Assembly: GCA_017940545.1 (NCBI GenBank)
Contig: JAGAYI010000025.1
Span: 1 to 45,581 of the forward strand
Direction of reading: 5' to 3'
DNA: 45,581 nucleotides
From: Prevotella sp.
GTDB lineage: Bacteria > Bacteroidota > Bacteroidia > Bacteroidales > Bacteroidaceae
A model generated the notes under the pieces. It did not search any database and was not told where the DNA came from. It worked only from the letters and a program-made list of their open reading frames with translations. Shown piece after piece: positions 1-45,581 of this stretch. The first letter of the stretch is position 1. Each line of letters opens with the position of its first letter. A program made the translations under genes and the position numbers.

Positions 1-480
1 GCCTTTGCCGAATACTTCGTAAACTCCATCCTTGGCTATGATGCCAGGCACGTGTTTCAGCACATCGTCGGCAGTACCTATCTGGCTGAGCGGGGTGTTT
101 GTGACGTTTGTCACAAATCCCTCGCTGCCCATTTGGAACTGTGGAACATGACCTTTCACCACGACCTCACCCAGCATCTGTGTGTCGGGCTGCATCTGTA
201 TGTCGCCCACGTTTCCCTGTCGTGCGTCGATATACTTTGTTATATATCCTATACTCGATACTTTCAGCAAGCCATCGTTACGTTCGGTGGCAATAGAGAA
301 AGTTCCATCATCCTTAGTAACGGCTCCAGCAACGAAAGCGGAGTCGGCACGGTTGACAAGCACAACGTTGACAAACGGCATCGGCTGGGCTTGCTCGTCA
401 ATCACCCGTCCGCTGATGTCCTGTGCAGTCGAAGCTATCGCCACGAGGCACATCATGGAAAATAGAATCAGTCTTTTCAT
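1..480 (-). CDS. TonB-dependent receptor-type outer-membrane protein, N-terminal part (cut by window edge)
   Basis: I read this from the ATG at 478-480 leftwards; it stays open for 160 codons to the window edge, so the C-terminal part lies outside. Residues 1-19 (MKRLILFSMMCLVAIASTAQ) are a signal peptide. Residues 20-100 look like a carboxypeptidase-regulatory-like (CarboxypepD_reg) fold: it starts DISGRVIDE, continues with PFVNVVLVN, and contains SSIGY near 78. Then LGEVVVKG and a plug-like segment follow (IGTADDVLKHVPGI ending in VFGKG). That order is typical of Bacteroidetes TonB-linked receptors, which import ligands across the outer membrane using TonB energy. The substrate cannot be read from this piece. 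A LuxR-type regulator gene lies 138 bp upstream on the same strand and a twin palindrome sits between them, suggesting dedicated control. The family call is firm; the subclass (SusC-like or OMP_b-brl type) is not. Confidence 0.85.
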   Translation of the reverse strand, partial: MKRLILFSMMCLVAIASTAQDISGRVIDEQAQPMPFVNVVLVNRADSAFVAGAVTKDDGTFSIATERNDGLLKVSSIGYITKYIDARQGNVGDIQMQPDTQMLGEVVVKGHVPQFQMGSEGFVTNVTNTPLSQIGTADDVLKHVPGIIAKDGVYEVFGKG

Positions 481-532
481 ACCTTTTACGAGTTTTTGTC
501 CGCAAAATAAATGAAACAGCCAAATAAACCTA

Positions 533-587
533 CTACCCAAATGGGTAATTCTGCATCGCGGGGATGAAAAATTACCCATTTGGGTAA
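533..587. promoter_or_regulatory. Twin palindromic operator-like sites before the receptor gene
   Basis: Two near-identical palindromes lie in the 138-bp gap between regulator and receptor. Site 1 (534-547) has arms TACCCA/TGGGTA around AA. Site 2 (572-587) has arms TTACCCA/TGGGTAA around TT. Their centres are 39 bp apart. They lie 54-107 bp upstream of the receptor start, just upstream of a possible minus-strand -7 element (complement of 501-509, imperfect TATTTTG). Paired identical dyads are what a dimeric HTH protein would bind. The LuxR-type protein encoded immediately upstream is the obvious candidate, but that link is inference. Confidence 0.7.
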
Positions 588-618
588 CAAAATATGTTAA
601 AATCGTGAGGATGACGGC

Positions 619-1407
619 TTAGACGAGCCCGTAATTGGTAGCGAGGGCGAGGGCTTCGGTGATGTTCTGTACGTCGAGCTTCTCGAAAATCTGGCGGCGA
701 TAGAACTTCACGGTGTCGAACGAGCGGAGCATCTTCTCGGCTATCTCTTTCATGGTGTAGCCCTGTGCCGAGAGCGTCAGAATCTGCTTCTCCTCAGGCT
801 TCAGGGTAATGGTCTCGCGGCTCTTCCATCGGTGGGCCTCCAAAGAATACTCGCGCTTCTCGCCCGTATGGAACTGGAAGAATTCGATGTGCCCGGCCTC
901 CTTGTGGGGCGAGAGCGAGACGGTGCAAAGTGCGAGCCAGACGCGGCCTTCCGGGGTCATGGCAAGGGGCGTAATCTTGTGGTTGACAAGCAGCAGACGG
1001 ATTCCCGAACTTCGTTCGCCTACCCGTAGCCTTTCACCGTGGGTGATGTGGAAGTCGTAGGACATCATGCACTGGCGGCGGTTCTCCAAAGGTTCGTCGT
1101 AGAAGGCACGGAACCCGGAGCGGTTTAGTTCGGTGAGCATCGGCACCTCGTCCTCGGGCACATGGCTCAGGTAGAAACCGTAGCCCATATGGCGTACCTC
1201 GTCGGCAGTGTGTCCGCAGAGGAAGAGCGGATTGTCCGACACGTAGAGGAAGTTCTTGCGGTAGTAGTCGATGATGTAGATGCTCTGGTAGGTGGTCTGC
1301 GCGAAAGCCTGTGCCGCCTCCACGTAAGGCTGTGCCCGCTGGTAGTCGGCATCGGTGATGCCCTCCACGCGGTTCTCGTACATAAAGAAATCGTCTATCT
1401 GTGCCAT
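619..1407 (-). CDS. PAS-like/LuxR-type HTH transcriptional regulator
   Basis: 262 residues. The C-terminal ~60 residues form a LuxR/GerE helix-turn-helix: LKPEEKQILTLSAQGYTMKEIAEKM, then SFDTVKFYRRQIFEKLDVQNITEALALA, with the usual spacing of the family. The N-terminal ~130 residues (QSIYIIDYYRKNFLYVSDNP, then GFYLSHVPEDE) resemble a PAS-type sensor fold. There is no response-regulator receiver domain, so it is probably a one-component regulator that senses a small molecule or partner. The start at 1407 is preceded by a -7 box at 1499-1506. It is transcribed toward the receptor gene and the twin palindromes, so it likely controls that receptor. The ligand is unknown. Confidence 0.85.
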   Translation of the reverse strand: MAQIDDFFMYENRVEGITDADYQRAQPYVEAAQAFAQTTYQSIYIIDYYRKNFLYVSDNPLFLCGHTADEVRHMGYGFYLSHVPEDEVPMLTELNRSGFRAFYDEPLENRRQCMMSYDFHITHGERLRVGERSSGIRLLLVNHKITPLAMTPEGRVWLALCTVSLSPHKEAGHIEFFQFHTGEKREYSLEAHRWKSRETITLKPEEKQILTLSAQGYTMKEIAEKMLRSFDTVKFYRRQIFEKLDVQNITEALALATNYGLV

Positions 1408-1498
1408 ATTGCTCTTCGTTTTATTCGGTTATAAGCTTGACTCTGCTCTCGCTGCTCCGGATTTCCGTTCCATCGTCAGTCAGTCGTTTCTTTCGGTA

Positions 1499-1526
1499 CA
1501 AAGGTACGAAAAGTTTCCGAGACAAA
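1499..1526 (-). promoter_or_regulatory. Promoter of the LuxR-type regulator
   Basis: Read on the minus strand, 1506-1499 is TACCTTTG, a match to the Bacteroidetes -7 box TAnnTTTG. A TTTG at 1526-1523 could be the -33 element, although the 16-nt spacer is short. The leader would be about 85 nt. I see nothing else coding between 1527 and 1700. Confidence 0.6.
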
Positions 1527-1700
1527 AGTAGACAATTGAGAAATATCTTCTTCCTCATCCTCTATCGCTCCCTGTCCCGGTTCCAGTGAGCACTTTTTCT
1601 TTTCAGACAATACTGAACAGGAACTGTTGGTTGGTGTATTCCCACTGGACGACGTGGAGCTGATAAACCATGTGGCAGTACTGACTTTTTTATTCCCCTG

Positions 1701-2213
1701 TCAGTACTCCTCCAGTATCTTTTGTAGTTTCTCTTTTCGTTTCTGCCGTTTGCTCTTTATTTTCAGTTTGCCGCACAGGAAGTTGACGATTTCCTGTATT
1801 CCAACGGAAACGCTGATGCCTACGGTCATGGCACCGCCGGCCTGCTCCTGTGGCTGACGGGTAATCCATTTTCCCCAGCGTTCCAGTTGCATGTTCTGTT
1901 CGGTGCAATGCGGCATGGTCATGATACCCTTCCAGTCGGGTTCCACGAAGTTAGGCTTGTCTTTTAACGCTGCTTTTGCCAAAAAGTCAGGCTCGACGGG
2001 AGCGAGGATGTCGTTCTGGTTCGGAGCGATGGTATTGGGCATCTTGCTGAGCCATTCCTCCATGTCCCGCTGTATGGATGGGTCGGAGTAGTCGCCGGAG
2101 TCAGCTGGCAGTATCTGTTGCGGCACTCCATGCTCGTGACGATTGTCCTGTCCCCTTGCTAAGGAGGATATGAACAATAATATCAGTATGAGCATTGACA
2201 GTCTCCCAATCAT
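1701..2213 (-). CDS. Small secreted/periplasmic protein of unknown function
   Basis: 170 residues. Residues 1-21 (MIGRLSMLILILLFISSLARG) form a signal peptide with cleavage near G-Q. The mature part is hydrophilic with an acidic, proline-containing middle (DMEEWLSKMPNTIAPN, LAPVEPDFL). Near the C-terminus a hydrophobic Gly/Val stretch (GGAMTVGISVSVGIQEIVNFL, about residues 126-146) is followed by a strongly basic tail (KLKIKSKRQKRKEKLQK). That layout could be one C-terminal membrane anchor with a basic inside end, or an amphipathic helix. I do not recognise a family. Its own -7 box lies at 2249-2256, and it is separated from the LuxR-type gene by about 290 bp, so it is probably monocistronic. 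Confidence 0.65.
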   Translation of the reverse strand: MIGRLSMLILILLFISSLARGQDNRHEHGVPQQILPADSGDYSDPSIQRDMEEWLSKMPNTIAPNQNDILAPVEPDFLAKAALKDKPNFVEPDWKGIMTMPHCTEQNMQLERWGKWITRQPQEQAGGAMTVGISVSVGIQEIVNFLCGKLKIKSKRQKRKEKLQKILEEY

Positions 2214-2248
2214 ACCATTATTTGGCGTTTAGATGTGTAATGATGGCG

Positions 2249-2256
2249 CAAAGATA
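2249..2256 (-). promoter_or_regulatory. -7 box for the 1701-2213 gene
   Basis: The minus strand reads TATCTTTG followed by C, 36 nt upstream of the ATG. No clear -33 TTTG is visible. Confidence 0.55.
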
Positions 2257-2382
2257 GTGTTTTACAGGAGATTATGGCCTTAACGGAATCTTATATCATG
2301 TCAATGATATATAAAATAAAGATGATTTATGTTTTTGCAACTTAACAAATGAAAAGAAGTGTAATTTATTTATAGTCCATAA

Positions 2383-2414
2383 TTTTGTATTTAGTAAAGT
2401 TCTTTGTATCTTTG
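2383..2414 (+). promoter_or_regulatory. Promoter of the prolyl oligopeptidase gene
   Basis: TTTTG at 2383-2387, a 19-nt spacer and TATCTTTG at 2407-2414 form a textbook Bacteroidetes promoter. Transcription would start near 2421. This rules against the TTG at 2423 as start and favours the ATG at 2435. Confidence 0.8.
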
Positions 2415-2434
2415 CAAAAATATTGATAAGAACG

Positions 2435-4528
2435 ATGAAAAGAATAGTTTTGATGACAATGACCATGATGGCTACGAGTCTGATGCAGGCTCAGGGTTTG
2501 CAGTACCCCAAGGCCGAGAAGGACGGCACGGTGGATGATTATTTCGGTGTGAAGGTTGCCGACCCGTACCGGTGGCTGGAGAACGACACGTCGGCACAGA
2601 CAGCAGCCTGGGTGGAGGCAGAGAATAAGGTGACGAATGCCTATCTGGGGAAGATACCCACACGCGGAAAACTGTTGAAACGCCTTACCGAGCTGTCGAA
2701 CTACGAGAAGATAGGTGCCCCGCGCAAGCGTCACGGCAAGTGGTACTTCTATAAGAACAACGGTCTGCAGAACCAGAGTGTGCTCTACGTGATGGACAAT
2801 CTGGGCGGCACGCCCCGTGTGTTTCTTGACCCCAATACGCTGAGCGACGATGGTACGGTGGCCATGAATGGTGTGTATTTCTCGAACAACGGCAAGTGGG
2901 CTGCCTACAGCATCTCGCGCTCAGGTTCCGACTGGAGGGAGTTCTTCGTCATTGACCTCAAGACGGGTCAACTGACAGGCGACCATATAGAATGGGCGAA
3001 ATTCTCAGGTGCTGCCTGGCAAGGCGATGGTTTCTACTACTCTACGTACGACCGCCCGACAGAGGGTAAGGAGTTCTCGAATATCAATGAGGGCATGAAG
3101 ATATACTATCACAAACTGGGTACGCCACAGTCAGACGATGTGCTGTTCTACCAGAATCCCACGCAGCCAAAGCGCTTCTATGGCGTTATGGTCAACGAGG
3201 AGGAAACGCTCATGTATCTCTATGAGAGTGGTGCCGGTGCAGGCAACAATCTGTTTGTTAGGGATTTGCGTCAGCCGGATTCGCAGTTCATCCAGATGAC
3301 GGACAATATGGACTTCCAGTATAGCCCCATCTACAACGAAGGCGACAAGATATACCTCTATACCAACTATGGCGCTCCGAAGGGCTGCATCATGACGGCC
3401 GACATCCGTAAGCCAGGTCTTAGCGACTGGCAAGTGCTGATAGCCGAGCAGCAGAACATGCTGAGCGGTGTGGATGTCATCAACCGGCAATTTCTCCTTA
3501 CTTATAACCAGGATGCCTGCGACCATGCCTTCGTCTATGGGCTTGACGGAAAGATGCGCCACGAAGTGAAGCTGCCAATGGTTGGCAGTGTGGGCTTTAC
3601 GGGCGACGAGAAGGGTGAGGAGTGTTTCTACACGTTCTCGTCGTTCACCATGCCGGGCACCATCTACCGTTACGATATGGTGAAGAATGAGAGCACGCTT
3701 TACGCCCAGCCGAACGTCAAGTTCCGTCAGCAGGACTACGAGAGCCGCCAGTTTTTTTTCAAGAGCAAGGATGGTACGCGCGTGCCAATGTTTATTACTT
3801 ATAAAAAAGGCCTGAAGCGCAATGGCAAGAATCCCGTCTATCTCTACGGCTATGGCGGTTTCAACATCTCGTTAGGCCCAGGCTTCTCGGCCATGCGCAT
3901 CCCCTTTCTTGAGCAGGGAGGCATTTATGCTCAGGTGAATCTGCGCGGTGGTAGCGAGTATGGCGAGGCATGGCATCTGGCAGGCACGAAGATGCAGAAG
4001 CAGAACGTGTTTGACGATTTCATAGCTGCTGCAGAATACCTGATCAGCGAGGGATACACCTCCAAACAGAAACTCGCCATCGTAGGCGGCTCAAACGGCG
4101 GTCTGCTTGTTGGAGCCTGCATGACGCAGCGTCCGGACCTGTTCCGTGTGGCCATTCCCCAGGTCGGTGTGATGGACATGCTGCGCTACCATCGGTTCAC
4201 CATTGGCTGGAACTGGGCTTCGGATTATGGCACCAGCGAGGATTCCCGTGAGATGTTTGAATACCTGAAAGGCTATTCACCGTTACATAACCTGAAACCG
4301 GGTGTCAGCTACCCGGCAACGCTCGTTACCACTGCCGACCATGACGACCGTGTGGTTCCTGCCCACTCGTTTAAGTTTGCCGCCACGTTGCAGGAGTGTC
4401 AGGCAGGCACTGCCCCCGTGCTGATACGCATCGACACGAAGGCAGGTCACGGCGGTGGCAAACCCTTGGCGAAGGTACTGGAAGAGCAGGCGGACATCTA
4501 CTCGTTTATACTGTACAACATGAAATGA
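2435..4528 (+). CDS. Prolyl oligopeptidase (S9A serine peptidase), exported
   Basis: 697 residues from the ATG at 2435 (MKRIVLMTMTMMATSLMQAQG is a signal peptide). Residues ~30-80 match the N-terminal S9 segment (YPKAEKDGTVDDYFGVKVADPYRWLE). A seven-bladed propeller region follows to about residue 430, then the alpha/beta-hydrolase domain (NPVYLYGYGGFN...). The triad is visible: Ser553 in GGSNGG, Asp637 in DHDDRVVP and His672 in AGHGGG. These numbers and the total length are close to porcine prolyl oligopeptidase. It should cleave after proline in short peptides, here in the periplasm. It is a single gene with its own promoter and is followed directly by a hairpin at 4529-4553. High confidence in family; the natural substrate is unknown. 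Confidence 0.95.
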   Translation: MKRIVLMTMTMMATSLMQAQGLQYPKAEKDGTVDDYFGVKVADPYRWLENDTSAQTAAWVEAENKVTNAYLGKIPTRGKLLKRLTELSNYEKIGAPRKRHGKWYFYKNNGLQNQSVLYVMDNLGGTPRVFLDPNTLSDDGTVAMNGVYFSNNGKWAAYSISRSGSDWREFFVIDLKTGQLTGDHIEWAKFSGAAWQGDGFYYSTYDRPTEGKEFSNINEGMKIYYHKLGTPQSDDVLFYQNPTQPKRFYGVMVNEEETLMYLYESGAGAGNNLFVRDLRQPDSQFIQMTDNMDFQYSPIYNEGDKIYLYTNYGAPKGCIMTADIRKPGLSDWQVLIAEQQNMLSGVDVINRQFLLTYNQDACDHAFVYGLDGKMRHEVKLPMVGSVGFTGDEKGEECFYTFSSFTMPGTIYRYDMVKNESTLYAQPNVKFRQQDYESRQFFFKSKDGTRVPMFITYKKGLKRNGKNPVYLYGYGGFNISLGPGFSAMRIPFLEQGGIYAQVNLRGGSEYGEAWHLAGTKMQKQNVFDDFIAAAEYLISEGYTSKQKLAIVGGSNGGLLVGACMTQRPDLFRVAIPQVGVMDMLRYHRFTIGWNWASDYGTSEDSREMFEYLKGYSPLHNLKPGVSYPATLVTTADHDDRVVPAHSFKFAATLQECQAGTAPVLIRIDTKAGHGGGKPLAKVLEEQADIYSFILYNMK

Positions 4529-4553
4529 GGGTAGCCTGCATATAGGCTACCCC
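4529..4553 (+). terminator. Hairpin after the prolyl oligopeptidase gene
   Basis: GGGTAGCCT (4529-4537) and AGGCTACCC (4544-4552) form a perfect 9-bp stem with a 6-nt loop right after the stop codon. There is no T tract, so termination or 3'-end protection is inferred from position. Confidence 0.65.
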
Positions 4554-4580
4554 CATTGAAGGTCCTTGTCCGTAGGGCCT

Positions 4581-4737
4581 TTATTTCTTCTTTTTCATAT
4601 CGAAGCCTATGCGGATGCCGTCATAGTTCTTGCTGAGTTCCCCGAATTTCTTGTAGGTGTCGTCGTTGCTCAGGGCAGCCATCGTCTGCAGGACGGTGAG
4701 CAGCTTCTTTGACTCGAAGAGCAGGGCAATGCTGCCC
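4581..4737 (-). pseudogene. 3'-terminal fragment of a DUF4923 lipoprotein gene
   Basis: Read leftwards, this encodes about 51 codons ending at a TAA (4583-4581): GSIALLFESKKLLTVLQTM, then AALSNDDTYKKFGELSKNYD, then GIRIGFDMKKKK. It is nearly identical in protein to the last 50 residues of the intact gene at 8992-9603 (one substitution and one extra Lys), but the DNA differs at many silent positions. Similarity stops abruptly near 4737, where an inverted repeat begins (GCCCGAC 4734-4740 / GTCGGGC 4755-4761). No start codon or lipoprotein signal precedes it. The mostly silent divergence says both copies were once under protein-level selection, so this is an old paralogue that was later cut down. 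A hairpin (AAGGTCC/GGGCCTT, about 4558-4581) lies beyond its 3' end. Confidence 0.85.
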
Positions 4738-4838
4738 GACCCGCCGTGAGGCCCGTCGGGCTTTCCTTTGCCGCGTCACGCCATCGGTAGTACCGAGGGG
4801 TTGGGCGAGAGAGTTGTTAATTTTTTTCCGGGAAAAAA

Positions 4839-4870
4839 TTTGCTTGTTTCATATTTATGCAGTACTTTTG
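4839..4870 (+). promoter_or_regulatory. Promoter of the transglutaminase-fold pair
   Basis: TTTG at 4839-4842, a 20-nt spacer and TACTTTTG at 4863-4870. The leader to the ATG at 4938 is about 60 nt. Confidence 0.75.
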
Positions 4871-4937
4871 CAGGCCACTTTGAAAAAGAGTTCAGTAGTT
4901 TTGATACGCTAATAAGATATACACTATTGGGAGAACA

Positions 4938-6902
4938 ATGAAAAGAATTTGTTTTTTGCTGGTTCTGCTTGCTGCCATTCACGCTGCGGCACAGGACTTG
5001 GAACCAAACCTTAAATGGGGAAAACCGACACAAGCAGAGCTGACGATGACGACCTACGCGCAGGATCCTGACGCGGATGCTGTTGAGCTCTACAGACTGA
5101 CGGACGTCTATTACGTCTTCAGGGAAGATGGTTTCCGCGTCATCTATAGTACCAAGAGACGCCTGAAGGTGCTGAAGGACGACGGTAAGCGCGTTGCTGA
5201 CCAGGGCATCAGTTACAGGCAGACGCAGGGCAAGACGGAACGTGAATACGTGACCGGCCTGAAGGCTACGGCCTACAACATGGAGAACGGCCGGGTGGTG
5301 AAGACGAAGATGGAGCGCAGCATGGTGCACGAGGAGCGCCTTGACAAGCATTATTGTCTGACGAAGTTCAGCGTTCCGCAAGTAAAGGTGGGCACGGTGA
5401 TAGAGTATGAGTACGATATAGAGAGTGACTTCTTCTATGACTTGCACGACTGGATTGGACAGGGTGAGATTCCCGTGCTATACACGCAGTATAAGCTGTC
5501 GATACCTGAATGGCTGAAGTTTAACATAGAAATTACCGGTACGGAGCCTATGGAGCAGGTGGCCGACAAGGCCACCATGTCGTTAGGTGCAGAGATTCTG
5601 CCTACAGACACGTACAAGGTGACGGGACACCATCTCTCTGCGCTGAAGGACGACGACTACCTCTGGTGTGCTGACGACTATGCCTGCAAGGTAACCCACG
5701 AACTGTTAGGTATTTACATTCCAGGCAGTGTACACAAGAGCTACACTTCGACCTGGGAAGACATTGAACGCATGCTGCAGGAAGACGATGAGTTCGGCAG
5801 TCGCATCAGGAACAGCAGTCCGCTGAAAGACGAAATAGCTCAGGCCGGCATTGCCGGCATCGAGGATGTGCGCCAGCGCTCTATGGCAGTTTTCCAGTTG
5901 CTTCGTCAGCGGGTGCGTTGGAATGGCGAGTATGCCTTCTGGGCCAAGTCGGGCTCCAAGGTGCTGAAAGAGGGTACTGGCAGCAATGCCGACCTGAATT
6001 TCCTGTACATCAACATGCTGCACGATGCCGGCGTGAAAGCGTCGCCCATTGTGTTGCGCAGCCGCAAACTCGGAAGACTACCCTTCTCGCATGCCAGTCT
6101 GAAATACCTGTCAACGTTTGTGGTAGGCATTCATGAGAACGACAGCACCATGTCGTTCATTGACTGTTCCACGCTCGACGACGGCTGTCTTAACGTTCTT
6201 CCTTCCCATTTGTTAGCCGACAAGGCCCGCGTGGTGAACAAGACGGGAGCCGGAGGGTGGATCAACCTGCTGTCGGCAGCGAAGGGCCGTGAGGTGACGA
6301 CCGTGCAGGCTACCCTCGGAGCCGACGGTCTGCTGACAGGCAAGCGCATTCGCCAATGCTACTATCAGGATGCCTTGGCGACGCGAAAAACGTGGCGTAC
6401 TGCCAAGGACAGTCTGGAACTGATACACCAGATGCAGGAAAGCGCTGGCATGACCATACAGGAGTATGCCATAGAGGGTCGCCACGACAACAGCCCCCAA
6501 GTTAAGGAGACCTTGCGCTTCACCAAACAATGCGACGTGACTGGAGGCATGATTTACATGAACCCGTTAGTGTTCTCGCCACAAAAGAACAATCCTTTTA
6601 CTGAGGCTACCCGCCGGCTGCCCATAGAATTTCCCTACGCGCAGCACGACCAGCAGAACGTGAGTGTGACGCTGCCCGAAGGCTGGGTGATTGAGGAGAT
6701 GCCGAAACCTATTGTGCTGAAGTCGGACGGCATCACGGTGCGCATACTCGGGGCGCAGAGCGGCAGGCAGCTGACCATGCAGTACCGCATATCCGTTGAC
6801 CGTACTTTTTTTGACGCGACGGAATATCAGGACATCAAGGCGCTGTTTGACCAGTTGGTGGAGAACTGCAACAACATGATAGCCATCAAGAAAATGCCAT
6901 GA
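4938..6902 (+). CDS. DUF3857/transglutaminase-fold secreted protein, catalytic residues lost
   Basis: 654 residues, signal peptide 1-18 (MKRICFLLVLLAAIHAAA). Residues ~50-240 match DUF3857 (IYSTKRRLKVLKDDG, VPQVKVGTVIEYEYDIESDFF). A transglutaminase-like fold spans about 310-420. Where active members have G-x-Cys-x-D, this one has GSNADLNFL with Asn350; where a catalytic His is expected it has YLSTFVVGI. The Asp-like position in FIDCS is kept. It is therefore most likely a non-catalytic member that binds rather than cleaves or cross-links peptides. Its stop overlaps the start of the next gene by 4 nt (ATGA), so the two are translated together. Role unknown; probably periplasmic or outer-membrane associated. 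Confidence 0.85.
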   Translation: MKRICFLLVLLAAIHAAAQDLEPNLKWGKPTQAELTMTTYAQDPDADAVELYRLTDVYYVFREDGFRVIYSTKRRLKVLKDDGKRVADQGISYRQTQGKTEREYVTGLKATAYNMENGRVVKTKMERSMVHEERLDKHYCLTKFSVPQVKVGTVIEYEYDIESDFFYDLHDWIGQGEIPVLYTQYKLSIPEWLKFNIEITGTEPMEQVADKATMSLGAEILPTDTYKVTGHHLSALKDDDYLWCADDYACKVTHELLGIYIPGSVHKSYTSTWEDIERMLQEDDEFGSRIRNSSPLKDEIAQAGIAGIEDVRQRSMAVFQLLRQRVRWNGEYAFWAKSGSKVLKEGTGSNADLNFLYINMLHDAGVKASPIVLRSRKLGRLPFSHASLKYLSTFVVGIHENDSTMSFIDCSTLDDGCLNVLPSHLLADKARVVNKTGAGGWINLLSAAKGREVTTVQATLGADGLLTGKRIRQCYYQDALATRKTWRTAKDSLELIHQMQESAGMTIQEYAIEGRHDNSPQVKETLRFTKQCDVTGGMIYMNPLVFSPQKNNPFTEATRRLPIEFPYAQHDQQNVSVTLPEGWVIEEMPKPIVLKSDGITVRILGAQSGRQLTMQYRISVDRTFFDATEYQDIKALFDQLVENCNNMIAIKKMP

Positions 6903-8737
6903 ACAGAGTCCTTTTGTCCTTCGTGTTGCTGGCGGTGACCTGTATGGTTGCCCGTGCGCAAAACGTCATCGTGGAGGAGAATGCCATTACCGTAGAGTGT
7001 GAGGACATCAAACATTCCACAACCCACTACAAGACCGTCACCACCATCCTCAACGAGCGCGGTGCTGACCATGCCGTCTTTATCTGTCCGTGCAGCAAGT
7101 ACGACAAGCTGAAAAGTTTCCGCGGACAGGTGACCGACCCCAACGGGCGACTGCTGCGCAAACTGAAAGAGAACGAGCTGCAACGGACGGAATACTCAGA
7201 GTATCTGGCTGTTGACGACTATCGCATGTACTTAGACTATACGCCGCCGTCCTATCCTGTTACCATAACATACGAGTGGACGGTGGAAAGCCGCAACAAC
7301 CTGATAGAGTTCCCCTGGTTCTGCCCGCAGGACGACTACGACGTCAGCGTCAGGAAAGCCACTTACCAGCTGACGGCACCGCAGACCATGGCCATTCGCC
7401 ACACGCTGTCGAACATCAGCAAGGATGTCACCGTCAGTAGCGACAATGGCCTGCAGACCCTTTCCATAGAACTGACCGACCTGCCGGTACTGCGTAAGGA
7501 ACCCTACAGCCGTCCACTGAACGAACGGTTGCCCATGGGCTACTTCGCCCCCGAACAGTTTGTGTATTATGGCGTGGAGGGTAGCTTTACTGACTGGAAC
7601 GGTCTGGGGAAATGGGAATACTCGCTGCAGCAAGGGCGCGACGTGCTGCCAGAGTCCTTGAAGGAGAAGCTGCACCAGTTGGCCGACGGCCTCCCTTCTG
7701 ACGTGGAGAAGGTAAAACGGGTTTATCAGTTTCTGGGTGAGAACACCCGTTACGTCGCCATTCTGTTAGGCATTGGTGGACAGCAGCCGGCACCTGCTGC
7801 CGAGGTCTGCAAGAGCGGCTTTGGCGACTGTAAGGGACTGACCAACTACATGCGGGCAATGCTGCAGGAGTTAGGCATCAGTTCTTATTATACCGTCGTC
7901 AGCACTACCCGACGGCGACTGCTGCCCCACTATGCCAGCGTGGGACAGCTGAACCATGTCATTCTACAGGTACCCCTTCGCGGTGACACTATCTGGATGG
8001 AGTGTACCAATCCGCAACTGCCCTTTGGCTATGTGCATGAGGATATTGCCGGCCACGATGCCGTCGTCGTCACAGCCGACGGCGGTCGCATGGTGCGCCT
8101 GCCGGTCTATGCTGACTCGACGAACATGATGAGCAGTGAGGTGCAGATAGCCCTCAGTACCGACGGAAGTGCCGACGTCAGTCTTCGGCAAACGTCAGAA
8201 AACTGGCAGCATGAACAGCTGCTGCCGTTGCTGAAGATGGACGAGAACGAGCGCTTCAGGGCATTGCACCATATTGTCAACGTGCCGCAGATGGCTATTC
8301 AACAGATGGAGACAGCACAGCAGTCAGCCACCATCAGCCTGACGGCCAGCATCAAGAGTGGGAAATATGCCAAGGTCACCGGGAGCCGCCTGTTTGTGCC
8401 CCTGTGCCCTATACACCAAGGCTATCAGGCTCCCAAGAGCGAGGCCGAACGGTCAGAGGATATCTGCATCAGTCACGGCTATCTGGATACAGACGAAATT
8501 GTGCTGACCATTCCTGAAGGCTATGCCATAGAGGCCAGACCGCGGGATGTGACGCTGACGGAGGCCTTTGGCTCTTTCTCCTTCCGAATGGTAGAAGAGG
8601 GCCGGCAGATACGCATCAGTAACCGTCTACTGATGCATGCCGGTGTTTTTCCATCACGTCTGTACCCACAGTTGGTCGCTTTCCGAAAAACGCTTGCCGA
8701 CACCTATGCCCAGAAACTTGTCCTGAAAAGAATATGA
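6899..8737 (+). CDS. DUF3857/transglutaminase-like secreted protein, Cys and His present
   Basis: 612 residues, signal peptide 1-20 (MNRVLLSFVLLAVTCMVARA). The DUF3857 part covers about 25-230 (TTHYKTVTTILNERGADHA, YPVTITYEWTVESRNN). The transglutaminase core at ~255-385 has Cys311 in FGDCKGLTNYM, His353 in QLNHVIL and Glu368 in WMECTNPQ where Asp is more usual. This looks like an active papain-fold enzyme (peptidase or acyl transferase) with a Cys-His-acid triad. Translation is coupled to the preceding inactive-looking homologue through an ATGA overlap, which suggests the two products form a unit. Substrate unknown. Confidence 0.85.
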   Translation: MNRVLLSFVLLAVTCMVARAQNVIVEENAITVECEDIKHSTTHYKTVTTILNERGADHAVFICPCSKYDKLKSFRGQVTDPNGRLLRKLKENELQRTEYSEYLAVDDYRMYLDYTPPSYPVTITYEWTVESRNNLIEFPWFCPQDDYDVSVRKATYQLTAPQTMAIRHTLSNISKDVTVSSDNGLQTLSIELTDLPVLRKEPYSRPLNERLPMGYFAPEQFVYYGVEGSFTDWNGLGKWEYSLQQGRDVLPESLKEKLHQLADGLPSDVEKVKRVYQFLGENTRYVAILLGIGGQQPAPAAEVCKSGFGDCKGLTNYMRAMLQELGISSYYTVVSTTRRRLLPHYASVGQLNHVILQVPLRGDTIWMECTNPQLPFGYVHEDIAGHDAVVVTADGGRMVRLPVYADSTNMMSSEVQIALSTDGSADVSLRQTSENWQHEQLLPLLKMDENERFRALHHIVNVPQMAIQQMETAQQSATISLTASIKSGKYAKVTGSRLFVPLCPIHQGYQAPKSEAERSEDICISHGYLDTDEIVLTIPEGYAIEARPRDVTLTEAFGSFSFRMVEEGRQIRISNRLLMHAGVFPSRLYPQLVAFRKTLADTYAQKLVLKRI

Positions 8738-8838
8738 ATGGACGGGGGTATGATTTCTTTAAGTTTCGCATTTGCTCCGCTCGGCTATGCCGCTTTGCTT
8801 TGCAAAGAACTTATGGGGTGTTCAGGTAAGTTAGAGGT

Positions 8839-8962
8839 AGTTCAGGGAGTTAAGGACATTACCTAAGTCCTTTGTTTTTCTCCTCGGAGTGGGAAGATGG
8901 AGTAACAGAACATCTGTCTTGAACTCCTTGAACTCCTTGAACTCCCTAACTCCTTGAACTCC
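8839..8962. repeat. 9-bp tandem repeats with a facing inverted copy between convergent genes
   Basis: CTTGAACTC is repeated at 8918, 8927, 8936 and 8953, with one 8-nt variant at 8945. The stretch 8934-8951 is the inverted complement of 8839-8856 (AGTTCAGGGAGTTAAGGA) apart from one bulged base on each arm. This can form a long hairpin in the 254-bp gap between the convergent genes and may terminate both. No gene is visible in 8738-8991. Confidence 0.65.
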
Positions 8963-8991
8963 TTATCCTATTTGAACTTCAGAAAGTTGAA

Positions 8992-9603
8992 TTATTTCTT
9001 CTTCATGTCGAAGCCGATGCGGATGCCGTCGTAGTTCTTGCTCAACTCTCCAAACTTCTTGTAAGTGTCGTCGTTGCTGAGGGCTGCCATGGTCTGCAGC
9101 ACGGTGAGCAGTTTCTTTGACTCAAAGAGCAGGGCAATGCCGCCATATTCGCGCTTGGCATAACAGTTGATGTCGAAGAGCAACCCCTTCAGCGTAATCT
9201 TGGCGTTAGCCTCGTCGAAGGTGTATTTGCCGCTGAACTTCTTTCCCCCCACGCAGACGGTGTAGTAGCCGTTGGCGTCGAAGACCGCATAGGTGTTGGT
9301 GACAGAGATGCCAGCCTTGTCGTAGTAGGGCTTGATTTCCTTCTCAATCTTGGTGGCTGCTACCTCGCCTCCGGCTTTGGCCAGCAGTTTTTCGCTGGTG
9401 AAGGCGATGCCCGGTCCGTTATATTCCCATGTTCCGACGAGTCCCTGTGCGGTCACTTTGTCGAGTCCGATGACGCTGGTAAAGACGTTAGCGATGGTTC
9501 CGCCGCTGAAGATGGTTCCCAGTGTAGAGTTGCCGCATGAAACGGCGAGTCCTGACGCAGCGAGAATCAGGAGTGAAACTGATAGTGTTTTGAGATTTTT
9601 CAT
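8992..9603 (-). CDS. DUF4923-family lipoprotein (lipocalin-like)
   Basis: 203 residues. The signal MKNLKTLSVSLLILAASGLAVSC ends in a lipobox-like AVSC-G, so lipid attachment at Cys23 is expected. The mature part contains LVGTWEYNGPGIAF, typical of lipocalin-like Bacteroidetes families, and TYAVFDANGYYTVCVGGKKFSGKY, and it ends in the highly conserved GIRIGFDMKKK. Function unknown; such proteins sit in the outer membrane or periplasm. It is monocistronic with its own minus-strand promoter at 9627-9634. A truncated paralogue lies at 4581-4737, so two DUF4923 sequences bracket the transglutaminase-fold pair. Confidence 0.85.
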   Translation of the reverse strand: MKNLKTLSVSLLILAASGLAVSCGNSTLGTIFSGGTIANVFTSVIGLDKVTAQGLVGTWEYNGPGIAFTSEKLLAKAGGEVAATKIEKEIKPYYDKAGISVTNTYAVFDANGYYTVCVGGKKFSGKYTFDEANAKITLKGLLFDINCYAKREYGGIALLFESKKLLTVLQTMAALSNDDTYKKFGELSKNYDGIRIGFDMKKK

Positions 9604-9626
9604 TACTTCTTTGGTTTAATCGGCTG

Positions 9627-9686
9627 CAAAAGTACAAATAAATTGGCAATTAGGAACGAGGAATTAAGAATTATTTTGTACCTTTG
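9627..9686. promoter_or_regulatory. Divergent promoters between the DUF4923 gene and the L,D-transpeptidase gene
   Basis: The minus strand carries TACTTTTG (9634-9627) and the plus strand TACCTTTG (9679-9686). The boxes are about 45 bp apart. The plus box places the transcription start near 9693, which excludes the upstream TTG at 9643 as a start for the transpeptidase gene. Confidence 0.75.
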
Positions 9687-9699
9687 CGCCGAAAACAAG

Positions 9700-10371
9700 A
9701 TGAATAGACGAATGAAAACGTTTATTAATATCCTTTTGCTGCTTTTGTTTCCCGTAGGAATGAGTGGACAGGCACATGAGTACGTGGTGAACGACCATGG
9801 CAACCAAGCGGTGCGCAGCGACCGTGACGTTCGCATCAGTATGCCTGAGCTGGTGAAGGTGAAAAAGCACTGCTTTATCCTGATGTCGAAGAAGGATTTT
9901 TACCTGTATGTCTATGAGGCACAGGGAAAGGACACCGTTCTTGTGGCCCGCTACGATGCAGCTTTCTCGCTGAAGAAAGGTCAGAAGCAGCGCAAGGGCG
10001 ACATGAAAACGCCCCACTGTACGTTCCGGAATCCGTTTAAGATAACGCAGATTGTAGATGCCTCGAAGTGGAAGCATGACTTCGGTGACGGGCGCGGAAG
10101 CATTTTGAGCTATGGCAAGTGGTTTATGCGGTTGGCGACGCCCGGCAGTAAGGGCATCGGCATTCACGGCAGCACGAACAACCGCTCGAGTGTTCCGGGA
10201 AGGGCCAGCGAGGGCTGCATCCGCCTGCTCGACGAGGACATTATAGACTTGTATAAGAACTTTGCCTTCGTGGGCATGAAGGTGGTCATCAAGGCAGAGG
10301 ATGTCGATGACCTGCCCTTCGAGAAACGAGCCATGGAGCGGCAGAAAATCCAGCGGAAGAGACACTTTTAA
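9700..10371 (+). CDS. L,D-transpeptidase (YkuD/ErfK-type)
   Basis: 223 residues from the ATG at 9700 (a second ATG at 9712 gives 219). The signal peptide is MNRRMKTFINILLLLLFPVG. The YkuD core is visible: KKDFYLYVYEAQGKD near the start, KTPHCTF in the middle, then IHGSTNN and SEGCIRL with catalytic Cys173. The enzyme class forms 3-3 cross-links in peptidoglycan or attaches proteins to it, in the periplasm. The gene stands alone behind its own -7 box; the next gene begins 36 nt later and may be co-transcribed. Confident family call; the exact reaction (cross-linking, protein anchoring or hydrolysis) cannot be told. Confidence 0.92.
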   Translation: MNRRMKTFINILLLLLFPVGMSGQAHEYVVNDHGNQAVRSDRDVRISMPELVKVKKHCFILMSKKDFYLYVYEAQGKDTVLVARYDAAFSLKKGQKQRKGDMKTPHCTFRNPFKITQIVDASKWKHDFGDGRGSILSYGKWFMRLATPGSKGIGIHGSTNNRSSVPGRASEGCIRLLDEDIIDLYKNFAFVGMKVVIKAEDVDDLPFEKRAMERQKIQRKRHF

Positions 10372-10406
10372 TCATGCACAATGTACAATTTTAATTTCTG
10401 ATTACT

Positions 10407-11639
10407 GTGGCACTGAACTATATTTGGATAGCGTTGTTTACAATAGGCGTTCTGGTGGGTGTCATCAAACTCGTGTTCCTGCAGGACTATGATGCCCTGC
10501 CCGAGATGATGGACTCTACGTTTAAGATGTCGAATACGGCCTTCGAGATGACGCTGGGCCTGACCGGCACGCTGACCCTATGGATGGGCATTCTGAAGAT
10601 TGGCGAAGACAGCGGACTGGTGGATAAGCTGGCCCGCCTGCTGAGTCCTGTGCTGACGAAACTGTTTCCGGAGATACCCAAGAACCATCCGGCACTGGGC
10701 AGCATCTTCATGAACATTTCGGCAAACATGCTGGGGTTAGACAATGCCGCCACGCCCGTGGGACTGAAAGCCATGCAGGAGTTGCAGAGCCTGAACGAGA
10801 AAAAGGACACGGCCTCCAACTCGATGATTATGTTCCTGGTGCTGAACACCAGTAGCCTGATGATTATTCCAGTATCGATTATGGCCTACCGTTCGAAGTA
10901 TGGCGCTGCCGACCCTGCCGACGTGTTCATTCCTATACTGCTCACGACGATGTGCTCTACCTTGGTGGGTCTCATTGCCGTCAGCATCTACCAGCGCATC
11001 AACCTGTTTCAGAAGAACATTCTCATCATGCTGGGCTCCATTGGCCTCTTGGTGGCGGCTCTCTTTACTGCGTTGACCGGCATGGACAACGAGCAGATGC
11101 AACGTTTCTGCCGCCTCTTGACCGCCAGCCTGATTCTCGGCACCATTCTGCTGTTCATCTACTCTGGCGTACACAAGAAACTGAACGTATATAACTCCTT
11201 CATTGAGGGAGCCAAGGGTGGCTTCCATGTAGCTGTCAGTCTGATTCCTTATTGCGTGGCCATTCTGGCTGCCGTAGGTGTGTTCCGTGCTTCGGGAGCC
11301 CTGCAGATGGTGCAGGATGCCTTTACGTGGTGTGTGGAGGCATGCGGTCTGAACAGCGATTTTGTTGGTGCTGTTCCTGTGGCACTGATGAAACCGCTGA
11401 ACGGAGCCGGTGCCCGTGGCATGATGCTCGAGTGCTTCGAGTCGTTTGGTCCTGACTCCTTTGTGGGCCATCTGGCCAGTGTGTTGCAGGGTTCAACCGA
11501 CACGACGTTCTATATCCTGGCCATCTACTTTGGCAGTGTGGGCATCAAGAAGTACCGCTATTCTGTGGCTTGCGGCCTGATGGCCGACCTGGCAGGCATG
11601 GTGGCGGCTGTATTCTTCAGCTATTTCTTCTTCGGATAA
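10407..11639 (+). CDS. Fused SpmA-SpmB 'spore maturation' nucleoside-recognition membrane protein
   Basis: 410 residues, GTG start (MALNYIWIALFTIGVLVG). About 9-10 hydrophobic segments are present. The first half resembles SpmA (LTLWMGILKIGEDSGL, NMLGLDNAATPVGLKAM) and the second half SpmB (SFIEGAKGGFHVAVSLIPYCVAILAAVG, KPLNGAGARGMM, GSTDTTFYILAIYFGSVG). Both halves belong to the Gate/nucleoside-recognition superfamily. In Bacillus, SpmA and SpmB act in spore core dehydration; here the fusion occurs in a non-sporulating lineage, so transport or channel activity for an unknown solute is a better guess. No upstream in-frame ATG is visible, which supports GTG. Confidence 0.9.
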   Translation: MALNYIWIALFTIGVLVGVIKLVFLQDYDALPEMMDSTFKMSNTAFEMTLGLTGTLTLWMGILKIGEDSGLVDKLARLLSPVLTKLFPEIPKNHPALGSIFMNISANMLGLDNAATPVGLKAMQELQSLNEKKDTASNSMIMFLVLNTSSLMIIPVSIMAYRSKYGAADPADVFIPILLTTMCSTLVGLIAVSIYQRINLFQKNILIMLGSIGLLVAALFTALTGMDNEQMQRFCRLLTASLILGTILLFIYSGVHKKLNVYNSFIEGAKGGFHVAVSLIPYCVAILAAVGVFRASGALQMVQDAFTWCVEACGLNSDFVGAVPVALMKPLNGAGARGMMLECFESFGPDSFVGHLASVLQGSTDTTFYILAIYFGSVGIKKYRYSVACGLMADLAGMVAAVFFSYFFFG

Positions 11640-11670
11640 TAAAAACGGGTCTTTTGCGTTATATATAGGT

Positions 11671-12819
11671 ATGCAATGGACCGATAGAATACGTCAGGTA
11701 AAAATTATACTCGTAGTGGTGGCCGTGGTTATTGCCGTGGCCTCGCTGCTTATTTCCCATCTGCTTGTCAAGGATTTGCTGACCGAAGAGCGGGGGAAGA
11801 TGCAGGTGTGGGCCGATGCCATGCATGCCATTAACGAGGCGGGGCCTGACGATGACATGTCGCTGGCGTTCAGCGTCATCAGTAGTAACAGCACCATTCC
11901 TGTGGTTGTGGTGGGCAGGAATAACGACGTGTTAGACTACAGCAACATTGACGTGGAAGGACAGGACACGCTGGTCTTCCTGCAGCATTTTGCCCAGCGC
12001 ATGCAGCGGGCCGATAACTGTATTCGGATAAATATAGGAGATTCCAGTGACTACGAGTTGGTATGCTACGACGAGAGCGTCATGTTGAAACGTCTCTCGG
12101 CATGGCCTTACGTTCAGTTAGGCATTGTGCTCATCTTTGTAGTGGTGGCTATTTTTGCTTTGCTCTCGTCAAAGCGTGCCGAACAGAACAAGGTGTGGGT
12201 GGGCCTGTCGAAGGAAACCGCCCACCAGTTGGGGACTCCCATCTCCAGCCTGATGGCTTGGACAGAGATGCTGAAGGAGACATACCCCGACGACGAAATG
12301 ATACCCGAAATGTCGCAAGACGTGAAACGCCTGGAGCGTATTGCCGAGCGCTTCTCCAAGATAGGTTCTCTGCCCGAGCCTGTAGAGGCGAGCATGAACG
12401 AGGTGCTGGAACATGTCATCACGTATATGGACCGTCGCACGTCGAACAAGGTGAAGATTCTTCGTCGTTTCCCTGACCATGATGTCATTGTGCGCATGAA
12501 TGCGTCACTCTTTGAGTGGGTCATTGAAAACCTCTGCAAGAATGCCGTCGATGCCATGGAAGGCTCAGGTACCATCACCCTGACGCTCTTTGAGGAAGAA
12601 CGTCAGGCCATCATAGAGGTGCAGGACACGGGAAAGGGAATCAGGCGAAAGGACATCAAGAACGTGTTTACACCAGGCTTTACCACCAAGAAACGCGGTT
12701 GGGGCCTGGGTCTCTCCTTAGCCCGCCGCATAGTAGAGGAATATCATAAGGGACGCATCTTCGTGAAGCAGTCGGAACTGGGTGCCGGCACGACGTTCCG
12801 CGTAGAAGTGCCCTTCTGA
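11671..12819 (+). CDS. Membrane sensor histidine kinase (orphan)
   Basis: 382 residues. Membrane helices at ~12-33 and ~147-170 enclose a ~110-residue extracytoplasmic sensor. The dimerisation/phosphoacceptor box is KETAHQLGTPISSLMAW with His185. The ATPase domain shows an N box (NLCKNAVDAMEG), a G1 box (DTGKGI) and a G2 box (GLGLSLARRIVEEYH). There is no HAMP-length linker between the second helix and the H box. No response regulator gene is adjacent, so its partner is elsewhere. It sits 31 nt after the SpmA-SpmB fusion gene and may share its transcript. Confidence 0.92.
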   Translation: MQWTDRIRQVKIILVVVAVVIAVASLLISHLLVKDLLTEERGKMQVWADAMHAINEAGPDDDMSLAFSVISSNSTIPVVVVGRNNDVLDYSNIDVEGQDTLVFLQHFAQRMQRADNCIRINIGDSSDYELVCYDESVMLKRLSAWPYVQLGIVLIFVVVAIFALLSSKRAEQNKVWVGLSKETAHQLGTPISSLMAWTEMLKETYPDDEMIPEMSQDVKRLERIAERFSKIGSLPEPVEASMNEVLEHVITYMDRRTSNKVKILRRFPDHDVIVRMNASLFEWVIENLCKNAVDAMEGSGTITLTLFEEERQAIIEVQDTGKGIRRKDIKNVFTPGFTTKKRGWGLGLSLARRIVEEYHKGRIFVKQSELGAGTTFRVEVPF

Positions 12820-12823
12820 AAAA

Positions 12824-12866
12824 CTTTTGGCAGCGTAGGAATGTCCCACACTACCAAAAGACGCTT
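12824..12866. terminator. Bidirectional terminator-like hairpin between convergent genes
   Basis: CTTTTGG (12824-12830) pairs with CCAAAAG (12854-12860), with short inner pairings, and a T-rich run follows. It lies in the 48-bp gap between the kinase gene and the convergent acyl-CoA ligase gene. Confidence 0.5.
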
Positions 12867-12867
12867 T

Positions 12868-14601
12868 TTAAATAACTTCAATGCCTAACTGTTCACAGAG
12901 TTTCAGACTCATTTCCTTGAGCTTGAACTTCTGAATCTTGCCACTGCCCGTCAGCGGGAACTGGTCAATGAAGAAGACATACTTGGGAATCTTGTAACGG
13001 GCGATTTTCCCGCGACAGAACTCCTGAACGTCCTCAGGTTCCATCTTTACACCTTCCTGCAGAATGATGAAGGCACCCACAGCCTCGCCATATTTCTTCG
13101 ACGGAACGGCAGCCACCTGCACATCCTTGATGCCGGGCATGTGGTAGAGGAACTCCTCTATTTCGCGGGGATAGATGTTCTCACCGCCGCGGATAATCAT
13201 GTCCTTGATACGGCCGGTGATGCGGTAGAAACCCTGTTCGTCCTTCACACCCAGGTCGCCGCTGTGCAGAAAACCATTCTTGTCAATCACTTCAGCCGTA
13301 GCCTGCGGATTCTTGTAGTAACCCTTCATGACGTTAAAGCCCTTGCAGCACATCTCACCCTGTACGCCGACGGGGCACTCCTCGCCCGTCTCGGGGTCGA
13401 GCACCTTCACCTCGACGAAGGGGTAGTCGCGGCCTACGGTGGTGCAGCGCTGCTCGAACGTATCGTTCAGACAGGTCTGCGTCATGCCGGGAGAGCTCTC
13501 GGTCAGTCCATAGACGCTGGTGATGGTCATGAACATCTTTTCGCTCACGCGTTTCATGAGTTCGACAGGGCAAAGGGAGCCTGCCATGATGCCTGTACGA
13601 AGACTGCTCATGTCGAACATGGGGAACATGGGGTGGTCCAACTCGGCAATGAACATGGTGGGCACGCCATAGACGGCGGTGCAACGCTCCTTGTGGATGG
13701 AGGCCAGAACCACCAGCGGGTCAAACTTCTCGACCATCACCTCAGTACAGCCATGCGTCAGGCAGTTCATGGTGGCCAGTACCACGCCGAAGCAGTGGAA
13801 CAGGGGCACGCAGACGCAGAGTTTGTCGTCCTGTGTAAAACCCATGTTCTCGCCGGTGAAGTAGCCGTCGTTGGCAATGTTGAAGTGGGTCAGCATGACA
13901 CCCTTGGGGAATCCGGTGGTGCCGCTGGTGTATTGCATGTTGCAGACGTCGTGACAGCTCACGTTCTTCTTCATCTTGTCTAACTCTTCGTCGTCGATGT
14001 TCTGTCCCAACAGCAACAGCTCGGCCGTGTTGAACATGCCACGGTACTTCTCCATACCTATATATACTACATTCTTCAGGTGGGGGAAGCGCTTGCTGTT
14101 CAGGTGGCCGCGCTCGCAATTCTTCAGCTCTGGCAACATGGTGTAGGTCATATCGACGTAGTTGCAGTCCCATGTGCCGTCGGTAATGCAGAGAGTATGC
14201 ATGTCTGAGTCTTCGCAAAGGTATTCCAACTCGTTCTGCTTGTAGTTGGTGTTGACCGTGACGAGCACGGCACCTATCTTTGCCGTTGCATAAAGGAAGG
14301 TGAGCCAGTCGGGTACGTTGGTGGCCCAGATGCCTACATTAGAACCTTTCTTGACACCAATGGCAATCAGACCTTTGGCCAGGTTATCGACACGCTCGTT
14401 GAACTTACTCCACGTGAAGCGCAGGTTACGGTCAGAATAGACAATGTATTCCTTGTCAGGGGTGGTCTCGGCCCAGTATTCAAGCCATTGGCCCAATGTG
14501 CGTTCTGAAAGCGTGTATCCCTCGCTTCCTGTTTCGGCCGGGTAAGTCCTGTCTGGCAGTGGCCTGCCTACCATATCTGTTTTTATATTTTTTGTTTCCA
14601 T
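12868..14601 (-). CDS. Acyl-CoA ligase of the AMP-binding (ANL) family
   Basis: 577 residues. The adenylation signature is [16 protein letters not shown], followed by [10 protein letters not shown], the hinge-region motif [38 protein letters not shown], and a C-terminal lysine in [10 protein letters not shown]. This order defines ligases that activate an acid through acyl-AMP and form a CoA thioester. Length and motifs are closest to medium- or long-chain fatty acyl-CoA synthetases, but substrate choice cannot be read. The XRE-cupin regulator gene lies 39 nt upstream on the same strand, so the two form an operon from the promoter at 15247-15278. Confidence 0.92.
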
Positions 14602-14640
14602 AATTCTGGATAATCTGAGTATTCTGAATATTCTGAGTAA

Positions 14641-15225
14641 TCAGAACGGAATATATACTACGGCCAGAATCTTGGCAGACTTGCCGGGCGCTCCGTGTAT
14701 GTGGTGCTTGACAATGGAGTCATAGAAGATGCTGTCACCCTGTTTCAGAGTGTAGTTTTCTTTTCCATATACCAGTTCCACGTCACCTTCCATGACGTAG
14801 ATGAACTCTTCGCCTTCGTGGGCTGAGAGCTTATAGTCGAGGTTGTCGTTCGGAGCAATGTCAATGATGAATGGTTCCATGTGTCGCCCGGCCTTCTGCT
14901 GTGCCAGTGGGTGATACTCCATGTTCTTGCGGGCATCGGTAGCATCGTTGGAGAAACTGATGCTGCTTTCCTTCTCACGGTCTTCGGCGCGGCACACCAC
15001 GGGGCCTAAGGCATCGTTGTCGTCCATGAAGGTGCCTAAACGAACGCCTAATGCTCTGGCAATTTTGATTAACGGACCCAAGGACGGCATGTTCTGGCCG
15101 TTCTCAATCGATAATATCTGGTCTTTTGACAGACCGCTGCTTTCTACAATCTCGTCGAGGGAGATGTTCTTTGATTCCCTGATTCTTTTAATCTTGGAAC
15201 CAACCATTGTGTTGTTATTAGCCAT
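14641..15225 (-). CDS. XRE-family HTH regulator with C-terminal cupin domain
   Basis: 194 residues from the ATG at 15225 (MANNNTMVGSKIKRIRESKN). The promoter at 15247-15278 puts the transcription start near 15240, so an upstream in-frame start at 15276 is not used. Residues ~10-65 are a Cro/C1-type HTH (ISLDEIVESSGLSKDQILSIENGQNMPSLGPL). Residues ~120-190 are a cupin_2 barrel (HEGEEFIYVMEGDVELVYG, LKQGDSIFYDSIVKHHIHG), a common ligand-binding partner of XRE domains. The cotranscribed acyl-CoA ligase suggests it senses a fatty acid, an acyl-CoA or a related carboxylate and controls this operon; that is inference. Confidence 0.9.
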   Translation of the reverse strand: MANNNTMVGSKIKRIRESKNISLDEIVESSGLSKDQILSIENGQNMPSLGPLIKIARALGVRLGTFMDDNDALGPVVCRAEDREKESSISFSNDATDARKNMEYHPLAQQKAGRHMEPFIIDIAPNDNLDYKLSAHEGEEFIYVMEGDVELVYGKENYTLKQGDSIFYDSIVKHHIHGAPGKSAKILAVVYIPF

Positions 15226-15246
15226 GTCTAGAATAAAATTTAGCTG

Positions 15247-15278
15247 CAAAGGTAGTGTAAACTGAGCAAAACACAAAA
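15247..15278 (-). promoter_or_regulatory. Promoter of the XRE-cupin/acyl-CoA ligase operon
   Basis: On the minus strand TTTTG (15278-15274), a 19-nt spacer and TACCTTTG (15254-15247) match the Bacteroidetes consensus exactly. Confidence 0.8.
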
Positions 15279-15402
15279 TATATTACGATTTATTTTCATT
15301 TTAAGGTAAATGATATTGCACACTTGTGGCCTTTCGTGTGCAAACTTTTGGTCTGTTAGGCTTTGATTTGCAATTAAAAAACAAAAAAATCATAATTCAT
15401 AA

Positions 15403-15432
15403 TTTGTAATTCACAATAATTTATTAACTTTG
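15403..15432 (+). promoter_or_regulatory. Promoter of the yceD-rpmF-fabH-era operon
   Basis: TTTG at 15403-15406, an 18-nt spacer and TAACTTTG at 15425-15432, only 8 nt before the ATG at 15441. The transcript leader is therefore almost absent. Confidence 0.75.
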
Positions 15433-15440
15433 CACCCCAA

Positions 15441-15965
15441 ATGAGCGAGTTAGAGACGTATCAGATAGATTTGAAGGGTCTGCAAAGTGAGGAAACGAAC
15501 CTCGAATACGACCTGAACGATGGCTTCTTTGCGGCTCTCGACGATGCGCAGTTGGAACATGGAGCGTTGCATGTGTCGGTGTCTATACGCAAGGCGGTCG
15601 GCTTATTTGAACTCCTGTTTCATACTGAGGGCAGCGTAACGGTCACCTGTGACCTTTGTTTGGATGACATGCAGCAGACCATTGACACCGACAACCGGTT
15701 GCTGGTCAGGCTGGGTGCCGAAACGAACATGGATGACGACGAACTCATTACAGTGTCTGAGGACCAGGGCGTTCTCGACCTGTCGTGGTTCATCTACGAA
15801 TTTATCATGTTGGCTATCCCCATCAAGCACGTGCATGCACCTGGAAAATGCAACCGTGTGATGACACAAAAGCTCGAAGAGTTGTCAGCTGCCCGAAGCA
15901 GCGATGAGGCCAAGGAGATTGATCCGAGGTGGAGCGCGTTGGAGAAATTAAACATTAAAGATTAA
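15441..15965 (+). CDS. yceD: YceD/DUF177 family protein
   Basis: 174 residues. The conserved core is GSVTVTCDLCLDDMQQTID, with the CxxC-type pair typical of DUF177. A second conserved block is an acidic stretch followed by LDLSWFIYEFIMLAIPIKHVH and CNRVM. In many bacteria this gene lies directly upstream of rpmF, as here (20 nt gap), and in E. coli and plants the protein is linked to 23S rRNA accumulation. Its gene neighbours (rpmF, fabH, era) fit the classical ribosome/fatty-acid cluster. It starts right behind a strong -7 box. Confidence 0.9.
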   Translation: MSELETYQIDLKGLQSEETNLEYDLNDGFFAALDDAQLEHGALHVSVSIRKAVGLFELLFHTEGSVTVTCDLCLDDMQQTIDTDNRLLVRLGAETNMDDDELITVSEDQGVLDLSWFIYEFIMLAIPIKHVHAPGKCNRVMTQKLEELSAARSSDEAKEIDPRWSALEKLNIKD

Positions 15966-15985
15966 ACATTAAAATTTATAGAATC

Positions 15986-16174
15986 ATGGCACATCCAAAA
16001 AGAAGACAATCGAACACCCGTACCGCAAAACGCCGTACTCACGACAAGGCCGTTGCTCCCACACTGGCAGTATGCCCCAACTGTGGCGCTTACTATGTTT
16101 ACCACACAGTATGTCCCACTTGTGGTTACTATCGTGGCAAGGTTGCCATCGTGAAAGACGAGGTAGTTGAATAA
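15986..16174 (+). CDS. rpmF: 50S ribosomal protein L32
   Basis: 62 residues starting MAHPKRRQSNTRTAKRRTHD, the canonical basic N-terminus. The zinc-ribbon cysteines are all present (CPNC ... CPTC). It is a structural protein of the large subunit. It lies between yceD and fabH with gaps of 20 and 10 nt, clearly in one operon. Confidence 0.98.
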   Translation: MAHPKRRQSNTRTAKRRTHDKAVAPTLAVCPNCGAYYVYHTVCPTCGYYRGKVAIVKDEVVE

Positions 16175-16184
16175 AATTGGATAA

Positions 16185-17195
16185 ATGGGTAAAATAAATG
16201 CGATAATCACCGGCATTGGTGGCTATGTGCCTGAGTACGTCCTGAACAATGAGGAACTCTCGCGTATGGTAGATACCAGTGATGAGTGGATTATGACCCG
16301 TATCGGTATCAAGGAACGCCGCATCCTCACCGAAGAGGGCCTTGGCACCAGCTACATGGCCCGTAAGGCCGCCAAGCAGTTGCTGCATAAGACGGGGGCA
16401 GACCCTGATACCATTGATGCGGTCATCGTTGCAACTTCAACGGCTGATTATAAGTTCCCTTCTACAGCAAGTATCGTATTAGGAAAGATAGGGCTGAAGA
16501 ACGCTTTTGCCTTCGACTTCTGGGGAGCCTGCTGTGGATTTCTCTTTGCGCTGGATGTTGCAGCGTCGATGATAGAGTGTGGCCGCTATAAGCGGATTAT
16601 CGTCATTGGTGCCGACAAGATGTCGTCGGTCGTTGACTACAAGGACCGTGCCACCTGCCCGTTGTTCGGCGACGGTGCCGCAGCCGTCATGCTGGAAGGT
16701 ACCGAGGACGAGGGGGTGGGCTGCATGGACTCCTACTTCCGTTGCGACGGCAAGGGACTGCCATTCCTTCACCTGAAGGCCGGCGGTTCTGTGAGTCCGC
16801 CCAGTCATTTCACCGTTGACCATCGTCTGCACTACCTTTATCAGGAAGGTCGCACCGTGTTCCGCTATGCAGTCACCAACATGAGTGACGACTGCGCGTT
16901 GATAGCCGAGCGTAACGGTCTGAACAAGGAGAACATCAAATGGGTGGTACCCCATCAGGCCAACATGCGTATTATTGAGGCTGTGGCAAAGCGTCTGGAC
17001 TTGTCGATGGACCAGGTCATGGTGAACATTGAACACTATGGTAACACCAGTGCTGCCACCATACCCCTGGCTCTTTGGGATCATGAACACCTGCTGAAGA
17101 AAGGTGACAACATGCTGTTTACGGCATTTGGCGCAGGTTTCGTTCACGGAGCCAGCTATTACAAATGGGCGTATGATGGCTCTGCGGTTAAATGA
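16185..17195 (+). CDS. fabH: Beta-ketoacyl-ACP synthase III
   Basis: 336 residues. The Cys-His-Asn triad is visible: Cys116 in GACCGF, His257 in VVPHQANMRI and Asn287 in HYGNTSAA. The N-terminus (ITGIGGYVPEYVLNNEEL, DTSDEWIMTRIGIKERR) is classical KAS III. The enzyme condenses acetyl-CoA (or a branched starter) with malonyl-ACP to start fatty acid synthesis in the cytoplasm. Bacteroidales make branched iso/anteiso fatty acids, so branched starters are plausible. It is part of the yceD-rpmF-fabH-era run. The 24-nt spacer to era is made of AATGAG/AAATGAG direct repeats. Confidence 0.97.
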   Translation: MGKINAIITGIGGYVPEYVLNNEELSRMVDTSDEWIMTRIGIKERRILTEEGLGTSYMARKAAKQLLHKTGADPDTIDAVIVATSTADYKFPSTASIVLGKIGLKNAFAFDFWGACCGFLFALDVAASMIECGRYKRIIVIGADKMSSVVDYKDRATCPLFGDGAAAVMLEGTEDEGVGCMDSYFRCDGKGLPFLHLKAGGSVSPPSHFTVDHRLHYLYQEGRTVFRYAVTNMSDDCALIAERNGLNKENIKWVVPHQANMRIIEAVAKRLDLSMDQVMVNIEHYGNTSAATIPLALWDHEHLLKKGDNMLFTAFGAGFVHGASYYKWAYDGSAVK

Positions 17196-17219
17196 GAAAT
17201 GAGTAATAAGAAATGAGAA

Positions 17220-18179
17220 ATGACTCATAAAGCCGGATTTGTAAACATAGTTGGAAACCCCAACGTAGGAAAAAGTACGCTCATGAACCAGTTGGTTGGT
17301 GAGCGTATTTCAATTGCGACGTTTAAGGCCCAGACGACGCGTCACCGTATTATGGGCATCGTGAACACCCCCGAGATGCAGATTGTGTTCTCGGACACCC
17401 CAGGCGTGCTGAAACCCAACTACAAGCTGCAGGAGTCGATGCTGGCTTTCTCGGAGTCGGCGCTGCAGGATGCCGACGTGTTGCTCTACGTGACTGACGT
17501 GGTGGAGAATCCCGAGAAAAACATGGACTTCTTAGAGAAAGTGCAGCAGATGGAGATTCCTGTCATCCTGCTGATAAATAAGATAGACATGGTCCCCCAG
17601 TTGTCACCCGATGGGGATACAAAAGTCCGCCAGCAAGGTAAAGAGGCCCCATCGAGGGCAATAGGGGAGGCTGATAATAGGCTTTCCGGCATCGTAGAGA
17701 AGTGGCACGCGCTGCTGCCCAAGGCGGAGATTCTACCCATATCAGCAAAGAATAAGTTTGGCACCGACATGCTGCTGAAGCGCATTCAGGAACTGCTGCC
17801 AGAGAGTCCAGCCTATTTTGAGAAAGACCAGTTGACGGATAAACCGGCACGTTTCTTTGTCTCGGAGATTATCAGGGAAAAAATTTTGCTCTACTACGAC
17901 AAGGAGATACCATACGCAGTAGAGGTGCGCGTAGAGCGCTTCAAGGAGACAGAGAAAAACATCCACATCAATGCCGTCATTTATGTGGAGCGTGACAGTC
18001 AGAAAGGCATCATCATCGGTCATCAGGGTGTGGCGCTGAAGAAGGTGAGCACCGAGGCCCGCAAGGCATTGGAGAAGTTTTTTGACAAGAGCGTATATTT
18101 AGAGACCTTCGTCAAGGTGGATAAGGACTGGCGCTCCAGTCAGAAGGAATTAGACTCGTTTGGCTATAATCCTGAATAA
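17220..18179 (+). CDS. era: GTPase Era with an in-frame insertion
   Basis: 319 residues; Bacteroidales homologues are usually near 293. G1 is GNPNVGKST, G3 DTPG and G4 NKID; the C-terminal KH domain has GIIIGHQGVALKKV. Era binds the 3' end of 16S rRNA and helps 30S maturation at the membrane. Between the G4 region (NKIDMVPQL) and the conserved GIVEKWHALLPKAEI there are about 28 unusual residues (129-156), starting SPDGDTKVRQQGKEAPSR and including AIGEADNR. The reading frame is intact and all catalytic motifs remain, so the protein should work with an extra surface loop. The insert is described separately. Confidence 0.97.
   Translation: MTHKAGFVNIVGNPNVGKSTLMNQLVGERISIATFKAQTTRHRIMGIVNTPEMQIVFSDTPGVLKPNYKLQESMLAFSESALQDADVLLYVTDVVENPEKNMDFLEKVQQMEIPVILLINKIDMVPQLSPDGDTKVRQQGKEAPSRAIGEADNRLSGIVEKWHALLPKAEILPISAKNKFGTDMLLKRIQELLPESPAYFEKDQLTDKPARFFVSEIIREKILLYYDKEIPYAVEVRVERFKETEKNIHINAVIYVERDSQKGIIIGHQGVALKKVSTEARKALEKFFDKSVYLETFVKVDKDWRSSQKELDSFGYNPE
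17604..17687 (+). other. In-frame inserted segment within era, with inverted repeat
   Basis: About 84 nt after the G4 motif have no counterpart in usual Era proteins. They contain CGATGGGG (17609-17616) facing CCCCATCG (17647-17654) across 30 nt, and a further CCCC...GGGG pairing ending in GGGGAGG near 17670. It does not carry the CCTGTAT head of the mini-elements near purB and asnS, so it is a different sequence family or a remnant. Confidence 0.6.
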
Positions 18180-18183
18180 TGCA

Positions 18184-19047
18184 ATGATGACAAGAAGAAT
18201 TGTTCTTTTTCTGTTCCTGTTGGCAGGACTCCGGCAAATGGGCTTTGCCGGCGTTCATGATGACTGGCAACCAGTGAGCAACGAGCAGGCCGTGGCCTTC
18301 GTAGAAAAGTTCTATGCCCGTATGTCAATGGAGAACGGCAGGTGGGACGACGCGGTGTTGGAGCAGTTTCTTGCTCCCGCCGTACTCAAGACGCTTGCCG
18401 ATTCTGCTGCAGCCTCCGGAGAGCAGAAATATGCCTCGTGGCTCTTGTCGGCTACCGACGACAGTGAGATGATCAAACCGTCGGTACGTTCAAAGGACCC
18501 GGTCATGACAGCTGATGGCCGTGTGGCGAAGGAACAGTCTGTGTTTTATTGGGGTGACACTTGGCTTCGTGCCACACAAACGCTCTACTTCACTGTCAAG
18601 AGCAAGGGTGGGCGTTTATTTATTACCAGGGTTGACGGCATGGGAGGAGAGGCTGCGGCCAGCGTATGGCAACAACTGGAATCCCGTAACGAAGGCCGTG
18701 AAATGCAGGATGAGATGCCTGGTGACAACCCGCTTCAGCAATTTGGTGGCAACATTGGTCCCTATGCCATTACGCTTTTCTGGAATCCGGCAGATTTCGG
18801 GGTCGGCGATACGGTGGGCAACTATTATTATAATGACCGTCCAAATTCCGTGTTTACGCTGGAGCTGGTGGTGAATGAAGCAGTCAACGACAAGGGCTCC
18901 ATGCACGTTGTCCTGAAGGAATTTACTGCCAACGGAAACCATACCGGCACGTTCGACGGTCAGTATGAGTGTCGCGGAGGAGCCTTTGAAGGAACCTTTA
19001 CCACGACAAAAGGCAAAAAGTATCATTTTGAACTGATGGAGAAATAA
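18184..19047 (+). CDS. Secreted two-domain protein of unknown function
   Basis: 287 residues from the ATG at 18184 (an upstream TTG overlapping era is unlikely). The signal peptide is [23 protein letters not shown]. Residues ~20-140 have an NTF2/SnoaL-like look ([34 protein letters not shown]). Residues ~170-285 form a second domain ([29 protein letters not shown], then [22 protein letters not shown]) that looks like a small beta barrel or a glycan/lipid-binding fold. I do not recognise a named family. It lies between era and der with 4-nt gaps on either side, so it is expressed with these ribosome-assembly GTPases, but nothing shows a functional link. Confidence 0.8.
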
Positions 19048-19051
19048 AGTT

Positions 19052-20365
19052 ATGGCAAATTTAGTAGCGATAGTAGGGCGCCCGAACGTGGGCAAATCGA
19101 CCTTGTTTAACCGCTTGACCAATTCGCGTCAAGCCATAGTGAGCGATGAGGCCGGCACGACGCGTGACCGTCAGTACGGCAAGTGTGAGTGGAACGGCCG
19201 TGAGTTCTCGGTAGTCGATACCGGCGGTTGGGTGGTCAACTCTGACGATATCTTCGAAGAGGAGATTCGCAAGCAGGTTATCGTTGCTACTGAAGAGGCT
19301 GACCTCGTTTTGTTCTTGGTTGACATCAAGAACGGCGTAACCGATTTAGACGTTGACGTGGCACAGATTCTGCGCCGTTCGAAACTGCCGGTGGTGCTGG
19401 TGGCTAATAAAGCTGACGACGGCAAGGACCTGTACGGGCAGTACGAGTTCTACAAATTAGGACTGGGCGACCCGTTCTGCGTCAGTGCCGCCACGGGTAG
19501 CGGCACGGGCGACCTGCTGGATTATGTGCTGGAGAAGTTGCCTACTGTAGAGATTGACGACGTAGAGGACGGCACGCCGCGCTTTGCCGTGGTCGGCCGC
19601 CCGAATGCAGGTAAGTCCAGTATCATCAACGCTTTCATCGGCGAGGACCGTAACATCGTGACGGAGATTGCCGGCACGACGCGTGACAGCATCTACACGA
19701 AATATGACAAATTCGGCTTTGACTTCTATCTGGTTGATACTGCCGGCATCCGTCGTAAGAACAAAGTGACCGAAGACCTGGAGTTCTATAGCGTGATGCG
19801 TTCTATTCGCGCCATAGAAAACTCCGATGTCTGCATCCTGATGTTAGATGCCACCAGAGGCATAGAGGCACAGGACATGAACATTTTCCAGTTGATTCAG
19901 AAGAACAACAAGTCACTGGTGGTGGTCGTAAACAAGTGGGACTTGGTAACAGACAAGTCGCAAGAGGTCATCAAGACCTTCGAGGCTGCTATTCGCGAAC
20001 GCATGGCACCGTTTGTCGATTTCCCCATTATTTTCGCATCCGCATTGACCAAACAGCGTATCTTCAAGGTGCTGGAAACGGCCAAGCAGGTTTATCTGAA
20101 CAGGAAAATCAAGATAGGAACATCGAAGCTGAATGAGGTCATGCTGCCTATCATCGAAATGACCCCTCCGCCCTCCATCAAAGGCAAGTATATCAAAATC
20201 AAGTATATCAGCCAGGTGCCCGACACGCAGATTCCTACCTTCGTGTTCTATGCCAACCTGCCGCAATACGTGAAGGAGCCTTACAAGCGTTTCCTGGAGA
20301 ACAAACTGCGTGAGAACTGGGAACTGACGGGAACCCCCATCAACGTATTTATCAGACAGAAATAG
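19052..20365 (+). CDS. der: Ribosome-assembly GTPase Der (EngA)
   Basis: 437 residues with two tandem G domains. Domain 1 has [13 protein letters not shown] and NKAD; domain 2 has [13 protein letters not shown] and NKWD. A C-terminal KH-like domain follows ([27 protein letters not shown]). Der acts in 50S subunit assembly in the cytoplasm. Length and motifs are normal; no insertion is seen, unlike era. Confidence 0.98.
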
Positions 20366-20377
20366 CAGAGGAAAAGA

Positions 20378-20824
20378 ATGATGAGCGGAAAATGGTCTGT
20401 CGTTGCTGTTTGTAGCTTGGGAAGGGCATTCGCTTACTCATGCGCAGCATCCTTCGTGCTTCTTTCTACACTCTTTATTTCCTGCCATAACGAACCGACC
20501 CCCGAGGAGTTAGCTTCGCTGGCAGCAAAAGGCTACTATGAGCATTTGGCAAAAGGGGAATATGATGCCTACTTAGAGGGTGTGAACGGGGTGGCAGCGG
20601 CTCCGGCAGACTATCGGGAACAGTTGCTACAAGGCACGAAGCTGTATGTGGAGCGCGTGAACCGGCAGTTCCAAGGCATTCATTCGGTGGAGGTGTCGTC
20701 GGCGCGGGTTGACAGCACCTTGCATTGTGTGAACGTGTTTCTGACGATTTGTTTCAAAGACAGCACGCGTGAGGAGGTTTGTGTCCCCATGGTAGAGAAG
20801 AACGGGGTGTTCCTGATGCGATAA
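20378..20824 (+). CDS. Small lipoprotein, possibly DUF4878/NTF2-like
   Basis: 148 residues. The long N-terminus ends in VLLSTLFISC-H, a lipobox-like site near residue 36. The mature domain (EELASLAAKGYYEHLAKGEYDAYLEG, VERVNRQFQGIHSVEV, NVFLTICFKDSTREEVCVPMVEKNGVFLMR) follows the pattern of NTF2-like/DUF4878 Bacteroidetes lipoproteins: a helix, then curved strands ending in a short 'VPMV..NG...' motif. The N-terminal ~20 residues before the hydrophobic stretch are unusually long, and the start could be later. It is the last gene of the yceD-der run, converging with mlaF. Confidence 0.7.
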   Translation: MMSGKWSVVAVCSLGRAFAYSCAASFVLLSTLFISCHNEPTPEELASLAAKGYYEHLAKGEYDAYLEGVNGVAAAPADYREQLLQGTKLYVERVNRQFQGIHSVEVSSARVDSTLHCVNVFLTICFKDSTREEVCVPMVEKNGVFLMR

Positions 20825-20843
20825 CAATAACCCTGATGTGATT

Positions 20844-21617
20844 TTATTCATGCTTCTCGTGTTCCAGCACGATGCTACGCATGTTTTTCAGCAAGTCACT
20901 GGCGAAGATGAAGTCGGTGAGCAGCTGGTTGGTGGAATGCATGATCTGGCTGCTGACACCTTGCCACTCCTTGCGTCCTTCATGAATGAAGATAATGTTT
21001 TCGCCAATGCCCATGACGGAGTTCATGTCGTGGGTGTTGATGATGGTGGTAATGTTATATTCCTGGGTGATGGAGTGTAGCAGTTCATCAATGACCAGGC
21101 TGGTCTTTGGGTCAAGTCCGGAGTTTGGCTCATCACAGAAGAGGTATTTCGGGTTCATGGCAATGGCACGGGCAATGGCTACACGTTTCTGCATGCCGCC
21201 GCTGATTTCGCCGGGATATTTGTCTTCTGCTCCCAGAAGGTTCACGCGGTCCAAACATTCCTTTGCACGTTTGATGCGGCTGCGGAGCGTCATAGGCGCA
21301 AACATGTCGAGCGGGAACATCACATTCTCCAGTACCGTCATGGAGTCAAAGAGTGCCGCACTCTGAAAAATCATGCCCATTTCGCGGCGCATCAGCACCT
21401 TTTCGTGCTTGCTCATGGCCACGAAGTCGCGACCGTCGTAGAGCACCTGTCCGCTGGTTGGCGTGAGCAGTCCAACCAGGTTTTTCATGAGTACGGTCTT
21501 ACCGCTACCGCTTCGCCCGATGATGAGGTTCGTCTTGCCGTTCTCAAAGGTCGTGCTGATGTCTTTCAGCACCTTGATGTCCTCAAAGTCTTTATATAGG
21601 TTCTTAACTTCAATCAT
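20844..21617 (-). CDS. mlaF: ABC transporter ATPase, MlaF type
   Basis: 257 residues. Walker A is GRSGSGKT, the signature ISGGMQKRVAIARA, Walker B YLFCDEPNSGLDP and the switch His is in INTHDMNSVMGIG. The C-terminal tail (HSTNQLLTDFIFASDLLKNM) is typical of MlaF. With MlaE it forms the inner-membrane core of the lipid (phospholipid) transport system that keeps outer-membrane asymmetry. The start overlaps the end of mlaE by 4 nt (ATGA). No MCE-domain gene (MlaD) follows within this cluster. Confidence 0.92.
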   Translation of the reverse strand: MIEVKNLYKDFEDIKVLKDISTTFENGKTNLIIGRSGSGKTVLMKNLVGLLTPTSGQVLYDGRDFVAMSKHEKVLMRREMGMIFQSAALFDSMTVLENVMFPLDMFAPMTLRSRIKRAKECLDRVNLLGAEDKYPGEISGGMQKRVAIARAIAMNPKYLFCDEPNSGLDPKTSLVIDELLHSITQEYNITTIINTHDMNSVMGIGENIIFIHEGRKEWQGVSSQIMHSTNQLLTDFIFASDLLKNMRSIVLEHEKHE

Positions 21618-22360
21618 GACAGCAACTGTGTTAGGAAAACGTCAGAGAAAAGAATGAGCACGCTTGACGTGACGACGGCATCTGTTGATGCCTTGCCGAC
21701 ATTCACGGAGCCGCCCTCGACAGTATAGCCGAAATAACTGGGTACACTCGAAATGATAAAGGCAAAGAAGATGCTCTTGATGATGCTCATCCATACAAAC
21801 CACGACCTGAAAGCATGTTGGAAGCCTAATGTCAGGTCGTCAGGGGGCAGCAGGTGACCTAAATAGGCTGTGGCATAGGCACCTAAGATGCCTGTTGCTG
21901 ACGAGAAAATGACGAGGAAGGGCATAATGGTCATCATGCCCATGACCTTGGGCAGTATCAGGTAGTTGGCTGAGTTAATGCCCATGATGTCGAGGGCGTC
22001 AATCTGCTGTGTAACGCGCATGGTACCTAACTCCGAGGCAATGTTAGAGCCAACTTTGCCGGCCAGTATCAGGCACATGATGCTCGACGAGAATTCCAAC
22101 AGCATGATTTCGCGCGTGGTATAGCCGGTCACCCAGCGGGGCATCCAGGGGCTTTGAATGTTCAGCTTCATTTGGATGCAGATTACTGCACCGATGAAGA
22201 ACGAAATGAGCAGTACGATGCCAATGGAGTTGACACCTAACTGCGCCATCTCTTTGATGTATTCCTTGGCGAACATCCTCAGTCGTTCAGGGCGCGTAAA
22301 GGTACGTCCCATCAGTACCAGATAGTTTCCGAATGCGGTGAGCCATTTCTTGATTATCAT
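21614..22360 (-). CDS. mlaE: ABC transporter permease, MlaE type
   Basis: 248 residues from the ATG at 22360 (MIIKKWLTAFGNYLVLMGRTF). Longer upstream readings are excluded by the -7 box at 22382-22389. Five to six membrane helices and the permease signature EFSSSIMCLILAGKVGSNIASELGTMRVTQQIDAL are visible. It is the membrane subunit of the Mla-type lipid transporter. The gene is translationally coupled to mlaF. Two promoters appear possible (22382-22389 and 22585-22615), the second giving a leader of about 220 nt that contains the 22-bp repeats. Confidence 0.92.
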   Translation of the reverse strand: MIIKKWLTAFGNYLVLMGRTFTRPERLRMFAKEYIKEMAQLGVNSIGIVLLISFFIGAVICIQMKLNIQSPWMPRWVTGYTTREIMLLEFSSSIMCLILAGKVGSNIASELGTMRVTQQIDALDIMGINSANYLILPKVMGMMTIMPFLVIFSSATGILGAYATAYLGHLLPPDDLTLGFQHAFRSWFVWMSIIKSIFFAFIISSVPSYFGYTVEGGSVNVGKASTDAVVTSSVLILFSDVFLTQLLS

Positions 22361-22381
22361 GCCTTGTCTTTTTTTCGGGGG

Positions 22382-22615
22382 CAAAGGTAGTGGAAAAAAT
22401 CGATTTAGAAAAGAGAAAATCCAAAAAATATCCCAAAAGGAGCCAATACGGGCTGTCACCTCTCAGATAGAGCCGCTTAAACGCGAACTCAAACGGCACT
22501 TCCCGGTCGGAAAAGTGGCACTTCTCCAGGAGCTAAACGGCACTTCTTTAACCGACTTGTGGCACCATGACTTTTCTCTACTTGCAAAGGTACGAAAAAA
22601 TCCCGATAAACAAAA
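22382..22615 (-). promoter_or_regulatory. Two minus-strand promoters for mlaEF
   Basis: Proximal: TACCTTTG on the minus strand (22389-22382), 22 nt before the mlaE ATG. Distal: TTTTG (22615-22611), an 18-nt spacer and TACCTTTG (22592-22585). The distal transcript would run through the 22-bp repeat series. Confidence 0.65.
22491..22568. repeat. Short direct repeats at exact 22-bp spacing
   Basis: AAACGGCACTTC at 22491, AAGTGGCACTTC at 22513, AAACGGCACTTC at 22535 and the weaker TTGTGGCACCAT at 22557 are each exactly 22 bp apart, about two helical turns. A weaker related sequence may precede them at 22469. No gene is visible in the 447-bp gap 22361-22807 apart from these repeats and the promoters of mlaE and lptB. 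Confidence 0.7.
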
Positions 22616-22777
22616 GGTTTTAGCGATAAAAGTTGATATTTCCCTACATTTTTTTTACGAGGCTATGTGAGACTTCACAACCCACTGCAACTCATTATTC
22701 ATGCTCTTAAAAAAAGTTAAACTCCGATAAATGTTTTCTTTTTTTCTTATTCAGCTTCAAATACGGCGGAAAATTCG

Positions 22778-22785
22778 TAACTTTG
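22778..22785 (+). promoter_or_regulatory. -7 box of lptB
   Basis: TAACTTTG followed by CACAC, 22 nt before the ATG at 22808. No convincing -33 element is seen. Confidence 0.6.
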
Positions 22786-22807
22786 CACACTCAAAACAAA
22801 ATTAATA

Positions 22808-23662
22808 ATGGACGAGCAGACAGTAAAAGAACAACCTCAGGAAGTGACAGAACATCCACAGTGGAGCGACGACCAAATGGTGCTGCGCGCTGAAGGGCTG
22901 GTGAAGCGGTACGGCAAGCGCACCGTTGTAAACGATGTCTCTATCAATGTGCGCCAAGGAGAAATCGTCGGACTGTTAGGCCCTAACGGTGCGGGAAAGA
23001 CAACGTCGTTCTATATGACGACGGGTCTTATTGTGCCAAATGCCGGACACATCTACCTGAATGACCTCGACGTGACGCAGTATCCTGTATATAAGCGTGC
23101 CCGCGCAGGCATCGGCTATCTGGCCCAGGAGGCTTCGGTGTTCCGTAAGATGTCGGTAGAGGACAACATCCTGAGTGTATTGGAAATGACAGGGAAACCC
23201 CGCGACTACCAGTTAGAGAAACTGGAAAGTCTCATCAAGGAGTTCAGGTTAGGCAAGGTGCGAAAAAACAAGGGCGACCAGCTCTCGGGTGGCGAACGTC
23301 GCCGTACGGAGATTGCCCGCTGTCTGGCCATTGAGCCGAAGTTCATCATGCTCGATGAGCCGTTTGCAGGTGTTGACCCGATTGCTGTCGAGGATATACA
23401 GCAGATAGTCTGGCGACTGAAATACCGCAATATCGGAATTCTGATTACTGACCATAACGTGGAAGATACCTTGTGTATTACCGACCGTGCCTATTTGCTG
23501 TTCGAGGGTCGTATCCTGTTCCACGGCTCCCCGGAGGAACTGGCCTCGAACAAGATTGTCCGCGAGAAATACCTGACCAATTCGTTTGTGTTGCGCCAGA
23601 AAGATTTCCAGAAGCTGGAAGAGGAACGCCAGCAGAAAGAAGCAGAGGAAGAGGATAGTTAA
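22808..23662 (+). CDS. lptB: LPS export ABC transporter ATPase LptB
   Basis: 284 residues, longer than the usual ~240 because of a ~24-residue N-terminal extension and an acidic/Gln-rich C-terminal tail ([16 protein letters not shown]). Walker A is GPNGAGKTT, the signature [16 protein letters not shown], Walker [14 protein letters not shown], and the H-loop [10 protein letters not shown]; the last is characteristic of LptB. It powers lipopolysaccharide extraction from the inner membrane with LptFG (not in this window). The OstA-like gene at 33.4 kb belongs to the same export route. Confidence 0.93.
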
Positions 23663-23701
23663 TAATTCATAATTCATCATTCGTAATTCATAATTATTAC
23701 G

Positions 23702-23709
23702 TACCTTTG
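23702..23709 (+). promoter_or_regulatory. -7 box of tig
   Basis: TACCTTTG with a leader of about 50 nt to the ATG. It is preceded by AATTCATAATTCAT-type direct repeats (23663-23697), a spacer texture also seen before 15425. Confidence 0.6.
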
Positions 23710-23762
23710 CGGCTCAAAAAAAGAAAAAGTAAATCGTAATTGAAAAATAGTAAACAGTAAAG

Positions 23763-25124
23763 ATGAATATTCAGTTTGAAAATCCTGACAAAGTGAATGG
23801 TCTGATGACGCTGACCATTGAGACGTCTGACTACGAGCAGAAGGTCGAGAAGACCCTGAAAGACTATCGTAAACGTGCCCAGGTTCCCGGCTTCCGTCCC
23901 GGACAGGCACCTATGAGCATGATTAAGCGCCAGTATGGCACATCCGTGAAAGTAGAAGAGGTAAACCGCCTGTTGGGCGAGAAACTCTATGAGTATGTTC
24001 GTGAGAACAAGATTCAGATGCTGGGTGAGCCCCTTCCTAACGAGGAGAGGCAGAAACCGCTGGACTTTGAAGGCGACGGCCCTTTCGAGTTCGTGTTCGA
24101 TATTGCTGTGGCTCCGGAATTTAAGGCTGAGCTGAGCGGCAATGACAAGATTGACTACTACAATATTGAGGTTGATGACAAGCTCATTGACCAGCAGGTG
24201 CAGATGTACCAGTCGCGTGGTGGCCAGTATGAGAAAGCAGAAACCTACCAGAGCCGTGACATGCTGAAGGGTGACCTGCGCGAACTGGACGAACAAGGCA
24301 ATACGAAAGAGGGTGGCATTACCGTTGAGGCTGCTGTGATGATGCCGGAATATATTAAGGTAGAAGACCAGAAGAAACTCTTTGATGGTGCCAAGCTGGG
24401 CGACATTATCACCTTCAACCCCAAGAAAGCTTATCCTGATAACGACAGCGAAGTGGCTGCCCTGCTGAAGCTGAAGAAGGATGAGGTAGCTGACATGACT
24501 GCAGATTTCAGCTATCAGATTACGGAGATTTCACGTTTCGCTCCTGCCGCTGTTGACCAGAAACTGTTTGACCAGGTGTTTGGTGAAGGAACCGTGAAGG
24601 ACGAGAAGGAATTCCGCCAGAAGATAGCCGAGTCGCTGAAACCCCAGCTCCTCGTAGATAGCGACTATAAGTTCCTGCAGGACGTACGTGCCTATATGGA
24701 GAAGAAAGTGGGTAAGCTGGAGTTCCCAGACGCACTGCTGAAGCGCATCATGCTTAACAATAACAAGGATAAGGGTGCAGACTTCGTAGAGAAGAATTAC
24801 GAGCAGAGCATTGTAGAACTGAAGTGGCACCTCATCAAGGAGCAACTCGTGGCCGCCCAGGGAATTAAGGTGGAGGATGCCGACCTGAAGAATATTGCCA
24901 AGGAGGCTGCCCGTGCACAGTTTGCCCAGTATGGCATGAGCAATGTTCCCGATGAGTATCTGGAGAATTACGCAAATGACATGCTGAAGAAGCGCGAAAA
25001 CATCGACGGACTTGTTGACCGCGCTGTTGACGTCAAGCTCACTGATGCCCTGAAAAAAGTTGTAAAGTTGAACGAGAAGAGCATTACTCTTGACGAGTTT
25101 AACAAGATGATGCAGGGAAAATAA
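23763..25124 (+). CDS. tig: Trigger factor (ribosome-associated chaperone)
   Basis: 453 residues. The ribosome-binding N domain holds VPGFRPGQAPMSMIKRQYG, the trigger-factor signature (GFRPG). The middle corresponds to the PPIase-like domain, rather divergent as usual in Bacteroidetes, and the C-terminal ~200 residues are the helical chaperone arms. The protein binds nascent chains at the ribosome exit. It lies upstream of clpP-clpX, the classic tig-clpPX order, but a terminator-like hairpin and a new promoter separate it from clpP. Confidence 0.95.
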   Translation: MNIQFENPDKVNGLMTLTIETSDYEQKVEKTLKDYRKRAQVPGFRPGQAPMSMIKRQYGTSVKVEEVNRLLGEKLYEYVRENKIQMLGEPLPNEERQKPLDFEGDGPFEFVFDIAVAPEFKAELSGNDKIDYYNIEVDDKLIDQQVQMYQSRGGQYEKAETYQSRDMLKGDLRELDEQGNTKEGGITVEAAVMMPEYIKVEDQKKLFDGAKLGDIITFNPKKAYPDNDSEVAALLKLKKDEVADMTADFSYQITEISRFAPAAVDQKLFDQVFGEGTVKDEKEFRQKIAESLKPQLLVDSDYKFLQDVRAYMEKKVGKLEFPDALLKRIMLNNNKDKGADFVEKNYEQSIVELKWHLIKEQLVAAQGIKVEDADLKNIAKEAARAQFAQYGMSNVPDEYLENYANDMLKKRENIDGLVDRAVDVKLTDALKKVVKLNEKSITLDEFNKMMQGK

Positions 25125-25140
25125 GATATTTTACAAAAAA

Positions 25141-25219
25141 ATAACCTCAACTATTGCAGGTTATCGACTTTTTTTATTAATTTTGTTGCTACAAATTTAA
25201 TGAAAGGTCGATAACCTGC
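25141..25219 (+). promoter_or_regulatory. Overlapping alternative hairpins and promoter between tig and clpP
   Basis: Hairpin 1: ATAACCT (25141-25147) pairs with AGGTTAT (25158-25164), then CGAC and seven Ts, a terminator for tig. Hairpin 2: GCAGGTTATCGAC (25156-25168) pairs perfectly over 13 bp with GTCGATAACCTGC (25207-25219), then CCCTTTTT. The two share the AGGTTAT strand, so they exclude each other. A -7 box (TAATTTTG, 25178-25185) lies in the loop of hairpin 2, so the arms also flank the clpP promoter. Confidence 0.75.
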
Positions 25220-25255
25220 CCTTTTTATGCAAAAAACAGAAAGAAAAAAGAGAAT

Positions 25256-25918
25256 ATGAACGACTTTAAAAAATATGCTACCAAGCATTTAGGAATGAAC
25301 AGCATGGTGCTTGACGATGTCATCAAGGCACAGGCACAGTATTTGAATCCTTATATTCTGGAAGAACGTCAGTTGAACGTGACGCAGATGGATGTATTCT
25401 CACGCTTGATGATGGACCGCATCATCTTCCTCGGTACAGAGATTGATGATTACACGGCCAATACCCTGCAGGCGCAGCTGCTCTATCTGGATTCTACTGA
25501 TCCGGGCAAGGACGTCTCCATTTACATAAACTCGCCGGGAGGCAGCGTGACGGCCGGACTGGGCATCTACGACACAATGCAGTTTATTACCAGCGACGTA
25601 GCCACCATCTGCACGGGAATGGCCGCCTCGATGGCTGCCGTGCTGCTGGTGGCCGGTCAGGAAGGCAAGCGTTCGGCACTTCCTCACAGCCGCGTCATGA
25701 TTCATCAGCCGTTAGGCGGTGTGCAGGGCCAGGCCAGCGATATTGAGATTGAAGCCAAGGAAATCCTGAAGTTCAAGAAAGAATTGTACACCATTATTGC
25801 CAACCACTCCCATACGCCATACGAAAAGGTCTATGCCGATTCAGACCGTAACTACTGGATGAATGCAGAAGAGGCCAAGGAATACGGAATGATTGATGAG
25901 ATATTAGTAAGAAAGTAA
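25256..25918 (+). CDS. clpP: ATP-dependent Clp protease proteolytic subunit
   Basis: 220 residues. The fold signatures are intact: [32 protein letters not shown] with Ser125 and [11 protein letters not shown] with His150. The third triad position, which by alignment to the E. coli and B. subtilis enzymes should be Asp in a 'DRD' motif, here reads DRNYWMNA with Asn199. Asn at this site is known in Listeria ClpP1. The peptidase forms a 14-mer chamber fed by ClpX, encoded 13 nt downstream. Activity may be lowered or dependent on its partner; that is inference. Confidence 0.95.
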
Positions 25919-25931
25919 CGACGGCCGACGA

Positions 25932-27158
25932 ATGAAGAAACAATGTAACTTTTGTGGCAGGGGAGAGAAAGAAGTCCGTCTGCTTATTACCGGTATTAAT
26001 GGCTATATCTGTGAAGATTGTGCCATGCAGGCCTACCAGATAGTCCAGTCGCAGGGACTTGATGGTGCCCCCAAGAAACAAAGCAAGGGCTTCAAACTGA
26101 AAAAGATTCCCAAGCCGTTGGAAATCAAAGCATATCTCGACCAGTACGTCATCGGTCAGGACGAAGCAAAACGCTTCCTCTCCGTGGCTGTATATAACCA
26201 CTACAAGCGACTGCAGCAGCCGAAAGAAGACGACGGTGTGGAAATAGAGAAGAGCAACATCATCATGGTGGGCTCTACAGGTACGGGAAAAACCCTGCTG
26301 GCACGTACCATTGCCAAACTGCTGGATGTGCCCTTCACCATTGTTGACGCTACGGTGTTTACGGAAGCCGGCTATGTGGGCGAAGACGTGGAGAGCATCC
26401 TGTCACGCCTGTTGCAAGTCGCTGACTATGATGTGGAAGCCGCACAACGGGGCATCGTCTTTATTGATGAGATTGACAAGATTGCCCGTAAGAGCGATAA
26501 CCCGTCAATAACCCGTGACGTCAGTGGAGAGGGCGTGCAGCAGGGATTGCTGAAACTGCTGGAGGGTACGATGGTGAACGTGCCGCCTCAGGGTGGGCGT
26601 AAACATCCAGACCAGGAGTACATTCATGTGGATACCCATAACATCCTGTTCATCTGCGGAGGCGCCTTCGATGGCATCGAACGGAAAATCGCCCAACGCA
26701 TGAATACCCATGTGGTAGGCTACAACTCGGTGCAGAACGTGGCGAAGATTGACAAGAACGACTTGATGAAATATATTCAGCCCATGGATCTCAAATCGTT
26801 CGGGCTGATACCCGAAATCATCGGACGCCTGCCGGTGCTCACCTATTTGAACCCGCTGGACCGTCCGGCGCTGGAAAAGATATTGACAGAGCCGAAAAAC
26901 AGCATCGTCAAGCAGTATGAGAAGCTCTTTGAAATGGACGGTATCAAACTGACCTTTACCGAGGAAGCCTTGAAGCTGATAGTCGATAAGGCAGTTGAAT
27001 ACAAACTTGGTGCCCGTGGCCTTCGCTCTATCGTGGAGAGTATCATGATGGATGCCATGTTCGAAATACCCTCTAAGCGTGTAAAGCAGTTCAGTGTAAC
27101 GCTCGATTATGCCAAGCAGCAACTGGACAAGTCGCATTTGCAGAAACTTGAAACCTAA
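25932..27158 (+). CDS. clpX: ATP-dependent unfoldase ClpX
   Basis: 408 residues. The N-terminal C4 zinc finger is [26 protein letters not shown] in three pieces (CxxC ... CxxC). The AAA+ core has Walker [19 protein letters not shown], Walker [11 protein letters not shown] and sensor 2 in [11 protein letters not shown]. An IGF-type loop for docking on ClpP should be in the 230-280 region. It unfolds tagged substrates and feeds them into ClpP. It is in an operon with clpP; recQ follows 8 nt later. Confidence 0.97.
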
Positions 27159-27166
27159 AATCCTAT

Positions 27167-29350
27167 ATGACAAAAGAAGTGAACCTCATAGAAGCGCTGA
27201 AAAAATATTTTGGCTTTGATAAGTTTAAGGGTGATCAGGAAACGATTATCCGAAATGTGTTGGCAGGGAAAGATACTTTCGTGCTGATGCCGACAGGGGG
27301 CGGCAAGTCGCTTTGCTATCAGTTGCCGTCATTGCTGATGGATGGGACGGCTATCGTCATATCCCCCCTGATTGCTCTGATGAAAAATCAGGTGGATGTG
27401 ATTTCCCATTTGAGTGAGGTTCCGGGAACGGCCCATTACCTGAATTCATCACTGAACAAGGCCGCCATTGACCAGGTGAAGGCTGATGTCTCGGCCGGCA
27501 TTACCAAACTGCTGTATGTGGCACCCGAATCGCTGACCAAGGAAGATAATGTCGATTTTCTGAAGACGGTGAAAATATCTTTTTACGCCATTGATGAAGC
27601 CCACTGCATTTCGGAGTGGGGACATGACTTCCGCCCGGAATACCGTCGCATTCGTCCCATCATCAACGAAATAGGGAATGCCCCTGTCATTGCACTGACG
27701 GCAACGGCAACCGACAAGGTGCGTACCGACATCAAGAAGAGTCTGGGCATCATGGATGCTGAGGAGTTTAAAAGCTCCTTTAACCGTCCGAACCTTTATT
27801 ATGAGGTGCGCCCGAAGACCAAGAATGTTGACAAGGACATCATCAAATTTATCAAGCAGCATCCGGGAAAGAGTGGCATCATCTATTGCCTGTCGAGGAA
27901 AAAGGTGGAAGAACTGGCAGCTATTCTGCGGGCAAACGATATTAAGGCGCAGGCTTACCACGCAGGATTAGACTCCCCTACGCGCTCGCAGACACAGGAC
28001 GATTTCCTGATGGAGAAAATTGATGTGATTGTGGCTACCATCGCCTTTGGCATGGGAATAGACAAACCCGATGTGCGTTTTGTCATACATTATGATATAC
28101 CCAAGTCGCTGGAGGGCTACTATCAGGAAACAGGACGTGCCGGTCGTGATGGCGGCGAAGGGTTGTGCATTGCCTTTTATTCCTATAAAGACCTGCAGAA
28201 ACTGGACAAGTTTATGGAAGGTAAACCGGTAGCAGAACAGGACATCGGTCGTCAGTTGCTGCAGGAAACGGCTGCTTATGCTGAAACCTCAGTTTGCCGT
28301 CGTAAGATGCTGCTCCATTATTTCGGCGAGGTATATGACCGTGACAACTGTGGTAACTGTGACAACTGTCTGCATCCTAAAACCAAGATAGAGGGTATGG
28401 ACCTGCTCGTCATTGTGCTGAAGACCATTGTCGCCCTGAAGGAAAACTTCCGGTCTGACTATGTCATAGACTTTATCATGGGACGTGAAACCGACGAGAT
28501 AGTCGCCCATAAACATCACGAACATGAGCTGTTCGGTATTGGCGAAGATGAGGACGAAAAAATGTGGAACCCTGTCATCCGTCAAGCATTGATAGCAGGA
28601 TATATCAAGAAAGAAGTAGAGAACTACGGATTGCTGAAAATCACCTCGGCAGGAAAGAAGTTCATGAAGAATCCCAGCTCCTTCATGATTGTGAAGGACG
28701 TGGAGTTCAATGACGACGATGAGGGCATTGTGGAGCACGAGGGAGGCATTAGTGCCCTCGACCCCATGCTGTGCTCCATGTTGCGTGACCTGCGTAAGAA
28801 ATGGAGCAAACAGCTGGGACGGCCGCCGTACGTCATCTTCCAGGATGTGTCAATCGACCAGATGGCAACCGACTACCCTGTCACCCTTGAGGAACTGAAG
28901 AATATACAGGGAGTGGGCGAGGGTAAGGTGAAACAGTCATACGCCAAAGATTTCGTAGATCTGATAAAACGCTACTGTGACGAGAACGATATTGTGCGCC
29001 AGGCAGACCTGCGTGTACGTACCGTGGCAAAAAAGTCTATGCTGAAGGTGAAAATCATTCAGGCCATAGACCGCCAGATAGCCCTCGACGACATTGCGAA
29101 TGCCCAAGGCATAGAGTTCGAGACACTGCTTGACGAAGTGGAGGCAATCGTATATAGCGGCACCAAACTGAATATTGACTATTTCCTTGAGGAGGTAATG
29201 GACGAAGACCGCATCGACGATATCTATGACTACTTCTCGGAAAGCGATACTGACAACTTGGAGACGGCTATCGAGGAACTGGGTGAGGACTATAGTGAGG
29301 ACGAGATACGACTGATACGTATCAAGTTCATCTCGGATATGGCTAACTAA
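27167..29350 (+). CDS. recQ: ATP-dependent DNA helicase RecQ
   Basis: 727 residues. Helicase motifs: TGGGKSLCYQLPSLL (I), AIDEAHCISEWGHDFRPEYR (II with aromatic loop), ALTATAT (III) and YYQETGRAGRDGG (VI). A zinc site with four cysteines follows (CRRKMLLHYFGE, CGNCDNC), then winged-helix and HRDC domains (YVIFQDVSIDQMATDYPVTLEELKNIQGVGEGK). The acidic C-terminal extension of ~100 residues is typical of Bacteroidetes RecQ. It works in recombination repair. The 8-nt gap from clpX suggests co-transcription. Confidence 0.96.
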   Translation: MTKEVNLIEALKKYFGFDKFKGDQETIIRNVLAGKDTFVLMPTGGGKSLCYQLPSLLMDGTAIVISPLIALMKNQVDVISHLSEVPGTAHYLNSSLNKAAIDQVKADVSAGITKLLYVAPESLTKEDNVDFLKTVKISFYAIDEAHCISEWGHDFRPEYRRIRPIINEIGNAPVIALTATATDKVRTDIKKSLGIMDAEEFKSSFNRPNLYYEVRPKTKNVDKDIIKFIKQHPGKSGIIYCLSRKKVEELAAILRANDIKAQAYHAGLDSPTRSQTQDDFLMEKIDVIVATIAFGMGIDKPDVRFVIHYDIPKSLEGYYQETGRAGRDGGEGLCIAFYSYKDLQKLDKFMEGKPVAEQDIGRQLLQETAAYAETSVCRRKMLLHYFGEVYDRDNCGNCDNCLHPKTKIEGMDLLVIVLKTIVALKENFRSDYVIDFIMGRETDEIVAHKHHEHELFGIGEDEDEKMWNPVIRQALIAGYIKKEVENYGLLKITSAGKKFMKNPSSFMIVKDVEFNDDDEGIVEHEGGISALDPMLCSMLRDLRKKWSKQLGRPPYVIFQDVSIDQMATDYPVTLEELKNIQGVGEGKVKQSYAKDFVDLIKRYCDENDIVRQADLRVRTVAKKSMLKVKIIQAIDRQIALDDIANAQGIEFETLLDEVEAIVYSGTKLNIDYFLEEVMDEDRIDDIYDYFSESDTDNLETAIEELGEDYSEDEIRLIRIKFISDMAN

Positions 29351-29361
29351 AGGAAGCGAAA

Positions 29362-30979
<1,618 letters not shown>

Positions 30980-30980
<1 letters not shown>

Positions 30981-32005
30981 TGTGTATGAAGAGGTGTGTG
31001 CTGGTCATGGTCTGCTGTGTGGCTGTCCTGATGCTTTGTGCGCAGGAGGCTGCCGACCCGGTTCTGTTGACTGTGAATGGTATTCCAGTTAACCGTTCAG
31101 AGTTTGTCAATAGCTATCATCATAATATTAAAGGTGACGTCGAAGACCGTATTTCGCCCAGCGATTACCTGGATCGTTTCATTGACTATAAGCTGAAATT
31201 GGCAGCAGCCCAAGCGGCGGGCTACCAGTTACCGACATCGTCAGATGGACGGACGGTCACAGCATCTTCGACAGTAAATGTTGCTGACAGGGAAGCTGTC
31301 TATCAGCGAGCTTGCCTGTCTGCTGGCAGTCAAGACATGCTTTGTCTTGCTCAGATATTGTTGAGCGTAGATTCCCGGGCAACGGCAACTGGCGTGGAAA
31401 AAGTCAGACAGCGCATAGATTCTGTTTACCAGGCACTCTCGCAGGGGGCTGATTTCTCAGAAATGGCCTGCCGCCTCTCTGACGATGCAACAGCTGCCTC
31501 TGGTGGCATGATGGGGTGGGTCGGGCCTACACAACTTCTGGAAACGGTGGAGCGCGAGGCCTACGCTTTGAGGAGTGGTGAAACGAGTCGGCCTTTCCTG
31601 TCGGTGGCAGGCTGGCATATTGTGAAGGTGCTCGACCGCAGGCCGGCAACGAGTGATGAGGTCAGACAGTGGTTCCTTTCCGAAGCTGCACCACAGCAGT
31701 TGGCTGTTTCCATGTCTGCTGGCGATGCACTGTTGCTGAAAGAGTATCAGGAGGGCTTGTTGGTTAGCCGTATGACACAGGAGACGGTCTATGAACAGCC
31801 GTTGCCTGAGGAGAAAAAGCTGAAACGCTATTTTAAGAAGAACAAGAAACGTTATGGACGTAAGCTGAAAAAGCGTGACTTCCCCCGTTTCCGTGATTTG
31901 GTGCTGGCAGATTACAGACTGCAGCAGGAGCAGGAATGGGTGGTCAGTTTACGCCGCCAGTATAAGGTGAGAGTGGATAAAAATATTTTGAAAACCATAG
32001 AATGA
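30980..32005 (+). CDS. Periplasmic parvulin-type peptidyl-prolyl isomerase
   Basis: 341 residues, start overlapping the guaB stop by one base. Residues 1-21 are a signal peptide (MCMKRCVLVMVCCVAVLMLCA). A SurA-type N-terminal part (TVNGIPVNRSEFVNSYHHN) is followed by a rotamase domain at ~110-225 (MLCLAQILLSVDS, DFSEMACRLSDDATAASGGMMGWVGP, GWHIVKVLDRRP). The C-terminus is strongly basic (KKNKKRYGRKLKKRDFPRFRD). It should assist folding of outer-membrane proteins in the periplasm. The next gene overlaps by 4 nt. Confidence 0.88.
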
Positions 32006-33396
32006 AGAAATCAAAAATCATAGGATTAGGCCTGTTGACCTTGCTGCCATTTGTCGGACTGACGGCTCATGTGCCGGGCATTGACGATGATGACCCGACA
32101 TTACGGAGCGTAATTGATGAGGTCATCTGGGTGGTTGGCGACGAACCGATTCTGAAGTCGGAAGTGGAAGGCTTGCGACTGCAGGCTGAGATGGAGGGCA
32201 GGCGCTGGAAGGGTGATCCGGATTGTGCAATACCTGAGCGTATTGCCGTGGAGAAGCTTTTCCTGCACCAGGCAGCGATTGACAGTATTGAAGTGACCGA
32301 GGCTGACGTGGCTCAGAACGTGGAGCAGCGCCTGGAGTATTTCATCACACAGGCGGGTTCCCGTGAGAAACTTGAAGAGTACCGTGGACAGAGTCTTAGT
32401 CAGATACGCTCGCAGATGCGGGAAGAACTTCGTAAGCAGATGATGATTCAGCGAATGCGTGAGAAACTGGTGGAGGATATTACGGTTTCGCCGGCAGAGG
32501 TGCGCCGCTATTTCAGCACGTTGTCGCCAGATAGCATTCCTTTTGTACCCACAGAGGTAGAGGTCGAGATTCTGACTCAGGCACCGAAGATTGAGCAGGC
32601 AGAGATTGATCGCGTCAAAGATGAACTGCGTGAGTTTACTGACAGGGTAAACCAGGGGGAAACCACTTTCCAAACCTTGGCACGTATGTATTCAGAGGAC
32701 CCCGGGTCTGCACGTTATGGCGGAGAACTGGGCTTTGTGGGGCGTGGAACTTTGGACCCTGCCTTTGCTGCTGTGGCCTTTAACCTTACTGACCCGCGAA
32801 AAGTGTCTAAGATTGTGGAGTCGGAATACGGCTTTCATATCATTCAGCTTATTGACAAGCGTGGAGACAAGGTGAACGTACGTCATATTCTGCGTAAACC
32901 GCAGATGTCGCAAGAGTCTGTCAATCGAGCTATAGCCCGACTGGATTCTATCGCCGATGACATCAGAAATGAGAAATTCTCGTTTGAAGATGCTGCCTCT
33001 TTATTGTCGGACGACAAAGATACCCGAAATAACCACGGACTCATGGCAAACACTACGGAGGATATGCGACGTACTTCAAAATTCCGAATGCAAGACCTTC
33101 CGGCTGACGTGGCACGTGCTGTGGATACCTTGAAAGTGGGAGGCGTGTCACGCTCGTTCCAGATGATTAACGAACGTGGAAAAACCGTCTGCGCAATAGT
33201 GAAACTCAAAAGTCGCATTGAAGGGCATAAGGCTACCATTACTGAGGACTTCCAGGTCATGAAGAATGTGGTGCTCAACAAACGAAAGGAAGAGTGCATC
33301 AGTAAGTGGATCGAGAAGAAAATAAAAACCATCTATGTACGTGTCAACGATCGCTATCGCGATTGTCAGTTTGAACATCAAGGTTGGATTAAATGA
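32002..33396 (+). CDS. SurA-like periplasmic chaperone/peptidyl-prolyl isomerase
   Basis: 464 residues. The signal peptide is MKKSKIIGLGLLTLLPFVGLTAH. The N-terminal SurA chaperone part (DEVIWVVGDEPILKSEVEGLRLQAEMEG; RIAVEKLFLHQAAIDSIEV) is followed by a parvulin domain (TFQTLARMYSEDPGSARYGGELGFVGRG, YGFHIIQLIDKRGD) and a second, weaker one (RHILRKPQMSQ, FSFEDAASLLSDDKDTRNNHG). SurA-type proteins escort barrel proteins such as LptD to the outer membrane. ATGA overlaps with both neighbours imply tight co-translation with the preceding isomerase and the OstA-like protein. Confidence 0.92.
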   Translation: MKKSKIIGLGLLTLLPFVGLTAHVPGIDDDDPTLRSVIDEVIWVVGDEPILKSEVEGLRLQAEMEGRRWKGDPDCAIPERIAVEKLFLHQAAIDSIEVTEADVAQNVEQRLEYFITQAGSREKLEEYRGQSLSQIRSQMREELRKQMMIQRMREKLVEDITVSPAEVRRYFSTLSPDSIPFVPTEVEVEILTQAPKIEQAEIDRVKDELREFTDRVNQGETTFQTLARMYSEDPGSARYGGELGFVGRGTLDPAFAAVAFNLTDPRKVSKIVESEYGFHIIQLIDKRGDKVNVRHILRKPQMSQESVNRAIARLDSIADDIRNEKFSFEDAASLLSDDKDTRNNHGLMANTTEDMRRTSKFRMQDLPADVARAVDTLKVGGVSRSFQMINERGKTVCAIVKLKSRIEGHKATITEDFQVMKNVVLNKRKEECISKWIEKKIKTIYVRVNDRYRDCQFEHQGWIK

Positions 33397-35117
33397 CCAT
33401 CTGTAACATCGTCAAGCGTTTCTTCAGCGGACATCGGGGAGTGCTGTTCCTGATTCTTTGCATGTGTGGACTGTGCGTGGTGGAGTCCATGCCCCCCGTG
33501 CCAAAAAAGAAAGCTAAGACACGAAAAAAGACAACGGTGTCAAGAGCTAAGCCGAGGCCCAGCGACAAACGGATATACCTGGTTCATGCCGACGAACTGC
33601 GGTATGACCAGTTTCAGAATAATAACGCACAAATACTGATAGGAAATGTGCATTTTGACCACATGGGAGCACGCCTCTTTTGTGACAGTGCGAATTTCTA
33701 TGAGGACAGCAACTCTTTTGAGGCATACGGACATGTGAAGATGTATCAGGGTGACACGCTGTCGCTGTTCAGCGACTATGCGTTTTACGATGGAAACGAC
33801 GAACTGGCACGTGCCCGTTATAATGTGGTGCTGAAACATAGAAAGTCAACGCTCTATACGGATAGTCTTGACTACGACCGCATGTATAATCTGGGCTATT
33901 TCTTCGAGGGTGGAAAACTGATTGACAATGGGAGTGTGCTGACGTCCGACTGGGGCGAGTACCATACCGACACGAAGATGGCTTTCTTTGCCTACGACGT
34001 GGAACTGAAAGATAATGACTTCTTCCTGACGACAGACTCTTTGTATTATAATACACAATCCTCCGTGGCCCATATCGTCGGACCCTCACGCATCATTTCC
34101 GGTACCAGTAATATTTATTCCGAAGACGGATATTATAATACCAAGACCGACCATTCGGAACTCTTCGGGCGTTCTGTTGTCAAAGACAAGGGGCGGTCGT
34201 TGGTGGGCGACAGCGTATATTATAATAGTACGACAGGCTCCAGTTTTGCGTATCGGAACGTGGAGTTCAGCGATTCCGTAAACAAGAATATGCTGACAGG
34301 CGACTTCCTGGAATATAATGAAGCTACAGGATATGCCATGGCAACTAAAAATGCCGTGGCTGTTGACTTCTCGCAAAAAGACACGCTGTTCATGCATGCT
34401 GACACGTTTAAGGTGTTTACATATCACATCAATACCGACTCTGTCTATAGGGTGATGCATGCCTACCACAAAGTGCGGGCTTACCGCGTTGATTTGCAGG
34501 CCGTCTGCGACTCCTTGGTGTATGACCAGAAAGACTCTGTAATGACGATGTATCGTGACCCCATTGTGTGGAATGGCAATCAGCAACTGCTGGGCGAGGT
34601 CATACAGGCTTATATGAAGGACTCGGTAATTGACAGGGCACATGTTCTCGGACAGGCTCTTTCGGTAGAGCTGATGTTTGACTCTGTTCATTATAATCAG
34701 CTCACTTCGAAAGAGATGTTGGCTTTCTTCAGAAACGGCCAGATCAGTGAAGCACATGCCAAGACTAACGCCTTGGCCATCTATCATGTGATTGATGATG
34801 CTGACAGTGCCTTTATTGCACAGGACTACACGGAGTCACCGCTGATGAAGATGTTTTTTGAAAATAGGAAAATGAAACGTATCTGGGTTGAAAAACCTAA
34901 AGGTGTCATGTATCCTATGACGCAGATACCGGCTGATAAGAAATTCCTGCCTAATTTCGTCTGGTTCGACTATATTCGTCCGCTGAACAAACAAGACATC
35001 TTTAATTGGAGGGGAAAGAAAAAAGAACAGGAACTGATACCAGAGAAAAGACGTGAGGCTCCTGTCCAGAACCTCAAGAAACCCGAGGCTCTCAAACCAC
35101 CAGAGAATCATGAGTGA
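33393..35117 (+). CDS. OstA-like (LptA/LptD N-terminal type) LPS-transport protein
   Basis: 574 residues. An N-terminal hydrophobic signal (~15-30) is followed by a basic stretch ([19 protein letters not shown]). The main part is a long series of beta-jellyroll repeats of OstA type: [89 protein letters not shown]. Such folds form the periplasmic lipopolysaccharide bridge. It is much longer than E. coli LptA and lacks the LptD barrel, as is usual in Bacteroidales. It overlaps the SurA-like gene by 4 nt and mutL by 8 nt. Confidence 0.9.
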
Positions 35118-36936
35118 CATCATCCAATTGCTTCCAGACTCCGTGGCCAACCAGATTGCTGCTGGCGAGGTCATACAGCGGCCGGCTTCTGTTATTAAGG
35201 AACTGGTGGAAAATGCTATTGACGCTGGGGCAACAACGATAAATGTGCTGGTGGTCGATGCTGGACGAACCTCTATCCAGGTGATAGACGATGGACGGGG
35301 AATGTCCGAAACGGACGCACGACTGGCATTTGAACGCCATGCCACATCGAAAATAAAAAAGGCCGACGACCTCTTTAACCTGCACACCATGGGCTTCCGT
35401 GGTGAGGCTCTTGCATCTATAGCTGCCGTGGCACAGGTGGAGCTTCGGACGAGAATGGCTGATAATGAGGTGGGCACGCTACTCACCATCTCTGGCTCAC
35501 GCGTCGTGGGGCAGGAACCGGTTTCTTGTCCCGTGGGAAGTAATTTCAAGGTTGAGAACCTCTTTTTTAATGTTCCCGCACGTCGTAAGTTCCTCAAGAC
35601 GAATGCGACGGAACTGAATAATATCATGGTGGCTTTCGAGCGGATAGTACTCGTCTATCCAAACATCAACTTTACACTTCATAGCAATGGCTCAGAATTG
35701 CTGAACCTGAAAGCAGGAAGCCTGCGACAGCGAGTAAGTGAAGTGTTCGGAAAACGTTTCTCACAGGAAATCCTACCTGTAGAGGTTGATACTGCCATGT
35801 GTCGCATAACGGGGTTTGTAGGGAAACCGGAAGCAGCTCGGAAAAAAAACGCACATGAATATTTCTTCGTGAATGGACGCTATATGAAACATGCTTACTT
35901 CCATAAGGCGGTACAAAGTGCTTACGACCGTATTGTGCCGGTAGGTATGCAGGTACCTTATTTAATCTACTTTGAGGTAAGTCCGGCGGATATTGATGTT
36001 AACATACACCCGACGAAGACAGAAATCAAATTCGAGAATGAACAGGCCATCTGGCAAATCCTCGTTGCTGCCGTGCGCGATGCTGTCGGAAAGTTTTGTG
36101 AAGTACCGTCCATTGACTTCGATACGGAAGGAAAACCGGAAATCCCTCTGTATGACCCGCAAAGACAAGTCGCTCCGCCTAATCCGAAATATAATGCATC
36201 TTACAACCCCTTCAGGGAGCATCATGAGAGCCGTTCCTCGGTGCCTGCTGACTGGCAACAGCTCTATGAGGGCTTGCAGCCGGATGCAGAACAGCAAAAT
36301 TTATTCGTTGACGCTTCATCAGCATCACCATGGGAGAGGGTAGGGGCAGAAACTCTTCATGCCATAGAAGAAAAGTCACCTATACACTATCAGTATAAGG
36401 CCACATATATCATGACGGCTGTGAAGTCTGGACTGATGATTATTGACCAGTATCGGGCTGACCTCAGGTTTCTCTACGAACGCTATAGAGAGCAACTGCG
36501 TAACCATACGGGGAAATCGCAGCGCGTGCTCTTTCCTGAAGTAGTGCAGTTTGCCCCTTCTGAAACGATACTCTTGGAACGCCTTGCTCCCGAACTGGAA
36601 GCAATGGGCTTTGAACTCTCTGACTTGGGAAAGAACTCCTATGCGGTCAATGGCATACCTGCTGGCATTGAAGGTATCGACTTTGTCAGTCTCTTGCAGA
36701 ACATGGTTGCTGAGGCTGCAGAGTTGACTGCCGGTGCAAAGGATGAGATAGAGCATACCCTGGCATTAAGTATGGCGCGTTCTGCAGCCATCCCTCATGG
36801 TCAGATCCTCTCAAATGAAGAAATGGAGTCGGTAGTAAACCGTCTTTTTGCCTGTTCAAATGTCAATTACACACCTGACGGGAAACCCATTCTTACTATT
36901 TTACCGCAACATGACATAGAACAGCTCCTTTCATGA
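35110..36936 (+). CDS. mutL: DNA mismatch repair protein MutL
   Basis: 608 residues from ATG 35110 ([21 protein letters not shown]), which overlaps the end of the OstA-like gene by 8 nt. GHKL ATPase motifs: [31 protein letters not shown]. The C-terminal dimerisation domain is present. Where endonuclease-type MutL proteins have DQHA(x)2E(x)4E, this one reads [14 protein letters not shown] (residues 446-459), so the metal-site motif is changed at the His. It couples MutS recognition to downstream repair. Last gene of the guaB run. Confidence 0.95.
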
Positions 36937-37046
36937 AGATGAATACATCCACCTCCCTTCCCGTCGCTTTGTCCTTGCAATGTTCTTGCTCCGTTTCCCC
37001 TCCGTTTCCTCTCCGTTTCTTCTCCGTCTTCATTTTTTTTATTGGT

Positions 37047-37072
37047 TCTGTACGCTGAGGCTTTGCCTTGGT
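37047..37072 (+). repeat. Degenerate palindromic mini-element upstream of the OMP gene
   Basis: Head TCTGTAC, arm GCTGAGGC (37054-37061), loop TTT, arm GCCTTGGT (37065-37072). In RNA all eight pairs form, three of them G-U. It is preceded by TCCGTTTC-type pyrimidine repeats (36985-37031) and ends 18 nt before the ATG of the next gene, so it would sit in that gene's leader. No standard -7 box is visible for that gene. Confidence 0.65.
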
Positions 37073-37090
37073 CCTAAAAAACAAACAGAT

Positions 37091-37807
37091 ATGAAAAAGT
37101 TATTAATATCCCTTCTACTGGTCTTTTCCGTAATGACCGTTGTTGCACAGGAAGACGCACAAGGTGCGTCGCCTGTTGAGCGCCATAGTGTGTCAACCAA
37201 TCCCTTTTTTAGTAACTGGTTCTTGCAGGCAAACTTTGGTGGAAATGTCAATTACGACAACAACTTGGGCTTCTCCGTAGCTATAGGTAAATGGTTTACC
37301 CCAGGAATAGGACTGCGTACAAAGTATAGTATTTCGCGTTATAATATTCTTTCTGAGCATGTCCTGTTCAATCTCAGCAACATGTTCTACGGATATAATG
37401 ACCGTCGCGTGTGGAGTCTCATCCCTTACGTCGGTGCGGGTTGGCGGAAACTCAAGGCGGAAGACCATCATGCCTTTGGCTATACCCTCGGACTTTGGAA
37501 CCGTTTTCGCGTCAGTCGTAAGATAGCCTTGAATGTGGATGTCTCTTATGGCGTTTTCCAACGTACTTCCAAAGATCGTATGCTGAACATGGAAGTTGGC
37601 TTGACGTATAGCATCGGTAGTGGTACATGGGGTAGGACACCGAACTTGGATGCTGTCCATGCTTTATATGAGTCGGAGATTGATGCTCTTAATGCCCAGT
37701 TGCAGGATGCCTATTCAGAGAATGATGAGTTACGTCGCGAGTTGGAGCAGCGTTCCTCTTCCTCTTCTCCTTCTACAAGTGGTGACATGTCATCACCAGT
37801 AGAATAG
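37091..37807 (+). CDS. OmpA-type outer-membrane barrel protein lacking the C-terminal OmpA domain
   Basis: 238 residues from ATG 37091. The signal peptide is MKKLLISLLLVFSVMTVVAQ. Residues ~35-190 look like an eight-stranded barrel (NWFLQANFGGNVNYDNNLGFSVAIGKWFTPGIGLRTKYS, WSLIPYVGAGWRKL, KIALNVDVSYGVFQ). A short coiled coil follows (ALYESEIDALNAQLQDAYSENDELRRELEQR). Related Prevotella/Bacteroides OmpA-family proteins continue after this helix into a peptidoglycan-binding OmpA domain; here the protein ends in a Ser-rich tail (SSSSSPSTSGDMSSPVE). The tail DNA is pyrimidine rich like the tracts next to the mini-elements, and three copies of the element start 15 nt after the stop. Truncation by repeat insertion is likely but not proven. 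Confidence 0.8.
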   Translation: MKKLLISLLLVFSVMTVVAQEDAQGASPVERHSVSTNPFFSNWFLQANFGGNVNYDNNLGFSVAIGKWFTPGIGLRTKYSISRYNILSEHVLFNLSNMFYGYNDRRVWSLIPYVGAGWRKLKAEDHHAFGYTLGLWNRFRVSRKIALNVDVSYGVFQRTSKDRMLNMEVGLTYSIGSGTWGRTPNLDAVHALYESEIDALNAQLQDAYSENDELRRELEQRSSSSSPSTSGDMSSPVE

Positions 37808-37821
37808 TCTTGAGGCATGGT

Positions 37822-37938
37822 CCTGTATGCTGCGGTTTTGCCGCAGCCCCTTTCCCTTCTTGTCAGTCCTGTATGTTGCGGTTTTGCCGCAGCCCCTTTC
37901 CTTCTTGTCAGTCCTGTATGCTGCGGCTTTGCCGCAGC
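37822..37938 (+). repeat. Three tandem copies of the palindromic mini-element
   Basis: Copies at 37822-37847, 37868-37893 and 37913-37938 repeat with a 45-46-bp period, separated by CCCCTTTCC-CTTCTTGTCAGT. Each has head CCTGTAT, an 8-nt arm, loop TTT and an 8-nt arm: GCTGCGGT, GTTGCGGT and GCTGCGGC, each against GCCGCAGC. The differences are either wobble-tolerant or fully paired. No gene is visible in 37808-38046 apart from these and the tRNA promoter. Confidence 0.85.
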
Positions 37939-37994
37939 CTCACCGCCAGCTTTCCCTTTCTTTTTCCCTTCCATACAAAAAAGTTGCTCAAAAA

Positions 37995-38026
37995 TTTGGC
38001 GGTTTCCGGGAAAAGCATTACCTTTG
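37995..38026 (+). promoter_or_regulatory. Promoter of tRNA-Val copy 1
   Basis: TTTG at 37995-37998, a 20-nt spacer and TACCTTTG at 38019-38026, about 21 nt before the mature tRNA. Confidence 0.8.
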
Positions 38027-38046
38027 CACCCGCTTACTACGAGCAC

Positions 38047-38121
38047 GGGCGCTTAGCTCAGCTGGTTTAGAGCATCTGCCTTACAAGCAGAGGGTCGGGG
38101 GTTCGAATCCCTCAGCGCCCA
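38047..38121 (+). tRNA. tRNA-Val (anticodon UAC), copy 1
   Basis: 75 nt. Acceptor GGGCGCT/AGCGCCC, D arm GCTC/GAGC, anticodon arm TCTGC-CTTACAA-GCAGA with anticodon TAC, T arm GGGGG-TTCGAAT-CCCTC (one G-T pair), discriminator A, CCA not encoded. It reads GUA and related valine codons. The sequence is identical to copy 2 at 40337-40411. Confidence 0.97.
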
Positions 38122-38134
38122 CTCCCGTTTACAA

Positions 38135-38165
38135 AGCTGTGACAATGTCGCGGCTTTTTCTTTTT
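38135..38165 (+). terminator. Terminator of tRNA-Val copy 1
   Basis: AGCTGTGAC (38135-38143), loop AAT, GTCGCGGCT (38147-38155): nine pairs including two T-G, then TTTTCTTTTTC. Confidence 0.85.
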
Positions 38166-38271
38166 CTTCGTTGTCCAATATACAGCTGTCTTTATCTCCG
38201 TTCCCATGCAAAAAGTGTCGCTGTTTAACTCCTTTTAACTACATTATCTCCGTTTACTCCCTAAAAAGATG

Positions 38272-38279
38272 TAACTTTG
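38272..38279 (+). promoter_or_regulatory. -7 box of the paaK-ACT operon
   Basis: TAACTTTG, 34 nt before the paaK ATG. No clear -33 TTTG is seen. Confidence 0.6.
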
Positions 38280-38313
38280 TACCATCAATACAAACCAACA
38301 CTTACAGAAAACA

Positions 38314-39615
38314 ATGATTTGGAATGAGACAATGGAATGCATGGACCGCGAACAAATGCGCGAGATCCAGAGCAAGAGACTGGTAAAAATGGTGGAATAT
38401 GTTTATCATAATACACCTTTTTACCGTAAGAAATTTCAGGAGATGGGCCTTGAACCTGGCGATGTGAAGAGTATTGATGACATCGTCAAACTGCCGTTTA
38501 CGAATAAACTTGACCTGCGCGACAACTATCCTTTTGGTCTGGCTGCTGTGCCGATGAGTCAGATAGTGCGTATTCATGCCTCAAGTGGAACAACAGGAAA
38601 ACCCGTGGTGGTGCTACATACACGTAAGGATATTGCGATGTGGACGGAAGCAATCTCTCGTGCCTTTACTGCCTATGGAGCTACCAAGGACGACATCTTT
38701 CAGGTAAGTTACGGCTATGGCTTGTTTACCGGTGGCCTGGGTGCTCACGATGGCGCAACGAATATTGGCGCTTCGGTCATACCCATGTCAAGTGGAAATA
38801 CGCAGAAACAAATAACCCTGATGCACGATTTCGGGGCTTCTGTGCTCTGCTGCACTCCCAGTTATGCCATGTTCCTTGGAGAGGCTATGCGTGACAGCGA
38901 GTGGCCACGCGAGGAATTTAGATTGCGTATCGGTGCCTTCGGTGCCGAGCCCTGGACTGAGGAAATGCGTCAGAAGCTGGAAAGCACCATGGGCATTAAG
39001 GCCTACGATATCTATGGACTCTCTGAAATTGCCGGACCTGGTGTCGGCTTCGAGTGTGAACACCAGCATGGCACTCACCTGAATGAAGACTATTTCTATC
39101 CGGAAATATTGAACCCGGAAACAGGCGAACCCATGCCCGAGGGCGAGTTGGGCGAACTGACATTTACTCACCTCACCAAGGAAGGCATGCCCTTGCTGCG
39201 CTATCGTACCCACGACCTTACCGCCTTGCATTATGAAAAGTGTGCTTGTGGACGTACCCTTGTTCGTATGGATCGCATCCTCGGCCGTTGCGACGATATG
39301 CTCATCATCCGTGGCGTCAATGTCTTCCCGTCACAAATTGAGGCTGTCATTCTCTCGCTGCCAGAGTATGAGCCACACTTCCTCCTGACTGTCGATCGTG
39401 TCAACAATACTGACACCAGCGAACTGAAGGTGGAGGTTAAGGAAGACTACTTCACTGACGACATGGCTACCATGGTCGGCTTGCAGAAAAAGTTGGAGGC
39501 TGAACTGCGCTCTGTCATCGGCTTGGGATTCAAGGTGAAACTGGTGGAGCCTAAGGGCATTGAGCGTTCAACTGGCAAGGCACGTCGTGTCATCGATAAC
39601 CGTAAGTTCCAGTAA
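38314..39615 (+). CDS. paaK: Phenylacetate-CoA ligase (PaaK type)
   Basis: 433 residues. The AMP-binding signature is IHASSGTTGKPVVVLHT; YGLSEIAGPGVGFEC, YRTHDLTALH and MLIIRGVNVFPSQIE follow in the order of PaaK proteins. The C-terminal domain ends in STGKARRVIDNR with the catalytic-type Lys. It activates an aryl acetate (phenylacetate or indoleacetate) to its CoA ester via an acyl-AMP. No aerobic paa genes are nearby. In anaerobic gut bacteria this enzyme is usually paired with oxidation of aromatic amino acids, and the following ACT-domain gene supports an amino-acid link. Confidence 0.93.
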   Translation: MIWNETMECMDREQMREIQSKRLVKMVEYVYHNTPFYRKKFQEMGLEPGDVKSIDDIVKLPFTNKLDLRDNYPFGLAAVPMSQIVRIHASSGTTGKPVVVLHTRKDIAMWTEAISRAFTAYGATKDDIFQVSYGYGLFTGGLGAHDGATNIGASVIPMSSGNTQKQITLMHDFGASVLCCTPSYAMFLGEAMRDSEWPREEFRLRIGAFGAEPWTEEMRQKLESTMGIKAYDIYGLSEIAGPGVGFECEHQHGTHLNEDYFYPEILNPETGEPMPEGELGELTFTHLTKEGMPLLRYRTHDLTALHYEKCACGRTLVRMDRILGRCDDMLIIRGVNVFPSQIEAVILSLPEYEPHFLLTVDRVNNTDTSELKVEVKEDYFTDDMATMVGLQKKLEAELRSVIGLGFKVKLVEPKGIERSTGKARRVIDNRKFQ

Positions 39616-39663
39616 TATCATAACTCCTGTAATAGCTGTAAAACTATAGAAACTATAAAAAAT

Positions 39664-40089
39664 ATGAAAGCAAAACAATTATCCGTATTCCTTGAGAATA
39701 AATCAGGGCGTCTTACCGAGGTCGCCGAGGTGTTGGGCGAAGCTGGCATCAATCTTTCTGCCATGAGCATAGCAGATAATTCTGATTTCGGCATCCTGCG
39801 CTGCATCGTCAGTGATCCTGACAAAGCTTACCGGGTGTTGAAAGAGGCTCATTTTGCCGTAAAGATTACCGATGTCATTGGCTTTACCTGTCCAAACACG
39901 AGCGGTTCCTTGTCAAAGGTCCTTAGGCACCTTTCTGACAAGGGGGTATTCATTGAGTACATGTATTCTTTCGCAAACGGCGACGTGGCGCATGTCATTA
40001 TACGTCCGACAGACCTGGACAATTGTGACAAGATACTTGCAGAAAAGGAAGTTGACCTCTTAGCTGCCAGCGATCTTTACCGGCTCTGA
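39664..40089 (+). CDS. Tandem ACT-domain protein
   Basis: 141 residues made of two ACT-like domains: KQLSVFLENKSGRLTEVAEVLGEAGINLSAMSIAD (1-70) and GFTCPNTSGSLSKVLRHLSDKGVFIEYMYSF (~75-141). ACT domains bind amino acids and usually regulate enzymes. It stands 48 nt after paaK, and this pairing suggests it senses an aromatic amino acid or product and modulates the ligase or its supply. No enzyme domain is attached. Confidence 0.9.
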   Translation: MKAKQLSVFLENKSGRLTEVAEVLGEAGINLSAMSIADNSDFGILRCIVSDPDKAYRVLKEAHFAVKITDVIGFTCPNTSGSLSKVLRHLSDKGVFIEYMYSFANGDVAHVIIRPTDLDNCDKILAEKEVDLLAASDLYRL

Positions 40090-40095
40090 ACCTGT

Positions 40096-40183
40096 CGTTC
40101 AGTCATCGGTCGTTCAGTCATCGGTCGTTTGTCTTCGGCTGTCTGTCTTCGGCTGTCTGTCTTCGGCTGTCCCATCTTCGGCT
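40096..40183 (+). repeat. Tandem 15-bp and 14-bp repeats
   Basis: CGTTCAGTCATCGGT occurs twice (40096-40125), then GTCTGTCTTCGGCT-type units run from about 40131 to 40183 (two perfect, others variant). They sit directly upstream of a mini-element and end close to a run of ten Cs at 40244-40253. Coding is not apparent. Confidence 0.75.
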
Positions 40184-40189
40184 GTCTGT

Positions 40190-40215
40190 TCTGTATGCTG
40201 CGGCTTTGCCGCAGC
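40190..40215 (+). repeat. Palindromic mini-element before tRNA-Val copy 2
   Basis: Head TCTGTAT, arm GCTGCGGC, loop TTT, arm GCCGCAGC. It is identical to copy 37913-37938 except for the first base. The sequence after it also parallels that copy (CTCAYYGCCAG), so element and tRNA were probably duplicated as one block. Confidence 0.85.
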
Positions 40216-40284
40216 CTCATTGCCAGTTTTGCCAGTTTTGCCTCCCCCCCCCCTGCCGCCCTCTCGTAAAAAATTGCCTAAAAA

Positions 40285-40316
40285 TTTGGCGGTTTCGTGG
40301 AAAAGTATTACCTTTG
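40285..40316 (+). promoter_or_regulatory. Promoter of tRNA-Val copy 2
   Basis: TTTG at 40285-40288, a 20-nt spacer and TACCTTTG at 40309-40316, nearly identical to the promoter of copy 1. Confidence 0.8.
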
Positions 40317-40336
40317 CACTCGCTTACTACGAGTAC

Positions 40337-40411
40337 GGGCGCTTAGCTCAGCTGGTTTAGAGCATCTGCCTTACAAGCAGAGGGTCGGGGGTTCGAATCC
40401 CTCAGCGCCCA
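40337..40411 (+). tRNA. tRNA-Val (anticodon UAC), copy 2
   Basis: 75 nt, the same sequence as 38047-38121 with anticodon TAC. The upstream promoter and the first 14 nt downstream (ACTCCCGTTTACAA) are also shared; the terminators differ. Confidence 0.97.
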
Positions 40412-40423
40412 CTCCCGTTTACA

Positions 40424-40451
40424 ATGCCGTGGCCCTGCCACGGCATTTTTT
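40424..40451 (+). terminator. Terminator of tRNA-Val copy 2
   Basis: ATGCCGTGGC (40424-40433), loop CCT, GCCACGGCAT (40437-40446), then TTTTT. A perfect 10-bp stem. Confidence 0.9.
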
Positions 40452-40536
40452 GTTCCCTTTTTGTTAAATATCCCCAAAAACGTGGCGTGACTTAAAAACA
40501 CTTGCACTTCGTTTCTTGTAATTCTAAACTTTTTTG

Positions 40537-40544
40537 TATCTTTG
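40537..40544 (+). promoter_or_regulatory. -7 box of purB
   Basis: TATCTTTG with a CTTG 18 nt upstream (40515-40518) as a possible -33. Transcription would start near 40551, which excludes the upstream in-frame start at 40502 and selects ATG 40589. Confidence 0.7.
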
Positions 40545-40588
40545 CGGTCTCAAAAAGAGATGCTTCAATAATAAGGATAAGGAAAGTA

Positions 40589-42004
40589 ATGAAATTAGAT
40601 GAATTAACAGCCATTTCGCCTATTGATGGTCGCTATCGTAACAAAACAGAACAGTTAGCAGGTTTTTTTTCTGAATATGCCCTCATCAGGTATCGGGTGC
40701 GCGTTGAAATCGAATACTTCATCACGTTGTGTGAGTTACCTTTGCCCCAGCTGGAAAGTTTCGACCACCAGCTGTTTGAACCGTTGCGTGACATCTATCG
40801 GAAGTTTACCGAGCAGGATGCTGCGCGGGTAAAGGAAATCGAGAAGACTACCAACCATGATGTCAAGGCTGTCGAATACTTCATCAAGGAAAAGCTGACT
40901 GGTGTCTCTTCCGCCACTCCCGCTACGGCTTCCGCCACTCCCGCTACGGCTTCCGCCGCTTCCGGTTCCGTATGCTGCGACTGTGTCGCAGCAAAAGAGT
41001 TCATCCACTTCGGCCTCACTTCCCAGGACATTAACAATACCAGCGTCCCTTTGTCCGTCAAAGAATCTCTGGAGCAAGTATATTACCCTCTCATCGAAGA
41101 GCTGATAGAACAACTCAATGACTATGCTGAACAATGGAAGAACGTGCCCATGCTGGCTAAGACGCATGGACAGCCTGCTTCCCCTACGCGTCTCGGAAAA
41201 GAAGTCATGGTCTATGTCTATCGGCTCGAGGAGCAGCTCCGCGCCCTTAAGGACATACCCATAACAGCCAAGTTCGGTGGCGCTACGGGAAATTTCAACG
41301 CCCATCATGTCGCCTACCCGCAATATGACTGGCGGGAGATCGGAAATGCTTTTGTCAGTGAAAAACTTGGTCTGGAACGTGAGCAGTGGACAACGCAAAT
41401 CAGTAACTATGATTGGCTCGGTGCCATCTTCGATGCCATGCGTCGTATTAATACCATCGTCATCGACCTTGACCGCGACTTCTGGATGTATATCTCCATG
41501 GAGTACTTCAAGCAGAAAATCAAGGCCGGCGAGGTGGGCAGTAGTGCCATGCCCCACAAGGTCAATCCCATCGATTTCGAAAACTCTGAGGGAAATCTGG
41601 GCATCGCAAATGCCATCCTTCAGTTCCTGGCACAGAAATTGCCCGTCAGCCGCTTGCAGCGTGACCTCACCGACTCTACGGTGCTCCGCAACGTCGGCGT
41701 TCCTATGGGACATGCGCTCATCGCTTTCCAGAGTACACTGAAAGGCCTGCGGAAACTCATCCTCAATGAAGAGAAACTGCATGCCGACCTTGAAAATACT
41801 TGGGCGGTCGTCGCTGAGGCTATTCAGACCATCCTGCGCCGTGAAGCGTATCCCAACCCCTACGAGGCGTTGAAGGCACTCACCCGTACCAACCAGCACA
41901 TGACGGAAGAGACCATCCATGCTTTCATTCAGAATCTCGAAGTCAGTGACGACGTGAAACAGGAACTGCTGGCCATCACACCCTGGAACTACACCGGCAT
42001 CTGA
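40589..42004 (+). CDS. purB: Adenylosuccinate lyase with an in-frame repeat insertion
   Basis: 471 residues from ATG 40589 (MKLDELTAISPIDGRYRNKT); Bacteroidales homologues are near 448. The lyase signature is SSAMPHKVNPIDFENSEGN, and KTHGQPASPTRLGKE and TSQDINNT are in place. It splits adenylosuccinate and SAICAR in purine synthesis. Residues 107-135 (SSATPATASATPATASAASG then SVCCDCVAA) interrupt the normally conserved path from the NHDVKAVEYFIKEK helix to KEFIHFGLTSQD. The insert contains two copies of a 21-bp repeat and one palindromic mini-element (40967-40992). Frame and active-site motifs are intact, so the enzyme should be functional with a surface loop. Confidence 0.96.
   Translation: MKLDELTAISPIDGRYRNKTEQLAGFFSEYALIRYRVRVEIEYFITLCELPLPQLESFDHQLFEPLRDIYRKFTEQDAARVKEIEKTTNHDVKAVEYFIKEKLTGVSSATPATASATPATASAASGSVCCDCVAAKEFIHFGLTSQDINNTSVPLSVKESLEQVYYPLIEELIEQLNDYAEQWKNVPMLAKTHGQPASPTRLGKEVMVYVYRLEEQLRALKDIPITAKFGGATGNFNAHHVAYPQYDWREIGNAFVSEKLGLEREQWTTQISNYDWLGAIFDAMRRINTIVIDLDRDFWMYISMEYFKQKIKAGEVGSSAMPHKVNPIDFENSEGNLGIANAILQFLAQKLPVSRLQRDLTDSTVLRNVGVPMGHALIAFQSTLKGLRKLILNEEKLHADLENTWAVVAEAIQTILRREAYPNPYEALKALTRTNQHMTEETIHAFIQNLEVSDDVKQELLAITPWNYTGI
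40967..40992 (+). repeat. Palindromic mini-element inside purB
   Basis: Head TCCGTAT, arm GCTGCGAC (40974-40981), loop TGT, arm GTCGCAGC (40985-40992). A G-C pair of the intergenic copies is replaced by A-T on both sides, keeping the stem perfect. It is read in frame as SVCCDCVAA. Confidence 0.9.
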
Positions 42005-42066
42005 CCGTGAAATTTTGAATAATTGACAGCACAATACACCAAATAATAATACTATATATATAATAA

Positions 42067-42078
42067 GTACGCGCGTAC
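42067..42078. promoter_or_regulatory. Perfect 12-bp palindrome upstream of the RluB-type gene
   Basis: GTACGCGCGTAC lies in an otherwise very AT-rich gap, just after TATATATATAATAA. It is 43 nt before the ATG. No TAnnTTTG box is present in 42005-42120, so this may be a regulator or structure site, or the gene may be read from purB. Confidence 0.5.
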
Positions 42079-42120
42079 ATTAATATAATAACAAAAATCA
42101 GCCGTGAGGCTTAAAAAGAA

Positions 42121-43557
42121 ATGGAGAGTAAAACTATGGAATTTGAAAATGAAGTAAGACAAGACGAACAGTCTGTAGAACAGAACACTGGAAACCGAGA
42201 AGGCTATCAACCAAACCAGAATGGCTATCAGAGCTATCGTCCGGTTGGGCGCACACCGCGTCCACGCATTCAGAAACCGCGTCCCTACAATCAGGACCGT
42301 GGCAGTTACAACCATCGCTATCAGAACGACGAGGAGGGATTCCGCCCCGAAGGCTTCGGGGCTGCCCTGCAGCAGCAGGGTGGGCAGCCACAGCGTGGCG
42401 GCTATCGTCCTCGCTACAATAATAATGAGGGAAATAGTGAGGACGGCTACCAGCCCCGTGGCGGCTATCAGCCCCGTAATGACTACCAGCAGCGTGGTGG
42501 TTATCAGCCCCGCAACAACTACAACAATGCACAGCGTCCCCATCAGGGATACCGTCCTCGTTACAACAATAATGAAGAAGGCGGCTACAACCAGCAGCGT
42601 TCCTATCAGGGCTATCAGCCTCGTGGCGGCTACCAGCAGCGTGGTGGCTACCAGCAGCGCGGTGGCTATCAGGCTCGCGGCGGAAATGGCGAATTCCAGC
42701 CCCGCGGCGGCTACCAGCAGCGTGGCGGCTATAACAAGCGACCCGGCGGATTCCGTCCCCGTACGGCAGATTACGATCCCAATGCAAAGTACAGCATGAA
42801 GAAGCGTATCGAGTACAAGGAGGAAAATTACGATCCCAACGAGCCCCTGCGTCTGAACAAGTTCCTCGCCAATGCTGGCGTTTGCAGCCGTCGTGAGGCT
42901 GACGAGTTCATCCAGGCAGGTGTCGTCACCGTCAACGGTGAGGTGGTTACCGAATTGGGCAGCAAGGTGCTTCGTACCGACGAGGTACGTTTCCACGACC
43001 AACCCGTTAACCTCGAGAAGAAAGTCTATGTGCTGCTCAACAAACCCAAGGACTACGTCACTACCAGCGACGACCCCCAACAGCGCAAGACGGTCATGGA
43101 TCTCGTCAAGGGTGCATGCCCCGAGCGCATTTATCCCGTAGGTCGCCTCGACCGTAACACCACCGGTGTCCTCCTGCTGACAAACGATGGTGACCTTGCT
43201 TCGAAACTCACCCATCCGAAGTTCCTCAAGAAGAAAATCTATCACGTTTATCTCGACAAGAACGTGACAGCCCACGACCTCCAGCAGATTGCCGAGGGTA
43301 TTCAGCTCGAGGACGGCGAGATCAAGGCCGACGATGTCCAGTATGCTGATGCCGTTGACAAGAAACAGGTGGGCATCGAGATACATTCTGGCAAGAACCG
43401 TATCGTACGACGTATCTTTGAGAGCCTCGGCTACAAAGTCGTCAAGCTCGACCGTGTGCAGTTCGCCGGACTCACCAAGAAGAACCTTCGCCGTGGTGAC
43501 TGGCGTTACCTCACCGAGGAAGAGGTTGATCGTCTTCGCATGGGAGCCTACGAGTAA
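42121..43557 (+). CDS. RluB-type 23S rRNA pseudouridine synthase with long RG/GGYQ-rich N-terminus
   Basis: 478 residues. Residues ~20-220 are a low-complexity region rich in Arg, Gly, Tyr and Gln with repeats such as QQRGGYQ, QPRGGYQ and RPRYNNNE. An S4 RNA-binding domain follows (LRLNKFLANAGVCSRREADEFIQAGVVTVNG), then the RsuA/RluB synthase domain with the catalytic Asp in YPVGRLDRNTTGVLLLTNDGDL and GKNRIVRRIFESLGY. It isomerises a uridine in 23S rRNA (or 16S, if RsuA-like). RG-rich extensions occur in Bacteroidetes RluB-type proteins and probably bind RNA. A second ATG at 42136 is possible. Confidence 0.92.
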   Translation: MESKTMEFENEVRQDEQSVEQNTGNREGYQPNQNGYQSYRPVGRTPRPRIQKPRPYNQDRGSYNHRYQNDEEGFRPEGFGAALQQQGGQPQRGGYRPRYNNNEGNSEDGYQPRGGYQPRNDYQQRGGYQPRNNYNNAQRPHQGYRPRYNNNEEGGYNQQRSYQGYQPRGGYQQRGGYQQRGGYQARGGNGEFQPRGGYQQRGGYNKRPGGFRPRTADYDPNAKYSMKKRIEYKEENYDPNEPLRLNKFLANAGVCSRREADEFIQAGVVTVNGEVVTELGSKVLRTDEVRFHDQPVNLEKKVYVLLNKPKDYVTTSDDPQQRKTVMDLVKGACPERIYPVGRLDRNTTGVLLLTNDGDLASKLTHPKFLKKKIYHVYLDKNVTAHDLQQIAEGIQLEDGEIKADDVQYADAVDKKQVGIEIHSGKNRIVRRIFESLGYKVVKLDRVQFAGLTKKNLRRGDWRYLTEEEVDRLRMGAYE

Positions 43558-43645
43558 AGGCTCCTTCCTATATACCTATAGTGTCTATAGTATCTGTAAT
43601 ATCTATAATACCCAAAATAAACTATTTCAATAGTTCCTGTAAAAA

Positions 43646-45184
43646 ATGAAACGAATAAAAATAGCCGACATCCTCAAGTCAACTGATTACGGAAAAGAAG
43701 TCTGTGTCAAAGGCTGGGTGCGCACTCATCGCTCGTCAAAGGCCGTTGACTTCATCGCACTCAACGATGGCTCGACCATCAAGAACGTTCAGGTTGTCGT
43801 TGAACCCGAAAACTGTCCTGTATGCGGAGACTCCGTCTCCGCCCCCTCTCTCAAGGACATTACCACCGGTTCCTGCATTTCCGTCATAGGCACCCTCGTG
43901 GAGTCCCCGGCAGCAGGCCAGCCCTCAGAGGTCCAGGCCAAGGAGATTGAAATCTACGGCCTCTGCGACAATACCTACCCCATGCAGAAAAAAGGCCAGT
44001 CCTTCGAGGTCATGCGTAAGAATGCCCACATGCGTCTCCGCACCAATACGTTCGGAGCTGTCATGCGCATCCGTCATAACATGGCCATGGCCATTCACAC
44101 CTATTTCCATGAGCATGGCTTCTACTACTTCCACACCCCGCTCATCACTGCCAGCGACTGTGAGGGCGCAGGCAACATGTTCCAAGTTACCACCAAGAAC
44201 CTCTATGACCTGAAGAAAGACGAGAACGGAAAAATCATCTACGACGACGACTTCTTCGGCGAACAGACATCACTCACCGTCAGCGGACAGCTCGAAGGTG
44301 AGCTCGGAGCAACAGCCCTCGGTGCTATCTACACCTTCGGACCCACCTTCCGCGCCGAGAACAGCAACACGCCGCGTCACCTCGCGGAGTTCTGGATGGT
44401 TGAGCCCGAGGTGGCCTTCCTCGACCAGGAAGGACTCATGGATCTCGAAGAAGACTTTATTAAATATTGTGTGCGTTGGGCACTCGACAACTGCAAGGAC
44501 GACCTTGAGTTCCTCAATAAGATGATCGACAAGACGCTCCTTGCTCGCCTCGAAGGCGTACTAAAGGAAACCTTCGTCCGTTTGCCCTATACTGAAGGTA
44601 TCAACATCCTTCAGCAGGCCATCCGAGACGGGCACCACTTTGAGTTCCCCTGCAACTGGGGTGACGACCTGGCAAGCGAACACGAGCGCTACCTCGTAGA
44701 GGAGCACTTCAAGAAGCCGGTCATCATGACCGACTACCCCTCTGCCATCAAGTCCTTCTACATGAAGCAGAACGCACCCGTTCCCGCTTCCACTTCTTGT
44801 GGTTCCGCTTCCATTTCTTCCGCTTCCTCTCCCGCCGGTCCTGTATGCGGAGGCTCCGCCTCCGCCGTTCCTTCGGTAGGCTATCGTGGCGCTGTGGCTC
44901 CCGGCCCCACCATGCAAGGCACCGACGTCCTATTCCCCCAGATAGGAGAAATCATTGGCGGTTCCGTTCGTGAGGAAAGCTACGAGAAACTGATGAACGA
45001 GGTCACCAGCCGGAAAATGGACACCACCCACCTTTGGTGGTATCTTGACACCCGCCGTTGGGGCACCTGTCCGCATGCCGGTTTCGGCCTGGGCTTCGAG
45101 CGCCTCATCCTCTTCGTCACAGGTATGCAGAACATCCGCGACGTCATCCCGTTCCCAAGAACGCCGAAGAATGCTGAGTTCTAA
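43646..45184 (+). CDS. asnS: Asparaginyl-tRNA synthetase with two in-frame repeat insertions
   Basis: 512 residues, about 45 more than usual (~466). The anticodon-binding OB domain starts [25 protein letters not shown]; class II motifs are complete ([66 protein letters not shown]). It charges tRNA-Asn. Two foreign stretches are present: residues ~57-67 ([11 protein letters not shown]) and ~377-424 ([20 protein letters not shown], then [17 protein letters not shown], then [12 protein letters not shown]). Each contains one palindromic mini-element. The second stretch replaces a short loop between FYMKQN and the conserved [14 protein letters not shown]. Frame is open throughout. Confidence 0.96.
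43817..43842 (+). repeat. Palindromic mini-element inside asnS (first)
   Basis: Head CCTGTAT, arm GCGGAGAC (43824-43831), loop TCC, arm GTCTCCGC (43835-43842), in frame as PVCGDSVSA. There is no long pyrimidine tract before it, so this may be the minimal form. Confidence 0.88.
44840..44865 (+). repeat. Palindromic mini-element inside asnS (second)
   Basis: Head CCTGTAT, arm GCGGAGGC (44847-44854), loop TCC, arm GCCTCCGC (44858-44865), in frame as PVCGGSASA. It differs from the first asnS copy by a paired change (GAC/GTC to GGC/GCC). It is preceded by TTCCGCTTCC-type pyrimidine repeats (44780-44833). Confidence 0.9.
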
Positions 45185-45422
45185 ACCAGGAAGGCAGACT
45201 CCTATATATATAATAAGGTATCATAGTGTGCCTGCCACCTCCCGGTTACCACTACAGTAACAACAATAACAATAATCACTATAAAATTTATAAAATCTAA
45301 AAAAACTATAAAAGGAACCCCCGTTTTAAGGAAAACTCAGTAAAAACTCCGTAGAAAAGCATTTTTTAGGCATTTTTCGAAAAAAAAGTTATAAAATCCT
45401 TGCAAGTTATCGGATTTATGCC
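45185..45422 (+). other. AT-rich intergenic region after asnS
   Basis: No gene or clear terminator is visible. It contains CTATATATATAATAAG, nearly the same string that precedes the palindrome at 42067, and several CTATAAAA-type near repeats (45281-45318). Confidence 0.5.
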
Positions 45423-45430
45423 TATATTTG
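45423..45430 (+). promoter_or_regulatory. Promoter of the last gene
   Basis: TATATTTG at 45423-45430 with a CTTG 20 nt upstream. The leader would be about 88 nt, longer than for most genes here. Confidence 0.65.
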
Positions 45431-45524
45431 CACCCAAAAACGTAACTCTGCATAAGAGATACGGTTAAAAATTGTGAGAGAATCGAGAACAAATAACATT
45501 TTTTATTAACTAATTTTAAATCGT

Positions 45525-45581
45525 ATGAACAAAAGATTTTTGACAGCACTGCTTACTGGAGCTCTGTTCTTGGCTTCCACA
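45525..45581 (+). CDS. Start of an exported protein (cut by window edge)
   Basis: Only 19 codons are visible, MNKRFLTALLTGALFLAST, a clear signal-peptide start. In Bacteroidales this type of N-terminus often opens large surface lipoproteins, but the lipobox and all of the mature protein are outside the window, so no function is assigned. Confidence 0.7.
   Translation, partial: MNKRFLTALLTGALFLAST

Follow-up and report, generated by a model that had tools for sequence, protein, structure and literature searches.

REP-like hairpins of a Prevotella genome and the RAYT–DprA fusion transposase that probably serves, or once served, them

The genome of Prevotella sp. harbors a family of short hairpins that very probably represents a population of REP-like elements, served now or formerly by a transposase that joins a DprA-like domain to a RAYT core. 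Judged from sequence, the hairpins and the transposase together appear to add a new branch to the known REP-element systems. The family was noticed in a window of 45,581 nucleotides (the whole stretch of DNA analyzed here), where the first-pass annotation described eight copies and named Rickettsia palindromic elements as their closest parallel, with REP elements and their RAYT transposases as a mechanistic one. The order of these parallels is reversed by our analysis: REP/RAYT systems are the closer kind. In relatives, a RAYT-like gene often holds the hairpin internally.

All eight window copies lie where they were reported and display stems of eight pairs around a three-base loop, with 8/8 pairs in each when G-T is counted, but only seven are clear. 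Folded as single-stranded DNA, these seven reach -5.7 to -10.9 kcal/mol, and each beats all 200 of its shuffles. The copy at 37047 is marginal, with a folding energy of -2.5 kcal/mol (z -0.72) that 37 of 200 shuffles equal, and a score of 25.9 bits (E 0.011) under a model built without it. The conserved unit begins 2-3 bases before the reported start (nGT + 26). The paired GGC/GCC versus GAC/GTC stem differences and the common coding frame of three copies are both present, as a check of the window sequences confirmed. A loose scan of the window (head with at most two mismatches, at least 7/8 pairs) yields 17 matches versus 1-9 in each of 20 shuffles; the nine matches beyond the eight copies resemble chance.

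The window copies, all on the forward strand, occupy both spacers and genes. The marginal copy (37044..37073) is intergenic and has a GTAC foot, five Watson-Crick pairs, and three G-T pairs. An intergenic array upstream of a tRNA-Val gene (37819-37939) is built by three tandem copies (37819..37848, 37865..37894, and 37910..37939) with a period of about 45. Another intergenic hairpin (40187..40216), the top match of our covariance model R1 at 47.9 bits, follows a TGTCTTCGGCTGTC tandem repeat upstream of a second tRNA-Val gene. In purB (adenylosuccinate lyase, 40589..42001; PF00206, PF08328), one in-frame hairpin (40964-40993) completes an insert (40908..40993) that begins with a 21-base tandem repeat (40908-40964) and encodes ...GSVCCDCVAA. 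The asnS gene (asparaginyl-tRNA synthetase, 43646..45181; PF00152, PF01336) contains two in-frame hairpins: the first (43814..43843) accounts for a net gain of seven residues versus orthologues, and the second (44837-44866) ends an insert (44784..44866) opened by a TTCC-type repeat (44784-44827). Tandem repeats adjoin several copies.

The family extends over the whole genome, a draft of 2.2 Mb in 65 contigs that is 70.5% complete. The pattern is over-represented genome-wide, with 76 occurrences versus 27 for a reversed control. The covariance model gives 35 matches at E<0.011, corresponding to 33 hairpins at 27 sites; 19 of the sequences matched had trained R1. L032, L033, L035, and the 37047 copy belonged to a first alignment and were excluded from that of R1, L034 and L036 were in neither alignment, and L005 and L006 were discarded as resembling chance matches of the short pattern. 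L035 turned out to sit inside a RAYT gene. The incomplete, fragmented assembly and the nine chance-like matches of the loose scan are what chance palindromes or assembly artefacts have in their favor; the reversed control, the orthologous sites shared between species, and the recurrence of the hairpin across the genus (121 further genomes) contradict this reading, to which we give practically no credence.

Coding DNA holds 22 of the 27 sites, and the decorated genes include purB, asnS (twice), purL (twice), gltB, an ileS-like gene, and a topoisomerase gene. Many copies had been said to follow pyrimidine repeats. The enrichment is real and modest, but a strict upstream association is not upheld, the two sides being alike: the pyrimidine fraction is 0.60 upstream and 0.59 downstream against a background of 0.51 (26 of 27 sites).

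The peptides encoded by coding hairpins are confined to two reading frames, and stem pairing is kept at four coding sites shared between species, including changes that alter amino acids. Both observations could suggest a function in RNA or protein, such as translation pausing, transcript stability, termination, or a flexible linker peptide. Against such a function, the hairpins run both ways relative to the gene (15 in the same orientation, seven in the opposite one), and neither asnS site is shared with relatives. Among the seven clear window copies, only the one at 37865 (stem at 37875) passes a loose intrinsic-terminator rule (GC stem plus T-run), and none of the three coding copies does. 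In an Rfam search of 36900-45000, the sole match was a CRISPR repeat, below threshold, at one copy. Neither result supports identity as a terminator or known RNA family. We consider an RNA or protein function improbable.

The tetranucleotide at the foot of the hairpin is mainly [GC]TNT, not GT[AG]G. A structure-only scan of 110 RAYT loci collected 378 feet, most commonly CTAT (51), GTTT (40), GTCT (38), GTAT (34), and CTTT (30); only three are GT[AG]G (two GTAG, one GTGG). The source genome, tallied with one copy per array and two of the 27 sites outside the tally, has 13 GTAT, three GTAG, three GTCT, and one GTGG among 25 feet, and one congener (G014) carries GTAG feet. A GTNT foot is found on both sides of 50 of 189 hairpins at RAYT loci. 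CGTC is outside the 14 commonest feet at these loci and is absent from the 25 copies tallied.

The proposed search for a REP-type Y1 transposase revealed four RAYT-like gene copies and a C-terminal remnant in the source genome. One copy (C16) has an internal stop and C3 is the remnant, which makes RAYT activity in this strain uncertain. In two gene sets, hairpins lie in or next to 24 of 28 and 61 of 79 of these Y1 HuH transposase genes; they are in frame between HuH and Y in 21/28 and 56/79, leaving 7/28 and 23/79 genes with no internal hairpin match. The protein carries HuH and catalytic Y motifs on an IS200/RAYT fold (DH[ILF]H, LW[EA] or LF, and YLxxNP). Its matches to family models are faint: NCBIfam scores fall below the cut-off of that model, Pfam Y1_Tnp matches the RAYT proteins of the source genome weakly or not at all, among 26 aligned RAYT proteins 17 reach E<=0.1 (best 8e-4), and a PHROGs search of two RAYT proteins gave no match. 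A PF01797 match on C33 is a different Y1 transposase with its own GGGGACAGG inverted repeats, seen by eye; the hairpin model finds no match there (L039) up to E 0.5, and this transposase was therefore set aside.

The predicted fold comprises two domains, the RAYT core and a C-terminal domain of about 140 residues that resembles the ShosA/DprA family (Rossmann-type fold). The DprA link is suggested by weak PDB sequence matches (E 0.31) and a fold search, while Pfam offers no named domain common to the C-terminal parts. The domain is missing from transposase matches in other Bacteroidia, and we know of no DprA protein joined to a Y1 transposase. The literature covered, mostly excluding subscription papers, contains no description of a RAYT-DprA fusion, nor of the hairpin family in Prevotella. 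DprA is a competence protein, and its fold in the associated transposase, together with copies in coding DNA, might point to transformation, with the hairpins acting as DNA-uptake or other genome-address motifs. We find this highly improbable: uptake sequences reach over a thousand copies and are near-invariant, whereas this family numbers 33 hairpins per 2.2 Mb and its stems vary in sequence.

Relatives lack the hairpin residues at both asnS sites. All 29 relatives aligned have an empty site 1; at site 2, which falls within a length-variable loop, the hairpin peptide is missing from all 28 relatives spanning the site, the sequence of the 29th being partial. Over-representation and these empty orthologues support the mobile-element reading, with movement itself an inference; the comparisons are at species level and yield net length changes only. 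At the purB site, only G032 among 29 relatives has a hairpin, and the hypervariable loop makes common descent in G000 and G032 indistinguishable from repeat insertion.

The hairpin is patchily distributed in the genus and hardly occurs in the 24 genomes examined from other families. Its co-occurrence with RAYT genes has an odds ratio of 6.6 (299 genomes, phylogeny ignored). At the thresholds used, 70 of 169 genomes with a RAYT gene have no hairpin match and 23 of 122 hairpin-bearing genomes no RAYT match; several of the 23 are incomplete assemblies, and 10 hold at least three hairpins.

Shared sites in topB and in the class V aminotransferase and M24 peptidase genes display gapless flank alignment across species and stems that differ by paired changes. 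(At the aminotransferase site, the insert carried by G018 does not match the hairpin.) Template switching inside imperfect palindromes is known to restore pairing, and such quasipalindrome correction would give the same pattern in an old, immobile REP population kept by mutation, in which slippage makes the tandem repeats. The repeats adjoining several copies and the interrupted and remnant RAYT genes fit these relics, which we regard as an unlikely but serious alternative. Relics alone would leave the new asnS sites, empty in all relatives examined, unexplained, and likewise the concentration of hairpins in or beside RAYT genes, though the latter fits a formerly active system.

Rickettsia palindromic elements, like the hairpins at 22 sites here, lie in frame inside many protein genes; longer ones exist, and we are aware of no RAYT link for them. 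RPE-4 and RPE-6 have been placed in the CGTC class (PMC3733652), whose tag is not seen among the copies tallied here. CGTC REPs occur in Bacteroidetes, and GTAG REPs in Proteobacteria, Cyanobacteria, Chloroflexi, and the PVC group (PMC3733652). Like our family, GTAG-tagged REPs are multi-copy hairpins of 20-40 bp that end on one side in an unpaired tetranucleotide; some occupy housekeeping and repair genes in frame, but most are intergenic (PMC3733652). Measured against the canonical type, our family has the short multi-copy hairpin but neither a prevailing GT[AG]G foot nor the mostly extragenic location. In-frame REPs, including those inside RAYT genes, have been described earlier (PMC3733652, PMC6006769).

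Compared feature by feature with the published description, the anatomy matches RAYT/TnpA-REP subclass 2.4 (RAYT group 4), whose hosts include Bacteroidetes: a Y1 HuH transposase, in-frame REPs between HuH and Y, flanking hairpins, and 'double foot' REPs, as in the many hairpins footed on both sides here (PMC6006769). Subclass 2.4 differs in its GT[AG]G foot, its motifs (NH[IFV]H, WQ, and YIxNNP), and its place among classes without a core extension, where our transposase has the DprA-like domain (PMC6006769); the mostly intragenic sites of the source genome also set the present family apart.

We favor a REP-like population dispersed by a REP-associated Y1 (HuH) transposase lineage. The hairpins, about 30 bases in single-stranded form with a mainly [GC]TNT foot, would be bound by the transposase upon extrusion in single-stranded (lagging-strand) DNA. 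This enzyme, which may still be acting, would pick the cleavage site with the help of the tetranucleotide on the 5' side of the stem and paste copies elsewhere. Copies would survive where harmless, in intergenic spaces and, within genes, in protein loops read in either of the two frames whose peptides are small and polar. More tentatively, and with rather less than even confidence, we suggest a distinct Prevotella REP system in which a RAYT with a DprA-like ssDNA-handling domain reads [GC]TNT, the fusion couples REP movement to RecA-type recombination or incoming ssDNA, and elements colonize core-gene coding DNA as readily as spacers because their peptides are harmless in two of three frames.

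The spread of REPs is described as still poorly understood (PMC8266576). With its shifted guide pattern, gain of a DprA-like domain, and sites mostly in frame in genes, many of these being core genes, this lineage offers a natural experiment on guide requirements, on a possible role of host recombination in REP spread, and on the lengthening of protein loops by short insertions. In Prevotella, such hairpin elements can confuse the annotation and alignment of core genes.

All eight palindromic copies that the first-pass annotation had placed in the window (starting at 37047, 37822, 37868, 37913, 40190, 40967, 43817 and 44840) are present there. Folded as single-stranded DNA, seven form strong hairpins, each beating all 200 shuffles, whereas the 37047 copy is weak and reaches an E of only 0.011 when left out of model building. 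The unit has the arm, 3-nt loop and arm proposed earlier but starts 2-3 bases before the described head; its consensus is nGTYCYGTAT followed by an 8-nt arm, 3 nt and an 8-nt arm. The paired stem differences and the common reading frame of the coding copies were seen as originally reported. Two identical tRNA-Val (TAC) genes (window 38047-38122 and 40337-40412) lie within a duplicated stretch of ~150 bases, each with a hairpin element or array before it and a palindrome with a T-run after it.

The family extends well beyond the window. In its own 2.2 Mb genome, the degenerate pattern is over-represented, as predicted, with 76 matches versus 27 for the reversed pattern. A covariance model, R1, was built from 19 copies, which match it by construction; at E<0.011 it gave 35 matches, representing 33 hairpins at 27 sites, since two matches are the same hairpin on the other strand. 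Five sites, holding 11 hairpins, are intergenic; a five-copy tandem array with a period of 49-50 lies between genes at C26:2170-2396 (locus L008). The other 22 of the 27 sites lie within ORFs: purB (one), asnS (two), PurL (two separate sites), an ileS-like class I synthetase gene, an ABC ATPase gene, a topoisomerase, an M24 peptidase, a phosphoglycerate mutase, UPF0227, PurM-like, DegT aminotransferase, HemN/HemW-like, GH43, class V aminotransferase, GltB, S9 peptidase and THUMP-like proteins, a GH31 gene (apparently in the signal peptide region), a 279-residue ORF with no Pfam match, and a RAYT-like gene (REP-associated Y1 transposase). A weaker hairpin (E 0.21) lies in an IPP transferase (MiaA-type) gene.

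The 22 intragenic copies are read in a restricted manner. The element strand is read in frame 0 (GSVCCDSVAA type) in nine and in frame 2 (VPSVATESQ type) in six; the opposite strand is read in seven, three in frame 0 and four in frame 2. None of the 22 uses the third frame, whose peptides are arginine-rich; under equal use, the chance of avoiding it is (2/3)^22, or ~1e-4.

The REP-type Y1 transposase that the first-pass annotation suggested seeking was found. RAYT-like ORFs on contigs C16, C38 and C48 are matched by the NCBIfam REP-associated tyrosine transposase, under its cut-off, and each carries a hairpin between its MPDHxHG and YLxxNP motifs. C44 of the same genome bears a fourth copy, and C3 bears a C-terminal remnant: a 178-residue ORF (L324, 1554-2090) that comprises the DprA-like part only and starts approximately at the NP of the Y motif. 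It would be either a RAYT that has been truncated or a domain that has become free-standing. The nearest transposase relatives in named genomes come from Prevotella and Prevotellaceae assemblies, many ruminant-derived, so the host is probably a rumen Prevotella. A separate Y1 transposase gene on C33 (L039, 1033-1923) was rejected as a candidate, its own flanking inverted GGGGACAGG...CCTGTCCCC repeats being unrelated to the hairpin.

Gene and hairpin are associated across the genus. Among 299 genomes, including our own, 169 have a RAYT match at E<=1e-15 and 122 a hairpin match at E<=1e-3 to R2, a second model whose training set contains at least two copies from within a RAYT gene. Both occur in 99 genomes (ours among them), the gene alone in 70 and the hairpin alone in 23 (OR 6.6, Fisher P 4e-13, a statistic that ignores phylogeny). 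Of 30 RAYT loci taken from the genus search, 28 were parsable: the hairpin lies between the HuH and Y motifs in 21, outside within 200 bases in 12, and in either position in 24. Public contigs, titled Prevotella, Prevotellaceae, Bacteroidaceae, Bacteroidales or broader rank and one Muribaculaceae, yielded 80 loci (79 parsable), with the hairpin between HuH and Y in 56, outside within ~250 bases in 20, and either in 61. RAYT loci hold 115 model matches in 312,754 bases, versus six (three hairpins) in 340,780 bases of control loci, which are asnS, purB and aminotransferase orthologues excluding our own loci and the known purB copy of congener G032. The three control hairpins are the aminotransferase copies of congeners G022 and G007 and one beside asnS in G007.

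Occupancy was compared at the asnS, purB and class V aminotransferase sites. Orthologues lack the asnS hairpin residues, in keeping with the mobile-element reading: the site 1 insert is absent from 29/29 aligned relatives and the site 2 hairpin peptide from all 28 that cover it. In purB, G032 alone among 29 relatives has a hairpin, in the same hypervariable loop. This loop holds other low-complexity inserts in congeners such as G033, G031 and G022, including repeats of the CTCACCTCT and TCTAGCCCA types; entry into protein loops is thus also seen for simple repeats in the genus. At the aminotransferase site, the hairpin occupies the same place in three congeners (our own, G022 and G007), with no model match at the other 27 loci compared. 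Four coding sites, in topB, the class V aminotransferase gene, the M24 gene and an ABC ATPase gene, are each occupied in two species whose flanks align without gaps. By eye, three have one stem pair altered on both sides, one has a one-sided change to G-T, and 0/32 stem pairs are broken; one further two-sided change is seen in the third species that has the aminotransferase hairpin. Such paired changes are compatible alike with selection, renewed copying and palindrome correction.

Because R1 and R2 were trained on GTAT-rich copies, the foot, the tetranucleotide beside the stem, was analyzed by a stem-only scan of 110 RAYT loci without the head motif. This gave 189 hairpins, 4.38 per 10 kb versus 0.76 in controls. 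The 378 feet include CTAT (51), GTTT (40), GTCT (38), GTAT (34) and CTTT (30); the canonical GTAG and GTGG occur twice and once. Per hairpin, GTNT stands on at least one side in 72/189 (both sides in 50), GTRG in 3/189, and neither in 115/189, CTNT hairpins among these. In a RAYT-like gene of congener G014 (L089, C245:3000-5600), several hairpins lie in frame and have GTAG, the canonical foot; the ancestral foot may have been retained in this species. Hairpins with a foot on both sides resemble the double-foot REPs that PMC6006769 describes for subclass 2.4. According to PMC8266576, the E. coli enzyme requires GTAG, other enzymes partly tolerate changes, and the tetranucleotide participates in cleavage-site choice.

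The hairpins are a real element family, best filed under the RAYT/REP kind; because the foot test failed, we do not file them as canonical GTAG REPs. Intragenic REPs and REPs within RAYT genes are already known: PMC3733652 distinguishes GTAG and CGTC classes, reports in-frame intragenic copies in several species, and lists CGTC REPs from Bacteroidetes too and GTAG REPs from other phyla, and PMC6006769 places in-frame REPs in subclass 2.4 tnpA-REP genes. The parts of PMC2817692 and PMC8040213 consulted do not mention this family. As far as searches of open-access literature show, the novelty lies in the lineage, its mainly [GC]TNT foot, the domain fused to its transposase and its preponderance of coding sites. 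Mobility, cleavage and a role for the DprA-like domain we infer.
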